Source of the DNA: Chlorobiota bacterium | Lineage (GTDB): Bacteria; Bacteroidota; Ignavibacteria; OLB7 | Direction of reading: 5' to 3' | DNA length: 64,000 nucleotides | Assembly (NCBI GenBank): GCA_016788565.1 | Contig: JAEUSP010000018.1 | Location: forward strand, 1-64,000 | In this document: one piece after another, positions 1-64,000 of the stretch | Position numbering within the stretch: the stretch's first letter is position 1 | Layout of the letters: each line of letters starts with the position of its first letter | Made by a program: the position numbers and the translations under genes | The notes under the pieces: model-generated | Seen by the model: only the letters and a program-made list of their open reading frames with translations | The model's database searches: none | Told to the model about the DNA's origin: nothing

Positions 1-64
1 TTCACCGACACCAGCCATTCTTCCACCCGCTACGGGGCTATCCAACCGAAATGTTTTCACGATC

Positions 65-195
65 CCCAAGGCTTACGCCATTGGGCTATGTTGGCTGTCG
101 CCCCATTCGGGGCTTTGGTGGCTTCGCTGTTCAGTGGCTCACGCTCACACTTCGACGTGGCTTCAGCATGAGCGGAGGGCTGGGTTCGGCGGTGG
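65..195 (+). repeat. 131-bp repeat module, copy 1
   Basis: This copy matches 580-710 at a constant offset of 515 bp with only a handful of differences (for example T/C at 91/606). It starts at CCCAAGGCTTACGCC, contains the palindromic stretch GCCCCATTCGGGGC, and ends in the dispersed TTCGAC...AGCATGAGCGG repeat. The flanks (about 15-64 and 528-579) are also related but more diverged. Confidence 0.9.
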
Positions 196-419
196 CTTCT
201 CTTCAGCATTACTCCGTGCTTCAGTGCGGAGATTGCGTGCCACCTCACTTCCACTCTTCTTCGGTTCCTTCCCGGCTTTGGCTCCCTCTCCCACCCGACG
301 GATGTGAGGCAACCAGCACCTCCACCCATTTGGGAGAGGGCGGGGGGTGAGGGCAGGCAGGGGCGGTGGGCTGGATTCGCGGTGTGGTGGGTTGGATGAA
401 AGGAGGGGTTCCCATTCTT

Positions 420-515
420 AGCCCCGAATGGGGCGGTAGTCACATAGCCCAGCGGCGTAAGCCCTGGGAACATCGCCAACATCAACACCCCACAGCCCCG
501 GATGGGGCGACAGAG
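420..515 (-). repeat. Inverted partial copies of the 131-bp module
   Basis: Positions 420-468 read AGCCCCGAATGGGGC and then GGCGTAAGCC, the reverse complement of the first part of the 65-195 module. A second short copy of its palindrome (AGCCCCGGATGGGGCGACAG) lies at 494-513. The repeat therefore occurs here in both orientations, as REP-like elements often do. Confidence 0.75.
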
Positions 516-579
516 TTCATCCGCACCATCAATTCTTCCGCCCGCTACGGGGCTGTCCAGGCTAACTGTTTCCGCAATA

Positions 580-710
580 CCCAAGGCTTACGCCATTGGG
601 CTATGCTGGCTGTCGCCCCATTCGGGGCTTTGGTGGCTTCGCTGTTCAGTGGCTCACGCTCACACTTCGACGTGGCTTCAGCATGAGCGGAGGGCTGAGT
701 TCGGAGGTGG
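580..710 (+). repeat. 131-bp repeat module, copy 2
   Basis: Direct repeat of 65-195, about 97-98 percent identical by eye. The low divergence points to a recent local duplication or gene conversion. Confidence 0.9.
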
Positions 711-738
711 GCGCAGGGGGATTTTTCGGAACTCACGC

Positions 739-790
739 CCCGTCATCGCGAGGAGTCTTCGACGAAGCAATCCCGCGGGTTTCTGGGATG
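739..790. repeat. Dispersed intergenic repeat (GTCATCGCGAGGAG type)
   Basis: The sequence CGTCATCGCGAGGAG followed by CGACGAAGCAATCCCGCGG resembles a short intergenic repeat I know from many unrelated bacterial genomes. There is one copy in this window. The match is from memory, not from a search. Confidence 0.45.
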
Positions 791-916
791 ACATCGGACA
801 CCCTGCTGGCCGCGAGATGGGCTTGCGCCGCTGCTTCGCGGTGCCACGTCGCTCAACGCTCCTTGTCGCAGACCCCGACCCGTCGGGGCGATGACGAAGA
901 AGAGAACCGCACCATC

Positions 917-975
917 CGGTGGCTCCACTCATACTTCGACAGGCTCAGCATGAGCGGAGGGTGGGATTCGGTGGT
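917..975 (+). repeat. Dispersed repeat family A, copy near topA
   Basis: The core GGTGGCTCCACTCATACTTC, then GACAGGCTCAGCATGAGCGG and AGGG, recurs at 26931-26982 (plus) and 32213-32265 (minus). Truncated or diverged forms sit at 127-190, 642-705 and 32391-32412. All copies are intergenic. Confidence 0.85.
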
Positions 976-991
976 TTTTACACTTCCCCAC

Positions 992-3559
992 TCACCCCTC
1001 TGCTTTTTTCTTCGTCCCCCGCTTCGGTTTTTTCTCCGGCGGGTTGGCACGGCGTTCTTCGATTAGGGCAACGGCCTCCTCGATTGTCAACTCCTCCACC
1101 GGGCGGTTTTTTGGGATTGGCGCGTTGATTTCGCCATGCTTCAGATATGGGCCGTAGCGGCCAACGTAGGCTTCCACCGGCGCGCCATCCAGCGGGTGGT
1201 CGCCGATAATTCGGATGATGCCACGCTTCCCTTGCCCCAATTTTTTCAGCTCCAACAACTCCAGCGCGCGCGGCAGCTCAATGGCCAAAACGTCGTCGGT
1301 GGATTTCAGCGAAGCAAACTCACCCGCGTGCATCACAAACGGCCCGAACCGCCCAATCCCCACTTTCACCACTTCATCGCTTTCGGGATGATAGCCCAGC
1401 GTGCGTGGCAATCCCACCAACCCAATCGCTTGCTCAAGGGTGATGTTCTCCGGCGTGAACCCTTTTGGCAAGGTGGTCCGCACAACTTTTGGCGCGTCGT
1501 CTTCCCCCAGTTGGACGTAGGCTCCGTAAGGGCCGGTCTTCACGTAGATCGGCAGGTTACTCACCGGGTGGCGGCCAAATTCTTCGGCACCGGAAAGTTT
1601 GCGGCGGACGATTAACTCGGCTTGTTCGGCGGTCAAATCCGCCGGGCCGATGGTGTCCGGAAGCGAGACGCGCAAGGGGTCATCGCCGTTCTCGGCTGGC
1701 TTCTCCAAGTAGGCCCCAAACCGCCCCACGCGAACATCCGCATCAAGGTCATCGAACTGGATGGTGCAGGCTTGGCGCGGGTCAATTTTTTCCTCCTGAT
1801 CTTTCACCTGCTCCTCCAGCCCGTCGCCGCCACGGTAGAAGTTGCTGAGATAGGGGAGCCACTCCGCCTCGCCGTTGGCGATGTCGTCCAAGGTCTGCTC
1901 CATCTGTGCGGTGAAGCCCAAATCCACCAAGCGTGGGAAGTACTGCTCCAGCAGTGAAGTAACCGCCATTGCCGTGAAAGTTGGCACAAGCTGCGTTCCC
2001 GATTTACGGACGTAGCCGCGATCCTGCACGGTGTTGATGATGCTGGCGTAGGTGCTTGGCCGGCCAATCCCTTCGCGCTCCAGCGATTGCACCAACGCGG
2101 CTTCGGTGAAGCGTGCTGGCGGCTTGGTTTCGTGGCCAATCGGCTGAAGGTCGCGGCAGTCAAGCGCGGCCCCGCTGGCAAGCTGGGGAAGCGGAGTGTC
2201 GCGGTCTTCCAGTGTTGCTTCGGGGTCGTCGCTCCCTTCCACGTAGGCGCGGAAGAACCCGGGGAACTCCACCCGTTTCCCCATTGCCCGGAACGTTGCG
2301 TCGCCCGCCTGGATTGCCACGTTGGTGAACCGGACGCGCGCTTCGGCCATTTGCGTTGCCATTGCCCGCATCCAGACCAGGTCGTAGAGTGCAGCATCAA
2401 CGCCATCCAAACCGAGATCGGACGATGTTGGCATGTGCGTTCCGGCGGGGCGAATGGCTTCGTGAGCTTCTTGGGCCGCTTTGCTTTTTGTGGTGAACTG
2501 GCGCGGATTGCTGCTCAGATACTCCGCCCCATATTTCCCCCGCACCGCGTCGCGAATGGCGGCGATTGCCGACTCCGACAAGTTCACCGAATCGGTACGC
2601 ATGTAGGTGATGAAGCCACGCTCGTACAGCCGCTGGGCGCAACGCATCGTCTCCTGGGCACTAAGCCCCAACTTTCGGTTCGATTCCTGCTGCATGGTGG
2701 AGGTGGTGAAAGGGGGCGCGGGGGAACGGGTCTCCACTTTCTCATCCACCTCGGCAACGCGCCAGGAAGCACCCAGCAACCGCTGCTGAAGCTGGCGCGA
2801 TTCGGCCTCGCCCAGCAACAACACATCACGCCCGGCGGCGATGTGGCCGGTGTCGGGATCGAAGTCCTTTCCGATGGCTAACCGCCGCCCACCCAGGGCA
2901 ACCATAATCGCTTCGAACTCACCGTTCGGGGCGGCAAGTGTGGCTTTCAGATCCCAGTAGGTTCCGCTGTGGAATCGGCGGCGTTCAATCTCACGATTCA
3001 CCAACAGCCGCACCGCCACCGACTGCACACGACCAGCCGAAAGGCCGCGCGCAATTTTCTTCCAGAGAAGCGGCGAAAGGGTGTAGCCGTACAGCCGGTC
3101 AAGGATGCGGCGAGTTTCTTGGGCGCGCACCAGCCGGTCGTCAATGGCGCGGGTGTTCTGCAATGCTTCGTGGATTGCTTCCTCGGTGATCTCATGGAAC
3201 ACCATCCGCCGCACCGGAACTTTCGGCTTCAGAATCTCCAGCAAATGCCACCCGATGGACTCACCCTCGCGGTCTTCGTCGGTTGCGATAATCAGCTCAT
3301 CGGCTTCTTTCAATGCAGCTTTCAGCCGCTTTATCACATCGTGCTTTTGCGCGGGGATGATGTAGAGTGGTGAGAAATTTTCTTCGGTATCAACACCGAT
3401 GCGCGCCCATTTGGCTTTCTTGAACGCCGCTGGGATATCGGCAGCTTTTGCCGGAAGGTCGCGCACGCTTCCCATCGAGGCCTCCACCTGATACTCCGGC
3501 GGAAGGAATGACTTGATGGTTTTTGCTTTTGTCGGAGATTCTACGATAACTAGCTTCAT
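992..3559 (-). CDS. topA: DNA topoisomerase I
   Basis: Type IA topoisomerase of 855 residues that relaxes negative supercoils through a 5'-phosphotyrosyl intermediate. The N-terminus MKLVIVESPTKAKTI and the acidic triad DEDREGE at 94-100 form the TOPRIM domain. The catalytic tyrosine lies in GFITYMRTDS at residue 319, the same number as in E. coli TopA. The second half carries topoisomerase C-terminal repeats (YVKTGPYGAYVQLG, GIGRFGPFVMH, YVGRYGPYLKHG) and a lysine-rich tail. No CxxC zinc-finger pairs are seen, unlike the E. coli enzyme but as in many non-proteobacterial homologues. It is a single gene with a repeat nest downstream. Confidence 0.98.
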   Translation of the reverse strand: MKLVIVESPTKAKTIKSFLPPEYQVEASMGSVRDLPAKAADIPAAFKKAKWARIGVDTEENFSPLYIIPAQKHDVIKRLKAALKEADELIIATDEDREGESIGWHLLEILKPKVPVRRMVFHEITEEAIHEALQNTRAIDDRLVRAQETRRILDRLYGYTLSPLLWKKIARGLSAGRVQSVAVRLLVNREIERRRFHSGTYWDLKATLAAPNGEFEAIMVALGGRRLAIGKDFDPDTGHIAAGRDVLLLGEAESRQLQQRLLGASWRVAEVDEKVETRSPAPPFTTSTMQQESNRKLGLSAQETMRCAQRLYERGFITYMRTDSVNLSESAIAAIRDAVRGKYGAEYLSSNPRQFTTKSKAAQEAHEAIRPAGTHMPTSSDLGLDGVDAALYDLVWMRAMATQMAEARVRFTNVAIQAGDATFRAMGKRVEFPGFFRAYVEGSDDPEATLEDRDTPLPQLASGAALDCRDLQPIGHETKPPARFTEAALVQSLEREGIGRPSTYASIINTVQDRGYVRKSGTQLVPTFTAMAVTSLLEQYFPRLVDLGFTAQMEQTLDDIANGEAEWLPYLSNFYRGGDGLEEQVKDQEEKIDPRQACTIQFDDLDADVRVGRFGAYLEKPAENGDDPLRVSLPDTIGPADLTAEQAELIVRRKLSGAEEFGRHPVSNLPIYVKTGPYGAYVQLGEDDAPKVVRTTLPKGFTPENITLEQAIGLVGLPRTLGYHPESDEVVKVGIGRFGPFVMHAGEFASLKSTDDVLAIELPRALELLELKKLGQGKRGIIRIIGDHPLDGAPVEAYVGRYGPYLKHGEINAPIPKNRPVEELTIEEAVALIEERRANPPEKKPKRGTKKKAEG

Positions 3560-3633
3560 GTGTGTATAAATCGGTAGTCGGTTTTTCGCGTGTGAGTTTG
3601 GGATTGCGGGGAAGGCTGATGCGCTGCGTGATT

Positions 3634-4440
3634 TTACTTGCCGCTCATGTCGTTGATTCTCACGCCAATTCCCAGAAAGGCCATTGCCTCGGTTCGATTC
3701 GTTGATGGATTGCTGCCGATTGTTGCGCTAAGTTCCAGCGCAATCCGGCGGTTGTTGCCGTCGCCGGTCCAGCCGATGTACGGTGTCCAGAAAACATGGT
3801 CGTCATACACCTGTTTCAGCACCGTCTGGTAATCGCGGGCGGTGACGAAGGTTTCGTCGCTGTAAAGCCAGGTGGCTTTGGTTCCAAGATAGAGGCTGCT
3901 GGAGTTGAACGCCCACGTGTAGCACAGCCCACCGTTCAGCCCGTAGCTGCCGTAGATTCCGGCAACGTTCGTGGAGTCAAAAAAGAAGTGTTCGTCGAAC
4001 ACCCATTGTGCAGCGTAGCCAATCGCGCCAACGTGGGCCGCCATTTTGTGCGGCCCGCTTTCCCGGCCAAACAGCATCTGCCTTAGGCCAACGCCAACGC
4101 CAAAATCAGCTGTCTCGAAATATCCGGCGGCAAGCCCAAACAGCAGGTACGGGGCCGTTACTGTCCATGCCGTGATGCTGGCATCGGTGGTGTTGGTGAT
4201 GGCTGCCTCCAAACGTCCGGTCAAGTAGGGGATGGAGATTGCGTCGGTCATCGCCCAACTGGAGTCGCGGTAGAGGTTCGGAATATCTGGCCCAACGCCA
4301 ACACCGTACATCCCCGCCATTTTGCCGGAACCAAGCGTCTCGGCGTTCTGTAATTCTAGAGTATTGATCGCTGTGCAGCCGTGAAGAAACAGCGCGAAAC
4401 CAACAACCGCGCATTGGCACTCTCGGCTGAAATTCCTCAC
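3634..4440 (-). CDS. Putative outer-membrane lipoprotein
   Basis: A 268-residue protein of no family I recognise. The N-terminus has a hydrophobic stretch ending in the lipobox LHGC (Cys22), so lipidation and outer-membrane attachment are likely. The rest alternates aromatic and Gly/Asn-rich segments, as in beta-rich envelope proteins. It starts with GTG, and its first bases overlap the stop of the upstream GH57 gene (GTGA at 4437-4440), so the two are probably translationally coupled. A functional link to glycan metabolism is only inferred from that coupling. Confidence 0.8.
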   Translation of the reverse strand: MRNFSRECQCAVVGFALFLHGCTAINTLELQNAETLGSGKMAGMYGVGVGPDIPNLYRDSSWAMTDAISIPYLTGRLEAAITNTTDASITAWTVTAPYLLFGLAAGYFETADFGVGVGLRQMLFGRESGPHKMAAHVGAIGYAAQWVFDEHFFFDSTNVAGIYGSYGLNGGLCYTWAFNSSSLYLGTKATWLYSDETFVTARDYQTVLKQVYDDHVFWTPYIGWTGDGNNRRIALELSATIGSNPSTNRTEAMAFLGIGVRINDMSGK

Positions 4441-6761
4441 TCTATCTCCTCCCTCTTGGAAGTTGCCGCAGCTTCACGTAGGGCCTCGGCGGATTGCTCA
4501 TCTTCTTCGATCACTTGCTCCAATTCGGTAAACACCTCGGCCAGTGTTGGCGTGGTTTCGGTTGCTGCGGCTGGCGTTGCTGGGGCGGCAACTTCGGTGA
4601 CATCTGGTGTGACGTTGGGAACGTCTGCCGGGGCAGGGGTTGTTTTCGCTTCGGCGTTCGTCTCAACCACCTCAGCCTCAGGTTGCTGAATAGCTGTTTG
4701 CTTGGCCGGAGCCTTTCCCCGCCTGGCTGTTTGCTGCAACGCAGGGGGGGCGGTTGCTTCAGCCGCTTCGCTCAATTCTCCCCTATCTTCTTCTTCCCTA
4801 TTTCCTTCTTCTCTATTTCCTTCTTCCCTATTTCCTTCTTTCTCATCCCGCTCAACCTTCCCTGCCGAACGAGCAATGCGATAGCTGAGTGGGACCTCAA
4901 TTTCTGCTGACTGAAGAGCTTGCGGGATTGCTGGGGTCGCCGGCACTGCGGCTTGCTGGGCCGGTTGTTTGGCTGCCGATTGAATTGCTATTTCGCCAGC
5001 GTCTTCGGGCCCAAAAACCTCATCCTCTTCGCCGCTTCCATCCGGCTCCAGCGACGACTGACGTGCCCAGAGTGAAAGATCAATGTCATCGAAGATACGG
5101 TCTTGAGCCTCAAGCCGGAGCAGTTGGTTGAACTGCTCGAAGGTCATCGGCAGCCCCTGGCGAAGCTGTTCGATGAACTCAATCAGAAACTGGGCGTTCT
5201 CGTAATGCCCCTGGAATCGCCGCGTGGCGTAGTCCTTGGCCGATTCGGTGGAGATCAGGAATTGCCAGTCGGAGGCTTGCTGCAGCAGCAGTTCGCGGGC
5301 AAGCTGTTTCAGCACACGCTCTTCCAGCAGTTGCTCCGGGTCGTGAGTGCTTATTAGCTCCACAAGTCGGGCTTCAATTTCGTACAGCAGTGGCCAGGTC
5401 CACTGGGTTTCCTCGTTCAGCCAAACTTTGTGGTGGCCCCCTTCGCCCCACGAACCTTCTGGGATTTGAATCGCCACCCCTGGCGTTTTCGCGTCCAATT
5501 CCTGCGGTGCGGTCCGAAGCCGCACGTTTGGATTGTTGGCAAGGCGGCGGATCACCTCACCCAAAAACCGTGGGCCTTCAAACCACCAATGGCCGAATAA
5601 TTCCGTGTCGAACGGAGCCGATAGCGTTCCTTCGCGTCCGGTGGCGTTGCGGTAGCGGCGCATTCGGTCTTCCACAACTTGTACAAAGTGGTCGGCCTGG
5701 GCGCGGATTCGTGCGCCAATGTAGTCGGGGCGGTAGCGTTGCTTGTCCCCCAGGTCCGCCCGCGAGTCGGTGACGCGCCAGTAGCGCATCCCGTTGTTGT
5801 GATGCTTCTTGTGGAACTCTAAATACTCAGGGTCGCCCGGGTAGCCAAACGCCCCGCTCCAGACTTGCAGCGTGGTTTCGGCATCGCGGGTGAAGATTGC
5901 TGTGGTTCCGGCTTCGTCGTCGCCAGCCGAGCAGATTCGGTACAGGTCGTGCACCGCGCGTGAGTCTTGCAGATTCAGGTATCGGCTGCCGTCGCGGCTC
6001 AGTTCCCACTCGTGTCCGAACTGGCTCAGGAACCTGTCCAGCGGAACCCCGGCGCGTGTCAGGTGGCTATCCACCACGGTGTATTCCAAGCCATGCCGGG
6101 CAAGGGTTTGCTCGATTCCATCACGCTGGATCGGCTTGGCATCGGGGCTGAAGACTGGCGGGGTCCACAGGTAGCTGGGGCGGTAGGCGCACTCCGGCAT
6201 CCAGATGCCGCGTGGGCGTTCGCCAAAATGTTTCTGGTGAACTTGGGCCGCCAACGCAACCTGGGCGTTGACGCTTTCCTCGCGGCTTAACAACGGTAAG
6301 TAGCCGTGGGTAACGCCGCAGGTTTGGATTGCGATTGCCCCTTTCTGCAGCAGCCCCCGGAACCCGGCCACAAGGTCGCGCTGGTAGCGAAGGTTGAAGT
6401 CCATTTTCCGGGCCATGTACCAACCAAGCCAGAACTGGGATAGCTCAAGGTAGCCGCTCTCGTCGGGGCGTTCCAGGAAGTACTCATAGTCGGCGTAGGC
6501 CGCTTTGATCTTCTCGTCGAAATACTCGTTCAGGATTTCTGGGAACTCGGGGTCGGCCAACTGCTCCACCACCACCGGCGAGAGTGAGATGGTGATGTTT
6601 GGCGTGATCCCTTCGCTCACCAAATTCCAGCACTCGTTCAAAATTGGGATGTAGCATTCCGCCGCCGCTTCCGATAGCCAGTCGCTGCCATGCGGCCATT
6701 TGCTGTGCCGCAAGACGTACGGAAGATGCGTGTGCAGAATAAGAACAAACGAGCCGTCCAA
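4437..6761 (-). CDS. GH57 1,4-alpha-glucan branching enzyme with acidic tail
   Basis: Glycoside hydrolase family 57 protein of 774 residues, of the glycogen-branching type. The N-terminus has the HTHLPY motif (His10, His12). The likely nucleophile is Glu190 in WMPECAYRP, and the likely acid/base is Asp385 in APFDTELFGHWWFEGP. The helical C-domain continues to about residue 560. Beyond that is a roughly 200-residue low-complexity tail rich in Ala, Glu, Pro and Thr, containing a short in-frame tandem repeat (EEGNR three times, then EEEDR; 15-bp units near 4785-4850). The start is TTG at 6761, chosen because family members begin just before the LxxHTHLPY strand. The tail is unusual. A role in glycogen synthesis is inferred from the family. 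Confidence 0.9.
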   Translation of the reverse strand: MDGSFVLILHTHLPYVLRHSKWPHGSDWLSEAAAECYIPILNECWNLVSEGITPNITISLSPVVVEQLADPEFPEILNEYFDEKIKAAYADYEYFLERPDESGYLELSQFWLGWYMARKMDFNLRYQRDLVAGFRGLLQKGAIAIQTCGVTHGYLPLLSREESVNAQVALAAQVHQKHFGERPRGIWMPECAYRPSYLWTPPVFSPDAKPIQRDGIEQTLARHGLEYTVVDSHLTRAGVPLDRFLSQFGHEWELSRDGSRYLNLQDSRAVHDLYRICSAGDDEAGTTAIFTRDAETTLQVWSGAFGYPGDPEYLEFHKKHHNNGMRYWRVTDSRADLGDKQRYRPDYIGARIRAQADHFVQVVEDRMRRYRNATGREGTLSAPFDTELFGHWWFEGPRFLGEVIRRLANNPNVRLRTAPQELDAKTPGVAIQIPEGSWGEGGHHKVWLNEETQWTWPLLYEIEARLVELISTHDPEQLLEERVLKQLARELLLQQASDWQFLISTESAKDYATRRFQGHYENAQFLIEFIEQLRQGLPMTFEQFNQLLRLEAQDRIFDDIDLSLWARQSSLEPDGSGEEDEVFGPEDAGEIAIQSAAKQPAQQAAVPATPAIPQALQSAEIEVPLSYRIARSAGKVERDEKEGNREEGNREEGNREEEDRGELSEAAEATAPPALQQTARRGKAPAKQTAIQQPEAEVVETNAEAKTTPAPADVPNVTPDVTEVAAPATPAAATETTPTLAEVFTELEQVIEEDEQSAEALREAAATSKREEIE

Positions 6762-6810
6762 AAGGGTTGACGTTTTATGTGTGTGAGTAAGGACCCAGAA
6801 CAGTAGAAGA

Positions 6811-6866
6811 TAGCCGCAGGCTGAAAAGACCTGCGGCTACGCAACGATTTCTGCGGTAGCCGCAGG
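6811..6866. repeat. GTAGCCGCAGG hairpin repeat
   Basis: TAGCCGCAGG at 6811-6820 pairs with CCTGCGGCTA at 6830-6839 around a short loop. A further copy (GTAGCCGCAGGCT) lies at 6856-6868, and a diverged inverted one at about 6892. The group fills the spacer between the DUF3467 gene and the GH57 gene. A run of T follows at about 6873, so it may also end transcription, but on the plus strand, where no gene precedes it. Confidence 0.7.
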
Positions 6867-6920
6867 CTCCCCCTTTTTTTGTGTGAGTGAAGGCCTGCGG
6901 CGACGCGCACCGAACGATGA

Positions 6921-7244
6921 TTAGTGGAAGGTTTCGCCCGTGTCGGGGAAGTTGAAATTTGGGCCGGCGTTGTTCAGTTGGATTTCGCCGTACTGAGATT
7001 CGTACTTGTTGATGTTGTCCATCAGGGCATTCAGGAACAGGCGCGCGTGCTGCGGTGTCATCACGATGCGGGCATGAACCCGTGCGCGGGGAACGCCCGG
7101 CAGAATGCGGGTGAAGTCCATCACGAACTCGGCTGGCGAGTGGCTGATGATGGCCAAGTTGGAGTAGATGCCTTCGGCTTCTTTTTCCCCCAGCTCAATG
7201 TTGATTTGCTGGCCTTGTGATTGATCGTTGTTGTTGTTGTCCAT
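6921..7244 (-). CDS. DUF3467 family protein
   Basis: A 107-residue soluble protein. The sequence (GIYSNLAIISHSPAEFVMDF, then VHARIVMTPQHARLFLNAL) matches the small DUF3467 family common in Bacteroidota and Planctomycetota, whose function is unknown. The N-terminus is Asn/Gln-rich. The leader directly upstream of the ATG is made of 7-bp repeats (7245-7428), and no Shine-Dalgarno sequence is obvious. The preceding gene on the same strand is the TPR protein. Confidence 0.88.
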   Translation of the reverse strand: MDNNNNDQSQGQQINIELGEKEAEGIYSNLAIISHSPAEFVMDFTRILPGVPRARVHARIVMTPQHARLFLNALMDNINKYESQYGEIQLNNAGPNFNFPDTGETFH

Positions 7245-7428
7245 GTTGAAGACTGGTTATCGGTTTTGGTTATCGGGTTTCAGAAATCGGGAAACGGTTG
7301 ATGGGAAATCACTGGTAATTGGTAATTGGTAATTGGTAATTGGTGATTGGTGATTCAGTGATAGCAATTGGCAGAGCGAACAACACCAAACCACTAATGA
7401 CTAATGACCAAGGACCAATGACTAACGC
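7245..7428 (-). repeat. Three blocks of 7-bp repeats in the DUF3467 leader
   Basis: Read on the minus strand from the end of the TPR gene, the 184-bp spacer holds four GTCATTA/GTCATTG-type heptamers (about 7387-7418), about 35 bp of ordinary sequence, then six AATTACC/AATCACC heptamers (about 7310-7352), then CCGATAA/CCGATTT-type heptamers (about 7254-7295) ending a few bases before the DUF3467 ATG. All three blocks share the 7-bp period while their consensus differs. Confidence 0.85.
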
Positions 7429-8949
7429 CTATCCCCCTAGTTCCGTTGCTTTTTTGTCGGCGGCTTCGGCTTTTTTGCCGTCGCCGATGATGGCGTACAG
7501 GCGGCTTAGCCGGCGCCAGTAATCGGCGGTGCGGGCGTTGTTGCCAACGTTCTCCACCGCTTCCATTTCGCGGACTGCGCTTTTCAGATTGTCGGTCTCG
7601 GCAAGCACGTCGTACAGGTTGGCAAGCTCGCCCAGCAGTTGGTAATCGCCACGGCGTGCGGGGATTGCCTTCAGTTGCTCAAAGTATTTTTTGGATTCGC
7701 GAAGCGGCTTGCGGTACTGCTCAATTTGGTCGTTGGTTGGCTTCCCCTTGGATGCTTCGCGGATTTCGTCCTGCTTCCGCGCACCCAAATTTTTGTACAC
7801 CGCGCCCAAGTTGAACAGCGCGGTTTGCAGTGCCTTGTCGTCGCTTGGCAGGTCAATCGCCAACACCTTGCTGAACTGCTCAATCGCCTTGTCGAACTGC
7901 TTCTGCTCGTTGTACAAGTTGCCGTAGTTGATGTAGGGGCGCGGGTTTTTGGGGTCGCGGCGGATCTGCTCATCCAATGCCCGCATCGCTTCATCGGTGC
8001 GTTTGGTGACGACGTAGATTTCGGCGATGATCTCGCCGATGTCATCACGGGTAGCGTCAAGCTGCTCCACGGTACGCAGATATTTCAGCGCGTCGTCGAA
8101 TTTTCTGGGGTCGCTTTCGGCAGCGTTGTAGGCTTGCACACCAAGCGAGTACCAGGGTGAGGAGCGGATGGTGTTGCCAAGCTGCTGGCGGATGATCTCG
8201 GGCGTTTTATCGTCGCTGCCGTAGAACTTCCATCCTTCCACTATTGAGGCTTCGCCCGGTTTTGCTGAGGGCGCAAAATAGACGTAGAGGTTTTTGGCTT
8301 TGTAGAACGCGAACCCGCCAACGGAATCCGCCACGTTGATGACATCCGGCTTGCCAGCACGGGTTTCAAGTTGGCGGCGGTCAAGGCCCAAGGCCAAGCC
8401 CATTGCCAAGCCTGGGTCCACATCACGGCCAGCAACTTGCGCATAGTGCTGGTAGGTTTTTGTGACCATCGCATCATCCTTCAAACCAAGATAGACCTGG
8501 GCGCGGAGGAAGATATTTTCGGGATAATCTTTCCGAAGCATCTCCGCCGAATCCAACTCCTTCAGCGCTTGGGAGTAACTTTCGCTGTTGTAGTCCTTCA
8601 GCCCCGCATTGAACTTATTCAACCACCCGTTAAAGCGGCGGGCGGCAATGTCCTGGCGTTGGGAATTGCTGATGCTGGCGTTGGGGGCGGCCTCGGCTTT
8701 TGCGTAGGCTTCATCCATCTCCACCCAACGGCTTTGGTCGTTGTAGATGTCGCCCAGCAGCAGCCAGGCTTCAACGTTTCCTGGGCGGGCGGCCACCTCC
8801 TTCTTCAAGGCTTCTTCCGCCTTCTTGTAGTCTTTGGATTTCAGTGCCACCCGCGCAGTGGTAACTTCACTGGAGGCACATTCAAAGCCGCTTAACGCCA
8901 GATAGAGCGTTGCGGCACACAACAGCAGCAGGGAGCGGGAAAGATTCAT
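7429..8949 (-). CDS. Secreted tetratricopeptide-repeat protein
   Basis: A 506-residue protein made largely of TPR helices (for example VEAWLLLGDIYNDQSRWVEM and PRPYINYGNLYNEQKQFDKAIEQFSKVLA). The N-terminus MNLSRSLLLLCAATLYLALS is a signal peptide. Cys24 follows it but has Glu at -1, so it is not a standard lipobox. The start was placed at 8949 although the frame is open to 9138, because the extra 63 codons are translated repeat DNA and the signal peptide begins at 8949. A role as a periplasmic scaffold is inferred. The leader is an array of CCGATTC/CCGACAA heptamers. Confidence 0.87.
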   Translation of the reverse strand: MNLSRSLLLLCAATLYLALSGFECASSEVTTARVALKSKDYKKAEEALKKEVAARPGNVEAWLLLGDIYNDQSRWVEMDEAYAKAEAAPNASISNSQRQDIAARRFNGWLNKFNAGLKDYNSESYSQALKELDSAEMLRKDYPENIFLRAQVYLGLKDDAMVTKTYQHYAQVAGRDVDPGLAMGLALGLDRRQLETRAGKPDVINVADSVGGFAFYKAKNLYVYFAPSAKPGEASIVEGWKFYGSDDKTPEIIRQQLGNTIRSSPWYSLGVQAYNAAESDPRKFDDALKYLRTVEQLDATRDDIGEIIAEIYVVTKRTDEAMRALDEQIRRDPKNPRPYINYGNLYNEQKQFDKAIEQFSKVLAIDLPSDDKALQTALFNLGAVYKNLGARKQDEIREASKGKPTNDQIEQYRKPLRESKKYFEQLKAIPARRGDYQLLGELANLYDVLAETDNLKSAVREMEAVENVGNNARTADYWRRLSRLYAIIGDGKKAEAADKKATELGG

Positions 8950-9238
8950 GTTGGAAATCGGGAATCGGTTGTCGGGAGTCGGTTGTCGGGAATCGGTTGT
9001 CGGGAATCGGTTGTCGGGAATCGGTTGTCGGGAATCGGGAATCGGTTCATTGAGAGCGATTAGCACTGTCGAGTAAAAGAACAGTTTTCGCTCACTTCTT
9101 CGCTCAGAATTTCTTCTTTGCAACTGACCACTGACCATTGACCACTGACTTCCATCGGTTATCGGGAGTCGGAAGTCGGTAATCAGGCTTCTGGCTAACG
9201 ACTAATGACTTTTGTCGGAAATCGGATATACTCGGCGC
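8950..9238 (-). repeat. Composite heptamer element upstream of the TPR gene
   Basis: Read on the minus strand: CCGATTT-, GTCATTA- and CCGACTC-class heptamers (9238-9155), four GTCAGTG-class heptamers ending GTTGCA (about 9150-9121), a unique core of about 75 bp (about 9120-9047), then about 13 heptamers alternating CCGATTC and CCGACAA up to the ATG at 8949. The part from about 9165 to 8950 aligns with 26308-26513 in the same order, including the core, so it is one mobile or duplicated element. Confidence 0.9.
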
Positions 9239-9242
9239 AAAT

Positions 9243-9326
9243 TGGTTTGCGAAATTCTACTCAGCCAGGTGCGCTATGGATTCCCGCTTTCGCGGGAATG
9301 ACAGTGATTGAGTTTTTCGCAAACCA
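9243..9326. mobile_element. 84-bp MITE-like palindromic element
   Basis: A perfect 12-bp terminal inverted repeat (TGGTTTGCGAAA at 9243-9254, TTTCGCAAACCA at 9315-9326) encloses a second perfect hairpin, ATTCCCGC-TTTC-GCGGGAAT at 9280-9299. It has no coding capacity. The inner hairpin resembles the GGATTCCCGC...GCGGGAATGAC palindrome I know from intergenic DNA of other bacteria. The remaining 300 bp up to the transketolase start (9642) shows no gene. Confidence 0.7.
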
Positions 9327-9641
9327 CTCTGTTTGGAGTATAAAGTGTCTGTATTGTTTCTGATCCGGGTGCGTTCGTTGGCCGGAAATTTGTTGGCAAC
9401 TGAGCGTTCCTAATTTTTTTGGCCGCCAAACCTAACCATTTGCCCGCGCCGGAGCAAGGTTCTTCTATATTACAGTATCTCAAAGTGTAGGTAGTTGGCA
9501 GCAATGGCTGGCAAGGGGGGGAAGTTTGTTTAGCTTTGCGGTGCATTCAGTTGGAAGCCGCCAACGGCGGAAAATGTGGCAACTGAATCGCAGCCGCTAT
9601 CCTGAAAATTTCACACGACCGTTTCCCATACCGCTGTTCCC

Positions 9642-10481
9642 ATGCCATTTACGAACGAACGTCACTCGCCCGAAAAATTAGACGAGATAGCCCGCGAAAT
9701 CCGCCGCGACATTATCCGGTCGCTGGTGGTGGCAAAGTCGGGCCACTCCGGCGGGCCGCTTGGCTCGGCTGACATCTTTGCCGTCCTCTACATGGGGGGG
9801 GTGATGAACTACGATCCGCACGATCCCGCAAAACCGGGTCGCGACCGATTTATTCTTTCTGCTGGCCACATGTGCCCGGTGCTGTACGCAACGCTTGCCA
9901 ACGCGGGGTTCTTCCCCAAAAGTGAGTTGCTGACGCTTCGCAAATTCGGCAGCCGGTTGCAAGGGCACCCGGGGCGCGATATGCACCTTCCCGGAATTGA
10001 AAGCAGCACGGGATCGCTGGGCCAGGGGTTATCCATTGCGGTTGGAATGGCACTGAGCGACAAACTGGTAGATCGCAACGATGCTCGCGTGTATGCCCTT
10101 ACCGGCGATGGCGAGCTGCAAGAAGGCTCCATTTGGGAAGCAGTGATGTCGGCAGCGCACTACGGGCTGGATAATTTCTGCATGATCGTAGATAACAACG
10201 ACTGCCAGATTGATGGCCGCGTCCCCGACGTGATGAACATCTATCCGCTCCAGAAAAAATTTGAATCGTTCAATTTCCACGTGATTGAGTGCGACGGCAA
10301 CAACACCGCCGAACTTCTTGCCGCCTTCGATGAAGCCAAAGCCACCAAAGGGAAGCCAAGCTGCATCATTGCCCGCACCTACATGGGGAACGGCGTTAGC
10401 TTCATGCAGGACAAATACGAATGGCACGGCAAACCACCAAGCGAAGATCAAGCAAAGGTGGCGTTGGAGGAGTTGGGGTGA
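9642..10481 (+). CDS. tktA: Transketolase, N-terminal (TPP-binding) subunit
   Basis: A 279-residue protein equal to the first domain of transketolase, which transfers two-carbon ketol units in the pentose phosphate pathway. It has the substrate/TPP histidines in KSGHSGGPLGSAD and QGHPGRD, SSTGSLGQGLS, and the TPP/metal motif GDGELQEGS...DNNDCQ. The C-terminal half is a separate protein, encoded at 10972. Split transketolases occur in many bacteria and archaea, with the halves normally adjacent. Here an S23-type gene and heptamer repeats lie between them. The upstream 9327-9641 region shows no clear gene. Confidence 0.95.
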   Translation: MPFTNERHSPEKLDEIAREIRRDIIRSLVVAKSGHSGGPLGSADIFAVLYMGGVMNYDPHDPAKPGRDRFILSAGHMCPVLYATLANAGFFPKSELLTLRKFGSRLQGHPGRDMHLPGIESSTGSLGQGLSIAVGMALSDKLVDRNDARVYALTGDGELQEGSIWEAVMSAAHYGLDNFCMIVDNNDCQIDGRVPDVMNIYPLQKKFESFNFHVIECDGNNTAELLAAFDEAKATKGKPSCIIARTYMGNGVSFMQDKYEWHGKPPSEDQAKVALEELG

Positions 10482-10492
10482 GTTCGTTGCTT

Positions 10493-10517
10493 GTGGTCAG
10501 TTGTCAGTGGTCAGTTG
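10493..10517 (+). repeat. Left heptamer end of the S23 cassette
   Basis: The units GTGGTCA, GTTGTCA, GTGGTCA and GTTGCAT lie 12 bp after the stop of the transketolase N-half. The terminal GTGGTCAGTTGCA is the same as at 9121-9135 (minus) and 26335-26349, and it is inverted relative to the array at 10938-10970. Confidence 0.9.
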
Positions 10518-10545
10518 CATTGTCGAGTCATGGCCAGATTATACT
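10515..10545 (+). promoter_or_regulatory. Possible promoter of the S23 gene
   Basis: TATACT at 10540-10545 is a good -10 hexamer, and TTGCAT at 10515-10520, formed by the last heptamer, could be a -35 with a 19-bp spacer. Transcription would then begin close to the ATG at 10552, giving an almost leaderless message. This is a motif match only. Confidence 0.3.
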
Positions 10546-10551
10546 CTCATT

Positions 10552-10932
10552 ATGGCGCGATCCCAGTTTGAAAACCTTCAGGTTTATCGTCTGGCAGAAC
10601 AGCTTGCTGATGCAGTATGGAAAGTTGTGAAATCATGGCTAGCGTTTGAACAACGAACAATTGGCTTACAACTGATACGATCAAGTGATTCAATTGGCGC
10701 GAACATCGCCGAAGGAACGGGGCGGGGTACATTTCAAGATAACAGGAGATTTGTCCGAATAGCACGCGGCTCGCTGTATGAAACGAAGCATTGGCTACGT
10801 CGCGCTTTTGCCCGCCAGCTTCTTACATCAGAAGAAATCAATGTATTGAAAGCAATCGTTGACGAACTTTCTCCAAAACTGAACAGCTACCTACAATCAA
10901 TCGGCCCTAAAGAGGGCGAAATAGATACATGA
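10552..10932 (+). CDS. Four-helix bundle protein (S23 / 23S rRNA intervening-sequence family)
   Basis: A 126-residue all-helical protein with the family marks FENLQVYRLAEQLADAVW, SIGANIAEGTGR and ARGSLYETKHWLRR. The family (PF05635, TIGR02436) was named from ORFs in intervening sequences of 23S rRNA genes, but most members are free-standing and their function is unknown. It shares its fold with the Avd accessory proteins of diversity-generating retroelements, but no reverse transcriptase is present in this window. The ATG at 10552 was chosen because the open frame further upstream only shadows the transketolase gene. The gene sits between inverted 7-bp repeats and splits an otherwise contiguous operon, so it was probably inserted. 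Confidence 0.92.
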   Translation: MARSQFENLQVYRLAEQLADAVWKVVKSWLAFEQRTIGLQLIRSSDSIGANIAEGTGRGTFQDNRRFVRIARGSLYETKHWLRRAFARQLLTSEEINVLKAIVDELSPKLNSYLQSIGPKEGEIDT

Positions 10933-10937
10933 TCTTT

Positions 10938-10970
10938 TGCCACTGGCAACTGACAACTGACAACTGACAA
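10938..10970 (-). repeat. Right heptamer end of the S23 cassette
   Basis: The units CACTGGC, AACTGAC, AACTGAC, AACTGAC and AA end directly at the ATG of the transketolase C-half. Their reverse complement (GTCAGTT)nGCCAGTGGC mirrors the left array, so the S23 gene has heptameric terminal inverted repeats. I could not find a clear target-site duplication. Confidence 0.88.
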
Positions 10971-10971
10971 T

Positions 10972-12060
10972 ATGACCACTTACGGCTCGAAAGCAACACG
11001 ATTTGGATTTGGGGAAGGCCTTGCGGAATTGGGCGCACAAGACGAACGGATCGTCGTTCTTGGCGGCGACATCACCGGCTCGGTTCTTACCAGCCTCTTC
11101 AAAGAAAAATTCCCCGACCGATTCTTCTCGATGGGAATTGCCGAACAGAACGCCACCACCGTGGCGGCTGGGCTGGCACTTAGTGGCAAGGTTCCGTTCT
11201 TTGCCAGCTACGGCGCGTTCTGCGCGCTTCGCAATGCCGACCAGCTCCGAATCTCGGTGTGCTACAACGAAGCCAACGTAAAAATTGGCGGCGGTCATAG
11301 CGGCATCTCCGTCGGTCCCGACGGCGCAACTCACCAGATTTTGGAAGACATCGCACTGCTGCACGCGCTACCCCACATGACACTGGTGGTCCCGTGCGAC
11401 TACTTGGAAGCAAAGAAGGCAACGATTGCAATCGGCCAGATGATTGGCCCGGCCTACATCCGTTTTGGCCGCGAATCCACACCGATGTTCACCACCGAGG
11501 AAACCCCCTTCCGGCTTGGGAAAGGTGAGGTGTTCCGCCAGGGGAACGATCTTGCCATTATCGCTTGCGGGCCAATGGTCTGGGAAGCACTGGTTGCTGC
11601 CGACGAGCTAGCAAAAGAAGGGATTCAAGCACGGGTAATCAACATCCACACTATCAAGCCGTTGGATGAAGAAATCATTGCCGAAGCCGCGCGCGAATGC
11701 GGAGCAATCGTCACGGCCGAGGAAGCCCAGATTATCGGCGGGTTCGGTTCGGCAGTGGCTCAGGCGGTGGTGAAAAATCACCCGGTGCCGATGGAGTTCG
11801 TGGGCGTTACCGACACGTTCGGCGGGTCCGGCACACCAACCGAATTGATGAAAGCCTTTGGCCTTACCAGCGGCGACATCTACAACTCCGCCAAAAAAGT
11901 GCTGATGCGCCGCAGCGGACAGTGGAACGGTTTCCAACGGATGACCGAAGTTGGCATGGAAGGCCAACACCCACAGAACTACCCAAAACCTGGCGTCGTC
12001 TTCCCGATTGAGGAATTGATTGAGGCCGACCGCCAAGCCGCCGCCGAGCAAACCGCGTAG
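10972..12060 (+). CDS. tktB: Transketolase, C-terminal (Pyr plus C-domain) subunit
   Basis: A 362-residue partner of the subunit at 9642. The conserved catalytic glutamate is in GIAEQNATTVAAGLA, followed by FASYGAFCALRNADQLR and HSGISVGPDGATHQ. The C-domain includes VINIHTIKPLD. Together the halves should form an alpha2beta2 transketolase. The ATG follows the last repeat unit by one base and no Shine-Dalgarno is visible, so insertion of the repeats has replaced the original spacer. It is about 45 residues longer than many TktB halves, owing to a C-terminal extension after about residue 315. Confidence 0.95.
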   Translation: MTTYGSKATRFGFGEGLAELGAQDERIVVLGGDITGSVLTSLFKEKFPDRFFSMGIAEQNATTVAAGLALSGKVPFFASYGAFCALRNADQLRISVCYNEANVKIGGGHSGISVGPDGATHQILEDIALLHALPHMTLVVPCDYLEAKKATIAIGQMIGPAYIRFGRESTPMFTTEETPFRLGKGEVFRQGNDLAIIACGPMVWEALVAADELAKEGIQARVINIHTIKPLDEEIIAEAARECGAIVTAEEAQIIGGFGSAVAQAVVKNHPVPMEFVGVTDTFGGSGTPTELMKAFGLTSGDIYNSAKKVLMRRSGQWNGFQRMTEVGMEGQHPQNYPKPGVVFPIEELIEADRQAAAEQTA

Positions 12061-12089
12061 GCTTCCGCGTAACGATTGCACCTTTCTTG

Positions 12090-12124
12090 TGGGCTGGAGT
12101 AAAAATCTCTGGCCCATTTTTTTT
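12090..12124 (+). terminator. Intrinsic terminator after the transketolase operon
   Basis: A 10-bp stem TGGGCTGGAG / CTCTGGCCCA with two G-U pairs and the loop TAAAAAT, followed by eight T (12117-12124). It lies 30 bp after the stop of the C-half, and so separates transketolase from moaC. Confidence 0.85.
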
Positions 12125-12152
12125 AGACTCCATCGGCCAATAAATACTTGCC

Positions 12153-12632
12153 ATGATGAATCCACAACTAACACACTTGGACAAACAAGGCACTGCCCAG
12201 ATGGTGGATGTTTCCGAAAAGGAGATCACCCACCGCCAGGCCCGCGCCGAAGCGACCATCCGCATGAGCAGCGAAGCCTTTGCTGCACTGAAAGAGGGGA
12301 ATCTGAAGAAGGGGGATGCGCTTGGTGTTGCCCGTGTGGCCGGTATCATGGCCGCAAAGCGGACTCACGATCTTATCCCGCTTTGCCACCCGCTTCCCAT
12401 TTCCGCCGTTGCCGTTGATTGCCAGTTGGTGGAATCCGCCAACGCCGTCAGGATTGAGGCGTTCGTGAAAGTGGCCTCGCAGACCGGGGTTGAGATGGAG
12501 GCGCTAACCGCCGCATCCATCGCCGCGCTGACGATCTACGACATGTGCAAAGCGATTGACAAAGGGATGGCCATTGAGAACGTGCGGCTGCTGGAAAAAC
12601 GGGGTGGGAAATCGGGGGAGTGGAGTTGCTGA
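12153..12632 (+). CDS. moaC: Cyclic pyranopterin monophosphate synthase
   Basis: A 159-residue MoaC, which converts the MoaA product (3',8-cyclo-GTP) to cPMP in molybdenum cofactor synthesis. The signatures are all present: [18 protein letters not shown], the active-site histidine region [22 protein letters not shown] and [11 protein letters not shown]. No other moa gene is nearby, so the pathway must be encoded elsewhere. It stands alone behind a strong terminator. Confidence 0.97.
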
Positions 12633-12678
12633 GTTCGGTGACTACGATTGCCGACGGTAGTTTACTCCAGGTTTTCTC

Positions 12679-13452
12679 CTACAACCTAAGCCTTAGCCCC
12701 ATATTCCATTGCCACCAATGGGTTAACCCCAATAATGGTTCATCGCCATTTAAGCGGCGGACAGGCCCTGTTTGTAATTCGAACAAAAAACCGTACGTAC
12801 CAGCTTTCATTACCGCAACTGCTTCCCAATACAAAGCTGAACGATCGGTTTGAGGAATATCGTTGCTTGTAATATCATAGAAATTGGCCACTGCCAGCCG
12901 GTTGGCAATTCCTACTTCAAACAGCCCCAACACCTTGCTGGTGATTTTTTTCAACACCTTTGGCTTATAGGCAATGTAATGCTGCAACATTGCACGATTA
13001 TAGCTGCCTTTGTTCAGCACAAATGAAGACCACCCAATAGAATCAAAGATGCTACTTCCATAAGTAGCATTCCCAATACCAAACCCTGCAAGAAAATGCG
13101 TACTCCATCTGTTCCCCACGGGCAGGTAATAACCCGCTAAAAATTCCCCATATAAATGGGAATGATCCCCTGCAGATACCCCAGGTGCATTCACTGTATC
13201 ATCAGCCATAGGGGAATAACTGAATGCGCCCGCTACAAGGATATTATCCCACGGGCTGTACGCAACCTGAATATCAAAACCACTGGTAGCCAAGTATCCA
13301 GCAACCTGTGCTTGCCCGGCAGTATCAAACGTAGGGGTATGGGTAGCCGTGGGGACGTAGAACGGAGCACACCCACTTGGTAATAATCCCACCAGCAGCA
13401 ATAAGCAGCTATACGGAAATAGGTGTTTGTAAAGGGTTTGGAGCATAGCCAT
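12679..13452 (-). CDS. Putative lipoprotein, beta-rich
   Basis: A 257-residue protein with a hydrophobic N-terminus and a lipobox-like PSGC (Cys28). The rest is rich in aromatic and Gly residues with alternating hydrophobic positions (AGYLATSGFDIQVAYSPWD, FLAGYYLPVGNRWSTHFLAG), like an outer-membrane or surface beta-protein. I do not recognise a family. Its base composition is visibly more AT-rich than that of its neighbours, which suggests acquisition. It is convergent with moaC, 46 bp apart, with no clear terminator between them. Confidence 0.75.
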   Translation of the reverse strand: MAMLQTLYKHLFPYSCLLLLVGLLPSGCAPFYVPTATHTPTFDTAGQAQVAGYLATSGFDIQVAYSPWDNILVAGAFSYSPMADDTVNAPGVSAGDHSHLYGEFLAGYYLPVGNRWSTHFLAGFGIGNATYGSSIFDSIGWSSFVLNKGSYNRAMLQHYIAYKPKVLKKITSKVLGLFEVGIANRLAVANFYDITSNDIPQTDRSALYWEAVAVMKAGTYGFLFELQTGPVRRLNGDEPLLGLTHWWQWNMGLRLRL

Positions 13453-13596
13453 TGAAATGTGTGTGTGTGGAAGAGGAAGTGCTTTTTTGAAAGAGGGGAA
13501 GTACGCAATTTTTGTGCAAGAAGATATGCAGAATGGGCGATATGTGGTACTGAGTAGAGAAGCAATCTACGCTTCAGTCTGCCGTCTTCAACGCCC

Positions 13597-14472
13597 ATGA
13601 ATCGCCGTGCATTTCTCACATCATCGCTGCTGACCGCAGCCGGAGCTTCCATGCTGACACTTTCAGGTTTTCGCCGCTGCTCCGATGACCTTGCCGATGA
13701 TGAGCAACAGATGCCACTGTTGTTTGTTGGGCATGGTTCGCCAATGAACGCTATCGAGCAAAACGAATTTCACAAGGAGTGGCAACGGATTGGGAAGGAG
13801 CTTCCGCACCCCACGGCAATCTTGTGCATCTCGGCCCACTGGGAAACCAACGGGACCTGGGTGACGGCAATGGAGAAGCCAAAAACCATCCACGATTTTG
13901 GTGGCTTCCCGCAGGCGTTGTTCGATGTTCAATATCCAGCGCCGGGCGATCCTGCGCTGGCGCAACACACGGCATCGCTGGTGAAAAGCACCCCCGTCGG
14001 TTTGGATCAGCAATGGGGGCTGGATCACGGTTGCTGGAGCGTCATCCGCCCGATGTTTCCCGATGCCGACATCCCCGTGCTGCAACTTAGTCTTGACTAC
14101 ACCCGCCCCCCAGAATGGCACTACGCGCTGGCCGCCCAGCTTGCCGCGCTTCGCAAAAAAGGGGTGCTGATTCTTGGCAGCGGCAACATGGTGCACAACC
14201 TGCGGATGGCCAGTTTCCGCCAGCCAGAGGGATACGACTGGGCGATTGAGATCAACGAGCTGTTAAAAAAACGGATCAGCGAACGGGATCACAAAGGGGT
14301 GGTTGACTACCACTCGCTTGGGACCGCCGCCACGCTTGCGGTGCCAACAATGGAACACTACCTGCCGCTACTCTACGTGCTGGGATTGCAAGGGAAAGAT
14401 GAGCCGATGGCCTTCTTCAACGACAAAACCATGATGGGCGCGATTTCGATGACCTCAGTGAAGATTGGATGA
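13597..14472 (+). CDS. ygiD: Class III extradiol dioxygenase, YgiD type, Tat-exported
   Basis: A 291-residue member of the LigB-like 4,5-DOPA extradiol dioxygenase family. Expected zinc/iron ligands are seen in LLFVGHGSPMNAI, ISAHWE, HDFGGFP and LDHGCWSV. The N-terminus NRRAFLTSSLLTAAG has a twin-arginine pattern, so the enzyme is probably exported, which is unusual for a family with mostly cytosolic members. The physiological substrate is not evident. It is a single gene, followed by the hipBST operon. Confidence 0.85.
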   Translation: MNRRAFLTSSLLTAAGASMLTLSGFRRCSDDLADDEQQMPLLFVGHGSPMNAIEQNEFHKEWQRIGKELPHPTAILCISAHWETNGTWVTAMEKPKTIHDFGGFPQALFDVQYPAPGDPALAQHTASLVKSTPVGLDQQWGLDHGCWSVIRPMFPDADIPVLQLSLDYTRPPEWHYALAAQLAALRKKGVLILGSGNMVHNLRMASFRQPEGYDWAIEINELLKKRISERDHKGVVDYHSLGTAATLAVPTMEHYLPLLYVLGLQGKDEPMAFFNDKTMMGAISMTSVKIG

Positions 14473-14488
14473 AGGTGGGGTGAAATTT

Positions 14489-14502
14489 TACCTTATCGGG
14501 TA
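14489..14502 (+). promoter_or_regulatory. HipB operator 1
   Basis: TACCTTATCGGGTA is an interrupted palindrome (TACC-N6-GGTA). A second copy lies 41 bp downstream, about four helical turns, so the two sites face the same side of the DNA. The TATA-rich spacer between them probably holds the promoter. Architecture with paired operators is known for HipB. Confidence 0.65.
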
Positions 14503-14529
14503 TAAAATTGATTGTTGAGGCTATTTTTA

Positions 14530-14543
14530 TACCTTATCAGGTG
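14530..14543 (+). promoter_or_regulatory. HipB operator 2
   Basis: TACCTTATCAGGTG repeats operator 1 with two changes and ends 5 bp before the hipB start codon, a position suited to autorepression by the HipB homologue. Confidence 0.65.
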
Positions 14544-14548
14544 CAATT

Positions 14549-14770
14549 ATGGGATCAGAATCAAACATCATCGGGGCGTTCGTTCGCCAGCGGCGCAAGC
14601 TGCTGAAGCTGACGCAGATTGACCTTGCAGCAAAAGCTGGCGTTGGATTACGCTTTGTTCGGGAGCTTGAGCAGGGGAAAGGGACGCTTCGCCTTGACAA
14701 GGTCAACGAGGTGTTGCAACTGTTTGGCTACACCGTTGGGCCAGTGCTGATGAAACGGGAGGAGGTGTAG
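14549..14770 (+). CDS. hipB: XRE-family antitoxin / autorepressor (HipB)
   Basis: A 73-residue Cro/CI-type helix-turn-helix protein: FVRQRRKLLKLTQIDLAAKAGVGLRFVRELEQGKGTLRLDKV is a full HTH with five helices. It is the first gene of a three-gene operon (3 bp to the next gene) behind paired operators, and should bind them and join the toxin complex. Confidence 0.92.
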   Translation: MGSESNIIGAFVRQRRKLLKLTQIDLAAKAGVGLRFVRELEQGKGTLRLDKVNEVLQLFGYTVGPVLMKREEV

Positions 14771-14773
14771 GGG

Positions 14774-15106
14774 ATGCGAAGCGCGACGATAATCATGCAC
14801 AACCGTCCGGCAGGGCGGTTGATAGAGGATGAAGACGGATACCGGTTCACCTATCTGCCAGAATATCTGTCGGCTTCTGAAGCCGAGCCGATCAGCCTGA
14901 CGTTACCGCTGTCGGATCAACACTACCACAGCACCATGCTCTTCCCCTTTTTTGATGGCTTGATTCCTGAAGGGTGGATGCTACAGATCGTTGAGCAACA
15001 TTGGAAACTGAATCCACGCGACCGAATGGGGTTATTGTTGGCTTGCTGCCGTGATTGCATCGGCGCGGTAAGCGTTATTCCCGACCAACCAATGGATGCT
15101 GTATGA
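14774..15106 (+). CDS. hipS: HipS-like protein (HipA N-terminal subdomain)
   Basis: A 110-residue protein equal to the N-subdomain 1 of HipA (RPAGRLIEDEDGYRFTYLPEY, SLTLPLSDQHY, LFPFFDGLIPEGWML). In E. coli O127:H6 the equivalent small protein HipS is the antitoxin of a tripartite HipBST system, where the kinase HipT lacks this subdomain. The same split is seen here. Its stop overlaps the next start (ATGA at 15103-15106), so HipS and HipT are coupled. Confidence 0.88.
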   Translation: MRSATIIMHNRPAGRLIEDEDGYRFTYLPEYLSASEAEPISLTLPLSDQHYHSTMLFPFFDGLIPEGWMLQIVEQHWKLNPRDRMGLLLACCRDCIGAVSVIPDQPMDAV

Positions 15107-16071
15107 ACCGGCAATGCTTGGGGTGTTATCAGCCGATTGAATCATCGCTGGAAGGGGAGTATCACCCGACGTGCAGCCGGGCATTGTTCCGGCAAGCCAC
15201 TCCTCCGCAATTCGGCTATACCGAGGCAGATTTACAGGGGCTGGGGCTTCAACTGCTGCAACGTGGCATTGCCTTAACAGGCGTGCAGCCGAAACTCTCT
15301 GCCGATGTGCAACCCATGCGCGGTGTTGGTGGCGCGGCTGCCCCTTCCCGCATGACCATTGTTGGTTTATGGGGGGAGTATATTCTGAAGCCGCCTACTC
15401 CAAACTATCCGCATTTGCCAGAGTTAGAAGACCTGACCATGCACCTTGCCACGATTGCCGGAATCCGAACCGTTCCTCACGGTCTGCTCCGAATGGCATC
15501 GGGCAACTTGTGCTACATCACACGGCGGATTGACCGTGACAGGAAGCCAAATAGCAAGCTCCATCTTGAGGATATGTGCCAAATTACCGGACGGATGACC
15601 GAGCAAAAATATCGTGGCTCCTACGAACAAATCGGCCGTGCAATTCAACAACACTCCGCCACCCCAGGCTTAGATGCTGTCAATTTCTGCGAACTGATCT
15701 TGTTCACTCTTCTAACCGGCAATGCCGATATGCACCTGAAAAATATCTCGCTACTTCGCCAACCCGGCATTGGGAACATCCTTTCTCCGGCGTACGATCT
15801 TGTTGCCACGGCAATCGTAATTCCCAACGACACCGAGGAAGTTGCGCTGACACTGAACGGCAAAAAACGGCGAATAGGACGCACTGACGTTGATGAATTT
15901 TTCCAGAGGATCACCCTGCGCCCATCACAAGCCCAACTGATCTATGCAAAGTTTGCCCGCATTGTGCCACGTTGGCAGGAATGTATCCAGCGAAGTTTTG
16001 TGCCAGAACCAATGCAAGTGCAGTTGATGGACTTCATCCAAACCCGAATAAACCGATTCGGAATCGCATAG
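15103..16071 (+). CDS. hipT: HipT-like serine/threonine kinase toxin
   Basis: A 322-residue HipA-fold kinase without the N-subdomain 1. It opens with a zinc-ribbon-like CLGC...HPTC pattern (Cys5, Cys8, His21, Cys24). The kinase elements are GVQPKLSADV (loop region around 60-69), YILKP (Lys96), the catalytic segment LTGNADMHLKNISLL around 204-218 (Asp209, Asn214) and SPAYDLV at 228-234. The family phosphorylates aminoacyl-tRNA synthetases (GltX by HipA, TrpS by E. coli HipT); the target here is unknown. The start is the ATG overlapping the hipS stop. All catalytic residues I can identify are intact. Confidence 0.9.
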   Translation: MNRQCLGCYQPIESSLEGEYHPTCSRALFRQATPPQFGYTEADLQGLGLQLLQRGIALTGVQPKLSADVQPMRGVGGAAAPSRMTIVGLWGEYILKPPTPNYPHLPELEDLTMHLATIAGIRTVPHGLLRMASGNLCYITRRIDRDRKPNSKLHLEDMCQITGRMTEQKYRGSYEQIGRAIQQHSATPGLDAVNFCELILFTLLTGNADMHLKNISLLRQPGIGNILSPAYDLVATAIVIPNDTEEVALTLNGKKRRIGRTDVDEFFQRITLRPSQAQLIYAKFARIVPRWQECIQRSFVPEPMQVQLMDFIQTRINRFGIA

Positions 16072-16093
16072 ATAACTCACACCACACATCACC

Positions 16094-17080
16094 ATGAAAC
16101 CACTGACAAACAAGGTAGCGGTTGTTGCCGGGGCAACCCGTGGCGCGGGGCGCGGCATTGCACGGATGCTGGGGGAAGCCGGCGCAACCGTGTACTGCAC
16201 CGGACGCAGCACCCGCAGCAAAATCGTGCAGCCACGCACAGCCGATACATCCCCATTTTCGTTAGACCACCGCACAGAAACCATCGAGGAAACTGCCGAG
16301 ATGGTGACCGCGCTTGGCGGCGTTGGAATCCCCGTACAGACCGACCACACCGATGAACAACAAGTGGAACGCCTGTTCCAGCAAGTGCGCGCCGAACACG
16401 GGAAATTAGACATCCTGATTAACGATGTCTGGGGGGGCGATGCCTTGATAGAAACCGGAAAACCGTTCTGGGAGTTGAGTATGGAGAAAGGGCTGGCGGT
16501 GCTGCAACGTGCGGTTCACACCCACATCATCACCGCCCGCCACGGCGCGCCGCTGATGGTGGAAGCACAATCCGGGGTGATTGTGGAGATCACCGATGCC
16601 ATGAACTTCGCCTACATGACACCCTGGGGCAACCTGTTCTACGACCTTGTGAAATTCTCCGTCATCCGGCTGGCGTTTGTGATGGCCCAGGAGCTTCGCC
16701 AGCATGGTGTTGCGGCGGTTGCCGCCACCCCGGGTTTCCTCCGATCCGAAGCAATGCTGGAGCATTTTGGAGTCACCGAGCAGAACTGGGAAGAGGGGGC
16801 GAAGGTTGATCCCCACTTCATCATGTCCGAAACGCCAAACTACCTGGGGCGCGGCATTGCGGGGCTTGCCGCCGACCCCAACATCCTGAGCAAAAGCGGG
16901 CAGGTGTTTAGTTCCTGGAGCTTGGCGCGGCAGTATGGATTCACCGACATTGATGGCCGCCAGCCCGATTTCGGACGCTACTTTGCCACAAGCCAAAACC
17001 CCGACCTTGCCGCAATGCGCGAATCCATGACCGCAAAGCACAACGACTTCACCACAGCGTTCCGAGGGATGGAGTGGTAG
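16094..17080 (+). CDS. Short-chain dehydrogenase/reductase
   Basis: A 328-residue SDR with a Rossmann motif near the N-terminus (GATRGAGRGIARMLG), an atypical NDVWGG where NNAG is usual, and FYDLVKFSVIR supplying the Tyr-x3-Lys pair. The length and the VATRG/WGG features recall DHRS1-like SDRs rather than FabG. Substrate unknown. It begins 22 bp after hipT on the same strand and may be read through from that operon. Confidence 0.85.
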   Translation: MKPLTNKVAVVAGATRGAGRGIARMLGEAGATVYCTGRSTRSKIVQPRTADTSPFSLDHRTETIEETAEMVTALGGVGIPVQTDHTDEQQVERLFQQVRAEHGKLDILINDVWGGDALIETGKPFWELSMEKGLAVLQRAVHTHIITARHGAPLMVEAQSGVIVEITDAMNFAYMTPWGNLFYDLVKFSVIRLAFVMAQELRQHGVAAVAATPGFLRSEAMLEHFGVTEQNWEEGAKVDPHFIMSETPNYLGRGIAGLAADPNILSKSGQVFSSWSLARQYGFTDIDGRQPDFGRYFATSQNPDLAAMRESMTAKHNDFTTAFRGMEW

Positions 17081-17158
17081 CTGTGGATTCAGCAAAGGCG
17101 GGGACTGAGTAGAAGCTGAGTAACGAACAAGCAACTGCAACGCAGCCCCTTCTTGGCA

Positions 17159-18043
17159 TCACCTCACCAACCGCTCCAATGCTTCTTGATATTTGGCTGC
17201 GGTTCCTTCAATCACCCCGGTGGGCAGCGGAGGCGGGGGCGGAGTTTTGTCCCAGCCGGTGGATTCCAGATAATCACGCAGGAACTGCTTGTCGAAATTC
17301 TGCGTTTCCTTCCCCGGTTGCCAGGCCGATGCCAACCAGAACCGCGATGAATCGGGGGTTAAGGCTTCATCAATCAGGATCAGCTTCCCGTGTTCATCAT
17401 GCCCAAACTCGAACTTCGTGTCGGCGATAATAATCCCCCGCTGCTCGGCAATGGCGGCGGCGGCTGAATAGAGTTGCAGGGTGAGGCTGCGGGCTTGCTC
17501 GGCAACATCACTCCCAACAATCTGCGCAGCTTCGTGGAAGGTGATGTTGATGTCGTGCCCTTCTTCGGCTTTGGTTGCTGGGGTGAAGATTGGCTTTGGC
17601 AAACGGCTGCTTTGCATCAGCCCTTCGGGAAGCGGCACACCGCATACCGTGCGGCTGGCTTGATACTCCTTCCACCCCGACCCGGCCAAGTAGCCACGCG
17701 CCACACATTCAATGGCCAGCGGAGTGGTCTTGCGAACCAGCATCGAGCGTCCGCGAAGCTCTTCGCGATACGGAGCGCAATCGATTGGGTATTGGTCAAC
17801 ATCAGCAGTGATAAGGTGGTTGGGAACGATGTCCTTCAGTTGTTGGAACCAGAAAAGTGAGAACGCCGTGAGGATTCCCCCTTTCCCCGGGATCGGCTGA
17901 TCCATGATAACGTCGTAGGCGCTGATGCGGTCGGTTGCAACAAACAGCAGTGCGTGGCCAAGATCGTACACGTCACGAACCTTACCGCGCCGCCACAAGT
18001 GCAGCGTGGGGTAGTCGGTTGAAAGAATAGCAGTAGTGGTCAT
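17159..18043 (-). CDS. purC: SAICAR synthase
   Basis: A 294-residue phosphoribosylaminoimidazole-succinocarboxamide synthase, which joins CAIR and aspartate in purine synthesis. The motifs are RRGKVRDVYDLG, RISAYDVIMDQPIPGKG, ECVARGYLAGSGW and DTKFEFG followed by LIDEALTPDSSR. The start at 18043 gives the usual N-terminus; upstream in-frame codons lack family resemblance. It is divergent from greA and convergent with the SDR gene. Confidence 0.97.
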   Translation of the reverse strand: MTTTAILSTDYPTLHLWRRGKVRDVYDLGHALLFVATDRISAYDVIMDQPIPGKGGILTAFSLFWFQQLKDIVPNHLITADVDQYPIDCAPYREELRGRSMLVRKTTPLAIECVARGYLAGSGWKEYQASRTVCGVPLPEGLMQSSRLPKPIFTPATKAEEGHDINITFHEAAQIVGSDVAEQARSLTLQLYSAAAAIAEQRGIIIADTKFEFGHDEHGKLILIDEALTPDSSRFWLASAWQPGKETQNFDKQFLRDYLESTGWDKTPPPPPLPTGVIEGTAAKYQEALERLVR

Positions 18044-18208
18044 GATGATTGCTGAGAAATGTGGCACAGAATGAAGCTGCAACAGCAAAACCTTGCCGCC
18101 GCAGCGGAACAACTGCGTTGTAATTGCAACTTTTTCTCTGTCATCGGAAAATTCCTTGCCTGCAATATTGGGATTCCCGCTGAATTATCTTAAACTTGGC
18201 CTAAGCAC

Positions 18209-18238
18209 AAAAGCCGTTGCCGCCGCGCAATGGCTTTT
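18209..18238 (+). promoter_or_regulatory. Hairpin in the greA leader
   Basis: AAAAGCCGTTGC and GCAATGGCTTTT form a 12-bp stem with one G-U pair and the loop CGCCGC, 45 bp before the greA ATG. No U-run follows, so it is not a typical terminator. It could be a leader structure. Confidence 0.5.
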
Positions 18239-18282
18239 GCCCTTGTATAGAAGCGGCAAACGTTATTACCGAAGCAAAAAGT

Positions 18283-18756
18283 ATGTCGGAAGTAATCTAC
18301 CTTACACGCGAACGGATGCGTGAACTTGAGGACGAACTACGGGAACTGAAGACCGATAAGCGTGCGGAGATCGCCCAGAAGATCGCCGAAGCGCGGTCGT
18401 ATGGTGACTTGTCGGAAAATGCCGAGTACGACGCAGCAAAGGAAGCACAGGGGTTGTTAGAAGCCAGAATCTACCGGATGGAGCAGATGATTGGCCGTGC
18501 CCGAATCATTGAGGCGGGGAATGTACCGAACGACAAAGTCTATATCCTGAGCACCGTGAAAGTGCTGAACCACAAAACCAAACGAAGCACCGAATACCTG
18601 ATGGTCTCTGCCGAAGAATCGGACATTGAGCAAAGGAAGCTCTCGGTCAGTTCCCCAATCGGCAAAGCCTTGATGGGGAAGACCGTTGGTGACGTGGTAG
18701 AGGTAAACGTCCCGGCAGGGAAAATCACCTTGGAGATTCAGGAGATACGGCGGTAG
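18283..18756 (+). CDS. greA: Transcription elongation factor GreA
   Basis: A 157-residue GreA, which makes backtracked RNA polymerase cleave its transcript. The N-terminal coiled coil carries the acidic tip SYGDLSENAEYDAAKEAQ, and the C-terminal FKBP-like domain includes SSPIGKALMGKTVGDVVEV. The ATG at 18283 fits the family N-terminus. A hairpin lies in its leader. Confidence 0.97.
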   Translation: MSEVIYLTRERMRELEDELRELKTDKRAEIAQKIAEARSYGDLSENAEYDAAKEAQGLLEARIYRMEQMIGRARIIEAGNVPNDKVYILSTVKVLNHKTKRSTEYLMVSAEESDIEQRKLSVSSPIGKALMGKTVGDVVEVNVPAGKITLEIQEIRR

Positions 18757-18910
18757 CTGGCCGTCGGCGTATTTATCCTGTTCATTGCCGCTTCCATTGC
18801 TGTTGTGATGTGCCGCTAACGTTCACTACTTTTTGCACGACAAGCATCAACAAATCTCACTTGCACGCTGATTAAACGGAACCGGGGCTGCGTAGTCCGA
18901 GCCGGCTGTC

Positions 18911-19573
18911 ATGAGTACCACAGCTATCTCCCTTGCCGCAGCGCCCGGAAGGCGCACCATGGTTGACCTTGATGATAAACAACTGCTTGAACTGCATCGG
19001 GCCGGACAAACCGATAAGATGTTCAACGAAATGGTGCGCCGCTACCACTCGCGCCTCTACTGGGTTGTGCGCCGCATGGTGAAAGTGCATGAAGATGCCG
19101 ACGACATCACCCAAGATGTTTTTGTGCGGGCATACCAATCTATCAACACCTTCCGCGGCGATTCCGCACTGTTTACATGGCTCTACCGTATCGCCGTCAA
19201 TCTTTCCATCAACCACCTGCGGAAGCAGAAAGTTCGCAAGCTGGTGGATATTGCCGACTACATCCCGTTCCTGGGCCACGATGCCGAACAAGACACCGGC
19301 GTAGTCCGCAAGGAGAATGTTTCGCTGATTGAGGAAGCCATTGCGAAGCTGCCACAAAAACAAAAAGCGGTCTTCATCATGCGCTACTATGATGAGATGC
19401 CGTACGAGCAGATTTCAGCAATTTTGGGAACCAGTGTTGGTGGCTTAAAAGCTAACTTCCACCATGCTGTCAAGAAGGTAGCGGCCTACGTCCGCAAGCA
19501 CCACGGAGCCATCAACCTTGAAGGGGTTGATTCTGATGAGTTCTTGGATAAAGGCGATGGGAAAATGGAGTAA
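18911..19573 (+). CDS. ECF RNA polymerase sigma factor
   Basis: A 220-residue extracytoplasmic-function sigma factor. Sigma-2 spans roughly residues 40-105 (YHSRLYWVVRRMV, EDADDITQDVFVRAY, FTWLYRIAVNLSINHLRK) and sigma-4 roughly 140-195 (LPQKQKAVFIMRYYDEMPYE with the HTH SVGGLKANFHHAVKKV). It may alternatively start at the Met at 18959. The next gene, 33-54 bp downstream, encodes a membrane protein with a cytosolic N-domain, which fits a cognate anti-sigma factor. Confidence 0.94.
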   Translation: MSTTAISLAAAPGRRTMVDLDDKQLLELHRAGQTDKMFNEMVRRYHSRLYWVVRRMVKVHEDADDITQDVFVRAYQSINTFRGDSALFTWLYRIAVNLSINHLRKQKVRKLVDIADYIPFLGHDAEQDTGVVRKENVSLIEEAIAKLPQKQKAVFIMRYYDEMPYEQISAILGTSVGGLKANFHHAVKKVAAYVRKHHGAINLEGVDSDEFLDKGDGKME

Positions 19574-19626
19574 ACGAACAGCAACCGCACCGATGAACAG
19601 CAATCGTGAACAGGATAGAACCAACA

Positions 19627-20100
19627 ATGAACACAAAACCGAACAGCGCCATGAATCAAAGCCCGCTCGATCAGGAGATTGAACGCGATGTTGCCGAGCT
19701 GCGGATGTTGCTTCGGAATGTTGAAGGACCGAAGGAACCGCACCCAGCATACTGGCAAAATTTTGTTGTCCACGTCCATAACCGCATTGATGAACGCAGC
19801 CAACAACGCCGCCGCCGCTCGATGTTTACCGCGTGGGCATCGGCCACCGCAGCCGTGGGGGTGACGCTGTTTGTGATGACCGGAGGCCTTTCCTCCATCA
19901 TCAACACCACAGACCCGCAGCCGCCAAGCGTTGCGGTAACAGCCCCAACCTCCGCCGCTGCAAGCAGTAGCCCCCTGTATGCCGATGCCGGTAGCCGCAG
20001 CCTGATACTGAGCGAGGACGACGTGAAAGTGCTGAACGCAATCATTGCCGATGACGACAACACCATGCTTGCCGCCATTGCCAACTCCGATAGCTTCTAA
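19627..20100 (+). CDS. Putative anti-sigma factor, single-pass membrane protein
   Basis: A 157-residue protein with an N-terminal helical, charged region (DVAELRMLLRNVEGP...YWQNFVVHVHNRIDE), a basic stop QQRRRRS, one transmembrane segment (about 66-85) and a Ser/Ala/Pro-rich periplasmic part. The position directly after an ECF sigma gene supports an anti-sigma role. The zinc HxxxCxxC motif is absent. The start is uncertain: ATG 19627 is preceded by AGGA, but GTG 19606 and ATG 19651 are also in frame. Confidence 0.75.
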   Translation: MNTKPNSAMNQSPLDQEIERDVAELRMLLRNVEGPKEPHPAYWQNFVVHVHNRIDERSQQRRRRSMFTAWASATAAVGVTLFVMTGGLSSIINTTDPQPPSVAVTAPTSAAASSSPLYADAGSRSLILSEDDVKVLNAIIADDDNTMLAAIANSDSF

Positions 20101-20130
20101 CAAGAATCTCCCCTCGCAAAAAAAGCACTC

Positions 20131-20170
20131 AACAGAAAGGCCGATCCATCACAGGATCGGCCTTTCTGTT
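20131..20170. terminator. Bidirectional terminator hairpin
   Basis: A perfect 17-bp stem, AACAGAAAGGCCGATCC / GGATCGGCCTTTCTGTT with the loop ATCACA, between the convergent anti-sigma and ThrE-like genes. T-rich tails lie on both sides, so it can serve both strands. Confidence 0.88.
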
Positions 20171-20222
20171 AATCTTTCACATCAGCCATCTGCGCACTGT
20201 TTTGGGGCGGCCACCGATTCGG

Positions 20223-21437
20223 CTACAACGCACGCCGTGGGGGAACAATCACATTGGCCATCAGCAACCCCGTCACCAACGCAACCGCCACCAGCGCAAC
20301 GTTGAACGCACCTTCCAACCCAGCAATCACATCATCCTGAATGAACTTGGACATGCTGCCAAAACCGATGCTTCCGGGAACCAGCAGAATCAAACCAGGC
20401 AGCATCGGAACCGCGCTGGGGCGTTTCTTCAGAAGCATGAAAATGTTGGCACCAACGCCCAGCAATATCGCCCCCATGAACGCACCAAGCGGTGGCCCCA
20501 ATCCCGCAGCCCCCGCCCGTGATCCAATAAAACTGAGCAAGCAACCCAATGCCGCCCAGGGGATATCCGACAGCCGGGCCTTCAGCAACACCGCAAACGT
20601 GATGGGGGTAGTAAGAAGCAGCAACCACAAAGTCCAAGCCGGCAATGATACTGGCGTGCCGCTCCCCCGCACAGCCGGAAGCAATGCCGCAATCTGGCCC
20701 CCCAATGCCGCGCCAAATGCAAGCCCCAGCAGTACCAGCACCGCCCCGGTAAGCCGTGCCGTTCCAGAAACAAGGTTACCGGTTGCAAGCTCGGTCATCC
20801 CGGTGGTCAGTGTTAGGCCGGGAAGAAGGATAATCAGGCTGGCAAGCGTGGTGACGTAGATGGAAAATGGGGAGAACAGATAGGCCGCCAACGCCGCCAG
20901 CATTGCTGCAACAATCGCGGCAATAATCTCAAACACCCGCCGCGTGTTTTCCGATTTTCCCAGCAGGATTGCCAAGATACCGATGACGGTTCCAATTGCC
21001 CCGGCGGCTACCAGTTCGCGCCAGCCACCACCAAAAAATCGGGTGGCCGTTGCTGATGAGATACTGAAGCAGAGGACCGTTAGCCATGCAGGATAGCGCG
21101 GTGGGGCAGCAACGATTTTTTCGATAACATCGGTACCTTCCTCGGGGCCAATCTGGCCGCTGCTAACATTTTCAGCAAGCTCATCTAACAAGCTCATTCG
21201 CTCCAAATCCACCTCACTCATATCGGTGCGAATCAAGCTGGTGCGGTGTTCTTGCGGTGTGCCGAACGATGCAAAAATTCCGGTTGGAAGCGCGAAAAAT
21301 TGCCCTTCCAACCCAAGCCGCCGCATTGCCATATTCATCATCAACTCTAGGCGGTGCGCTGGTGTGCCGTAGCGGTGCAAGGCGGTTGCAAGCCGGATGG
21401 AGAACTCGACACGTGGGTCGGGAGCAGAGTTGTTCAT
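20223..21437 (-). CDS. ThrE-like threonine/serine exporter family protein
   Basis: A 404-residue inner-membrane protein that fuses the two halves usually found as DUF1212/ThrE and DUF3815. A soluble N-part (about 1-125) contains HRYGTPAHRLELMM and ALPTGIFASFG, followed by about ten hydrophobic helices with LPGLTLTTGMTELA and LVPGSIGFG in the two repeats. The family exports threonine and serine in Corynebacterium. The start at 21437 was chosen because the longer frame would overlap the neighbouring gene by 47 bp and adds no family sequence. Confidence 0.88.
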   Translation of the reverse strand: MNNSAPDPRVEFSIRLATALHRYGTPAHRLELMMNMAMRRLGLEGQFFALPTGIFASFGTPQEHRTSLIRTDMSEVDLERMSLLDELAENVSSGQIGPEEGTDVIEKIVAAPPRYPAWLTVLCFSISSATATRFFGGGWRELVAAGAIGTVIGILAILLGKSENTRRVFEIIAAIVAAMLAALAAYLFSPFSIYVTTLASLIILLPGLTLTTGMTELATGNLVSGTARLTGAVLVLLGLAFGAALGGQIAALLPAVRGSGTPVSLPAWTLWLLLLTTPITFAVLLKARLSDIPWAALGCLLSFIGSRAGAAGLGPPLGAFMGAILLGVGANIFMLLKKRPSAVPMLPGLILLVPGSIGFGSMSKFIQDDVIAGLEGAFNVALVAVALVTGLLMANVIVPPRRAL

Positions 21438-21513
21438 GGGAATGATCGGTACTGTTCTGCCGATAATCGCATCAAGCCCCGGGGCGTTACCGGTGGGAGC
21501 TTCACCAGAATAG

Positions 21514-22455
21514 TTATTTACCAGCCAATGCTGCGCGGAAGTACTCCATTGTTCGCGCAAGCCCTTCCCTTCTGCTCACCTTCGGTTCCCAATGAAGCGT
21601 TTGCCGGGCGCGGGTGATGTCTGGCTGGCGAACCTGGGGGTCATCTTTGGGGAGTGCGCAGAACTCAATCGGGCTGGATGACGCGGTCAACTCCTTGATC
21701 TCCTGGGCAAGGGCCAACATCGTCAGCTCATCGGGGTTGCCGATGTTCACGGGGTCCTGGGCATCGGAACGGAGCAGGCGGTAGATGCCATCCACTAGGT
21801 CGTCCACATAGCAGACCGAACGGGTTTGCGAGCCATCGCCGAACACCGTCAGCGGCTGGCCACTGATTGCTTGCGAAAAGAACGCGGGGATTGCGCGGCC
21901 ATCATCAACCCGCATCCGTGGGCCGTAGGTGTTGAAGATGCGGACAATCCGAGTATCCACGCCGTGATACCGTTGGTAGGCCATGGTTAAGGCTTCGGCA
22001 AACCGCTTTGCTTCGTCATACACCCCACGCACTCCAATCGGGTTTACGTTCCCCCAATACTCCTCGTGCTGTGGGTGGATCAACGGGTCGCCGTACACCT
22101 CCGAGGTTGATGCCAACAGGAATCGCGCCCCTTTTGCTTTTGCCAACCCCAACGCTTTGTGTGTTCCCAGCGATCCCACCTTCAACGTCTGGATGGGGAA
22201 TTTCAGATAGTCAATCGGTGAGGCTGGGCTGGCAAAGTGAAGGATGTAATCCAACGCCCCTTCAACAACGATGTAGTTGGTGACATCGTGCTGAACAAAC
22301 AAGAAGTTTGGCTGGCCGAACAGATGAGCGATATTCTCCGCCTTGCCGGTAATCAAATTATCCATGCAGATCACCTGATGCCCTTCGGCAACAAAACGGT
22401 CGCAAAGATGTGATCCCAAAAAACCGGCTCCCCCGGTGATAAGTGTGCGTGGCAT
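21514..22455 (-). CDS. UDP-glucuronate decarboxylase-like extended SDR
   Basis: A 313-residue NAD-dependent sugar-nucleotide enzyme that very likely makes UDP-xylose from UDP-glucuronate. It has the [14 protein letters not shown] nucleotide-binding motif, [11 protein letters not shown], the catalytic TSEVYGDP and YDEAKRFAE (Tyr-x3-Lys), and [13 protein letters not shown]. These signatures are closest to the UXS subgroup. It lies 76 bp before the ThrE-like gene on the same strand, with mini-MGMT upstream, so it may belong to a small operon. Confidence 0.9.
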
Positions 22456-22502
22456 AATCGTGTGGTACTGATTGTTCGCTGAATGTTGGAAGAACGCGAA
22501 GG

Positions 22503-22847
22503 CTATTGTTGTTCCTGTTGTTGTTTCCGGCGCGCTTGGGGTTGCCAGAAATGGAGCTTCATATCCACCGCATCGCCCCGGAAGGTGACACCTTCGGATT
22601 CCAGAAGGTCCCGCATCAAGGTTGGGGTGGCAAAGTGCATTTTGCCGGTTAGTTCGCCATTGCGGTTTACCACGCGGTGGCAGGGGATGTCCATATCGCC
22701 AGCAACGCCGTGCAGCGCGTAGCCAACCATCCGCGATGAGCTGCGCGCACCGATCTGCTCGGCAATCGCCCCGTAGGTTGTCACCTTCCCGGTTGGGATG
22801 CGCCGCACCACCCGATAAACACGTCGGTAAAAATCATCTTTGTTCAT
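22503..22847 (-). CDS. Short MGMT-family protein (O6-alkylguanine DNA alkyltransferase-like)
   Basis: A 114-residue protein equal to only the C-terminal DNA-binding domain of MGMT. The alkyl-acceptor motif PCHRVV is intact (Cys56), with the arginine finger region [12 protein letters not shown] and LLESEGVTF. Alkyltransferase-like (ATL) proteins of this size usually replace the Cys with Trp or Ala, so this is the Cys-containing short form. The ATG at 22847 has a good ribosome-binding site (AGGAGGAG). Confidence 0.9.
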
Positions 22848-22995
22848 TCTTCGCTCCTCCTCCTTGCTTGGAAATTCGGAATTTTCGCTATGTTCGGCAC
22901 GCCTTTGGTGAGCAATCAATGGCAAAATGACAAGCCGACACAACCGCACCACGTCTGGTGCAAACCATTATCTAACCGCATAAGGAGCAGACCGT

Positions 22996-23586
22996 ATGAA
23001 ACTCGCAGGACTTCTTATTACCGCCGCTCTCGCACTTGGAACACTAACCGCCACCGCACAGCCACTGAAAACCAACACAGCCCCGGACGGGCAATTGGGC
23101 ATTGGCATCAACACGTCGGGGGCATCGGTGCAGTTTGGCATTTCGCCATCGCTGCAAGTTGGGGTGTTGTTGAATGTGGGGATGTCTTCCTCCACTACCG
23201 AAACCCCTTCCGGTGGAAGCACAATCAAAGTTGATAACAGCTCTACCAATTTCGGAGCCGAGATTTATGGGCGATTCTTGTTTGAGGGGGTGGTCAATCC
23301 GTTCGTTCAGCTTGGGCTGGAGCTTGGCAACGGCTCTACCACATCAAAAAGTGGTAGCACTGAACAATCTGTCTCGCGCAGCACCATGGATCTTAACGCC
23401 TACTTTGGGTTAGTGCACTACTTCACACGCCAGTTTGGTGTGTTTGGCCAAGTGGGGTTGGTAGGGATAGAGATAAGCGACAAAACCACAACCGAATCAA
23501 CCGTGACAGTGGAAACAGAGAACCCAACCGAAACCAGCTTCGGCATCGGCAGCGGGCGTGTTGGGGTGGAGTTCTTCTTCAACTAA
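22996..23586 (+). CDS. Small outer-membrane beta-barrel-like protein
   Basis: A 196-residue protein with a signal peptide (MKLAGLLITAALALGTLTATAQ) and regularly alternating strands (QFGISPSLQVGVLLNVGM, FGVFGQVGLVGIEIS), ending in GVEFFFN, a typical C-terminal aromatic beta-signal. This resembles eight-stranded OmpA/OmpW-like barrels. Function unknown. A terminator hairpin follows. Confidence 0.85.
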   Translation: MKLAGLLITAALALGTLTATAQPLKTNTAPDGQLGIGINTSGASVQFGISPSLQVGVLLNVGMSSSTTETPSGGSTIKVDNSSTNFGAEIYGRFLFEGVVNPFVQLGLELGNGSTTSKSGSTEQSVSRSTMDLNAYFGLVHYFTRQFGVFGQVGLVGIEISDKTTTESTVTVETENPTETSFGIGSGRVGVEFFFN

Positions 23587-23617
23587 GCGGCAGCGCAACC
23601 AACTGCAATGAATCCAA

Positions 23618-23650
23618 AGCGGCCTGGCCTGCAACATGGCCGGGCCGCTT
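23618..23650 (+). terminator. Terminator hairpin between two envelope-protein genes
   Basis: AAGCGGCC(T)GGCC and GGCC(G)GGCCGCTT form a GC-rich stem around TGCAACAT. There is no long U-run, so it may attenuate rather than stop. Confidence 0.6.
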
Positions 23651-23745
23651 CCGTTGTGGCCGCTACCATGCGCCAGCCGCTGGCTTGCTGCTGGCAATAC
23701 CAGAATCACATTCATCATCTCTCCCACAACAACCAAACAACAACT

Positions 23746-24228
23746 ATGAAACTACTCTGCACACTTGCAGCATCGGCCATTGCCGTTGGCGCGTCGCTGC
23801 TGTTCAGCGCAACAACCTCCCATGCTCAATCCAGCTTGGGGATCGGGCTTACCTACGGTGCCGAAGTTGAGGCAGTCGGGCTTGATGGCCGTTTCTACTA
23901 CGACCTCAACAAAAAACCACACATGCGCATTGCTGCCGGCCTTTCCTATTACTTCGTTGAGGACCCACTCAGCTTCTTCACCATTGATGGCAATTTCCAT
24001 TACGGTATTGCTGATTTCAGCGGTGGTTTTGCGTACGCTATTGGCGGCTTGCAAATAGCGATTAGTGGAGTCAAGGGGTTCGATAGCAATAACGATTTAG
24101 GGCTGAACCTTGGTGCCGGGGCCGAGTTCAAAGTCCCCTTTGGCGGAATCCCAGTTGAGGTTAAGTATGTGGTTGGCAATGCCGACCAGCTTATTCTTAG
24201 CGGTGGGCTGCGGTTCAGCATGAACTAG
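23746..24228 (+). CDS. Small outer-membrane beta-barrel-like protein
   Basis: A 160-residue protein with a signal peptide that ends after SHAQ (MKLLCTLAASAIAVGASLLF...), followed by Gly/aromatic beta-strands and ending in LILSGGLRFSMN. It is similar in design to the gene before it but not an obvious duplicate. The start at 23746 was chosen for the signal peptide; the frame is open 46 codons further, over the terminator hairpin. Confidence 0.85.
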   Translation: MKLLCTLAASAIAVGASLLFSATTSHAQSSLGIGLTYGAEVEAVGLDGRFYYDLNKKPHMRIAAGLSYYFVEDPLSFFTIDGNFHYGIADFSGGFAYAIGGLQIAISGVKGFDSNNDLGLNLGAGAEFKVPFGGIPVEVKYVVGNADQLILSGGLRFSMN

Positions 24229-24264
24229 CTGGGCAAACACCCCTTAACGTCCGGTAATTTCTGG

Positions 24265-24308
24265 AACGGGTCATATCAGCACACAATTGATTGGCCCGTT
24301 TGCTTTTT
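24265..24308 (+). terminator. Probable intrinsic terminator before ruvX
   Basis: AACGGG at 24265-24270 pairs with CCCGTT at 24295-24300 and is extended inwards by an imperfect TCA/TGA stem. A T-rich tail (TTGCTTTTTG) follows. Confidence 0.55.
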
Positions 24309-24327
24309 GAACTCTAACAAAACTCCC

Positions 24328-24747
24328 ATGCGTGCACTTGCGGTTGACCACGGCGCGGCCCGGATTGGACTGGCAATCAGCGATGAGCTGGGGATGTTTG
24401 CGCGCCCACTAACCGTGGTGCAAAACAGCCAAGATGCCGCCGCCCAGATTGCCGCGATTGCCCGCACCGAATCAGTTGGCACTATCGTTGTCGGGATGCC
24501 CTACCACCTTGATGGCCGCGAAACCGACAGCACCCGCCGCGTCAAGGATTTTGTTGCCCAACTGACCCCTGTGGCGCACTGCCCCGTTGTGGAGTGGGAC
24601 GAAGCCTACACCACCCGCGATGCCGGAAGGCTAATGATTGCCAGCGGCATCAAAAAAAAGAAGCGGAGCCAGCGGGGGCAATCCGATTTGTGGGCGGCAG
24701 CCATTATTCTGCAAAGCTGGTTGGAGGCCACAACCCGGCGGCCATAA
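24328..24747 (+). CDS. ruvX: RuvX/YqgF-type Holliday-junction resolvase
   Basis: A 139-residue RNase H-fold protein. The first acidic residue is in ALAVDHGAARIGLAISD, followed by VVGMPYHLDGRETDSTRRVKDF, VVEWDEAYTTRDAGRLM and a final acidic stretch with SDLWAAAIILQSWLE. Homologues process pre-16S rRNA 5' ends or resolve junctions. The ATG at 24328 matches the family start. Confidence 0.93.
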   Translation: MRALAVDHGAARIGLAISDELGMFARPLTVVQNSQDAAAQIAAIARTESVGTIVVGMPYHLDGRETDSTRRVKDFVAQLTPVAHCPVVEWDEAYTTRDAGRLMIASGIKKKKRSQRGQSDLWAAAIILQSWLEATTRRP

Positions 24748-24852
24748 ACTTGAAGTTTCACTTTCTGGCATTGTTTCCTGGCTCACCCTGCTGTTGCCTC
24801 CCTTCCCTACTGGGCTATATTGCGCCCGATAAGCGACCATTTACTGAACCAC

Positions 24853-26280
24853 ATGCACATTCATTTCATAGGCATTTGCGGAACGGCGATGGGGAACGTG
24901 GCGTTGATGATCCGTGCGATGGGCCACACCGTTACCGGAAGCGATGAAAATATCTATCCCCCCATGAGCACCCTGCTTCTGGATGCTGGCGTTTCCATGA
25001 TGAACGGTTTTGGCCCGCAGAACCTTGATCCAGCACCCGACCTGGTGGTGATCGGCAACCGGATGTCGCGGGGGAACAGTGAGGTGGAGGCCACGCTGAA
25101 CCAACGGCTCCGCTACATCTCACTGCCGGAATTGCTGAAGCAGGAGGTTATTCAAGGAAGAACCAGCGTTGTCCTGACGGGAACCCACGGCAAAACCACC
25201 ACTTCATCGCTGATGGCCTGGGTGCTGGAGTCCGCCGGGCGTTCCCCCAATTTTATGATTGGCGGTGTTCCCGGAAACTTTGATGCCGGCTGGCAGCACC
25301 GCCCCGAAAGCCCATACATGGTGCTGGAAGGGGATGAGTACGACACCGCATTTTTCGACAAACGTTCCAAGTTTGTTCACTACCTCCCCACCGCGCTGGT
25401 CATCAACAACATCGAGTTCGACCACGCAGATATTTTTGCCTCGCTGGATGACATCCTCCTCTCCTTCCGCCGATTGGTGAACACGGTTCCGGAAAATGGA
25501 GTAATTGCCGTGAACGGCGACGATCCCAACGCCACCAGCGTGGCCGAAAACGCCTTCACCCCGGTGGAGACGTTTGGGCTGGGGGAGGGATGCCGGTGGC
25601 GCGCCGCAAACACCAGCTACGATGCCGATGGAACTAACTTCACTCTGCTGCGCGATGGCATTCCGCTGGCAGAGCTTCGCACCACGCTGATCGGTGAGTT
25701 CAATCTCAGGAACGCGATGGGGGTGGCGGTGGTGGCCCATTGGCTGGGGTTGGGGTGGGATCAGATCAATCAAGGACTATCTACTTTCATCAACACGCGG
25801 CGCAGATTGGAGCGGAAAGGTGAGTACGCTGGGGTGACGATCTACGACGATTTTGCGCACCACCCAACGGCGATTCGCGAGACGTTGCGGGCACTGAGGT
25901 TGCGCCACCCCACCGAACGGCTGTGGGCAATGTTTGAACCCCGCAGCAACACCACGCGCCGCAGCGTCTTCCAACATGAGCTTGCTCAGTGCTTCAGCGA
26001 AGCCGACCTGGTGGTGCTGGCCCAGGTTGATCGCCTGCATGATCTTCCCCCCGACCAGCGATTGAACCCCGAACAGGTGATGCAAGAGTTGCAGCAGCAG
26101 GGGGCCATTGCCTACTACCTTCCAACCGTCGAAGAAATCGTGCAATGCGTTGCGGCCAATGCCCGCGCTGGGGATGTTCTTATCACCCTATCGAACGGCG
26201 GGTTTGGAGGAATCCACGCGAAGTTAGCTGCGGCGTTGGAAGACCGCCCGTTGCCGATAGAACAGGAAAGCCATTCGTGA
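24853..26280 (+). CDS. mpl: UDP-MurNAc:L-Ala-gamma-D-Glu-meso-DAP ligase
   Basis: A 475-residue murein-peptide ligase that reattaches recycled tripeptide to UDP-MurNAc. It has the MurC-like N-terminal motif HFIGICGTAMGNVALM, the ATP loop GTHGKTTTSS at 110-119, VLEGDEYDTAFFDKRSKFVHY and YDDFAHHPTAIRETL. Mpl rather than MurC is indicated by the GICGTAMG and DKRSKF signatures. Its presence implies meso-DAP peptidoglycan and wall recycling. Confidence 0.95.
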   Translation: MHIHFIGICGTAMGNVALMIRAMGHTVTGSDENIYPPMSTLLLDAGVSMMNGFGPQNLDPAPDLVVIGNRMSRGNSEVEATLNQRLRYISLPELLKQEVIQGRTSVVLTGTHGKTTTSSLMAWVLESAGRSPNFMIGGVPGNFDAGWQHRPESPYMVLEGDEYDTAFFDKRSKFVHYLPTALVINNIEFDHADIFASLDDILLSFRRLVNTVPENGVIAVNGDDPNATSVAENAFTPVETFGLGEGCRWRAANTSYDADGTNFTLLRDGIPLAELRTTLIGEFNLRNAMGVAVVAHWLGLGWDQINQGLSTFINTRRRLERKGEYAGVTIYDDFAHHPTAIRETLRALRLRHPTERLWAMFEPRSNTTRRSVFQHELAQCFSEADLVVLAQVDRLHDLPPDQRLNPEQVMQELQQQGAIAYYLPTVEEIVQCVAANARAGDVLITLSNGGFGGIHAKLAAALEDRPLPIEQESHS

Positions 26281-26297
26281 GAACCAGATTCGCCAAA

Positions 26298-26513
26298 CCG
26301 ATCCCAGAAACCCGATGTAAGTCAGTGGTCAGTAGTCAGTGGTCAGTTGCAAAGAAGAAATTCTGAGCGAAGAAGAGAGCGAAAACCGTTCTTTTACTCG
26401 ACAGTACCAATCGCCATCAATTAACCGAAACCCGACAACCGATTCCCGAAACCCGATTCCCGACAACCGATTCCCGAAACCCGATTCCCGACAACCGAAA
26501 CCCGATTCCCGAT
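26298..26513 (+). repeat. Composite heptamer element, second copy
   Basis: Four GTCAGTG-class heptamers (26321-26348) end in GTTGCA. They are followed by a core of about 75 bp, then thirteen CCGAAAC/CCGATTC/CCGACAA heptamers (26425-26513) that stop immediately before the ATG at 26514. Core and order match 8950-9165 on the opposite strand with a dozen or so differences in about 115 aligned bases before the second array. Both copies end against a start codon. Confidence 0.92.
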
Positions 26514-26861
26514 ATGCAAGCATTTCTGATACAAGGCGCGGCAACCACCGAGCTTGACCGCGCAAACGAGCTACTAAACACTGGCTGGAAAATTGCCGAA
26601 GCAGTCCGCGTTGGCAACCCAGAAACGGAGGATGGAGCGTTGATGCTGATCCTGAAAGAAGGGACCGAACGCTCACGGCGCGCGATTCTTGTGCGCTCCG
26701 GCGGTGGCGACAACAACGGCATTGCTGCTGTGAACGAAGCACTAAGCCAGGGATGGAACGAGCGCGAATCCACCTTTGCTGTGAACCGCACTTGCACGTT
26801 GGTGGTGTTGATGAAAGAACCCGACCGGCAGGTTGGTTTTTCACCAACGAAGTGGGGGTAA
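26514..26861 (+). CDS. Hypothetical protein with an internal duplication
   Basis: A 115-residue protein of unknown family. Two halves align: ANELLNTGWKIAEAV...LMLILKE (about 17-50) and VNEALSQGWNERES...TLVVLMKE (about 71-102), so it is probably a duplicated small alpha/beta unit. Soluble, no signal peptide. Its start codon follows directly on a heptamer array, so the translation signal must lie in repeat DNA. That the frame survives intact and duplicated supports a real gene. Confidence 0.65.
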   Translation: MQAFLIQGAATTELDRANELLNTGWKIAEAVRVGNPETEDGALMLILKEGTERSRRAILVRSGGGDNNGIAAVNEALSQGWNERESTFAVNRTCTLVVLMKEPDRQVGFSPTKWG

Positions 26862-26930
26862 GCCGAACGTTCCTCTAAAAAAATATGGCTCATCTACAAT
26901 TAGCCTGCGCCGCAGGTGAGCATCAGTAGC

Positions 26931-26982
26931 TTCACTGTTCGGTGGCTCCGCTCATACTTCGACGGGGCTCAGCATGAGCGGG
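26931..26982 (+). repeat. Dispersed repeat family A
   Basis: GTTCGGTGGCTCCGCTCATA, then CTTCGACGGGGCTCAGCATG and AGCGG: a copy of the repeat at 917-975. The spacer 26862-27110 holds no gene. Confidence 0.85.
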
Positions 26983-27042
26983 GACGCTATTCGGTTGCTC
27001 AACCCTTGCTTTGCACGCTACTTTCTACGATGAACAAAAAAA

Positions 27043-27075
27043 TTGTGGGGCCATGAAAAACTCATGGCCCCACAA
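27043..27075 (-). terminator. Terminator of the E1 alpha-beta gene
   Basis: A perfect 14-bp stem TTGTGGGGCCATGA / TCATGGCCCCACAA with the loop AAAAC. Read on the minus strand it lies 35 bp past the stop at 27111 and is followed by a T-rich stretch (TTTTTTTGTTC). Confidence 0.88.
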
Positions 27076-27110
27076 ACTGGTTTCTTCCATTGCTCAATCG
27101 CCTTTTCCCG

Positions 27111-29531
27111 CTACAATCCCGGCCAGCGTTTTGGGTCGGCTTCGCTCATCGTTTCATACACCGCCTCGAACACCGATTCTGGGCCGGGCTTGGACCAGAA
27201 AGCTCCGTCCGAGCCGTATGCTGGGCGGTGCGGCGCGGCGGCCAGCGTGCGCGGTTGCGAATCCAACCAGCGATACCCGCCCTGGCGTTCTATCACTTCC
27301 TGCATCATGTAGGCCGATGCTCCGCCCGGGACATCTTCATCCAAGAAGAGGATGCGGTTGGTCTTTTTCAGCGATTCAAGGATCATCCCGTTCACGTCGA
27401 ATGGAAGCAGCGATTGCACGTCAATCACCTCCACCGAAATCCCCACGCTCTCTAATAGCTCGGCAGCGTCCAACGCCACGCGGCAGCAAGCCCCGTAGGT
27501 GACAACCGTGACATCAGTTCCTTCCCGCAATGTTTCCGGCACGCCCAACGGCAGCGTGAACTCCGCAATGTTGTCGGGCAATTGTTCTTTCAAGCGGTAG
27601 CCGTTCAGCACCTCCACCACCAAAGCTGGCTCGTCGGATTGCAGCAACGTGTTGTAGAAACCTGCGGCTTGGGTCATGTTGCGCGGCACAAGCACATGCA
27701 CGCCACGAACCAGATGAATAATCCCCGCCATCGGCGACCCAGCGTGCCACACTCCTTCCAGCCGATGCCCGCGCGTGCGGATAATCACCGGAGCTTTCTG
27801 GCCCCCTTTGGTCCGCCATTGCACGGTGGCAAGGTCGTCGGACATGAGTTGCAATGCGTAGAGGATGTAATCCAGATATTGGATTTCGGCGATTGGGCGC
27901 AGCCCGCGCATTGCCATGCCGATTGCTTGCCCCAAAATTGTGCACTCGCGGATGCCGGTATCGGAAACGCGAAGCTCGCCATACTTGGCTTGCAACCCCG
28001 CAAAGCCTTGATTCACATCGCCAAGCTGGCCAACGTCTTCGCCAAACGCAATCACCCGTGGGTCCCGCGCAAGGGCAGCATCGAAGCAGGCGTTGACGAT
28101 CTCCGAGCCGTTTTTCATCGGTGAGTTTTCGCTGAACTGCGGGGCAACGGACGGAACGTTTGCCGCCGCCCCGGACGACTCGCTATGCAGGTAGGCCGCA
28201 AAGGCATTCTTGGAGTTTGCGTCCTGTTGGAGCTTCCATTCGGCAAGGGCGCGGCGGGCTGGGGTGGGTTGGTTGCGGGTCAGAATCAACACACGCGCCG
28301 CAGCCGAAACAGCATCCATGTAGAACGGTTCGCGCAATGCCAGCAACTGGCTTCGGATATTCTGGATTGCTTCCCCCCCCTCTGCGGCCCCCGCCGCAAC
28401 CTCCTGAATCAACGCCGCTGCGTTTTGGATTGCCGCGTGGATTGGTTCGGTGTAGGCTTTCCAAGCGCGCTCCTTCATCTCCATCACACTGTTCTTCTCT
28501 TCTTCCTCCATCGCGTCCAGTTCTTCGGCTGTGGCGATTCCGCTGGCCAGCATCCATTCGCGCATCTTCTTCAAACAATCATGTTCCCGCTCCCACTCCA
28601 ACCGCTCTGGGGATTTGTAGCGTTCGTGGCTTCCGGAAGTGGAATGCCCCTGGGGCTGAGTAACCTCCACAACGTGAATGATTGCCGGGATATGTTCGCG
28701 GCGGGCGGTGTCGGCAGCGTTCAGATACGTTTCCACCAATGCCGGGTAATCCCAAGCGCGGACGACGTGGATGTCGTAGCCCTCATCGCTTCCCGGCTTC
28801 CGCTCGAATCCGCGAAGCAACTCGCCAACATCAGCTTTGGTGACTTGGTACTTGCTGGGGACGGAGATGCCGTAGCCGTCGTCCCAGATGGAGATAATCG
28901 CCGGGGATTTCAGCACACCGATGGCGTTCACCGATTCCCAGAACATCCCTTCAGCACAGCTTGCGTTGCCGATTGTTCCGAAGGCGACTTCATCGCCATT
29001 GCGGGAAAATTGGGTGAAGGATTTCAGCTCCTCAAGCTCGCGGTAGAGCTTGCTAGCGTAGGCCAACCCAACCAGGCGCGGCATCTGCGACCCGGTTGGG
29101 GAAACGTCTGCCGAGGAGTTGGGCATATCGGTAAGATTTTTCCAGGAGCCATCGGGGTTCAGGCTGCGGGTGCCGAAGTGGCCGTTCATGGAGCGGCCCG
29201 CGCTGGAGGGTTCGGCCTGGACATCAGTGTGGGCATACAGCTGGGCAAAGAACTGCTGCACGTCGGACATTCCTGTGGCAAACATGAATGTTTGGTCGCG
29301 GTAGTAGCCGCTGCGGAAATCGCCGTTGCGGAAGGCGCGGGCCATGGCAAGTTGCGGCACTTCTTTGCCGTCGCCGAAGATGCCGAACTTCGCTTTTCCG
29401 GTCAGCACTTCGCGGCGGCCAAGCAAGCTGGCTTGGCGGCTTTGGAAGGCAACACGGTAATCGCGGATAATCTGCTCGCGGCTGACGGTCCAGCTTGATT
29501 CCTTCTTCTTATTCTTTGTGGTTGTAGCCAA
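27111..29531 (-). CDS. Fused 2-oxoacid dehydrogenase E1 (alpha-beta)
   Basis: An 806-residue TPP enzyme with both E1 subunits in one chain. The alpha part (about 1-440) has [13 protein letters not shown], the TPP motif around [20 protein letters not shown] and [19 protein letters not shown]. The beta part (about 480-806) has [42 protein letters not shown] and [20 protein letters not shown]. Fusions of this kind are common in Bacteroidota and are annotated as pyruvate or branched-chain 2-oxoacid dehydrogenase. The substrate cannot be decided from sequence here. No E2 or E3 is adjacent. Confidence 0.92.
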
Positions 29532-29849
29532 TGCGGTCCAAAGATTAACGGTTCGTGGATAGTGGCCAGTGGCGAGAAGAAAAGAGTCCGAACTGGCCGG
29601 CGGGCAATCTACGCATCACCAGCCGAATGAGAAACGGCGGGGTGTTGCGAAACGTTCTGGGGGGGCTGCTCCGGTCGGCAGATACGGGACGGCTTCGGAT
29701 GGAGTGCCGCAAAAGACTCACAGCAGATTTGTCCCAATTCTCCATTCTTGCTCATTTTCCCGTTGCTGTAACCTGGCAACTGGCTGGCGCGTTGTTTGTC
29801 GTCCGGTATTCCATTCTCCTTCTCAACGGCTCCTCAAGGACGACGACCC
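29532..29849. other. Divergent intergenic region
   Basis: This 318-bp region lies between the divergent E1 and DUF5916 genes and must hold both promoters. I see no repeat array, RNA gene or convincing small ORF. Open frames here only extend the neighbours. Confidence 0.6.
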
Positions 29850-32120
29850 ATGCGCTACTTCCTGGCTTTGCTCTTTCTGCTTTGCTCACTTCCATTGCTG
29901 CTCCCCGGCGGGCTTCTGGCCGATACTCCTCCATTTTCCCCCAACGCCTTCCCCACGCTTGAGGTTGCGCGAACATCCACACCGCCAACGATTGATGGAG
30001 TTCTGGATGACCCCTGCTGGCAGGCCGCGAACGTGGCCACCAATTTTTCCGAGTTCACCCCCGGCGACCGGGCGAAACCGCCGGTGAACACCGAAGCAAT
30101 GGTGGCCTACGACGATCACCACCTGTACGTCGCCTTCCGTTGCTACGATGACCCCGCAACAATCCGCGCCACCTTTGCCAACCGCGACCAAGCCTTCAAC
30201 GATGACCAAGTTGGATTGATCCTTGACACCTACGGCGATGCCGGGCGCGCCTACGAAATTTTCACGACAGCCACCGGTGTGCAGGGGGACTTACTCTGGA
30301 CCAACGACGACGAAGATGCCAGCTTCGACATGATCTTTGAATCGGAAGCGCAGATCACGGGCCAGGGCTACATCGTCGAGATGGCGATTCCCTTCAGCAG
30401 CATCCGTTTCCCCGACCAGCCGGAGCAGAAATGGCGGGCAACCTTCTGGCGAATCCACCCGCGCGACAGCCGCCGCGAGTACTCATGGTCGGCAATCAGC
30501 AAGGATGACCCCTGCCAGTTCTGCCAGTACGGAACGCTGACGGGGATCCAAAACATCAGGCCTGGGGGGAAACTTCAGTTTCTTCCGGCGGTGATCGCTT
30601 CCCAGTCGGCAGCACTGGCCGACCCAAGCGACCCCGGCAGCGGACTAAACAATGATGAAGTGAAAGCTGATGCTGGGCTTGGGATTCGCTACGATTTCAC
30701 CCCAAGCATCACCGGGGAAGTTGCCGTAAATCCTGACTTCAGCCAGATTGAATCGGACAACACCCAGCTTGGGCTGAACACCACGTTCGCCCTGTTTTAT
30801 CCCGAACGCCGCCCCTTTTTTCAGGAAGGAAGCGACCTGTTCAACACCTGGATCAATGCCGTGTACACCCGCTCGATCAACGACCCGCTGGTGGCCGCAA
30901 AACTGATTGGGAAATCGGAGAAATTGAGTGTGGGGTACATTGGAGCCTATGATGAAAACACGGCGATGCTGCTGCCGTTCGAGGAGTTCACGGGGTTTGT
31001 GGCTGGGCCCAACGATAAGCCGCTCCGCAGCTTTTCCAACATCATCCGCTTGCGCCGCGCTTTTGGGAACAACAACTACATCGGCGCGCTGCTTACCGAC
31101 CGCCGGTTGGTTGGCGGGGGATCGGGGACCACCGCTGGGTTGGATGGCATCACACGCTTTGCCGGAAACTGGCAGGTGGAATCGCAGTTCATGGTAAGCC
31201 TCACAAAGGAATCTACCGACTCGGGGCTGACCGAGTTCTACCGCAACGTCCGTTTTGACCAGGGGCACCACACCGCTACGTTCGATGGCGAAACGCTTGA
31301 GGGAATGGCAGCATACCTCAGCCTTGAACGCAGCGCGTTGAACTGGTCTCTGGATGTTGATTACAAGATGAGCAGCCCCGGATTCCGCGCTGCCGATGGC
31401 TTCATCTTCAACAACAGCCGCCACGAACTTAATGCTTGGAGCGGCTACGCCTTCTACCCGCAGGAGAGCTTCATCTTCAGAATCCAGCCGAACGTGATGC
31501 TGGGAAGGGTTTGGAATTGGGAGGGGGTGCCGAAAGATTTTTGGCTGCGCCCAGCGGTAAGCCTTGATATGAAAGGGCAAACAAGTTTTTCGCTGGCATA
31601 TCTGATTAGCCATGAACTGTTCCGGGGAATTCAGTTCCCGGGGATACGCCGCGTGGAGATCAACCTGAACACCAATGCCTGGCAGGAAGTCTCGGTCGGG
31701 ACATGGATGTCGTTCGGCAGAACGATTGCGCGCTCGATACCAACGCCGGTGCTGGGGCGCGGCATGGACATCAATCTGTGGGGGACTTTCAAGCCGTTGG
31801 AACGGCTGACGATTGCGCCAGAAGCGATTTACGCAAAGCTGGATTACCCCGACGACCGGGGAAACATCTTTGAGGCAACCATTTTCCGCTTGCGGTTGGG
31901 GTATCAGTTCAGCCGCGAGTTCTCGGCACGGCTTGTTGGCGAGTACGTCACCGAAGGGAAGCAATTCCGGTTGGAGCCGTTGCTGACCTACAAGCTGAAC
32001 TCCTTCTCGGTCTTCTATCTTGGCTCGTCGCACGCCCTGGACGATTACCCCGCCCCAACAGGACTAACCCAAACCGACCGCCAGTTGTTCTTGAAATTCC
32101 AATACCTCTGGAAGGTGTAA
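29850..32120 (+). CDS. DUF5916 / family-9 carbohydrate-binding-like outer-membrane protein
   Basis: A 756-residue secreted protein. The signal peptide is MRYFLALLFLLCSLPLLLPG. An N-terminal CBM9-like domain (about 35-215) has TIDGVLDDPCWQAA, HLYVAFRCYDDP, NDDQVGLILDTYGDA and GYIVEMAIPFSSIRFP. A long C-terminal DUF5916 region follows (AVNPDFSQIESDNTQLGLNT and FYPERRPFFQEGSDLF are characteristic), predicted to form an outer-membrane barrel and ending in FLKFQYLWKV. The ligand is unknown. The start at 29850 is set by the signal peptide. Confidence 0.9.
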   Translation: MRYFLALLFLLCSLPLLLPGGLLADTPPFSPNAFPTLEVARTSTPPTIDGVLDDPCWQAANVATNFSEFTPGDRAKPPVNTEAMVAYDDHHLYVAFRCYDDPATIRATFANRDQAFNDDQVGLILDTYGDAGRAYEIFTTATGVQGDLLWTNDDEDASFDMIFESEAQITGQGYIVEMAIPFSSIRFPDQPEQKWRATFWRIHPRDSRREYSWSAISKDDPCQFCQYGTLTGIQNIRPGGKLQFLPAVIASQSAALADPSDPGSGLNNDEVKADAGLGIRYDFTPSITGEVAVNPDFSQIESDNTQLGLNTTFALFYPERRPFFQEGSDLFNTWINAVYTRSINDPLVAAKLIGKSEKLSVGYIGAYDENTAMLLPFEEFTGFVAGPNDKPLRSFSNIIRLRRAFGNNNYIGALLTDRRLVGGGSGTTAGLDGITRFAGNWQVESQFMVSLTKESTDSGLTEFYRNVRFDQGHHTATFDGETLEGMAAYLSLERSALNWSLDVDYKMSSPGFRAADGFIFNNSRHELNAWSGYAFYPQESFIFRIQPNVMLGRVWNWEGVPKDFWLRPAVSLDMKGQTSFSLAYLISHELFRGIQFPGIRRVEINLNTNAWQEVSVGTWMSFGRTIARSIPTPVLGRGMDINLWGTFKPLERLTIAPEAIYAKLDYPDDRGNIFEATIFRLRLGYQFSREFSARLVGEYVTEGKQFRLEPLLTYKLNSFSVFYLGSSHALDDYPAPTGLTQTDRQLFLKFQYLWKV

Positions 32121-32506
32121 GCCAGCCTGGAATGTTGGAATGCCGAATGCTGAATGTCGAATAGAAGAGTGCAGAATGGGAAGTTGGGAATGCTGGAACC
32201 GGCCACCAAACCCCGCCCTCCGCTCATGCTGAGCCTGTCGAAGTATGAGTGGAGCCACCGAACCCAATCGCCTTCGCGCCTTCCCTCACCCCCCCCAAAA
32301 AAGAGTGAAGAGTGAAATGGGAAGAGTGAGATGGAACCAAAGCAGGGAACTCACTAATGACCAATGACTAATCACCACTCCACTCCACACCCCCCGCCCT
32401 CCGCTCATGCTGCCTCCCCATCCCAAATATATCCACCGCTTCCCGTAACACGTTGTCAGTTCTGATTGCTTACATTGGGGCGCAAGTGTAGGTTTGCCCT
32501 CCTTCA
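32121..32506. repeat. Repeat-filled spacer before plsX
   Basis: In order: heptamer-like units around GGAATGC/CGAATGC/TGAATGT/CGAATAG (32130-32166), an inverted copy of dispersed repeat A (32213-32265), AAGAGTG heptamers (about 32303-32330), CACTAAT/GACCAAT/GACTAAT heptamers (about 32350-32375) and a truncated repeat A (32391-32412). No gene. The plsX promoter probably lies in the last 80 bp. Confidence 0.8.
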
Positions 32507-33538
32507 ATGATGAACAACTCTCCCGTCCGTATTGCTTTTGATGCCATGGGCACCGACCGCGCTCCGTCGGAGGATGTGCGTGGCGCGATTGACGCACTTC
32601 AGGAGATGAAGTCGCGGGGCCGGAATTTTACGCTGATTCTGGTTGGCGATCAGGCTGCGATTGAGAAGGAGTTGGCCAAATTCCCCGCCGCCGACCGCTC
32701 CCGCATCACCATTGCCAACGCCACCGAGGTGATTGCAATGGACGACGAACCGGCCCAAGCCGTGCGCTCCAAACGGGATAGCTCTATCGTTCGTGGGCTA
32801 ACACTTCACCGCGAAGGGGAAGCCGATGCCTTCGTCTCGGCAGGGAACACCGGTGCGGTGATGGCAGCCTCCACATTCATTCTTGGCCGGATACCTGGCA
32901 TTGCGCGCCCAACAATCGCCTCCCAGTTCCCGGCGGCCAACGGCTACACCCTTGTTGCCGATGTTGGCGCAAACGTGGACACCAAACCACGCAACCTGTA
33001 CGAGTTTGCCGTGATGACCAGCGTCTATGCCGAAAGCATTTTTGGCTACCAACGCCCAACCGTTGGGCTGCTGAACGTTGGCGAGGAAGAAGGGAAAGGG
33101 GAAGAGCGCGCCGTGCAATCCTACGCTCTGCTAAAAGCCAGCAACCTAAATTTTGTTGGAAATGTGGAAGGGCGCGACATCCTGAAAGGGACCGTCCGGG
33201 TGGTGGTTTGCGACGGGTTCACCGGGAATATCATCCTGAAATTTGCTGAAAGCGTCCCCGGGTTGCTTCGGACTAAACTCACCAACTACGCCAACTCCGG
33301 CCTGCTGCAAAAGCTGATGATGGGCCTATCGAAAGGAGTGCTGAAAGGGGTGTTCCGGGAAATGGATTACCAAGAGTATGGCGGGGTTCCGCTGCTGGGG
33401 GTGAACGGGGTTTCCATTATCGGGCATGGCGGATCCACCGCCAAGGCAATCAAGAATATGATCTTCAAGGCCGAGGAGATGGTGCGCAAGGAAGTCAACC
33501 AGAAGATTGCTGCGGCTATCGGCAACGCGGCCAAATAA
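32507..33538 (+). CDS. plsX: Phosphate acyltransferase PlsX
   Basis: A 343-residue enzyme that makes acyl-phosphate from acyl-ACP for phospholipid synthesis. The signatures are IAFDAMGTDRAPSEDVRGA, ADAFVSAGNTGAVMAAS, LVADVGANVDTKP, LLNVGEEEGKG, VCDGFTGNIILK and PLLGVNGVSIIGHGGST. It is the first gene of the fatty-acid cluster, 51 bp before fabH. The rpmF gene often found just upstream in other bacteria is absent. Confidence 0.97.
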   Translation: MMNNSPVRIAFDAMGTDRAPSEDVRGAIDALQEMKSRGRNFTLILVGDQAAIEKELAKFPAADRSRITIANATEVIAMDDEPAQAVRSKRDSSIVRGLTLHREGEADAFVSAGNTGAVMAASTFILGRIPGIARPTIASQFPAANGYTLVADVGANVDTKPRNLYEFAVMTSVYAESIFGYQRPTVGLLNVGEEEGKGEERAVQSYALLKASNLNFVGNVEGRDILKGTVRVVVCDGFTGNIILKFAESVPGLLRTKLTNYANSGLLQKLMMGLSKGVLKGVFREMDYQEYGGVPLLGVNGVSIIGHGGSTAKAIKNMIFKAEEMVRKEVNQKIAAAIGNAAK

Positions 33539-33589
33539 TAACGCAGCCCACACTGTTGCAACGGCACAATCAACATCGCAATATCCTGC

Positions 33590-34585
33590 ATGAACCTGCT
33601 TAAACGCGCCGCTATCACATCCGTTGGATACTACCTTCCGCCGGATCGTTTCGACAATCACTACTTCGAGAGTTTTCTGGAGACCAGCGACCAATGGATT
33701 CGCGAGCGCACCGGAATTATCGAGCGGCGATTCCTGAAAGAGGGTCCCACCAGCGACCTTGCCGTGCCAGCAATCAAGCAATGCTTGGAACGGCGCGGTA
33801 TCGGCGCGGACGATGTTGAGTGCATCATTGTTGCCACCGTCACCCCCGATATGTTTTTCCCTTCCACCGCCTGCGTCATCCAGGAAAAAATTGGAGCAAG
33901 GAAGGCTTGGGGATTCGATCTTTCCGGGGCCTGCTCGGCATTCCTGTTCGCGCTGAACACTGGGGCAAAAATGATTGAGAGCGGCGCGCACAAAAACGTG
34001 CTGGTGGTGGGTGCCGATAAGATGAGCTCCATCCTGGATTTCAGCGACCGGAACACCTGCATCTTGTTCGGCGACGGCGGCGGTGCGGTGTTGCTGGAAG
34101 CGATTGAAGATGAGTCGCTGGGGCTGCTTGATTTCGAGCTTCACACCGACGGAACCGGCGGTTGCAACCTTAACATGAAAGGTGGAGGAAGCCTGAACCC
34201 GCCAACTGCCGAAACCGTTGCCAACAAGATGCACTACGTGTTCCAGGATGGGAAAACGGTGTTCAAATCGGCAGTGGTGGGGATGGCCGACGTTGCCGAA
34301 AGCATCATGCGCCGCAACAACCTTACCGCCGCCGACATCCGCTGGCTGGTTCCGCACCAAGCCAACCTGCGGATCATCAGCGCCACCGCCGACCGCATGG
34401 GGCTGCCGATGGAGAGCGTGATGGTGAACATTGACCGCTACGGCAACACCACCGCCGGAACCCTGCCGATTTGCTTGGGCGAATGGTGGGAGCAAGGCCT
34501 GCTGGAAAAAGGGGATGGAGTTGTGCTGGCAACCTTCGGGGCCGGCTACACGTGGGGGGCGGGATATTTGCGGTGGGCGTACTAA
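33590..34585 (+). CDS. fabH: Beta-ketoacyl-ACP synthase III
   Basis: A 331-residue KAS III that starts fatty-acid synthesis by condensing acyl-CoA with malonyl-ACP. The active-site Cys115 is in DLSGACSAFLF, the His in LVPHQANLRII and the Asn in YGNTTAGTLP. The last has Thr-Ala-Gly where Ser-Ala-Ala is commoner, a minor variation. It is 41 bp upstream of fabD. Confidence 0.97.
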   Translation: MNLLKRAAITSVGYYLPPDRFDNHYFESFLETSDQWIRERTGIIERRFLKEGPTSDLAVPAIKQCLERRGIGADDVECIIVATVTPDMFFPSTACVIQEKIGARKAWGFDLSGACSAFLFALNTGAKMIESGAHKNVLVVGADKMSSILDFSDRNTCILFGDGGGAVLLEAIEDESLGLLDFELHTDGTGGCNLNMKGGGSLNPPTAETVANKMHYVFQDGKTVFKSAVVGMADVAESIMRRNNLTAADIRWLVPHQANLRIISATADRMGLPMESVMVNIDRYGNTTAGTLPICLGEWWEQGLLEKGDGVVLATFGAGYTWGAGYLRWAY

Positions 34586-34626
34586 CCAAACATTCTATCA
34601 ATCCAACCTTTTTCAATAATTCAGCT

Positions 34627-35556
34627 ATGCGTGCATTTCTGTTCCCCGGGCAAGGTTCGCAGTATGTTGGGATGGGCCGCCAAACCTACATCAGCAACGG
34701 AATCGTCCGCGACATCTGCGACCGCGCCGATGATGTTCTGGGCTGCCAGCTAACCGGCATCATGTTCGAAGGTCCCGACGACGAACTGCGGCAAACCCGC
34801 AACGCCCAACCAGCGATTTTTCTGCACAGCTACGCCATCTACCAACTGCTGAACAATCCCCGCCCCGATATGGTGGCAGGGCATTCGTTGGGTGAGTACA
34901 CCGCCCTTGCCGTTGCCAACGCCCTCACCTTCGACGACGCGCTGCGGTTGGTGCAGCTTCGCGGCGCGGCAATGCAGGAAGCCGGCGAACAGCAGCCAGG
35001 CACCATGGCGGCAATCATCGGCTTGGACGATGAGAAAGTGGCAACCATCTGCCACGATGTCTGCCAAGAAATTGGAGTAGTCCAGCCAGCCAACTTTAAC
35101 TCACCCGGCCAGCTTGTGGTAAGCGGCACCCCGGAAGCCGTGGCCGAAACCATGAAGCGCGCAAAAGAAGCCGGAGCAAAGCTGGCCAAACAACTGAACG
35201 TTTCCGGTGCGTTCCACTCACCACTGATGGAGCCAGCACGGCAACGCCTGGCGCAGGCATTAGAAAACACGCCGATTCGCGATGCCGAAATCCCAGTGTA
35301 TGTGAACGTCTCGGCCCAAGCCGTAACCCTGGCCGCCGAGATTCGCGCCGCACTGCTGGCGCAACTAACGGCCCCTGTCCGCTGGACTGAATCGGCGCAG
35401 AACATGGCCGCCGCAGGGGCCAATCGCTTTGTGGAAGTTGGCCCGGGGACAGTGTTGCAGGGGTTGGTAAAACGGATACTTCCCGGAAGCGATGTTGCCA
35501 GCATCGAGCATCAGGGGCAGATTGATGAGTTCAACGCAAACACAACCGAAGCATGA
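34627..35556 (+). CDS. fabD: Malonyl-CoA:ACP transacylase
   Basis: A 309-residue enzyme that loads malonate on ACP. FLFPGQGSQYVGMG opens the protein, the nucleophile is Ser87 in GHSLGEYTA, and the catalytic His is in SGAFHSPLM. The ATG at 34627 gives the family N-terminus; the open frame further upstream only shadows fabH. The stop overlaps the fabG start (ATGA). Confidence 0.97.
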   Translation: MRAFLFPGQGSQYVGMGRQTYISNGIVRDICDRADDVLGCQLTGIMFEGPDDELRQTRNAQPAIFLHSYAIYQLLNNPRPDMVAGHSLGEYTALAVANALTFDDALRLVQLRGAAMQEAGEQQPGTMAAIIGLDDEKVATICHDVCQEIGVVQPANFNSPGQLVVSGTPEAVAETMKRAKEAGAKLAKQLNVSGAFHSPLMEPARQRLAQALENTPIRDAEIPVYVNVSAQAVTLAAEIRAALLAQLTAPVRWTESAQNMAAAGANRFVEVGPGTVLQGLVKRILPGSDVASIEHQGQIDEFNANTTEA

Positions 35557-36311
35557 GCCAGAACCCAACAGGACGATTGGAAGGGCGCGTTGCCATTGTC
35601 ACCGGCGGATCGCGCGGGATTGGGCGCGCCATTGTTGAGCGATTAGCCGCCGAAGGGGCGCGCGTGGCCTTCACCTACAACAGCTCCCCCGGCCCCGCCG
35701 CCGAAATCGCCGAAGCATTGGGAAGCGACCGCGCATTGGCCATTCAGTGCGACGTCGCCAACCCAGAACAAGTCGCGGCAATGGTGGAAAAAGTCCTGAC
35801 GGCATGGGGGAAAATCCATATATTGGTCAATAACGCAGGGATCACCAAGGACACGCTGATGCTACGGATGAGCATTGAAGATTTTGAGAGCGTGATCCGC
35901 ACAAACTTGACCGGAACGTTTGTGGCCACAAAAGCGGTGTTGCGCCCGATGATGGGGGAACGGTGGGGGCGGATTATCAACATTGCATCGGTGGTGGGGC
36001 TGGTTGGAAATCCTGGCCAGGCCAATTACGTGGCATCGAAGGCGGGGGTGATTGGGATGACAAAAGCCGTTGCGCGCGAAGTAGCTTCGCGGAACATTTT
36101 GGCAAATTGCATTGCCCCCGGCTACATCCAAACCGACATGACCGCAAAGCTGAACGAGGCGCAACAAACCGAGCTTTCGGCACAAATTCCGCTGAAGCGA
36201 ATCGGGCAAGCGGCGGATATTGCAGCCCTTGTTGCGTTCCTTGCCAGCGACGATGCCGGCTACATCACCGGGCAAACCTTCGCCGTTGATGGCGGGATGA
36301 CGATGGTGTAA
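35553..36311 (+). CDS. fabG: 3-oxoacyl-ACP reductase
   Basis: A 252-residue SDR that reduces beta-ketoacyl-ACP. It has GGSRGIGRAIVERLA for NADPH, VNNAGITKD, IINIASVVG and the catalytic YVASKAG. It is coupled to fabD by a 4-bp overlap, and its product should act with the neighbouring Fab enzymes. Confidence 0.97.
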   Translation: MSQNPTGRLEGRVAIVTGGSRGIGRAIVERLAAEGARVAFTYNSSPGPAAEIAEALGSDRALAIQCDVANPEQVAAMVEKVLTAWGKIHILVNNAGITKDTLMLRMSIEDFESVIRTNLTGTFVATKAVLRPMMGERWGRIINIASVVGLVGNPGQANYVASKAGVIGMTKAVAREVASRNILANCIAPGYIQTDMTAKLNEAQQTELSAQIPLKRIGQAADIAALVAFLASDDAGYITGQTFAVDGGMTMV

Positions 36312-36391
36312 GTTGGGGCAACCCACCGGGGTCTCGATTCCCAGCGTAGCAACGTAATTCTAGATATTCAAACAGCAGGTTGCCGATTGTC

Positions 36392-36451
36392 GCATTTCGG
36401 GGGGGAATGATCTGGTTAGATTGCACCCCGTTTGTGTGCGGCCCGAAATGC
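36392..36451 (+). promoter_or_regulatory. Inverted repeat in the acpP leader
   Basis: A perfect 10-bp inverted repeat, GCATTTCGGG (36392-36401) and CCCGAAATGC (36442-36451), enclosing 40 bp. It sits 78 bp before acpP in an unusually long 217-bp gap within the cluster. It could be an operator or an RNA stem that sets the separate, high expression of acpP. Confidence 0.45.
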
Positions 36452-36528
36452 CGTATCAAGCAACAGCATGAACTGCTTCCAAACTGACATTCACACAATA
36501 CAACTACTTCCTTACGGAGAGACAAGCA

Positions 36529-36765
36529 ATGGCAGACGTTGAGTCAACAGTCAAGCAAATCATTATCAACAAGTTGGGTGTCGAGGAGTCGCAGATCACT
36601 CCCGCGGCATCGTTCATCAACGATCTTGGTGCCGACTCGCTCGATACGGTCGAGCTAATCATGGAATTTGAAAAGGCCTTCGATGTCACGATTGACGACA
36701 CCGATGCCGAAAAAATCCAGACCGTCGGTGATGCAGTAAGCTATCTGCAAACAAAAACCGCCTGA
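36529..36765 (+). CDS. acpP: Acyl carrier protein
   Basis: A 78-residue acidic ACP. Ser37 in [15 protein letters not shown] is the phosphopantetheine site. Its place between fabG and fabF is classical. It has its own leader and is followed by two hairpins, so it can be transcribed as a short, abundant message. Confidence 0.98.
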
Positions 36766-36771
36766 CACACG

Positions 36772-36796
36772 GGCTGCTCACCCTGACTGAGCAGCC
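36772..36796 (+). terminator. Hairpin directly after acpP
   Basis: GGCTGCTCA / TGAGCAGCC is a perfect 9-bp stem with a 7-nt loop, 7 bp after the acpP stop. There is no U-run, so it is more likely a message-stabilising stem. Confidence 0.5.
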
Positions 36797-36820
36797 TTCC
36801 GCCGATCATGCGGATGCATC

Positions 36821-36871
36821 GCCCGGTCTCCCACGGCTTCCATAAAAGCATTGAGAGACCGGGCATTTTTT
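36821..36871 (+). terminator. Terminator between acpP and fabF
   Basis: GCCCGGTCTC / GAGACCGGGC is a perfect 10-bp stem with a 24-nt loop, followed by ATTTTTTTG. It should end most acpP transcripts before fabF. Confidence 0.75.
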
Positions 36872-36988
36872 TGCAACTCCACCGTGCACTCAATCGTGCA
36901 TTCATCGGTAGCGGGGCGGCACTCCCCCACGATGATTACTGGAGTTGCTGGCTCCTTCTGAACTTCACAACACACTTGACACCAACAG

Positions 36989-38245
36989 ATGGCGCGACAC
37001 ACTGATCGCAGGGTTGTTGTTACCGGCATGGGCACGGTGAACCCTATCGGCAACACCGTACCAGAGTACTGGGAAGCATTGATTGCCGGCACCAGCGGTG
37101 CCGACTTCATCACACGGTTCGACGCAACCGACTACGAAACCAAATTCGCCTGCGAGGTGAAAGGGTTCGATCCGGTGGCACGTTTAGACCGCAAAACCGT
37201 TGGGCGCACCGACCAGTTCACCCAGTTCGCCCTGGCCGCCGCCGACGAAGCAATGACCAATGCTGGGCTAACCCCCGAGCGGTTCAATCCCGAACGGTTT
37301 GGGGTGGTGTTTGGCTCCGGAATTGGCGGAATGTGGACCTACCACAACCAGCAACGGGTGCTGTTCGAGACGAACAACCCGCGCCGGATCAGCGCGTTTT
37401 TTATCCCGATGCTGATTGCCGACATCGCCGCCGGCATGATTTCGATGCGGTACAACCTGAAAGGGCCGAACTACGCCACCACCAGTGCCTGCGCCACAAG
37501 CTCGCACGCGATTGCCGATGCCTTCATGCTGATCCAGCGGGGGGATGCCGACTTGATGCTTACCGGTGGTTCCGAGGCAGTGGTAACGCCGATGGCAATC
37601 GGTGGCTTCAACGCCATGAAAGCCCTTTCCACCCGCAACGACGATCCCAAAACCGCCAGCCGTCCCTTCGATGTTGACCGCGACGGGTTTGTGCTGGGGG
37701 AAGGGGGCGCGGCAATCGTGATTGAGGAACTTGAACACGCCAAAGCGCGCGGCGCGCATATCTATGCCGAGATTGTTGGCATTGGCCTTACCGGCGATGC
37801 CCACCATATCACTGCCCCACCTCCCGATGGCGAAGGAGCCTACCGCTCGATGCGCCAAGCACTGCACGATGCCCAGTTGGAGCTAACCGATGTTGATTAC
37901 ATCAACGTCCACGGGACCTCCACCCCGTTGGGTGATCTTGCCGAAACCACAGCAATCCGGAACCTGTTTGGCGACCATGCCAGCAAGCTCCTTATCAGCA
38001 GCACAAAATCCATGACCGGCCATTTGCTGGGGGCTGCTGGGGCGGTGGAGGCTATCGCGGCGGTGCTGACCATTGTGAACGGAATCGTTCATCCAACCAT
38101 CAACAACTTCACCCCCGATCCAGCAATCACTGTGGATTTTGTGCCAAACGTTGCGCGGCAGCGGGATGTGCGGGTGGCAATCTCTAACACCTTCGGTTTT
38201 GGAGGCCACAACGCCTCGCTTTGCTTCCGGCGTTTCGAGGGGTAG
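36989..38245 (+). CDS. fabF: Beta-ketoacyl-ACP synthase II
   Basis: A 418-residue elongating condensing enzyme. Cys168 is in TTSACATSSHAI, the two histidines are in NVHGTSTPLGD and KSMTGHLLGAAGA, and the protein ends in the ISNTFGFGGHNASL motif. It is separated from acpP by a terminator and 223 bp, and may have its own promoter. Confidence 0.97.
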   Translation: MARHTDRRVVVTGMGTVNPIGNTVPEYWEALIAGTSGADFITRFDATDYETKFACEVKGFDPVARLDRKTVGRTDQFTQFALAAADEAMTNAGLTPERFNPERFGVVFGSGIGGMWTYHNQQRVLFETNNPRRISAFFIPMLIADIAAGMISMRYNLKGPNYATTSACATSSHAIADAFMLIQRGDADLMLTGGSEAVVTPMAIGGFNAMKALSTRNDDPKTASRPFDVDRDGFVLGEGGAAIVIEELEHAKARGAHIYAEIVGIGLTGDAHHITAPPPDGEGAYRSMRQALHDAQLELTDVDYINVHGTSTPLGDLAETTAIRNLFGDHASKLLISSTKSMTGHLLGAAGAVEAIAAVLTIVNGIVHPTINNFTPDPAITVDFVPNVARQRDVRVAISNTFGFGGHNASLCFRRFEG

Positions 38246-38364
38246 CTCTTCACTCACGTACTCACTCACGCGCACACCAGAAGCAAGGCATCGGTGCAAC
38301 CGCGTGCCGCAACGCTCAATCAGTTGCTTTGAACAGAAGAGGTACTTTCTCGCCATAGAACTCC

Positions 38365-39258
38365 ATGCTTTCATCAAAAGGCTCAGGCTTGAAACCTTCA
38401 AGCGTTGTTATCCGGCAATTAGTTGGGAAACTGTTCGGGCGGGTGTCGAACGACACGGCAACCGCCACAACCATTTTTTCCCCGCAGCCCAACACAACCT
38501 TTTCCCCTCAGAATCTGCTTCCGGCGGCATCCATTGCTGCGGTTGAGTCTATCACTGGCCACCGCATCCGCAACGTTGCATACTTTGAGCAAGCATTGCT
38601 GCACCGCAGCTACTTGCAGGTGCTGGAAAACAAGGAAGCGATAAGCAACGAGCGGTTGGAGTTTCTTGGCGACTCCATTTTGAATATGCTGATCGGAGAA
38701 TTCCTGTTCCACCGCTACCACGACATTCAGGAAGGTGAGCTGACCAAACTTCGTAGCCGGTTGGTGAACCGCAAGGCGTTGATGCTTTGCGCTCGCTCCA
38801 TCCAACTTGAACGCTACATGCTGCTGAACACCTCGGCAAACCAATCCATTTCGCAAGGGAACGATTCGCTACTTGCTGATGGCTTCGAGGCGCTTCTGGC
38901 CGCGCTCTATTTAGACAGCGGTTCGCAGCTTGGTCCGGTGAAAGATTTTCTGGCGCGCACACTGCTAACGCCGGAGATGTTCGAGAAGATTTTGTTCATC
39001 GAGGAGAACTACAAGAGCATCCTTCTGGAGCATCTGCAGGCCAGCGGAATGGGGATTCCCCGGTATGTGGTGGTGTCGCAAGAAGGTCCGGATCACGAGC
39101 GGGTGTTTACCGTGCAGGTAATCACCAGCATCTCGGAAGAGCCGTTAGGCTCGGGAACAGGTCGCAGCAAAAAGCAAGCCGAGCAAGCCGCCGCCGCCGA
39201 AGCCGTAGAACGAATGAACATCCAAGTTCCCGCCAATGGGAAAGATGGGATAGGGTGA
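38365..39258 (+). CDS. rnc: Ribonuclease III
   Basis: A 297-residue dsRNA endonuclease. The catalytic domain carries the signature NERLEFLGDSIL at 95-106 and the second metal-binding cluster in DGFEALLAALYLD. The dsRNA-binding domain is at 210-285 (ends with RSKKQAEQAAAAEAVERM). An N-terminal extension of about 55 residues precedes the catalytic domain. fabF-rnc order is common in many phyla. Confidence 0.96.
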   Translation: MLSSKGSGLKPSSVVIRQLVGKLFGRVSNDTATATTIFSPQPNTTFSPQNLLPAASIAAVESITGHRIRNVAYFEQALLHRSYLQVLENKEAISNERLEFLGDSILNMLIGEFLFHRYHDIQEGELTKLRSRLVNRKALMLCARSIQLERYMLLNTSANQSISQGNDSLLADGFEALLAALYLDSGSQLGPVKDFLARTLLTPEMFEKILFIEENYKSILLEHLQASGMGIPRYVVVSQEGPDHERVFTVQVITSISEEPLGSGTGRSKKQAEQAAAAEAVERMNIQVPANGKDGIG

Positions 39259-39274
39259 TTGTAAGGTGCCTGAG

Positions 39275-40561
39275 TTAATGATCCTCAAAGGAATTCCCAC
39301 ACTCCGCCGCACGCACAAGCAGCATCTGCTGTTCCCGCTGATTTTGCGTTAGCCTGGCGGCGCGTTCAAATTCGGCGCGGGCTTCCGGTAGCCGGCCAAG
39401 TTTTGCCAGCAAATCGCCACGCACGCTTGGCAGAAGATGATAATTCGCCAACGATTGCTCCTCCATCAGTTCCTCCACAAGCTCTAACCCCGCCGCCGGA
39501 CCAAACGCCATTGCCACAGCAACCGCACGGTTTAGCTCAACAACAGGTGAGGGGAGAAGCTGGGCAAGCGCGTCGTACAAGGCAGCAATCTGCTGCCAGT
39601 CGGTTTCTTCGGGCTGCTGGGCGCGGGCGTGGCAAGCGGCAATGGCAGCTTGGATTGCATACTGGCCAAACGCCGCGCCAAGCCGTGCTGCACGCTCCAG
39701 CCGCGCAAGCCCACGCTGCACCAGCAAGTAATCCCACCGCGTCCGATCCTGCTCCATCAGCAAAATTGGTTCCCCGGTTGGGCCAACGCGCGCCCTAAGT
39801 CTGGAGGCCTGCAACTCCATCAGTGCAACCAGCCCATGTACCTCCGATTCTTGCGGTACCAGTTCGGCAAGGATTCGTCCCAATCGCAGGGCTTCTTCGC
39901 AGAGTGAAGGGCGCATCCAATCTTCGCCAGTGCTGGCGGCATAGCCTTCGTTGAAGATCAGATAGATCACCCGAAGCACCGCCGATAATCGTGGGGATAG
40001 CTGGCTGGTGGGGGGAAGCTCGAAGGGGACATTGGCCGCAGCAAGCGTCCGTTTTGCCCGCACAATCCGTTGGGCAATGGTTGCTTCCGGGGCCAAGAAT
40101 GCGTGCGCAATCTCCTGCGTGGAAAGCCCACCAACCAGCCGCAGCGTCAGGGCGGTTTGCGCTTCGGTGGAAAGCACCGGGTGGCAGGCCATAAAGATCA
40201 GCCGCAGAAGGTCATCTTCAATCGTGCCATCCATTTGGCCGGCGAACGCCGCCGCAGCTTCTGTGGTCGCAACCGCTTGCTCGGTTTGCAACTGCGCCGC
40301 CAGCTCCTGATGTTTTTCATCCAGCAGTTTGTTGCGGCGCAGTTGGTCAATGGCGCGGTTCTTTGCGGCGGTCATCAGCCAGGCCCCCGGTTTTGCCGGC
40401 AGGCCCGACTGGGACCATCGCTCGATAGCGGCCATGAAGGCTTCCTGCACAAGGTCCTCGGCAATTCCCACATCCCCCACCATCCGCGTCACCGTGGCGA
40501 TGATGGATGCCGACTCAATCCGCCACAGTGCCTCGATTGTGCGATGTACGTCGGGGGTCAT
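39275..40561 (-). CDS. ECF42-type RNA polymerase sigma factor with C-terminal TPR-like extension
   Basis: A 428-residue sigma factor. Sigma-2 (GIAEDLVQEAFMAAIERW, PGAWLMTAAKNRAIDQLRR) and sigma-4 (LTLRLVGGLSTQEIAHAFLAPEATIAQRIVRAKRTL) are followed by a roughly 250-residue helical extension typical of the ECF42 group (RVIYLIFNEGYAAS, and the repeats near YHLLPSVRGDLLAKLGRLPEA). These factors lack a classical anti-sigma factor and are encoded with DGPF/YCII proteins, as here 9 bp upstream. The trigger is unknown. Confidence 0.93.
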   Translation of the reverse strand: MTPDVHRTIEALWRIESASIIATVTRMVGDVGIAEDLVQEAFMAAIERWSQSGLPAKPGAWLMTAAKNRAIDQLRRNKLLDEKHQELAAQLQTEQAVATTEAAAAFAGQMDGTIEDDLLRLIFMACHPVLSTEAQTALTLRLVGGLSTQEIAHAFLAPEATIAQRIVRAKRTLAAANVPFELPPTSQLSPRLSAVLRVIYLIFNEGYAASTGEDWMRPSLCEEALRLGRILAELVPQESEVHGLVALMELQASRLRARVGPTGEPILLMEQDRTRWDYLLVQRGLARLERAARLGAAFGQYAIQAAIAACHARAQQPEETDWQQIAALYDALAQLLPSPVVELNRAVAVAMAFGPAAGLELVEELMEEQSLANYHLLPSVRGDLLAKLGRLPEARAEFERAARLTQNQREQQMLLVRAAECGNSFEDH

Positions 40562-40570
40562 GCGTGGCGT

Positions 40571-41011
40571 TTATGGGGTGTTGTTGCCAGCGGCTTGCTG
40601 CTGTGCAAGAAGGGCTGCTCGTTCGTTCGGAACAGCATCAATCACTTCTTGTGGGAAGTCGGCAAGGTCATAAATGCGGCGGACCTCAATCTCGAACTCC
40701 TCGCTTGCATCATGCCCTGGGCAGCGCGAGGCCCATTCGATTGCTTCCTCCAACGACTTCACTTGCAGAATCCAGTATCCGGCAAGAAGCTCCTTTGTTT
40801 CGGCAAATGGGCCATCCACCACCACTGGTTTCCCGCTACCGAACTTCACCCGTGCCCCAGCCGAGCTTGGGTGCAACCCTTCGCCGCCAAGCATCACGCC
40901 GGCTTTTATCATGGTTCCGTTGAACTCATCCATTGCGGCAAAAATTTCTGGGCCGGGCATGACCCCTGCTTCCGATGCTGATGTGGCTTTCATGATTAAC
41001 ATGCAGCGCAT
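40571..41011 (-). CDS. YCII-related DGPF-domain protein
   Basis: A 146-residue small alpha/beta protein of the YCII family, with the diagnostic DGPFAETKELLAGYWIL. It ends 9 bp before the ECF42 sigma gene and very likely takes part in the same regulatory pair. Biochemical function is unknown for the family. Confidence 0.92.
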   Translation of the reverse strand: MRCMLIMKATSASEAGVMPGPEIFAAMDEFNGTMIKAGVMLGGEGLHPSSAGARVKFGSGKPVVVDGPFAETKELLAGYWILQVKSLEEAIEWASRCPGHDASEEFEIEVRRIYDLADFPQEVIDAVPNERAALLAQQQAAGNNTP

Positions 41012-41202
41012 TGTGGTTCTCTCCTATTTTTATGGTTGGTTGTTATCAAAGTGATGTGCGAGAAACCTACTCATTGTCATTCCCTGTTTATCCCGACCAT
41101 TCGGGGCGAAAGCCGCAGTTAGTAGGCCTGCAAAGCGCATCCATGCAGGGTAGTAGTGCTATAGGATTTCGCAAATCACTTGGTTTCTAGTGTCGTTCAA
41201 AA

Positions 41203-41679
41203 TTATTTAAGCTCTGAGAGTATTAATTTCTTCTGCTTAAATGTGTTCATCAAGGCTTTTTCCCTTACTGTTGAATCGCTACTCTGTATTAATTCAAAGT
41301 ATTCAACTGGCACAACTTGCCATGACAAACCATACTTGTCTTTGCACCATCCACAAGGCCCTTCTTCTCCCCCATTGGCCGTAAGTGCTTCCCAGTAGTA
41401 GTCAACCTCGTCTTGGTCTTTGCAGTTTACGACCAATGATATTGCTTCATTGAATTTAAACATTGGCCCCGCTGCTAGAATGGAAAATTCTACTCCTGCA
41501 AGTTCCATTGTAGCAGTTTCAGAACTGCCAACGTTGCCACTACCGTCACCTGTAGGCATGTTTTCAAATAACTGATAGTCTTTCAGCTTCCCATCTTTAA
41601 ATATGGCCAGATAGTATTCCGCAACCGCTTTAGCGTCTTTCTCTACCCAAAGACAGGGAGTAATTTTCTGGTTGTTCAT
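41203..41679 (-). CDS. VOC / PhnB-like protein
   Basis: A 158-residue glyoxalase-fold protein of the 3-demethylubiquinone-9 3-methyltransferase-like (PhnB) type: QKITPCLWVEKDAKAVAEYYL, FSILAAGPMFKFNEAISLVV, and GPCGWCKDKYGLSWQVVP. Such proteins are often encoded close to DGPF proteins and ECF42-type sigma factors. The gene is clearly more AT-rich than its surroundings, with many AAA, TTT and AAT codons, which points to recent transfer. Confidence 0.9.
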   Translation of the reverse strand: MNNQKITPCLWVEKDAKAVAEYYLAIFKDGKLKDYQLFENMPTGDGSGNVGSSETATMELAGVEFSILAAGPMFKFNEAISLVVNCKDQDEVDYYWEALTANGGEEGPCGWCKDKYGLSWQVVPVEYFELIQSSDSTVREKALMNTFKQKKLILSELK

Positions 41680-41978
41680 CGTTGTTGAGTTTTTGGTTGT
41701 TAGTTGTGCGTTTCTTTCGCTGTATCGTTGGGGTTTTGGCCGCCCCTAACTGGCGTTTGCCTCCCCTTCCATCAAGACAACGAATGAAGGTTGGCAATTT
41801 CGACATGGTGGCAAAGAAAAAAAAGAGGGTCACGCAAAGGGCGCGAAGAAGAGAAGAGAAGAGTGAGGAAAGAGAAGAGTTGTGGGGGAGATTGTGCAGA
41901 ACCTGCTGGCTGCCGATCATCTCACATCCCTCTTCTCTCGTACTTTTGCCGAGCCGTTCCACTCACACAGATCATGCC
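41680..41978. other. AG-rich leader before the phosphatase gene
   Basis: The divergent spacer contains a purine-rich run with AGAAGAG and GAAGAGTG units at about 41845-41885. The frame is open through it into the phosphatase gene, but no protein family supports the extension. No clear repeat copy is found. Confidence 0.5.
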
Positions 41979-43310
41979 ATGAAGCGCGTTTCCATTCTTC
42001 TTTTGCTCCTTGTTGGGGTTGCCCCGTTGCTGCACGCGCAGCCGCCAAATCTTCTGCAATCTGGGCCGATGGTGGGTTATTCGGAGATGACCGAGGTGAT
42101 GCTTTGGGCGCAGACCACCGCCGAAGCAACCGTGCAGTTCCGGTACTGGGCCGCCGAAACTCCATCCCAGAAATTTCTGACGAAGGAGGTTCGCACCGCC
42201 AGCCAGCAAGCCTTCACCGCCCACATCGTTGCCGAAGGGCTTTTGCCAGGGACGCGGTATCAGTATGAATTGTTGGTTAATGGGGCGGCGGTGGAACGCC
42301 CCTATCCGTTAGAGTTCCAGACGCAGAAACTGTGGCAGTGGCGCGAAGACCCGCCGCCGTTTACCCTGGCCCTGGGAAGCTGCGCGTACGTGAACGAGCC
42401 TCCGTTCGACCGCCCGGGCGAGCCGTACGGAGGTGAGTACCAAATCTACACCAGCATCCACCGCCTGCGCCCCGATGTGATGTTGTGGTTGGGGGATAAC
42501 ACCTACCTGCGCGAGGCCGATTGGGGGAGCCGCAGCGGGATTCTGCACCGCTACACTCACACCCGTTCGCTGCCGGAGTTGCAGCCGCTGCTGGCCAGCG
42601 CGCACAACTACGCAATCTGGGATGACCACGACTTTGGCCCCAACGACAGCGACCGTGGGTTCCGCCAGAAAGAGAACACGTTGGATGCGTTCAAGCTCTT
42701 CTGGGCCAACCCCAGCTACGGAACCCGCGACATCCCCGGCATTTGCACCAGCTTTAAGTGGGGCGATGTTGATTTCTTCTTGTTGGATAACCGCTGGGAT
42801 CGCTCACCGAATTTGCGGACAACCGGGGAGCGGCAAATTTTGGGAGATCAGCAGATTGAGTGGTTGGTGGATCAGTTAGCCACAAGCCAAGCCCCGTTCA
42901 AGATTGTGGCGATTGGCGGGCAGGTGCTGAACCCGGTTGCAAAATGGGAGAACCACGCCACCTTCCCCGAAGAACGCCAAAAGCTGATTGATGCCCTCAC
43001 GCAGGAAAAAATCGAAGGGGTGATCTTCCTAAGCGGCGACCGCCACCACAGCGAGTTGAGCAAGATGAACCGCCCCGGGCTGTGGCCGCTGTACGACCTC
43101 ACCGTCTCGCCGCTGACCTCACGCGCACACAACAACCCCGAAGAAGCAAACACCATGCGGGTGGAAGGAACCTACGTTGGCCAGCGCAACTTTGCCACGC
43201 TCAGCTTCAGCGGCCCCCGCAGCAACCGCGCCATGAAGATCGCGATGTTCGACAGCGAGGGCAAGGAGCTGTGGACCCAAACAATCATGGCAAAGGAACT
43301 GAGTAAATGA
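41979..43310 (+). CDS. PhoD-type alkaline phosphatase / phosphodiesterase
   Basis: A 443-residue secreted metallophosphoesterase. The signal peptide MKRVSILLLLLVGVAPLLHA is followed by a fibronectin-like N-domain (MVGYSEMTEVMLWAQT...) and the catalytic domain with WLGDNTYLREADWG, IWDDHDFGPND and FLSGDRHHSEL. Family enzymes release phosphate from phosphomono- or diesters outside the cytoplasm using Fe/Ca. The start at 41979 was chosen for the signal peptide. Confidence 0.9.
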   Translation: MKRVSILLLLLVGVAPLLHAQPPNLLQSGPMVGYSEMTEVMLWAQTTAEATVQFRYWAAETPSQKFLTKEVRTASQQAFTAHIVAEGLLPGTRYQYELLVNGAAVERPYPLEFQTQKLWQWREDPPPFTLALGSCAYVNEPPFDRPGEPYGGEYQIYTSIHRLRPDVMLWLGDNTYLREADWGSRSGILHRYTHTRSLPELQPLLASAHNYAIWDDHDFGPNDSDRGFRQKENTLDAFKLFWANPSYGTRDIPGICTSFKWGDVDFFLLDNRWDRSPNLRTTGERQILGDQQIEWLVDQLATSQAPFKIVAIGGQVLNPVAKWENHATFPEERQKLIDALTQEKIEGVIFLSGDRHHSELSKMNRPGLWPLYDLTVSPLTSRAHNNPEEANTMRVEGTYVGQRNFATLSFSGPRSNRAMKIAMFDSEGKELWTQTIMAKELSK

Positions 43311-43623
43311 ACAGCCATTCGCGAGCGCGGCTCCGTACTCCATTTTGGGGAATACTGTAGTTCTCGGAAATCGGCAAATACGGGATTGGATTGCCGGGGG
43401 GCTTGCATTGGCACACGCAGTGCGGTAGATTCCCGATGTCACACAGCGGCTGGGGGAAGCGTCACCTGGGGGAAGTTTTCAGCAAAAAAATGGCGGCCAC
43501 TACACGAAGCGTCGCGTTCGTTCGCCAATATGTATGTTTGCTGCAAACCCAACCCGCACGCAGCATCCAACCAAGCCGTTCGGAACAAGCAACCAACAAC
43601 ACATAAATCGTTCTCCACTGGCG
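43311..43623. other. Intergenic region before ctpA
   Basis: A 313-bp spacer with no supported gene. There is a short run related to the CCGA heptamers in reverse (TTCTCGGAAATCGGCAAATAC near 43353). The ctpA promoter is expected here. Confidence 0.5.
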
Positions 43624-45234
43624 ATGAATTCAAAACGCAAAATGTGGTTCACCATTCTCGGGCTGGCACTTGGGGTGCTGGTCGGCATCTACATCCAGCC
43701 CTCCATTTCCGGCGACAGCCCCTACGAGCAGTTCCGGAAGTTCGAGCAGGTGTTCAACCAAATCCAAAAAAGCTACGTTGACAACGTTGATTCCCCCAAG
43801 CTGATCGAGGCGGCAATCACCGGAATGTTAGAAGAGCTGGACCCTCACTCCGTCTATATCCCTGCCGAACAACAAAAGCGTGTGGAAGAAGACTTCCGCG
43901 GCAGCTTTGAAGGAATCGGCGTGGAGTTTGATGTTGTCCGCGACACCATCACCATCGTGACCGCAATCAACGGCGGGCCATCGGAAGCATTGGGAATTTT
44001 GGCAGGTGATAAAATCCTCAAGATTGATGGCAACAACGCCGTCGGGATGAAACGGGAAGATGTTCCCAAAAAACTGCGTGGCACAAAAGGGACTCACGTT
44101 GTTGTCACCATCTTCCGCCCCGGCAGCCGCGAGGTGAAAGACTACGACATCGTGCGGGACAAAATCCCGCTGTACACCGTTGACGCTGCCTTCGTGGATG
44201 AAGACGGAACCGCCTACTTGGCAATCAACCGTTTTGCCGAACCAACCTACGATGAGTTCATGGCCAACATGGATCGCCTTTCCCGCCAGGGGATGAAGCG
44301 GCTGGTGCTGGACCTTCGCGGCAACCCCGGCGGCTACATGGAGCGCGCAGTGCGGATTGTTGATGAGTTCATCTCCGGCGGCAAAGAAATCGTGTACACC
44401 AAAAGCAGCCGCTCGGAAGAACGGGAAGACTACATGTCCGAAGATGGGCAACGCTACGAGAAACTGCCGCTGATCGTTCTGCTGAATCAAGGCTCGGCAA
44501 GCGCGTCGGAGATTGTTTCCGGCGCAATCCAGGACCTTGACCGCGGCCTTGTTGTGGGGGAAACCTCCTTCGGCAAAGGGCTTGTCCAGAAGCAGTATCC
44601 ATTAACCGATGGCTCGGCATTCCGGCTGACGGTGGCGCGCTACTACACGCCATCGGGACGGCTGATCCAGCGCCCGTACGACAAAGGGAAAGAAGCCTAC
44701 TATCGCGGCGCAGAGCAGGATGAGCAAGAAGGGGACAACATCGAACACACGCACGACGTTCCCGACTCCACCAAGCCGGTGTACAAAACCAGCAACGGGC
44801 GGAAAGTGCTGGGCGGCGGCGGCATCACCCCCGACTACGTGGTGAAGTTCGACACCTTGCAGATGACCACCCGCGACATCATCCGCAAAAACATCATTTG
44901 GGACTTCACCGAGAAGTACATCAACGACCACGGCCAGGAGCTTCGGAAGAAGTACGGCGAAGATTTCCAACGCTTCCGCAAGGAGTTCCAGATCACCGAC
45001 GAGATGTTCAGCCAGATGCTGGAAATGGCAAAGAAGAAAGAGGTGGATGTGAAACAGAACGAAGTAAGCACCGATGCCTTCGATCTGAAAACCCGGCTGA
45101 AGTCCCGAATTGCACGCGGCTTGTGGGGAAACAACGCCTTCTACCAAATTGCGTTGGAGGACGACAAGCAGTACCAAAAAGCCAAAACGCTTTTCCCAGA
45201 AGCCATGAAAATCTCACGGCTGACCTCGCGGTAA
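43624..45234 (+). CDS. ctpA: C-terminal processing protease (S41)
   Basis: A 536-residue Ctp/Tsp-like serine protease. The N-terminal membrane anchor (about 8-25) places it in the periplasm. A PDZ domain covers about 90-170 (FEGIGVEF, GPSEALGILAGDKILKIDG). The catalytic pair is Ser293 in NQGSASASEIVSGA and Lys318 in TSFGKGLVQ, with the usual 25-residue spacing. LRGNPGGYM is also typical. The C-terminal 130 residues form an extra helical region. The start at 43624 is the Met just before the anchor. Confidence 0.95.
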   Translation: MNSKRKMWFTILGLALGVLVGIYIQPSISGDSPYEQFRKFEQVFNQIQKSYVDNVDSPKLIEAAITGMLEELDPHSVYIPAEQQKRVEEDFRGSFEGIGVEFDVVRDTITIVTAINGGPSEALGILAGDKILKIDGNNAVGMKREDVPKKLRGTKGTHVVVTIFRPGSREVKDYDIVRDKIPLYTVDAAFVDEDGTAYLAINRFAEPTYDEFMANMDRLSRQGMKRLVLDLRGNPGGYMERAVRIVDEFISGGKEIVYTKSSRSEEREDYMSEDGQRYEKLPLIVLLNQGSASASEIVSGAIQDLDRGLVVGETSFGKGLVQKQYPLTDGSAFRLTVARYYTPSGRLIQRPYDKGKEAYYRGAEQDEQEGDNIEHTHDVPDSTKPVYKTSNGRKVLGGGGITPDYVVKFDTLQMTTRDIIRKNIIWDFTEKYINDHGQELRKKYGEDFQRFRKEFQITDEMFSQMLEMAKKKEVDVKQNEVSTDAFDLKTRLKSRIARGLWGNNAFYQIALEDDKQYQKAKTLFPEAMKISRLTSR

Positions 45235-45263
45235 AGCAATGCGGTAAAGCAATGTGGAAATAA

Positions 45264-45306
45264 ACAGAACGGGGGAGCTTGCTGCACAGCAAGCTCCCCC
45301 GTTCTG
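45264..45306. terminator. Long terminator hairpin between ctpA and radA
   Basis: ACAGAACGGGGGAGCTTGC and GCAAGCTCCCCCGTTCTGT pair perfectly (19 bp or more) around TGCACA. It lies between two convergent genes and suits both strands. Just before it, TAAAGCAATG is directly repeated (45232-45252). Confidence 0.9.
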
Positions 45307-45380
45307 TTTCGGATGCTTGTGGGTTAAGCTCCAATAAACGGAGCTTGCAACAACACCCGCGGTGCCATTCCCTTCCACCC

Positions 45381-46742
45381 CTAAATCACCGCATCAATCC
45401 CAAAAGCAACCGCAGCAACGGGGCGAAGTTCAACGCCGTCGCGGGGGGTGGTTTTGCGGGCGTTTGCTTCGGGAAGCACCACCGTTTTGAAGCCTAATTT
45501 TGCGGCTTCGGCAACGCGCTGGTCGGCTTGCACCACCGTGCGAATTTCTCCGCCCAAGCCAATCTCACCAATCACCACCGCCTCACTTTCGGCGGGGACA
45601 TCGCGGAAGCTGGAGACGATTGCGGCGGCCACCGCAAGGTCAACCGCAGGGTCGTCCACCCGCACGCCGCCAGCGATATTCACGAACACATCATACTGCC
45701 CAAGCCCCAACCCCAGCCGCTTTTCCAGCACCGCCAGAAGCATCTGCAATCGCTTGTAGTCGAACCCCGTTGCCGACCGCTGCGGAACACCGTAACTGGT
45801 TGGCGTGACCAACGCTTGCGCCTCCACCAAAATCGGCCGCGAGCCTTCCAGCGTGGCCGTAATCACCGACCCACTTGCGCCGTAACTCCGCTCCGATAAA
45901 AACACCGAGCTTGGGTTGGCAACCTCCACCAACCCCTGCTCCCCCATCTCGAACACACCGATTTCGTTGGTGGAGCCGTAGCGGTTTTTTGTGGTTCGCA
46001 AAATTCGGTACAGGTGGGTGCGCTCCCCTTCGAATTGCAGCACCGTATCCACCATGTGTTCCAGAACTTTTGGCCCGGCAATGGTCCCTTCCTTTGTGAC
46101 GTGGCCCACAATGAAGATGGAGGTTCCGGTGGTTTTGGCAAGGTGCATCAGCGCGGCGGTGCACTCGCGCACTTGCGCAACCGACCCCGGTGCCGACTCG
46201 ATTTCGGGGTGGTAGGTGGTTTGGATGGAGTCAACGATAGCCACATCGGGGGCAAGGTCGCGGATTGCGCCAACAATCAAGGAAAGGTTTGTCTCGGTCA
46301 TCAGGCTAACGCCCGGGTTGTACACGCCCAATCGGTCGGCACGCATTTTAATTTGGCGAAGCGATTCCTCGCCGGTGATGTAGAGGATTGTTCGCCCTTT
46401 CAGCCCGGCGCACATCTGGGCCATCAGCGTGGATTTGCCAACGCCGGGGTCGCCGCCAACAAGGATGATGGAGCCGGCCATAATCCCCCCACCCAGCACC
46501 CGATCGAACTCGCCAATCCCCGTCAGGATGCGAAGCTCCTGCTGCACGGAAACTTGATCCAGCGTCACCACTTCGGCGCGTGTGGTTGCCGACCGCGGCC
46601 CGCGCGCGCCGGAGGGTGCGGCCGGGGTCTCGATCTCCTCCACGTAGGTTTCCCAGTTGCCGCACGAGGGGCATTTACCAACCCACCGCGAAGCAATCGC
46701 GCCGCAGCTTTGGCAGACAAATCGGGTACGTTGTTTGGACAT
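45381..46742 (-). CDS. radA: DNA repair protein RadA (Sms)
   Basis: A 453-residue RecA-like helicase that promotes branch migration. The N-terminal zinc finger has Cys10, Cys13, Cys24 and Cys27. The ATP site is GDPGVGKS at 97-104, the RadA-specific KNRYGSTNE lies at 252-260, and the C-terminal Lon-like domain contains DVFVNIAGGVRVDDPAVDLA. It is complete and convergent with ctpA. Confidence 0.97.
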   Translation of the reverse strand: MSKQRTRFVCQSCGAIASRWVGKCPSCGNWETYVEEIETPAAPSGARGPRSATTRAEVVTLDQVSVQQELRILTGIGEFDRVLGGGIMAGSIILVGGDPGVGKSTLMAQMCAGLKGRTILYITGEESLRQIKMRADRLGVYNPGVSLMTETNLSLIVGAIRDLAPDVAIVDSIQTTYHPEIESAPGSVAQVRECTAALMHLAKTTGTSIFIVGHVTKEGTIAGPKVLEHMVDTVLQFEGERTHLYRILRTTKNRYGSTNEIGVFEMGEQGLVEVANPSSVFLSERSYGASGSVITATLEGSRPILVEAQALVTPTSYGVPQRSATGFDYKRLQMLLAVLEKRLGLGLGQYDVFVNIAGGVRVDDPAVDLAVAAAIVSSFRDVPAESEAVVIGEIGLGGEIRTVVQADQRVAEAAKLGFKTVVLPEANARKTTPRDGVELRPVAAVAFGIDAVI

Positions 46743-46886
46743 GCTTGGAGGAAAAGTTGGTGGAAGAATTGTTGGTGATTGGCGATAACGATGACGTGGC
46801 GAATATACAACTTGCCGCTCGCGAAGCAGCAGCGCAGACGCACCTTGATGGTGATATTTTTCTCACATCACTGTGCTTCAAGCATA

Positions 46887-46935
46887 ACAAGCAGACCGCT
46901 CGGAATACTTTCATATTCCAAGCGGTCTGCTTGTT
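46887..46935. terminator. Terminator hairpin after the anti-sigma gene
   Basis: AACAAGCAGACCGCT / AGCGGTCTGCTTGTT, extended by GGAATA / TATTCC across one mismatch, forms a stem of about 21 bp with the loop CTTTCA. It lies 14 bp past the stop at 46949 (minus strand). Confidence 0.85.
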
Positions 46936-46948
46936 GATTCTACTCTAT

Positions 46949-48655
46949 TTACTCAGCCTTCCCCAGGCTGCGCAGATGCCCTTGCAGTTGCTGGCGTTGC
47001 TGGGCTGGCAAGGGGCTTAGGTCAATCACCGCTTGGCCATCCACCACTTCATATTGAAGCTCAGTTGCTTCCCCTCTGGTTCGTTTGCTTTCCCCTTTCT
47101 GCACCAGCGTGACTTGGATTGTGTGGGCCGAGTCAAGGTACAGTTGGGCGTTGCGCACCAGTGTGGTTTCCGCAAGCAGGCGTTGCGTGGCCGGCTTGGT
47201 GAAGGTCAGCTGGTTGTTGCTGAACCCAGCAATATCATCCGCGCCAACTTGGGGGCCGGCAGCGGCAAGCCCTTGTTGTGATGAACTGACCACAGCAGAC
47301 CGGGCTGGGCTAACCTCTTTTTTCCGCGCTTTGGAAAGGGACTTCCCCTCTTCCGATTTTTCAGCGGCAAACTCAGCCGGGGCATCTTTGTTGAGCTGCT
47401 TGGAGGAAGCCTTCACACTTCTGCCACGCGGATTGATTTTGTGCAGATCGGCAGCGATTGCCACTGGCGGCGGCGGTGGCTCGGCAGATGCAATCGCGTT
47501 CGGTGCGGAGCTTTCCGGTGTTGTTGCGGGGGTTGTCCCCATCAAGCTGATACCGCCGCTGGGTGGCATGGAGTTGCTGAACACCACCCCTCTATCCAAC
47601 GGGTGTTCTGCGCCCATCCCCTCTTCCTCCCCTTCAGCAAGCAATTCGGCAATCGTGATGGTGGGTGTGGTATCGGCAGTGGCGGTACGCAAATATGCTG
47701 CACGTCCGCTTCCATCCAACATCATTGTGCCATCACGAGCATCCAATTTCAGCGAGGTTGAGGCTTCATCTTCATCAAACCGTGCAATTGCACCTCCGCT
47801 CGCTTCACTTGTTCGGCTGGCCTCGGCCATCGCAATCTCGCTATCCTCCACTGTTCCAAATGGATCAGCGTGGGAAATGGATTCGGGAGCTACGTCATCC
47901 ATTGCAGTGATGGCATCGCCGTTGTGCGCTTCTGCTCGGCCAGCGCGGGTGCGGTACAATGCCGCGCCGCCTTCATCTGCCGAGGCTGCTGCGGGTTGGC
48001 TGGTTGGCTGATTCATCGCCAGCAGTTCCTGTCCAACTTTTCCTGCAATCGCTGAATCGGCCTGAACCGGGGAAGCGGCGGCTCCATTGCCCGATTCCGT
48101 TTTTGTTTGCGGCATCACTCCAACGCCCTGGCTAAGCTGGGCATCGGCAAGGCTTGGCTCGGCTTGATTGCCGCCAAACCCACCACGCTGCCAAACAATG
48201 CCGCTGGCAACCACCAACACCAGCAGTGGAAGCAGAATTGCAGCCAACCGACGGCGGCGGCGGCGTTCCGTGGCTTGGTTGACGGCCAAGCCCGAGCGGG
48301 AAACAGAGTGGTTGAGCGACGCAAACCGGGACGGTGTGGAAATTGTTTTTTGCGGCTGCATCAGCAACGGTGCTACCGGGGATGCGGGAACGGAATCTGC
48401 TACATCGGGGGCCCCTGAATCGGCAAACGATCCCATCCCTTCTTCCCGTTGCAGGCGGCTGAACAGGGCGTTGCGCATCTGGGGGCTTGGCGTGTGCAGC
48501 ACCCGTGCGTCGCGGGCAACCCCCTGCAAGGCAATCTGCGCCCTGAAAATTTTCCGCGCCTCGGGCGAGACCGACAAGCGATGATGCAGCTCGGCCTCGG
48601 CCTCGCTGCTCAGCGTGCCATCAAGGTATTGTGATATTAGCTCTTCGATATTCAT
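46949..48655 (-). CDS. Large membrane-bound putative anti-sigma factor
   Basis: A 568-residue protein. The N-terminus MNIEELISQYLDGTLSSEAEAELHHRL is like anti-sigma/FecR-type cytosolic domains. After a basic RRRRRR run comes one transmembrane segment (about 138-155), then a roughly 400-residue periplasmic part of low complexity (Ala, Ser, Pro, Glu) that ends in a compact region (about 490-568). The gene follows an ECF sigma gene on the same strand, 99 bp away, so a cognate pair is likely. The unusually long periplasmic part may be the sensor. Confidence 0.8.
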   Translation of the reverse strand: MNIEELISQYLDGTLSSEAEAELHHRLSVSPEARKIFRAQIALQGVARDARVLHTPSPQMRNALFSRLQREEGMGSFADSGAPDVADSVPASPVAPLLMQPQKTISTPSRFASLNHSVSRSGLAVNQATERRRRRRLAAILLPLLVLVVASGIVWQRGGFGGNQAEPSLADAQLSQGVGVMPQTKTESGNGAAASPVQADSAIAGKVGQELLAMNQPTSQPAAASADEGGAALYRTRAGRAEAHNGDAITAMDDVAPESISHADPFGTVEDSEIAMAEASRTSEASGGAIARFDEDEASTSLKLDARDGTMMLDGSGRAAYLRTATADTTPTITIAELLAEGEEEGMGAEHPLDRGVVFSNSMPPSGGISLMGTTPATTPESSAPNAIASAEPPPPPVAIAADLHKINPRGRSVKASSKQLNKDAPAEFAAEKSEEGKSLSKARKKEVSPARSAVVSSSQQGLAAAGPQVGADDIAGFSNNQLTFTKPATQRLLAETTLVRNAQLYLDSAHTIQVTLVQKGESKRTRGEATELQYEVVDGQAVIDLSPLPAQQRQQLQGHLRSLGKAE

Positions 48656-48660
48656 CGTGC

Positions 48661-48710
48661 TGTTATTGAAATGCCAAATGTCAAGTGCCGAGTGTCGAAT
48701 GGGGGATTGG
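48661..48710 (-). repeat. Heptamer array in the anti-sigma leader
   Basis: On the plus strand the units are AAATGCC, AAATGTC, AAGTGCC, GAGTGTC and GAATGGG. Read on the minus strand they end about 13 bp before the ATG at 48655. The 7-bp period is the same as in the other arrays, but the consensus is different. Confidence 0.75.
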
Positions 48711-48754
48711 GGGCATTGGGCTTTCTCGGATAAGTTTCCTTGCCATTGATTCGA

Positions 48755-49420
48755 TTACTCATCTTTCACCAAAAATTTTTCTAATGCTTTGCGGAGTGCG
48801 CGGCGGGCGCGGCTGATCCGCATTCTGGCGGCTTCCTGGGTGCAGCCGACGGTGGCGGCCACTTCCTCATACTCCATTCCGTTCACCTCGCGCAGCACAA
48901 ACACATCCCGCAGTGATTGCGGCAGAAGGTCAATCGCTATCTGCAGTTGCTTGTGGATGGTCTCGTTGGCGAACAGGTCATCTTCGCCGTAGAGTTGCGA
49001 GAAAGATTCCTCGACGGGAACCATCAGGCGTTCATCCCAGCGGCTGGTCTCCTGGTCGTCATCGGGGGTAAGGCTGATGGTGGGACGGTTGGAGCGGTGG
49101 AAACTGATGGCCAGATTGTGTGCCACGCGGAACAACCACCCACGGAAATTCTGCACCGGCTTGTACTCCTCTCCGCGGTTCAAAATCTCCTGCCGTCGTC
49201 CCCGTTCGCGGAACAATTTCACGAAGGTCTCTTGGAACAGATCGTCGGCAACGTCAGGGGTATCTTTCAGGATGGTGCGCAGGTAGGTGAGAATGCCTTT
49301 GTCGTAGCGTTCGTACAGGCCAACATAGGCTTGCTCGCTTCCAAGCAGAAACTGCTCCAACAGCGTTTCATCGCTAAGGTCGCTGGCGACTGATGTTCGT
49401 ATCTGGTGTCGGGAGTTCAA
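48755..49420 (-). CDS. ECF RNA polymerase sigma factor
   Basis: A 221-residue ECF sigma factor: sigma-2 with YDKGILTYLRTILKD, DVADDLFQETFVKLF and FRGWLFRVAHNLAISFHR, and sigma-4 with LPQSLRDVFVLREVNGMEYE and the HTH CTQEAARMRISRARRALRKAL. It starts with TTG at 49420; no in-frame ATG lies nearby upstream. The downstream gene encodes its probable anti-sigma factor. Confidence 0.93.
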   Translation of the reverse strand: MNSRHQIRTSVASDLSDETLLEQFLLGSEQAYVGLYERYDKGILTYLRTILKDTPDVADDLFQETFVKLFRERGRRQEILNRGEEYKPVQNFRGWLFRVAHNLAISFHRSNRPTISLTPDDDQETSRWDERLMVPVEESFSQLYGEDDLFANETIHKQLQIAIDLLPQSLRDVFVLREVNGMEYEEVAATVGCTQEAARMRISRARRALRKALEKFLVKDE

Positions 49421-49558
49421 CGCAATGCTCAGGATTGTTTTGGTTGCGCGTTCCTTGGCCTGACGCAGCGGAAGGAATGATGTAACAGCCCCGCCCCCGC
49501 TGCTTGTTCGCTTGTTGTTGCACCACCGTTGAAGTTTGTGGCGAAGTTTTGCCCGTGG

Positions 49559-50425
49559 TCACAGTTCCCGTGCCGAGAAGGTGTCGCCCCCCACCAACGT
49601 CCCACTCTGCAGCCCCTTGCGGAACCAGCGGGTTCGTTGCTCGGAAGTCCCGTGCGTGAAGGCATCGGGGACGGTGTAGCCCTGGGCCTCCATCTGCAGA
49701 CGGTCGTCGCCAATGGCGGTGGCGGCGCGCAAGGCTTCTTCGATATCGCCAACCTCTAACAATCCCTGCTGCTGGGCGTGGTGCGCCCAAACCCCGGCCA
49801 GATAATCGGCCTGAAGCTCCAACCGCACCGAAAGTTCGTTGGCGGCGGTTTTCCCCACGCGCTGCTGCTGGCGGTGAACCCGTTCGGAAATTCCCAACAG
49901 GTTCTGGATGTGGTGGCCAACTTCATGGGCAATCACGTAGGCTTGCGCAAAATCCCCGGGCGAGCGGAAGCGGCTGCGAAGCTCACGGAAAAAGGAGAGA
50001 TCAATATAGACCTTCTGATCCATGGGGCAGTAGAACGGCCCCACCGATGCCCCCGCCACGCCGCACGCCGATTGAACTTGGTCGGAAAAAAGGACCAATC
50101 GCGGCTGGCGGTACGCCTGGCCTTCGCGCTGCAAAATCCCCGACCAAACGTCCTCGGTGTTCCCCAACACTGCCGAAACAAACGCCTTCGCGGAGTCATC
50201 GGCTGGGTTGATTGGGCGGGTAGCTTCCGCCTGCTGCGAAGGGGAAGGGAGCATCGGAGCTTGGTCGGTGATGGCCCCGGGGTCCACCCCAAGCATGTAG
50301 GCAATCAGTGCGATAACGATTGCCCCCATCCCCCCACCAACCGCTAACCCACGCCGCGGCCCACCACCACCTGCTCCGCGTTGGTCTTCGATGTTGTTGC
50401 TTTGGCGTAAGTCTTTCCAGCGCAT
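49559..50425 (-). CDS. ypfJ: Neutral zinc metallopeptidase, YpfJ family
   Basis: A 288-residue membrane-anchored peptidase. The N-terminus MRWKDLRQSNNIEDQRG is characteristic of the family, followed by one transmembrane segment (about 28-46) and the zinc site HEVGHHIQN at 167-175 with ELQADYLAGVWAHH downstream. The substrate is unknown. It lies between the AAA+ regulator and the ECF sigma gene on the same strand. Confidence 0.95.
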   Translation of the reverse strand: MRWKDLRQSNNIEDQRGAGGGGPRRGLAVGGGMGAIVIALIAYMLGVDPGAITDQAPMLPSPSQQAEATRPINPADDSAKAFVSAVLGNTEDVWSGILQREGQAYRQPRLVLFSDQVQSACGVAGASVGPFYCPMDQKVYIDLSFFRELRSRFRSPGDFAQAYVIAHEVGHHIQNLLGISERVHRQQQRVGKTAANELSVRLELQADYLAGVWAHHAQQQGLLEVGDIEEALRAATAIGDDRLQMEAQGYTVPDAFTHGTSEQRTRWFRKGLQSGTLVGGDTFSAREL

Positions 50426-50494
50426 GATGTTTTCTGGTTTTTATGATAGCCGCAGTTTTTTTCAGCCTGGTCGCGGGTTGCTTCCAACTTCCCG

Positions 50495-53400
50495 TTACTC
50501 ACTCTCCTCTGCTTTCATTGCCACCCATTGGGTATCGGCCAATTTACCTTGCCGTAGCAGTGCGGACTGAAGCAGATTTCCCACCTCCTCATCTTCCGGC
50601 AAAATAGAAAAGGTTTGCTGTAATAATTGCTCGGCTCCGGTTGTGTCCTCCTCCTTCAGCAATCGCTTGGCAATGGCCACGGCGGTGTCGCGGGTGCGGG
50701 TCTCAAATTCTTCACGAAGGCTTTCGTAGAATTCATCGTACAAACCGGGGAATGGAACCTGGCCACGCCACAGCGCAAGCGTCCGCTGGATGTTCCGCAA
50801 GGCATCGGCAACGCCCCCTTCGCGAAGGAACTGGCGGGCGTTGCGAAGCGCGGTGTAGGCTTCCAGAATATCCGCTTGGCACAGGTCGGGGTGAAGGCGT
50901 GGGGTGTCGCCATCGGTCAGGATCATCTCCGCCGTGCCGATTGCCTCACGCAGGCGAAGCACGGCAACGTTCATCGAGCGGCGTGCGCGGTCGGGGTCTT
51001 CCAGGTCGTTGGTGGCCAGCCGGCAAAAATCAATTTTTTCCAACGGTTCGCGCAGCATTGCATCGGCAACCAGCAGCCCCAGCAGTGCTTGGTTGCGCGC
51101 CCCGCGAAGCCGCGTCGGCTCGGTTCCGCGTGGTTGGATTGTCATCTTCCCAAACATTCCAATCCGCAAGGCTGGCTCCTCAACGGTGGCGGATTGCTGG
51201 TTGCTTTCGGCAGTTTTTGCCATCCCGCGAGCGGTGCGCCGCCAACGGGCGGTTTCTTCTGGCGGAAGGTGGTGGCCGTAATGCTCCAGCACACCTTCAA
51301 TTGGGGAATGCACGCCATGCTCCACAAACCACTCCATCAGGCCGCGCACCACGGTTTGCGGAAGCTGACCAGCAGCAGCAATTACCGCTCCCTTCCCTTC
51401 CGCCTGGGCGCGATTTAGTTCGTGCAAGAAGCAGTAGCGGTCGGCAAGGTCGTAGGTGCGAAGGATTGGTTGCTGAAGCTCCTTTCGCAGACTTTGCATC
51501 ACCTCCAACGCCAACTCCAACCCCATCGGCTCAACTCCATTTCCAGCGGTGATCGCTGCGTGCAGTTGCAGCAATGGATGCTCTTCTTCCAGCAGATCAT
51601 CCGCTGGGTTTAGGCTGGCGGGTGATTGGGAAACTTGATGCCAGAAGAGTTTCTGCGCAGCTGGCAAATCTTGCGGATCGAACTGGCAGAATGTGGCCAT
51701 CCCAACCGCCCCTTCTGCGTCGAACCGGAGTGCCAGCGCAAGGCAAATATCCCAGCAACGGCGGGCGATAAGGGTGTGCAACTCTTCATCAACATTCCCC
51801 CAGTTTGGCAAGGCCGCAAGCAGTGATTGAAGCTCGGTTGCCGAAGCCCCCATCAACGCCAGCGATGCGGCTTTCAGCAATGAAGCGGAGTAGAAACTTT
51901 GCCAGTAGGCTGCGTCGCGGAAGTAGCGCGTCAGGGGGTTGGCTTGGGCGATGGTTTCGGTGGGATTTCCGGTTGTGCCCAGGAACTCTAGAACCCACGG
52001 GCGGTGGCGCAAATCGCCCCCATCCAGCGCGTCAAGTTGCTGGCGCAGCCGTTGCCGTCGCGATAACTCCTGGGCCGTGTCGAATTTCAGAATCAGGTAG
52101 CGTGCAACGTGCAGCAACGCATGGTTCTTGAACGGATCGGTGGCGTGCGGGCTTTCCATCAAGTCATCCAATTCCTGCTCAATCGCCTCCATCCGCCCCA
52201 AGTCCGGCTCGATAATCGCAAAGTGCATCGCCTGGCTTAGGAACTCTAAATATGGGAAATCGAAGCGGACCTCTGGATGCTGGCGGCAAAGGGATTGCAC
52301 CTCCTGCCAGATGTCCAGATAAGCGGGGTCCTGGGTGTGCCACAGATATTCTTGTTGGAAGGAGAGGGCGTACATTCGTGCGGTTGGGTAGTCATTTTCC
52401 AGCAGCGTCGCGGAAATATGCATAATCTCAGCGATCATTTCGGCATAGGCTTCGGGGGCGTTTCTGGAGCGGAGTTGGTTCACCCCACGCATCAGCAACT
52501 CAATCCGAACCCGGTATTGGTCGGTTTGATGTTCCCAATGCTCCACCCCCTGATACAGGACTTGGCAGGCATGGTAGATGGTGAGCGCGTAAGGCCAATC
52601 GGCTGAATGATCCAGCGCAGCAGCAACCGGAAGCAACCGCGTGATTGCTTGCTCGGCTACGGCTTGTGGCAGCGATTCCGGGTTGGCGCATTCCAGCAGA
52701 AATTGAAATGGGCGAACAGAAAAAATGGGAGGTGAGTTGGCAAGCAACCGGGCAATGCTCCCGAACGATGGAGTAGCACGCTCCCACAACCAGCGGTGCA
52801 GCAGCGTGTGGACGAACGCAAACGGAGGGTGGGCGCTTGCCACACCATTCAGCGGATAGGAAGCCGTCAGTGGGCGGGCAATCACCCCTTGCTCAACAAG
52901 ACGAGGCAGCATTGCTTCCGCCCCGGGGAGCAGCAACGTGGCCGACTCGAACGAGAACGATTCCCCCAACACCCCAAGCATCTGTGCGGCATGAAGTTCT
53001 ACATCGGAAAGGTGCGAGATCATCCCTTCGGAAATACGCTGGGCTGTGCGCCCCACCACTTCGGCAAACGCCGCCGGGGCCAGGCTAACGCGCCAGATGT
53101 TTGTTGCTTCCTCCATCCGCATCGCCCCGCTGTTGATAGCCCCGCGCAGTGCCGAACGGAACGCCAGCGGGTTGCCAAGCGTTGCCCGCTCCATTGCTTG
53201 CAAGGCTTCGGGGTTGGCGCGGTCGTCAAACAGCTCGCGCCAAAGTTGTGCAAGGTCTTCGCGTTGCAACCCGGCCAGGGCAATCTCTTCGCGGATGAAC
53301 GGTTGCAACAGCGCGCGGGCATCAAGTTCGGCTGGGCGCGAGGTGCAAAGGATTGCAAGAGGGTCATCGGCAAGCAAGTCCAGCAGAATCGCAAACTCGC

Positions 53401-53821
53401 GAAGGGTGATCCCGTGCAGCAGGTGGATATCCTCGATCACCAGCAAGGTGCGGCGCAATCCAGCAATCCGTTGCAGCGCGGCGGCCACAGCGGGAATCGT
53501 CCCTTCCGGTTCCTGTTTCAGCAATGGCCCTGCCGATTCCGAACCCCACATTGCCAGCGCAAGCACCGGCCCGATTGAGGCCGATTCCTCTGGGCGAAGC
53601 CGTGCGTGCACCACCGCGCCATCGGCGGCGGCAATCTGCCGAATCGCTTCTTCAACAAGTCGACTTTTGCCGCTTCCGGCCTCGCCAACCAGCAGTGCGG
53701 CCCGCAGCGTTGCTGCCTCGGTATCGTGCCACAGCCTGGTGATTTGCTCAAGCTGGGCCGCACGCCCCACAAATGGAAGCGCGCCGTTGCGGACAAAACG
53801 ATCAATGGAGGGGATGGACAT
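50495..53821 (-). CDS. Giant AAA+ regulator with a C-terminal SARP/BTAD-like module
   Basis: A 1108-residue protein. The AAA+/STAND ATPase is at the N-terminus: PFVGRAAQLEQI, Walker A GEAGSGKS at 46-53, Walker B LLVIEDIH around 126-133. A long helical, TPR-like middle part follows (about 350-850). From residue 886 the sequence RIGMFGKMTIQPRG...RARRSMNVAVLRLREAIG looks like the winged-helix DNA-binding domain of SARP regulators, and it is followed by a BTAD-like helical domain to the end. Classical SARPs have this module at the N-terminus, so the order is reversed. Signal and target genes are unknown. It has a paralogue at 62422. Confidence 0.88.
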   Translation of the reverse strand: MSIPSIDRFVRNGALPFVGRAAQLEQITRLWHDTEAATLRAALLVGEAGSGKSRLVEEAIRQIAAADGAVVHARLRPEESASIGPVLALAMWGSESAGPLLKQEPEGTIPAVAAALQRIAGLRRTLLVIEDIHLLHGITLREFAILLDLLADDPLAILCTSRPAELDARALLQPFIREEIALAGLQREDLAQLWRELFDDRANPEALQAMERATLGNPLAFRSALRGAINSGAMRMEEATNIWRVSLAPAAFAEVVGRTAQRISEGMISHLSDVELHAAQMLGVLGESFSFESATLLLPGAEAMLPRLVEQGVIARPLTASYPLNGVASAHPPFAFVHTLLHRWLWERATPSFGSIARLLANSPPIFSVRPFQFLLECANPESLPQAVAEQAITRLLPVAAALDHSADWPYALTIYHACQVLYQGVEHWEHQTDQYRVRIELLMRGVNQLRSRNAPEAYAEMIAEIMHISATLLENDYPTARMYALSFQQEYLWHTQDPAYLDIWQEVQSLCRQHPEVRFDFPYLEFLSQAMHFAIIEPDLGRMEAIEQELDDLMESPHATDPFKNHALLHVARYLILKFDTAQELSRRQRLRQQLDALDGGDLRHRPWVLEFLGTTGNPTETIAQANPLTRYFRDAAYWQSFYSASLLKAASLALMGASATELQSLLAALPNWGNVDEELHTLIARRCWDICLALALRFDAEGAVGMATFCQFDPQDLPAAQKLFWHQVSQSPASLNPADDLLEEEHPLLQLHAAITAGNGVEPMGLELALEVMQSLRKELQQPILRTYDLADRYCFLHELNRAQAEGKGAVIAAAGQLPQTVVRGLMEWFVEHGVHSPIEGVLEHYGHHLPPEETARWRRTARGMAKTAESNQQSATVEEPALRIGMFGKMTIQPRGTEPTRLRGARNQALLGLLVADAMLREPLEKIDFCRLATNDLEDPDRARRSMNVAVLRLREAIGTAEMILTDGDTPRLHPDLCQADILEAYTALRNARQFLREGGVADALRNIQRTLALWRGQVPFPGLYDEFYESLREEFETRTRDTAVAIAKRLLKEEDTTGAEQLLQQTFSILPEDEEVGNLLQSALLRQGKLADTQWVAMKAEESE

Positions 53822-53927
53822 GGCAGGCGGAGCTATTGCAAGCAGGAAAGAATTTGGTTGGGAAGATAACACCGAATGGCCGGCTGCTGGCCGGGCAATC
53901 ACCCCACGCTATCAACCGGAAACAAGA

Positions 53928-53958
53928 CAAGCCGCAGGATAGGTAATCCTGCGGCTTG
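53928..53958. terminator. Terminator hairpin after rpsR
   Basis: A perfect 13-bp stem CAAGCCGCAGGAT / ATCCTGCGGCTTG with the loop AGGTA. It lies in the 190-bp spacer between rpsR and the AAA+ gene on the same strand, so it ends the ribosomal-protein operon. The stem sequence resembles the GTAGCCGCAGG repeat at 6811. Confidence 0.8.
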
Positions 53959-54013
53959 CGAAGCGCGTAGCGTTCAAGAAAAATTTCAGGCTGAGCCGAG
54001 AGAGAGAGTTTGC

Positions 54014-54301
54014 TTAGCGTGCGTCGTCGGTAACGAACGGGAGGAGCGCAAGGTGGCGTGCGTACTTCACCGCACGGGTTAGCGCACGCTGTTGCGTTGC
54101 GGTAAGCCCGGTGATACGCTTCGGGAGGATTTTCCCTTGGTCGTTGGTGAAGCGAAGCAGCAACTTGGTGTTCGTGTAATCAATGTACTCAATCCCCCGT
54201 AACGGATTCCGGCGGCGGCGTGGCGGCTCGGCACGTTTTTGCTGGCGGAGCGCGCCATCGGGAAGGTTGTTCTGGTCGCGGCGATTATTGCGTGGATTCA
54301 C
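54014..54301 (-). CDS. rpsR: Ribosomal protein bS18
   Basis: A 95-residue protein. The core IDYTNTKLLLRFTNDQGKILPKRITGLTATQQRALTRAVKYARHLALLPF is nearly complete bS18, with a basic Asn/Gln/Arg-rich N-tail of about 30 residues. It is the last gene of a small operon 45 bp after rpmE, not beside rpsF and rplI, where it is usually found. Confidence 0.97.
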   Translation of the reverse strand: MNPRNNRRDQNNLPDGALRQQKRAEPPRRRRNPLRGIEYIDYTNTKLLLRFTNDQGKILPKRITGLTATQQRALTRAVKYARHLALLPFVTDDAR

Positions 54302-54346
54302 GGTAGCCTGAAATATGGAAGTTCTACGTTGTTTGTATCGCTGATT

Positions 54347-54577
54347 TTACGAGGTCTGCTTGGAAGCGCGGATATCCTTGGAGCGTTGCGAACGCTGGTT
54401 GAAGCGGTCAATACGCCCGGCGGTATCAATCATCTTCTGCCGTCCGGTGAAGAACGGGTGGCATTCGGAGCAGATTTCTAGTTTGATGTTGCCGATTGTG
54501 GAGCGGGTGATAAACACCGACCCGCAAACGCAGCTTACCTGCGCAGCAACATATTTCGGATGGATTTTCTCTTTCAT
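54347..54577 (-). CDS. rpmE: Ribosomal protein bL31 (zinc-binding form)
   Basis: A 76-residue protein, [20 protein letters not shown]...[26 protein letters not shown], with the CxC and CxxC cysteines of the zinc-binding (C+) type. It is 30 bp after the small gene at 54608 and 45 bp before rpsR. Confidence 0.97.
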
Positions 54578-54607
54578 TGTTGTTCAGCCCCTTTTCAAAA
54601 AAAGTGA

Positions 54608-54778
54608 TTAACCCTTTACAGCTTTCTCGACTTCGGCAAGGTCCTTCACTTGGATGAAGCGTTCGCCGAAGGTGTAGGTGCCCCGATTGGACTTGTTCAT
54701 CGTGACGATTTTCACGGAAATCTTGTCCGACGCGCCTTTCTTCTTGTTCTTATCTTGGAACGATTGCGTTTTTGCCAT
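54608..54778 (-). CDS. Small basic protein, DUF4295-like
   Basis: A 56-residue lysine-rich protein starting MAKTQSFQDKNKKKGASDK, with a KIVTMNKSNRGTYTFGERFI core. It resembles the small DUF4295 proteins found beside ribosomal protein genes in Bacteroidota, though I could not compare sequences. It is the first gene of the rpmE-rpsR operon, so a ribosome-associated role is plausible. The start at 54778 is preferred over an in-frame Met at 54832. Confidence 0.72.
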   Translation of the reverse strand: MAKTQSFQDKNKKKGASDKISVKIVTMNKSNRGTYTFGERFIQVKDLAEVEKAVKG

Positions 54779-55019
54779 GGCTGACTCCGAATCTAAGTCG
54801 TTGGTATAGCTGTGTGCAGAATAGGACGGCAAAGATACGCCCGTGCGTGTGCGTTTGCCAAGCCCTGAACATCTTGCAATTTTTCTACGGAAACCACGAA
54901 AGAGGGCGACCCCCTTGCGGGAAGCCGCCCGTCTTCCGTTTCTAGACCATTATGGGAACTTGCTGAAAGAGCTACCTGTATCGTTCAAAACCTCTACTGG
55001 TTGTGCTCTGTTGTCTGTG

Positions 55020-55104
55020 TGCAGGAGGGGGGAGTCGAACCCCCACGGGTGTTGAGCCCGCCAGATTTTGAGTCTGGTGCGTCTGCCTATTCCGCCACTC
55101 CTGC
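55020..55104 (-). tRNA. tRNA-Leu, anticodon CAA
   Basis: An 85-nt class II tRNA. The acceptor GCAGGAG pairs with CTCCTGC. The anticodon stem CCAGA/TCTGG encloses CTCAAAA (anticodon CAA). The long variable arm is CGGGCTCAACACCCG, and the T-arm is GGGGG-TTCGACT-CCCCC. The discriminator is A, and CCA is not encoded. It lies between gyrA and the ribosomal operon on the same strand. Confidence 0.95.
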
Positions 55105-55198
55105 TTCGTACCGTCAGCAATTCCAATTTTGACGTTGTCAGGGTTGGCACTGCTGTTCGGCAGATTCCGCAGCTCGGTAAGTGGCACTACCGTGCTGC

Positions 55199-55230
55199 GG
55201 AAAAGGGCTGCAATGATACGGCCACAGCCC
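55199..55230 (-). terminator. Probable terminator after gyrA
   Basis: On the minus strand GGGCTG (55230-55225) pairs with CAGCCC (55210-55205) around 14 nt, then TTTTCC follows. It is 35 bp past the gyrA stop. Confidence 0.55.
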
Positions 55231-55264
55231 CCACGAATGCAATAGAAGAATTGTAAACGGCCAA

Positions 55265-58200
55265 TTATTCTTCTGTATTGCCGATTTCCTCGCTGTTTTC
55301 GCCGTTATTTTCGCTGTTTCCCTCCCCTTCTTCGGATGCCACAATCGCCACTCCGGTGATTTGATCCCCCTCGTTCATGCGGATCAGCCGCACCCCTTGT
55401 GTGTTCCGGCCAAGCACCCGGATTTCGGCAACGTGCTGGCGAATCACCATTCCCCCTTTGGTCATCACCACAATGTCGTCGGCATCCACCACTTCCCGCA
55501 TGGAGATGACGTTCCCGGTTTTGTCGGTGGTGTTCATGGAGATCACCCCTTTGCCGCCGCGCCGCGTCAGGCGGAAATCGGCAACTTGGCTCCGCTTGCC
55601 GTAGCCGTTTTCGGCCACCACCAGCAGGTTGGATTCGGTCCGTTTGACGGCCACCATCCCGATGACAAAATCCTTATCTCCAAGCGTCACCCCGCGCACC
55701 CCTGCGCCCTGGCGGCCTATGTCGCGCACGTCGGTTTCGCGGAACCGGACAGCCATTCCCTGGTGGGTTCCAATCACGATGTCGTTGGTCCCGTCGGTTA
55801 ATCGGGCTTCCACAAGGTTGTCGCCGTCGGCAAGGTTAATGGCAATGATGCCGTTGCTGCGCATGTTGGCAAAAGCTTTCAGCGGCGTTTTCTTCACGGT
55901 TCCGCGCTGCGTCACCATAAAGATGAACTCTTCGGTGGTGAACCCGCGCACGGCCATCACTGCGGTGATGTTTTCATCTTTCTCCTTTGGCAGCAAGTTG
56001 GCCAACGAACGCCCTTTTGCGGCGCGCCCCGCCTCCGGTATCTCGTAAATTTTCACCCGGAAGCAACGGCCACGGTCGGTGAAAAACACAAGGTAATGGT
56101 GGGTGGAGCCAACAAAGACGTGTTCGATGAAATCATCCTCGCGGGTTTGCATCCCCGTCACCCCTTTTCCGCCGCGAAGCTGGCGACGGTAGCCGCTTGC
56201 GGGGAACCGCTTGATGAACCCGTTGTTGCTGATGGTGACCACCATATCCTCCTCGGCAATCATATCCTCAATCGTGAAGTCACGATAGTCGTAGATGATC
56301 TCGGTCCGGCGGGGGTTGTCGTATTTTTGCTTCAGCTCCAGAAGCTCGGTGCGGATGATCTCCATCTGCAGTTCTTTGGAGGCCAGAATTGCCCGCAGCC
56401 CTTCAATCATTTTGATGGTTTCGCGGTATTCATCTTCGATTTTTTGGCGTTCCAGTCCGGTTAGCCGCTGCAACCGCATATCCAGAATGGCCTTGGATTG
56501 GATGTCCGACAGCCCAAACCGGCTCATCAGGCTTGCTTTTGCGGTTTCCACATCCTTCGATTTTTTGATTGTCTCGATCACCGCATCAATGTTATCAAGG
56601 GCGATGATGTAGCCTTCCAGAATATGGGCGCGGCGTTCGGCGGCCTCAAGGTCGAATTGGGTTCGGCGAACCACCACTTCGTTGCGGTGCTTCAGGAAGT
56701 GCTCCATCACTTCTTTCAGGTTCAGCACCCGTGGCCGTCCATCCACCAACGCAAGCATAATCACGCCGAACGTCTGCTGCATTTGGGTGTGCTTGTACAG
56801 GTTGTTCAGCACCACTTCGGGGGTGGCATCCCGCTTCAGCTCCACCACAACCCGCACGCCGTCGCGGTCTGATTCATCGCGGATGTTGGAGATGTCCTCC
56901 AGCCGTTTTTCTTTCACCAACTCAGCAATTTTTTCAATCAACTGAGCCTTGTTCACCTGGTACGGGAACTCGGTAATTACTAATTGCTCCCTCCCCGATT
57001 TCAGCACTTCGGTGTTCACCCGTGCGCGCATCACCACGCGGCCACGCCCACTTTGGAAGGCCTCGGCAACGCCCTCGTAGCCGTAAATAATTCCGCCGGT
57101 TGGGAAGTCGGGAGCCTTCACGTACTTCATCAGCTCCTGGATGGTGAGATCGGGGTTTTTAATCAACTCAATCAATCCATCCACCACTTCGCCAAGATTG
57201 TGCGGGGGGATATTGGTGGCCATCCCAACGGCAATCCCGCTTGCTCCGTTCACCAGAAGATTCGGGAAGTTTGCCGGAAGCACGCTTGGCTGCTGAAGCG
57301 ATTCGTCGAAGTTCGGGACAAAATCAACGGTTTTTTTGTCAATGTCCCGCAGCATCTCCATGGCAACGTGGGTTAGGCGCGCCTCGGTGTTGTGGTTGAT
57401 AAAACCATTGGCCACAAAGGAATGGCAATCGCTATCCACCCGCACCGAATAGACCTTTTGTTGGCCAGCATCTTCAACCGCCGCAACAGCTTCAAAAAGG
57501 TAATGCTGCTGCGCCAGAAGCTCCACTTGCTGGTATCCGGTTTCGGTTAACACCTTGCTGATTCTGGGCAACGCGGCAACCAAGCGATCGTGGCGATCAA
57601 TGTTGTGCTTGCTTAACCACTCGCGCTGGCCGCGGGCGGCGTTGCTGCGGATGTAGTTGGAAAGGAAGGGAATGTTGTCCGTTTTGGAGAAGGCGGTTCC
57701 GGTGAACGTTGCAAGGATTCTGTGCAATGCCTGCTGTTTAGCTGCCGAAGCAAAACTGATCAATTCAGCAAACGACCGCAGATTTTCTTCCCCCACAATC
57801 AACACCCGGCTGTTGCCGCGCCCACGCTCGTGGTTCAACGAGGAAACGATGCCGAAGCGGAGCAACAAGGTCTGCACTTGCTGCAACAAGGTTTGGCTTG
57901 TTGAGCAAAGGCTAACCCGTAGCAGGCTGCGCCCTGATTGTTCGGCGGCCCCATCACCTTCAAACAATCCACGCAAGAAGGCAGCAACCACCGATTGCGG
58001 CGAGCGGAGGATTACATCGGGGATGGTGCGGGTAACTGACTTTCCATGAAGCCCTAAGCCTTTTAGGAATTGAACAACTTGCTGGGAAACAACCTGCATT
58101 TGCCAGAAATTCTTTTTGCCGTAGCTGTTTGGTTCGCGCAGGAATCGGTGCAGCCGGCATCCAACAAACACGCGCTCCCACGCCGCCGCGAACTGATCGG

Positions 58201-59071
58201 CAAACTCACCTTCGCAGTTCGTGAACTCAATCACGTTGGGGCGAACGGTTCCTTCGGCAACCAACGCACCCAACAGGAACGCAAGGTCCTCATCAAGAAC
58301 GGTTGGCAATGGATGTTGCACCGTTCGTGAGCCAGCCGGGATTTCTGGATGGTGGTTGCTTACATCTACCAATTCTTCCGGCCACAGGTGTTGGCTACGG
58401 TCAAGCACAAGGTACTCGCCAACGCGAATCTGATCCATTGTTTTCCACACCAACTTCACCGGTCGGTCGTCGCCGGGGATTGCCACCAGCAGCGGGTGGT
58501 TTGTTGTTCCTGTCACCTGATAGCCACGCCGTGTGCGGACCCGCAGCGTGGGGAACGCACCACAATCGAACCACTTGCTTGCGGTGTTTACCTTCCCCCC
58601 TTGCGACAACACTTGCAGCTGAACATCCTCGCTGCCATCCTGCGAAAGCTGATCCATCCGCTGCAAACCTCCGCCGGTCACAACCAACGTGTCGCCAGTA
58701 ACGCAGTACCTCATGGCCGCCGGGGGGTCGCCGTCCATGCTGCCGAAGTTCCCCTGGCCATCCACCAGCGGGTGGCGCATGGAGAAATCTTGGGCCATGC
58801 GAACCAGCGAGTCGTAAATGGCGGCATCGCCGTGCGGGTGGTACTTCCCCATTGTCTCGGCAACGGGGCGCGCGGCTTTTTTGTACGGCCGGTTTGGCGA
58901 AAGGCTCAGCTCCGACATGGCGTACAGCACGCGGCGATGCACCGGTTTTAAGCCGTCGCGCACGTCGGGAAGTGCGCGGGAGACGATCACCGAAAAGGAG
59001 TAATCAAGGAAGGAGTTCTGCATCTCCTCTTCCAGAGTGATGGGAACCAAGCGTTCGGACGTTGTTGCCAT
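55265..59071 (-). CDS. gyrA: DNA gyrase subunit A precursor with intein
   Basis: A 1268-residue precursor; without the 439-residue intein the mature GyrA is 829 residues, a normal size. The N-extein has [19 protein letters not shown] and [16 protein letters not shown], where Tyr122 is the DNA-cleaving tyrosine. The intein begins at the next residue, and the C-extein resumes with [13 protein letters not shown]. The C-terminal beta-pinwheel is present. The GyrA box is degenerate (RQLRGGKG near YRR). An acidic Asn/Glu-rich tail ends the protein. Gyrase activity depends on protein splicing, because the insertion splits the active site. Complete and in frame. Confidence 0.97.
57389..58705 (-). mobile_element. 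GyrA intein with LAGLIDADG homing endonuclease
   Basis: A 439-residue in-frame element between Tyr122 and Thr562 of the gyrA product. Splicing blocks: Cys1 in CVTGDTLVV, block B GTTNHPLL (Thr67, His70), block [18 protein letters not shown], and the C-terminal NGFINHN (His438, Asn439) followed by Thr as the +1 nucleophile. An endonuclease with two LAGLIDADG motifs lies inside: [12 protein letters not shown] (about 141-152) and [11 protein letters not shown] (about 242-252), both with their acidic residue. All key residues are intact, so splicing and possibly homing should be active. The insertion site is that of the mycobacterial GyrA inteins. Confidence 0.97.
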
Positions 59072-59403
59072 GAAGAGCCTATTCTGTATGACTGAAAGTT
59101 TTGGTTGCTACAAGTCGCTAAGTGCCATAACGGTTGCCTAACCAAACGGACAACAGGCCACCACCGCTCCCACCGGCAATCTGGCAGTGATTGAACGGGA
59201 ACGAAATGCTGAAAAATGGTAGAAATCGGCGATTTCTGTGGCTGTTGTGCAAGTCGGCATCCGCCGCAAAGATAGGCAAAACGGCATTCCTAACAGCCGA
59301 AAAAATTGCCTTGCAACGGGGATTTTTTTGCTGGCGGAAAGGCGGATTTTGGCGAACAAAACGCAGCACCAGCACAAGATGCCGCTCACCTTCCCAAACA
59401 CCT
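59072..59403. other. Intergenic region upstream of gyrA
   Basis: 332 bp between the McrB-like gene and gyrA, both on the minus strand. The only structure seen is a 17-bp palindrome, AGAAATCG-G-CGATTTCT at 59221-59237. No gene or RNA is supported. The gyrA promoter is expected near 59080-59150. Confidence 0.55.
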
Positions 59404-61575
59404 CTACTCCACCTCACCCCTCACCCGCTCCCACCGGAACTCTTCGACGGCTGCTGGTTGGTCGTAAAAATATTCGGCAAGGTATGGCTCAATCTCCATC
59501 GCCCAGATTGAGGGGAGCAACTCCGGCAAATTGGGCTGCAAAAAAAAGGAGATGCCAAGCTCATAATGGGGATTGTTGATCCGTTGATTCATCCGCGCCA
59601 GCAGCGCGATCAACCCTTCAACATTCCGATTGTGGCGGGCGTGGTAGTGGCGGAGCAACCGGTAATCGGGGCGAAGCTCCACAAACGCAAAACGGCGGCG
59701 CAAAGCGTAATCCAGCAGGGCAATCGAGCGGTCGGCGGTGTTCATGGTCCCGATAATCGTGACGTTTTTGGGGATGCGGAAGGCCCGCCCACCGGCAAGC
59801 TCAATCGTGCGGTCGCGGTACTCCAGCAAGTACATCAGCTCGCCAAACACTCGCGAGATGTCGGCGCGGTTAATCTCATCAATCACCAGCACGCAGGTTC
59901 CGCGCCGCGCCTGTGCTTTGTGGCAGAACTCCAAAAACCGCCCGGGCTGCATCGGGTACTCCACCACATCCCCCCGCGAAACGGGACGAATGCCGATCAT
60001 AAAATCTTCGTAGGAGTAGGAAGGGTGAAACTGTACAAGCTCCTGCATCCCTTCTCCCCCCGCCGAAAAATGCCGCGCCAGCCGTTCCGCAAGGTAGGTT
60101 TTTCCGGTCCCAGGCGGGCCGTAGATTATTGCTTGCCCCTTCCGCGCAATCGCCGCAATCCATTGCTGAAGGACCTCAGTCGGATGACCTGTTTCGGCAG
60201 CAAGAGCTTCCAACGAATAAAACTCACCTTCTACTCCTTTGCCAGTTTGGTAGCGGCCCTTTGCATCGCCAACCTGCGGCTGGGCAGAGGTTGGTTCGGG
60301 AAATGAGATGGAGCCGGTTTGGGCATACTCTGGGTCGGGGATATCGGCCCCGGTGGCTTCCCGCAAATGCTGCAACACCCCCGGCGAGTGCGCCGCCGCC
60401 CACGCCATTCTGGTGGCCTTTGCCGATGCCTTCCGGATGAACTGCTGGTGCGATTCCCAAAGCTGATCGCGCAGCTTGATGAACTCCTTCACCCCCATCA
60501 TCCCAATCCCTTTTTCCCCCGGCACGCTCCGGTATCTGCGGTTGCTGAACTCCACCGGCGGGCTGATTGTTTTGCGGTCCTGCGGCGCAAGCGATTCGGC
60601 ATCCAGCAGCAGGCGCACCTCGTTGTTCCGCAAGGTTAGCACCTCCACCGGCCCCACGTTCAGCCGGATTTCGCGGGGGTGCAAGGTTAGCCCCCAGTTG
60701 TTGCCATGCAGCGTGCTGGCAAACTGCACCGTCTGGGCCAAATACTCCATGCAGGCATGGCGCACCTCCGTTTCCGGATAAAGCATCGCCAGCACATCGG
60801 CGGCTGATTCCGCGCTGTTGCGGTCGAACGGAGTGCGCGGTTCGGGTTGCTCCCTGCTGCCCGCCGATGACTGCAAAACGTCGTGGCCAACCACCGCAAG
60901 GTAATGGGAGAAAAGATCGAACAGGTGAGTGGGATGAAGATCGTATCGCCCGGCAAGCTCCAGCATCTCGGTCGTCACCTCGGCAATCAACTCCAAACCG
61001 ATTTTGTTGGCGCGGGGGTAGTTGGCAAGTGCTTGGCTGAATGCCACATCAGCAAAGTAGTTCAAGGCCCGCCGCAAGCGATTGCTCAGCGGGAGAAACG
61101 CCTCCGGGCGAAGCGCGCTCAGGATTGGAGTCAGCCTCCCGCTTTGCAAGCCTTTGGTGTGGGGCATCCGTGCAAAATTCTGGCAGGCTTCGGGAAGCTG
61201 GTCGGGGTGGGTGTTGGAGGTTTGGATGAAATGGAGTAGCGCGGCAGCGATGGCTGGCAACTCAGCTTCCGGGATCCACTTCATGGAGCTTAACATGCCT
61301 TCAACATTGACATTCATTGCTGGGGCGTGCGAAATCCACATTCCGCCAGCTCGCGTTGCTGGGGAATCGGCGTGTGGCAGAAGCATCCGCAGCGGGGCTG
61401 TTCCCACATCCTCCCCTTTCTCAACCGCAGAAAGCAGCCGCTGGAAGTTAGCGCGCCCCACCGCTGCCGATTCTTGCATCAACCTCACATGCCGTTCCCC
61501 CTCCTCCCGGTTCAACCAGTTGGCGGCGAACTCACGGAACAGTTGCAAGTATTCGGCCCGTTTCTGGGGTGTCAT
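59404..61575 (-). CDS. McrB-like AAA+ ATPase
   Basis: A 723-residue protein. The N-terminal 440 residues are a family-specific region with no match I know. The AAA+ domain has Walker A GPPGTGKT at 486-493, Walker B CVLVIDEINRADI at 561-573, and the McrB signature MNTADRSIALLD at 611-622, which in E. coli McrB belongs to the GTP-binding elements. No McrC-type nuclease gene lies next to it, so it is not a standard McrBC restriction locus. Its ATG overlaps the stop of the upstream lipoprotein gene by 4 bp. The task is unknown: an orphan or variant defence protein, or a MoxR-like chaperone. Confidence 0.85.
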   Translation of the reverse strand: MTPQKRAEYLQLFREFAANWLNREEGERHVRLMQESAAVGRANFQRLLSAVEKGEDVGTAPLRMLLPHADSPATRAGGMWISHAPAMNVNVEGMLSSMKWIPEAELPAIAAALLHFIQTSNTHPDQLPEACQNFARMPHTKGLQSGRLTPILSALRPEAFLPLSNRLRRALNYFADVAFSQALANYPRANKIGLELIAEVTTEMLELAGRYDLHPTHLFDLFSHYLAVVGHDVLQSSAGSREQPEPRTPFDRNSAESAADVLAMLYPETEVRHACMEYLAQTVQFASTLHGNNWGLTLHPREIRLNVGPVEVLTLRNNEVRLLLDAESLAPQDRKTISPPVEFSNRRYRSVPGEKGIGMMGVKEFIKLRDQLWESHQQFIRKASAKATRMAWAAAHSPGVLQHLREATGADIPDPEYAQTGSISFPEPTSAQPQVGDAKGRYQTGKGVEGEFYSLEALAAETGHPTEVLQQWIAAIARKGQAIIYGPPGTGKTYLAERLARHFSAGGEGMQELVQFHPSYSYEDFMIGIRPVSRGDVVEYPMQPGRFLEFCHKAQARRGTCVLVIDEINRADISRVFGELMYLLEYRDRTIELAGGRAFRIPKNVTIIGTMNTADRSIALLDYALRRRFAFVELRPDYRLLRHYHARHNRNVEGLIALLARMNQRINNPHYELGISFFLQPNLPELLPSIWAMEIEPYLAEYFYDQPAAVEEFRWERVRGEVE

Positions 61576-62297
61576 GGCTTCGGTCTCCGCATCGGTAGGC
61601 TATCGCTGGTGGAAAGGCGCACGGTTTGGGGGATGGAAAACAGCGCGTCGGTAGGGATGGAGGTGGTATCCACCGAGCGAGCCTCCAGCACCAAATAGCT
61701 GAGGTTATGGCTGGCGCGAAAAACCGGAATTTCCAGGAAGAGTGGGATTTCCTTCCAGACCCAAACGCGAGTTTCGCCGATGCCATCATCGTAGGCATAC
61801 CCGGTTGCGGTGTTTCCCAAAAACGTCCGCTTCCCCAACCGCCGGAATTTCAGTTTAGATTGCTGCTGTTGATTCATCCGCCAAACCGGAAAAATTGCCC
61901 CAATCATTGGGCCATCAGGAAGGGGGATCGAGTCGGTAAAACCGGTTCGGGCAATGGGGTCGTAGGTAACAAGCCGCCCGCGGCTGAAGATCATTGCACG
62001 CTGCGCCGAGGTGTCGCTGGCGGTGTCGGAAGGGAGGTCATACAAGGCCTGCTGGGCCCCAAACTCCCGAAAATAGAGTACCTGCCGCCGCCCGAACTGG
62101 GGGTCGTAGTAGTTCACGGTTGCGGACGCAACAGCGTAGCGTTTGCCGGGGTCCAACGGCGGAACAACTTCGGCAGAATCGCCCGCTGGGATTGCGCCAG
62201 GGGCCGGGCGGCGTTCGCAAGCAATCAGCAAGCCAAGCGAAAGGGACAAGAACAGCAGCTGAAGCCAGCAGCGATGAAGCAGTACGGTGAAGATCAT
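61572..62297 (-). CDS. Putative lipoprotein coupled to the McrB-like gene
   Basis: A 241-residue protein with an ideal lipobox LIAC (Cys27) after a hydrophobic stretch, so it is anchored in the envelope. The rest is a compact beta-rich domain (SATVNYYDPQFGRRQVLYF, TRVWVWKEIPLFLEIPVF). I do not recognise a family. The ATG at 62297 is preferred over a TTG at 62315. The 4-bp overlap with the McrB-like gene suggests co-translation, which is odd for an envelope protein and a cytosolic ATPase. Confidence 0.75.
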   Translation of the reverse strand: MIFTVLLHRCWLQLLFLSLSLGLLIACERRPAPGAIPAGDSAEVVPPLDPGKRYAVASATVNYYDPQFGRRQVLYFREFGAQQALYDLPSDTASDTSAQRAMIFSRGRLVTYDPIARTGFTDSIPLPDGPMIGAIFPVWRMNQQQQSKLKFRRLGKRTFLGNTATGYAYDDGIGETRVWVWKEIPLFLEIPVFRASHNLSYLVLEARSVDTTSIPTDALFSIPQTVRLSTSDSLPMRRPKP

Positions 62298-62421
62298 GCG
62301 TGAAAACGAGTGCAATGAAGAAGGTTATGAGAAGCATGGAGGCGCGCCGGGGAAGTAAACGCTTGTTCATCGTTCCATATCTGTGCATTTTAGCTGCATC
62401 TGTAATCAAGTCCACTGTGCC

Positions 62422-64000
62422 ATGAATCGAAAAACACCGCTGGTAGATTTGCTCCACCGCGCCGAACTCCCATTTGTTGGAAGATACCATGAACTGGAAT
62501 TGCTTCAGCAATTCTGTGCTCAACAGACAGCCTCGGCTGGGCTTCGTGTGGCATTGGTGGTTGGCGAAGCTGGGGTGGGGAAAAGCCGATTGCTCAGCCG
62601 TTTTTTGCTTTGGGCAACAAACAGCACTGCGCTTACCGTCCACGTCAAGTTTTCCCCGGAATCGCTCACCTCACCACTGCGTGCCATTGCCCGGGCGTTG
62701 GAACCTGTGCTGCAAGCACGCTCAATCCCCCACGGCCAGCTTCGCACACTGCACGATTTTGCCGAAGAGCTACCACGGCTTGCACAGCAACACCAGATAG
62801 TGCTTGTGCTGGAGGATATTCACGTTGTAGGGCAATGCGGCCAAAACACTTTTGCCCAATTACTGGAACTGCTGCGTGATTCCCCCATCAGCCTGCTTTG
62901 CCTTGCCCGCCCACTGCCCCACAACTTGCTCCAGATATTGGAGCCATACTTGCGGCTGCATCTTGAACTTCACGGGCTTGGGCCAAAAGAAATTGAAGAG
63001 CTTTGGAAGCAACTGTTTGCCGAGCATCCCGATAGCTTCATCACCGACTCAATCGCCCAATCAACCTTGGGGAACCCGCTGGTAATTCGCTCGGGATTGC
63101 TTCGGGCGTTGCAGCAAAAAGCCATTCAGCCAGAAATTCACGCTGCGGGAATAACGCTTACCATCAACCTACCGGAATTCCGGACTTCGTTATTGGCCAG
63201 CACGCGGTCGCTTTCCGAAGCAATGGTGCAATCGCTGACCCCGCAGCAGCAGCAAGCATTGCAGCAAGTAGCCAGCTTGGGCGAGGTGTTTGCCATCGAG
63301 GCCGCCCGCCAAATTATTCCCGATGCTGACGACGCGTTGCAGATACTCATCCAGCGTGGGATTATCGGGCATACATATTCGTCTCCACTGCCGCTCTATC
63401 CATTTACAGCATCACAAAAGCCTCTGCTAACATTTACCCACACGGTGCTGCATCGGGAATTATTGAACATCAGCGTGCCAGATATTGAAAAACTAATAAT
63501 TGGGATTGCAGCCCAAATCCCCCTTTACTCAGTTGTGCCATACAGCCTTATTGCCACAAAAGAACGGAGCCGAGATATTGCAAACGATGTATTGCAGCAG
63601 GCCATTGAATTTACTTTGCAAGTAAATTCTCCGTTAGCGGATTCGGAGGATTGGCAATTTTCCCACACGCTGCTTGCCGCCACACAGCGGATGCTTGAAT
63701 GGCTGGCAGATTCACCCTATTATGCCGCCGTGCAACAGCATCAGATTGAATTAATGATGCAGCAGATGGAGTACGCCACCTCCCTTCACGACCGCCAAGA
63801 ATATTTGCAGTTATTGGATAGGCTACTGGAATTAACAGCCCAAAACCTCCCCGAAAAAATTGCTCCGTACCGATTAGCCGCATTAAGCGCGCAAGCACGG
63901 CAAATCACTATTGACCAACCTCACCGTAGATATGAGTTAGCAAAATCGCTACGCCAAGCTCTGCAGCAATTCACCCACCAACGCGACCACGTTGGCTATA
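62422..64000 (+). CDS. AAA+ ATPase regulator, 5' part (runs off the window)
   Basis: An open frame of 526 codons without a stop before the window edge, starting ATG at 62422 (MNRKTPLVDLLHRAELPFVG). It has Walker A GEAGVGKS at 48-55 and a Walker B in IVLVLEDIHVV. It is a paralogue of the N-terminal half of the protein at 50495-53821: matching segments are ELPFVGRYHELELLQQF, VVGEAGVGKSRLLSRF, LEDIH, and TLGNPLVIRSGLLRAL against TLGNPLAFRSALRGAI. The visible remainder is helical. Whether it also ends in a SARP/BTAD module cannot be seen. Confidence 0.88.
   Translation, partial: MNRKTPLVDLLHRAELPFVGRYHELELLQQFCAQQTASAGLRVALVVGEAGVGKSRLLSRFLLWATNSTALTVHVKFSPESLTSPLRAIARALEPVLQARSIPHGQLRTLHDFAEELPRLAQQHQIVLVLEDIHVVGQCGQNTFAQLLELLRDSPISLLCLARPLPHNLLQILEPYLRLHLELHGLGPKEIEELWKQLFAEHPDSFITDSIAQSTLGNPLVIRSGLLRALQQKAIQPEIHAAGITLTINLPEFRTSLLASTRSLSEAMVQSLTPQQQQALQQVASLGEVFAIEAARQIIPDADDALQILIQRGIIGHTYSSPLPLYPFTASQKPLLTFTHTVLHRELLNISVPDIEKLIIGIAAQIPLYSVVPYSLIATKERSRDIANDVLQQAIEFTLQVNSPLADSEDWQFSHTLLAATQRMLEWLADSPYYAAVQQHQIELMMQQMEYATSLHDRQEYLQLLDRLLELTAQNLPEKIAPYRLAALSAQARQITIDQPHRRYELAKSLRQALQQFTHQRDHVGY

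Follow-up and report, generated by a model that had tools for sequence, protein, structure and literature searches.

Features of the window

The window is the whole stretch of DNA that was analysed, 64,000 nt from a draft Bacteroidota genome of 4.58 Mb in 137 contigs (G000). Its spacers hold tandem arrays of 7-bp units, two of them on either side of a small gene between the two transketolase subunit genes. The features considered in the following are

7245..7428, minus strand: array pair between two minus-strand genes, with two arms and a DUF3467 gene downstream
8947..9150, minus strand: second copy of the ORF-less element, with 86% identity to 26320-26520 in the opposite orientation; it ends at the start codon at 8949
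9151..9238, no strand assigned: mixed GTCGG/TAATGAC heptamers in nested arrays beside the 8947-9150 element
9642..10481, plus strand: tktA, transketolase N-terminal subunit (Pfam PF00456, E=1.4e-54), upstream neighbour of the cassette
10493..10519, plus strand: 5' arm of the IVP cassette, (GGTCAGT)n ending in GTCAGTTGCA, 12 nt past the tktA stop
10552..10932, plus strand: PF05635 gene (23S rRNA intervening sequence protein, S23 or four-helix-bundle protein; Pfam E=2.7e-29 over the whole profile)
10938..10970, plus strand: 3' arm of the cassette, (CAACTGA)n, inverted relative to the 5' arm and ending 1 nt before the tktB ATG
10972..12060, plus strand: tktB, transketolase C-terminal subunit (Pfam PF02779/PF02780), downstream neighbour
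26320..26514, plus strand: ORF-less element, (GTCAGTG)4, a core of about 75 bp TTGCAAAGAAGAAATTCTG..ATCGCCATCAATTAA, and a CCGATTC/CCGACAA/CCGAAAC array up to an ATG
32130..32166, plus strand: GAATGYC array just 3' of the stop codon at 32120
32301..32377, plus strand: AAGAGTG array and then AATGACC/CTAATGA array upstream of plsX, G arm before C arm
48661..48710, minus strand: weak GAATGYC-type array directly 5' of the ATG of gene 46949-48655

TRF reported arrays of 7 bp, or of the multiples 14 and 28 bp, at 7313-7355, 7393-7425, 8956-9045, 9123-9149, 10496-10517, 10942-10970, 26321-26347, 26425-26514, 32138-32162, 32301-32329 and 32356-32377. The sites where the initial annotation had read 7-bp tandem units do carry them, 48661-48710 being a weak site that TRF missed and that a period-7 scan gave as 48669-48698.

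Period-7 arrays in the genome

The periods were scanned in an unbiased sample of 926 kb of the genome, taken from the starts of contigs C1-C80. Period 7 gave 84 segments and its multiples 14, 21, 28 and 35 gave 89, 50, 33 and 28, against only 3, 1, 7, 3, 4, 1 and 4 segments for periods 4, 5, 6, 8, 9, 10 and 11, and a first-order Markov shuffle of the sample yielded no period-7 arrays. Period 7 is clearly enriched, and the absence of such enrichment, which had been named beforehand as grounds for giving up the proposal, was not what this 926-kb scan returned. At a looser threshold and with the window included, 137 of 139 arrays lie outside predicted genes, which answers the earlier question of a restriction to spacers. 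The classes of unit first listed for the window are also the main classes when units are counted genome-wide (on the G-rich strand AGTGGTC 44, GAAGAGT 25, GAATGTC 23, GGAAATA 15 and GGGGATC 10), and the density of arrays is about 90-140 per Mb depending on the threshold. A preferred number of units was rejected, as the scan's lower limit of detection partly produces the peak at 4 units.

The arrays are polar and come in inverted pairs, neither of which had been recorded in the initial annotation. Of the arrays no more than 15 nt from a stop codon, 29 are G-rich and 2 C-rich on the sense strand; of those within 15 nt of a start codon, 22 are C-rich and 8 G-rich on that strand, and neighbouring arrays follow each other in the order G..C 22 times and C..G once. 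The P values for polarity and order are 5e-8 and 6e-6, with counts that are approximate because the gene calls come from a simple hexamer model.

The cassette between tktA and tktB

The 5' arm at 10493-10519 is complementary to the 3' arm and also to 9119-9145, and the 60 nt at either end of the cassette RNA are predicted to form 37 base pairs with each other. The cassette hence has the complementary, predicted stem-forming termini of an intervening sequence (IVS); its site is the tktA/tktB junction and not helix 9, 25 or 45 of 23S rRNA. Solved relatives of the PF05635 protein are 2GSC (XCC0516) and 2RLD. At the tkt junction of related genomes the IVP gene and both arms are present in L113, where tktB is 96% identical to that of the window, and in L114, and neither is present in L115; L114 has no further array in 21 kb at the scan threshold. 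Only two PF05635 genes are found in G000, the second (L031) with a clear array only on its 5' side, and given the density of arrays most of them therefore have no IVP gene nearby.

Arms around PF05635 genes in other genomes

We compared PF05635 loci from one genome each in the class and phylum (51 chromosomal loci) and from plasmid records (20) with 28 control loci, all of a single gene family, PF01812. A period-7 array lies within 200 bp of the gene at 24 of 51 chromosomal and 17 of 20 plasmid loci and at none of the 28 controls; arrays on both sides were found at 15 of the 20 plasmid loci, and other periods within the same distance of PF05635 genes are near zero save a few of period 8. Tested against shuffles, the arms are significantly inverted-complementary at 34 of 51 chromosomal, 16 of 20 plasmid and 0 of 28 control loci (Fisher P about 1e-9 and 2e-9 against the controls, for loci that are partly non-independent in that some share related arms), leaving about a third of the 51 chromosomal loci with no significant arms. 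In loci of 3-4 kb there are 43 period-7 arrays in 95 kb around PF05635 genes as compared with 6 in 119 kb around tktB, and 4 of those 6 flank a PF05635 gene.

The unit of the arms is particular to each locus, for example TCAGGAG (L255), AGTAGGG (L259), GGGTGTA (L260), GGTGACA (L261), GTATTGA (L232) and TTAGTGG (L233), and the ends of seven cassettes form 25-42 predicted pairs. Loci of this kind occur in Bacteroidota, Cyanobacteria, Gemmatimonadota, an alphaproteobacterium and two IMG/VR contigs. On the IMG/VR contigs (L399 297-752 and L400 1915-2375) the PF05635 gene has AACGTTG arrays on both sides, a unit which includes the palindrome AACGTT. A phage origin of the PF05635 units was rejected as 50,697 phage records gave no PF05635 match, but the two IMG/VR contigs do carry heptamer-flanked IVP genes.

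Genomes of the phylum have up to 16 PF05635 genes. We detected no period-7 array in 560 kb of genomes with no PF05635 gene and a single one in 240 kb of genomes with one, both groups belonging to other families than G000, which has 84 in 926 kb and two PF05635 genes.

Relation to 23S rRNA intervening sequences

In Azospirillum (L262) the PF05635 locus lies inside a complete 23S rRNA gene, the only such case among 20 loci scanned. In the alignment to the model the insertion falls within a hairpin loop that follows model position 1218. The heptamer arms lengthen the helix at this point, and one long stem is predicted by folding; judging from its position in the molecule, we take this helix to be helix 45. 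The Coxiella IVS is likewise found in helix 45, and it has GACAGAT heptamers before the S23p ATG in a number that depends on the strain (PMC4990558). With heptamers present in both L262 and Coxiella, rRNA IVSs and operon units share the same type of arm. Excision of the IVS from the transcript by RNase III is known for Coxiella and others. The 23S rRNA IVSs with an S23p/IVP ORF (Leptospira, Coxiella and others) also consist of a PF05635 ORF between complementary stem-forming termini. The units described here differ in that they lie mostly between protein genes and have full period-7 arrays on both sides, and in that arrays without an ORF are far more numerous.

Further, 23S_rRNA_IVP genes in cas loci have been listed among the CRISPR-Cas-associated functions (PMC3936711). 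The same family was found here as cas6-IVP-cas4 (L256, L261) and cas10-IVP-cmr3 (L254), and because these genes have arms and the family is present in many other operons, the link between PF05635 and heptamers calls that listing into question and suggests that IVP genes in cas loci are insertions rather than CRISPR functions.

Filled and empty sites

One operon, found in nine copies on Nostoc plasmids, allows two junctions to be compared. Junction A, between ORFs of 441 and 288 nt, is filled in L255, L390 and L391 and empty, with the gap TAG-NTT-ATG, in L327 and L392-L395; L396 holds another short ORF. Junction B, between the 288-nt ORF and one of 1542 nt, is filled only in L327, where GAGGTAATGGGATTTG is changed to GAGGTAATG-unit-ATGGGATTTG, and empty in the other eight of the nine. 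The empty Nostoc sites are without arrays, so that in Nostoc units with complete arms are seen at sites that elsewhere have no array. Nostoc edaphicum has a unit at the nrdA/nrdB junction, its IVP gene running antisense to the operon, and in Calothrix NIES-4105 this junction is empty. By match coordinates only, 2 of 8 genomes of one Bacteroidota genus have the L274 site filled; in the other 6 it is split with a gap of 11-68 nt, and the L279 site is split with a gap of 51 nt in G201.

Taken alone, filled and empty sites may fit either insertion or precise loss. In L391, a heptamer-armed unit of 182 nt with no ORF and a hairpin core of its own interrupts the IVP ORF at 2522-3085 of the Nostoc plasmid, and the same ORF is intact in L255 and L390; ORF-less units therefore also arrive as units.

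The units resemble MITEs and REPIN/RAYT in being short and non-coding, with inverted ends and many copies. They differ from these in having tandem arrays that vary by locus as arms, and in that neither a constant short target-site duplication (none or 1-3 nt at the examined junctions) nor a parent transposase was found. There is no transposase within the unit and we identified no mobility enzyme.

Elements without a PF05635 gene

The array sites of the window outside the tkt cassette contain no PF05635 gene. The element at 26320-26514 belongs to a block of about 190 bp with about a dozen long copies in the genome, a dispersal of the 26320-26520 block that the initial annotation did not mention. 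The long copies hold the core between a GTCAGTG array on one side and a CCGATTC array on the other, and in most of them the CCGATTC array stops at a start codon. The two arms of 26320-26514 are of these different units and form 2 predicted pairs; they hardly pair and the element is thus not a simple hairpin. G001, of the same genus, has copies of the 5' array with other cores in place of the one of about 75 bp, and at the 8950 site of the congener L113 the arrays surround a different core, hence the outer arrays can predate the core.

Read in gene sense, 7245-7428 has a GTCATTA arm after the upstream stop and an AATTACC/CCGATAACC arm before the DUF3467 start codon. The (GGTAATT)n run at 7313-7355 is absent at the corresponding site of L113 and accounts for the difference in length.

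A proposed common origin of the arrays

We consider it likely from these comparisons that the period-7 arrays belong to small insertion units of the IVS/IVP type, either as their arms or as relatives without an ORF. The initial annotation had proposed one mechanism behind the differing units. Judged from the sequences, it seems right that arrays of different unit sequence share one common cause, an insertion unit with inverted period-7 arms and often a PF05635 gene; the other part of that proposal, the copying of 7-nt units from a template, gained no support, and reverse transcription as the copying step is disfavoured. The search for reverse transcriptases of the RVT_1 family (PF00078) gave no match at E <= 1e-10 in G000 or in G039, which is among the genomes richest in PF05635 genes, and G178 and G294 (16 and 15 PF05635 genes) were also not among the genomes with a match. 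The reverse transcriptase expected of a retroelement (diversity-generating retroelement, retron or group II intron) was thus not found in the PF00078 search of G000 and G039. Avd of the diversity-generating retroelements is a homologous four-helix-bundle protein (PMC10053308); the present system differs in the lack of an RVT_1 match in G000.

In its full form a unit would consist of a PF05635 gene (IVP/S23) flanked by two mutually inverted arms. An arm usually has some 3.5-5 repeats of 7 (sometimes 8) nt in tandem; it is G-rich on the strand entering the insertion, and its repeat sequence is particular to the locus. Such units would settle in loops of 23S rRNA and, more often, between co-transcribed genes, close after a stop and close before a start, where the position between stop and next start should keep the insertion nearly neutral for the operon. 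When transcribed, the arms would form a long stem enclosing the IVP message, like that of the 23S IVS, and by analogy RNase III could excise it. The sequences themselves display the arms and their inversion, the association with PF05635 and the contrast of filled with empty sites; we infer that the arms serve as recognised ends and that their stem undergoes processing. The ORF-less arrays of G000 would come from the same process, since they share unit, polarity and position. In the window, 10493-10970 would then be a full unit and 26320-26514 and 8947-9150 ORF-less units; the remaining arrays, being pairs or single arrays of like polarity, would be ORF-less relatives or remains.

It is unlikely, in our judgement, that known machinery acting in trans, e.g. 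a RAYT/IS200-type Y1 transposase, moves the units with the IVP as a passenger. Elements with hairpin ends are typical substrates of such transposases, and Y1_Tnp (PF01797) was found in 8 of 9 genomes tested, including one copy in G000; G001, however, has two PF05635 genes and many arrays and no PF01797 match, and no RVT_1 gene was found in G000 either.

It is quite improbable that the arrays are ordinary repeats formed by slippage. Period 7 is over-represented among the SSRs of many bacteria, and the number of units varies, both between the window and its congener at 7313-7355 and among Coxiella strains, so slippage may still alter unit number in an array. Slippage alone yields neither inverted pairs nor polarity, however, and leaves unexplained the G..C order (22:1), why the polarity at stops and starts is fixed, why PF05635 genes have locus-specific arms on either side, why empty sites lack arrays, and why period-7 arrays are absent from genomes with no PF05635 gene.

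We regard it as very improbable that selection keeps the arrays near starts and stops as G-quadruplexes or other elements of gene control, as one may read Rehm et al. 2015 on GGGNATC: the geometry in Xanthomonas and Nostoc is alike, with the G strand on the coding side after stops and on the non-coding side before starts, and GGGAATC units do occur, but a three-G tract is present in only part of 8958-9045 and 26425-26514, most classes (GTCAGTG, GTCATTA, GAATGYC, AAGAGTG) have no run of three G, so that it was rejected as the common factor, and PMC4692102 could not identify a role in gene regulation.

Returning to insertion units with heptamer arms, we speculate, tentatively and as a rather unlikely possibility, that the IVP binds the ends of its own element as a pentameric ring, with one AG step taken by each four-helix bundle. 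The number 7 would then be the spacing of neighbouring sites with the other five bases free, and the arms would be the ends through which the element moves, in the form of single-stranded RNA or DNA and independently of any known transposase. TRAP and its spaced GAG/UAG repeats offer a comparison. XCC0516 is a ring of five four-helix bundles according to the title of its structure paper, which PMC4990558 and PMC3936711 cite. An AG-N5 pattern scored 3.03 bits against 2.32 +/- 0.12 before related units were removed, and after their removal AG is present in 19 of 23 units (P 0.015 for one of 16 dinucleotides). The AG columns are better conserved in IVP arms (48 of 62 versus 99 of 190, P 0.0006) and not better conserved in the arrays of the window's genome. 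AG-N5 was rejected as a universal rule, the signal being modest once related units are removed, and is kept only as a working hypothesis; it hints weakly at a ring reading one AG per 7 nt, which would explain a fixed length along with a free sequence. If the ring proposal is true, the heptamer SSRs of cyanobacteria, Xanthomonas and Bacteroidota would all stem from a single, as yet unrecognised class of mobile element.

Calothrix was reported to have heptamer repeats, and later work dealt with those of Xanthomonas and Nostoc, with no function known (PMC4692102). The present arrays resemble these STRR and GGGNATC repeats in being tandem, intergenic and dispersed, and have the same side preference near stops and starts. 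They differ in the link to PF05635 and in their Bacteroidota host, which lies outside the heterocystous cyanobacteria as the initial annotation had supposed, its closest named relatives being Kapabacteria, Chlorobiota and Ignavibacteria MAGs. Xanthomonas campestris also has an IVP protein, XCC0516 (2GSC). Heptamer SSRs (PMC4692102), the IVS as possible mobile DNA (PMC4990558) and IVP genes of cas loci (PMC3936711) have been published separately, and our search, which covered the open literature and little of the subscription literature, found no paper joining the three. Two old puzzles, the heptamers and the PF05635 genes of unknown function, hence become one testable question. PF05635 genes are common and lie inside many kinds of operon, CRISPR-Cas included, and the proposed link would extend the IVS from rRNA to ordinary operons.

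Other repeats

Besides the heptamers, a dispersed palindromic repeat, GCTCATGCTGAGCCTGTCGAAGTATGAGTGGAGCCACCG, is found in both orientations at 917-974, 32203-32260, 26937-26966, 163-204 and 678-719; it is REP-like and distinct from the heptamers. A repeat of about 110 bp, ACTCCAAACAG..TTTGCGAAA..GATTCCCGCTTTCGCGGGAATGAC..TTCGCAAACC, is present at 9240-9345 in the window and at 1850-1960 of L031, the latter copy directly following the genome's second PF05635 gene. In G001, many (GTCAGTG)n arrays (loci L334, L338, L339, L342, L343 and L345) are bounded by an inverted pair ACCTTACGCA..TGCGTAAGGT, a second repeat family nested with the heptamers. At the left end of the window, 1-195 and 516-710 form a direct repeat of 195 nt, 91% identical and 515 nt apart. 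Finally, ORF 4437-6761 contains four copies of a 15-bp tandem repeat, TTCTTCCCTATTTCC, at 4776-4840, with a period that is a multiple of 3.

Follow-up and report, generated by a model that had tools for sequence, protein, structure and literature searches.

Why does a gene of the S23 family lie between the two halves of transketolase in a Chlorobiota bacterium, with inverted 7-bp repeats on either side of it? S23 genes are common and unexplained: their product was wrongly named a ribosomal protein, and their function is unknown. Dispersed heptamers are a similar puzzle: reports from Xanthomonas, cyanobacteria and Beggiatoaceae go back years and give no cause. Both occur together in a 64,000-nucleotide stretch of DNA, here called the window (Table 1). 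The genome that holds it is G000 below; G001 belongs to the same genus, G002 to another genus of the family, and G004 to the genus of G002; G003 is a further family member.

The tkt insert has a GC content of 0.46, against 0.56 for the window, and S23 is its sole gene. The protein matches PF05635 over positions 1-106 of 106 (101.9 bits against a curated cutoff of 33.8) and TIGR02436 at 93.5 against a cutoff of 24; no other Pfam family matched it. Its AF2 model (pLDDT 95) is a four-helix bundle like XCC0516, the best match in the PDB (2gsc, TM 0.89). Next come 2rld and then Avd (4dwl, TM 0.71), and the TM range against the Avd structures 4dwl and 8ub7 is 0.67-0.74. A solved S23 relative is a homopentamer. 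In the minimum-free-energy (MFE) structure of the RNA, the left and right arrays pair, at about -40 kcal/mol for the duplex, so that the terminal inverted repeats form a predicted stem around the S23 ORF, the outer part of which takes in the tktB start codon. The MFE z-score of the cassette RNA is only -1.6. Terminal inverted repeats and empty sites are features that the cassette shares with DNA transposons and MITEs; the recombinase or transposase gene of an autonomous copy is absent from it.

Table 1. Features of the tkt cassette and of related arrays in the window
Feature	Position	Strand	Evidence or remark
tktA, transketolase N-terminal half, host gene upstream of cassette	9642..10481	+	Pfam PF00456, E=1e-54
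Inserted cassette, whole, 490 bp from tktA stop to tktB start	10482..10971	+	Absent from G003, G004 and outgroups; present in G001 and G002
Left heptamer array (GTGGTCA GTTGTCA GTGGTCA GTTGCA), sense orientation	10493..10519	+	GTGGTCAGTTGTCAGTGGTCAGTTGCA
S23 / 23S_rRNA_IVP / four-helix-bundle gene, 126 aa, intact	10552..10932	+	PF05635, E=3e-29; TIGR02436
Right heptamer array (AACTGAC)n, inverted copy of left array	10939..10970	-	GGCAACTGACAACTGACAACTGACA (about 10942-10970); ends at tktB ATG
tktB, transketolase C-terminal half, host gene downstream	10972..12060	+	PF02779/PF02780
Dispersed gene-less GTCAGTK array adjoining TCGGGAA array	9119..9149	-	Array absent at orthologous G001 site
Composite gene-less element: GTCAGTG array, ~75-bp core, CCGATTC array	26321..26513	+	Absent at orthologous G001 site
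TGGTRAT array, heptamer family of the second S23 cassette (murB, S23, ftsQ; locus L001)	7313..7355	+	

Was the cassette inserted? The original prediction held that it was, and the relatives bear this out: G003, G004 and outgroups have an empty junction between tktA and tktB, while G001 and G002 carry an orthologous cassette there. Because G002 belongs to another genus, the cassette is no recent arrival in this species. The S23 gene has been under purifying selection since G000 and G001 parted (dN/dS 0.42). Its silent divergence from the G001 copy (contig C51) is 0.12, the lowest of 34 genes compared in the window, the other 33 ranging from 0.22 to 0.52. Such a low value suggests that the cassette was exchanged later or is under extra constraint. 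The amino-acid divergence of the same pair (10552-10932 vs G001:C51) is not low, despite the lowest silent divergence.

Is this layout peculiar to the tkt junction? There are two S23 genes in G000, the second between murB and an ftsQ-like gene, and it too is framed by inverted 7-bp arrays, TGATTGG on the left and CCAATCA on the right. In spirit, the second S23 gene thus does not contradict the original prediction, which S23 genes of this genome without such flanks would have refuted. Since the heptamers differ, what the two cassettes have in common is their architecture and not their repeat sequence.

The same architecture recurs widely. Strongly matching inverted flanks (left flank against inverted right flank at a score of at least 16) were found at about 55% of 145 S23 loci from many phyla; the other 45% or so, which lack them, count against the cassette reading. 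The shuffled, same-genome and other-gene controls gave 0-2%. For 71 loci of the same class the figures are 55% versus 0.5% in mismatched pairs, and for 74 loci from Proteobacteria, Clostridia, Planctomycetes, Acidobacteria, Cyanobacteria, Bacteroidetes and others they are 57% versus 1.8%. The score was reached by 0.2% of random positions and by 0.6-1.3% of other ORFs, the top-scoring of which included S23 genes themselves and one GxxExxY gene. Shuffles, same-genome mismatched pairs and other ORFs together rule out chance or generic intergenic repeats, and the claim that inverted GTCAGTK arrays frame the S23 gene inside tktA/tktB is upheld. When flanks of different S23 genes from one genome were paired, 0 of 112 pairs reached the score; hence, the heptamer belongs to the individual locus rather than to the genome. 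Of 163 arrays, 133 fit a period of 7 best; sometimes 8, 6 or 9 fits best. Among the 71 same-class loci, period-7 arrays occur in 33 left and 23 right flanks, and other periods, with the exception of 14, in 0-4. A degenerate cyclic motif, KSAGWNG (3.45 bits against 2.5-2.7 in shuffles), is common to the distinct heptamers, and heptamer similarity is weakly correlated with protein similarity (Mantel r -0.12, p 0.005, for pairs below 60% identity). No match to S23 was found in phages. Two loci, L063 (G001:C10) and L264, have an intact S23 gene and a degenerate or partial second copy with arrays between them, as in a nested or tandem insertion.

Where do the cassettes lie? The upstream neighbor is co-directional in 86 of 104 S23 loci, and both neighbors are in 71. 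Of 82 cassettes, 53 have a left arm that begins no more than 15 nt from the upstream stop codon, and the median arm-to-arm length is 486 bp. Named examples, with neighbor genes identified from the loci's own sequence, are nuoC and nuoD in two Bosea, argE/dapE and argH in Maribacter and Cytophaga, hisH and hisA in Wenyingzhuangia, and glutamine synthetase and an oxidoreductase gene in Brucella and Mesorhizobium. Survivor bias can account for part of this preference for operon junctions, because insertions that disrupt a coding sequence would disappear and a gene lacking a promoter would have to rely on the transcription of an operon. None of the short S23 loci examined contained a conserved 23S motif, and the tkt cassette lies between tktA and tktB rather than inside an rRNA gene.

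Filled and empty versions of one site are found on plasmids. In Nostoc C052 and N. edaphicum, S23 separates a traM-like gene from the gene that follows it; Nostoc C057 has the C052 traM operon at 94.7% identity with neither insert nor arrays; and Nostoc ATCC 53789 has an inverted array pair, without S23, at the identical point. On a plasmid of Calothrix NIES-22, S23 lies between an integrase gene and its neighbor, a site at which Tolypothrix, Aulosira and N. carneum (90-91% identity) have a stop codon, 3 bp and ATG. G001 lacks S23 at its murB site, where murB ends in two heptamer-like copies, and at the site of the second S23 gene of G001, G000 instead holds a gene-less inverted GTCAGTK pair. 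No target-site duplication is evident at the Nostoc and Calothrix sites, and the compared sites do not define a precise end of the cassette, which counts against a cassette model. An all-against-all comparison found shared sites and no near-identical S23 cassettes at two unrelated sites in one genome; this outcome also counts against the model and led us to reject recent within-genome transposition. Cassettes are mostly inherited along with their site, as in Brucella, Bosea and at tkt.

Do gene-less arrays accompany the gene? The original prediction saw in the cassette an autonomous element and in two composite elements its gene-less derivatives. Filled, empty and gene-less states do exist at one site, the traM junction of Nostoc, and the heptamer end does recur at both composites: GTGGTCAGTTGCA has three exact copies in the window (10507 +, 9119 -, 26339 +) and, with 2 mismatches, 7 matches against 1.9 expected, a number reached by 0 of 100 shuffles. 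However, each composite has a GTCAGTK array at one end and a different heptamer, of the CCGATTC/TCGGGAA type, at the other. They are therefore not simple gene-less versions of the tkt cassette, and that part of the proposal does not stand. The gene-less window arrays are missing at the orthologous sites of the sister species G001, which supports the original prediction.

One heptamer's dispersed arrays track the S23 gene that bears that heptamer. GTCAGTK arrays occur throughout G000 (425 overlapping pattern matches), the majority of them, in sampled stretches, outside inverted pairs. (GTCAGTN)x3 has 282 matches in G000, 257 in G001 and 119 in G002, all with a GTCAGTN-framed S23 gene, and none in G003 or G004; in 56 other genomes the count is near zero: G022 and G034 have 1 match each, and G037, with an S23 gene of its own flanked by AGTAGTCAGTAG, has 9. 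Because G000, G001 and G002 are related, few independent events lie behind this tracking, and the informative contrast is that of G004 with its congener G002. AGTAACG has 48 matches in G049, which carries the matching S23 cassette, 6 and 5 in two congeners, and 0 in a third. GGCAGAR, the heptamer of the g6 cassettes, is hardly dispersed, and its long arrays are too few for judging tracking. In G000, ATCGGGA, GAATGYC and GAAGAGT are abundant although no S23 gene matches them; this and the scant dispersal of GGCAGAR count against a model that ties arrays to S23.

The window and its genome hold further repeats. The TCGGGAA, GAATGYC, GAAGAGT and CTAATGA families are plentiful in G000, which has no S23 gene to match them; sites of other heptamers are 7313-7355, 8953-9045, 26425-26513 and 32138-32404 in the window, and L145-L149. 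A different dispersed element, the palindrome ATTCCCGCGAAAGCGGGAAT with flanking TTTGCGAAA, is found at window positions 9235-9345 and at L001:1850-1960, that is, beside tktA and within the murB S23 cassette. An ORF listed at 7429-9138 (-) crosses heptamer arrays in its first ~60 codons, and its true start is probably near 8949.

What kind of unit is this? We read the S23 gene with its inverted arrays as a transferable, promoterless counterpart, in mRNA operons, of the 23S rRNA intervening sequence (IVS), with S23 recognizing its own heptamers, and put the probability of this reading at roughly 70%. It builds on what the comparisons established: a cassette at tkt, a general architecture with a locus-specific heptamer, empty sites, co-occurrence of arrays with S23, and a tie to the rRNA IVSs. 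The cassette would insert at stop-start junctions between co-directional genes. It has hardly any space for its own promoter and is probably transcribed along with the host genes. Within that RNA the two arrays could pair into a long stem; were RNase III to cut that stem, the tktA, S23 and tktB messages would separate and the host would be little harmed. S23, a basic four-helix-bundle protein, most likely recognizes the heptamers of its own cassette, and, on this reading, gene-less copies of the array have spread through genomes with a matching S23, as REPINs do in RAYT genomes. The cutting of the tkt transcript by RNase III, the binding by S23 and any role of S23 in movement are inferred. An excess of G-U wobbles, sought as a sign of RNA-level selection on the stem, was not found: G-U pairs did not exceed A-C pairs among arm mismatches (89 vs 99). 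The arms thus give no sign of such selection, and this and the modest MFE z-score count against the reading.

The putative mobilizing or repeat-binding role that was originally suggested for S23 draws support only from the co-occurrence of gene and arrays, the weak correlation of protein with heptamer, and the Avd-like fold. Taken further, S23 might be the repeat-recognizing, mobilizing or copying factor of hitherto unrecognized, very widespread minimal mobile elements. Each would consist of one small gene without a known nuclease, recombinase or reverse transcriptase, diversifying inverted 7-bp arrays and gene-less dependents; rRNA IVSs would be a special case and GxxExxY genes a parallel class. 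This extension is tentative, and we would bet against it at about two to one.

Could the arrays have come first? Ordinary host repeats would then expand at stop-start junctions, and S23 genes would insert into them or be trapped by them. Arrays do far exceed S23 genes in number in G000 and G001, the murB gene of G001 ends in heptamer-like copies without S23, and a gene-less pair occupies the Nostoc traM site. Yet the closest empty sites (Nostoc C057, Tolypothrix and Aulosira) are wholly free of arrays, period-7 arrays number 0 in 220 kb of seven S23-less genomes and 0-5 per 100 kb in other S23-bearing genomes, and the two arrays of a cassette repeat one locus-specific heptamer in opposite orientations. 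We consider this origin unlikely. Slightly less likely still is that S23 is an old operon member whose arrays are stems for RNA processing or translation control, with nothing mobile about them. Clean empty sites at 90-95% identity speak against it, as do loss or absence in G004, from the genus of G002, a silent divergence lower than that of any other window gene compared, and a patchy spread over unrelated operons, even though the tkt site is common to two genera, congeners share sites, S23 is under purifying selection (dN/dS 0.42) and the tktB start codon lies within the folded stem.

Could an enzyme encoded elsewhere drive the movement? A Y1 transposase of the RAYT/IS200 type might move the repeats with S23 as a passenger, by analogy with REPINs (PMC3116915), and Y1 matches do occur, one in G000 and six in G002. 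They do not track the arrays, however: G001 has 257 array matches and no Y1 match, whereas G003 and G004 have 3-4 Y1 matches (three in G004) and no arrays. We rejected Y1 as the driver, and such passenger status is very improbable. Retro-mobility, in which S23 plays the part of Avd and a reverse transcriptase copies the transcript, would suit the likeness of its fold to the Avd of diversity-generating retroelements (DGRs; TM 0.67-0.74), the homology of PF05635 with Avd noted earlier (PMC10053308), and insertion into transcribed operons and rRNA. But G000, G001 and G002 have no RVT_1 match, which argues against a reverse transcriptase as the driver and makes this route equally hard to credit. 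On one contig of G003 (C114:1018 and 6294; L340, L065), a reverse transcriptase match lies ~5 kb from an S23 gene, possibly a DGR with an Avd-like S23.

The preferred reading, of a transferable operon counterpart of the rRNA IVS, places the cassette among several known systems. REPINs and RAYTs (PMC3116915) likewise combine short inverted repeats, dispersed between genes, with one gene flanked by the same repeat; unlike RAYTs, S23 has no Y1/HUH transposase motif, and here the repeats are 7-bp tandem arrays rather than palindromic REPs, with Y1 genes that do not track them. Avd of DGRs (4dwl, 8ub7) has the four-helix-bundle fold, but it is ~10% identical to S23, and the cassette-bearing relatives have no reverse transcriptase. 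GxxExxY genes (PDDEXK_3; TIGR04256, PF13366) likewise have inverted arrays of short units on both sides (52% of 52 genes; null 0%), though the units are irregular, about CACAGAG plus 1-3 bases, and the family is unrelated, with a nuclease fold. At the GxxExxY loci L194-L243 and L183:1898-2311 the units are of 8-10 bp and of the CACAGAG, CTTAGTG and CGCGGAT types; there are four such genes in G000.

The dispersed heptamers of Xanthomonas, Nostoc and Beggiatoaceae and the cyanobacterial STRRs share the 7-bp period and the position just after stop or before start codons. In Xanthomonas, GGGAATC arrays adjoin stop and start codons and form 70 convergent pairs (PMC4692102); GGGGATT is dispersed in Nostoc (PMC4692102) and TAACTGA in Beggiatoaceae (PMC4679880). 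Unlike the arrays here, these were reported with no link to S23 or to mobile elements (PMC4692102, PMC4679880), and none is stated for GGGAATC (PMC4692102). In the open literature, subscription journals and preprints lying outside the scope, no paper linked S23 to heptamer arrays in general.

The closest likeness is to the 23S rRNA IVSs of Coxiella and Leptospira (PMC4990558), which share with the cassette an S23 ORF, terminal inverted repeats, heptamers beside the ORF, a length of ~430-490 bp, insertion into a transcribed unit and a patchy distribution. The Coxiella IVS has 2-3 tandem GACAGAT heptamers upstream of S23p and 28-bp terminal inverted repeats, and RNase III processes it in vitro at the start of the first repeat (PMC4990558). 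Old proposals that IVSs are remnants of transposition or mobile elements are recounted there (PMC4990558), and rRNA insertions of CPR bacteria also bear the S23 protein family (PMC11270868). The host unit here differs, in that it is a protein-coding operon junction, and locus-specific heptamers, gene-less copies and generality across phyla are described here and not, in the papers found, for IVSs. Because the layout of the Coxiella IVS matches that of the cassette, rRNA IVSs look like a special case of it, and S23 proteins, dispersed heptamers and rRNA IVSs are joined into one testable system.
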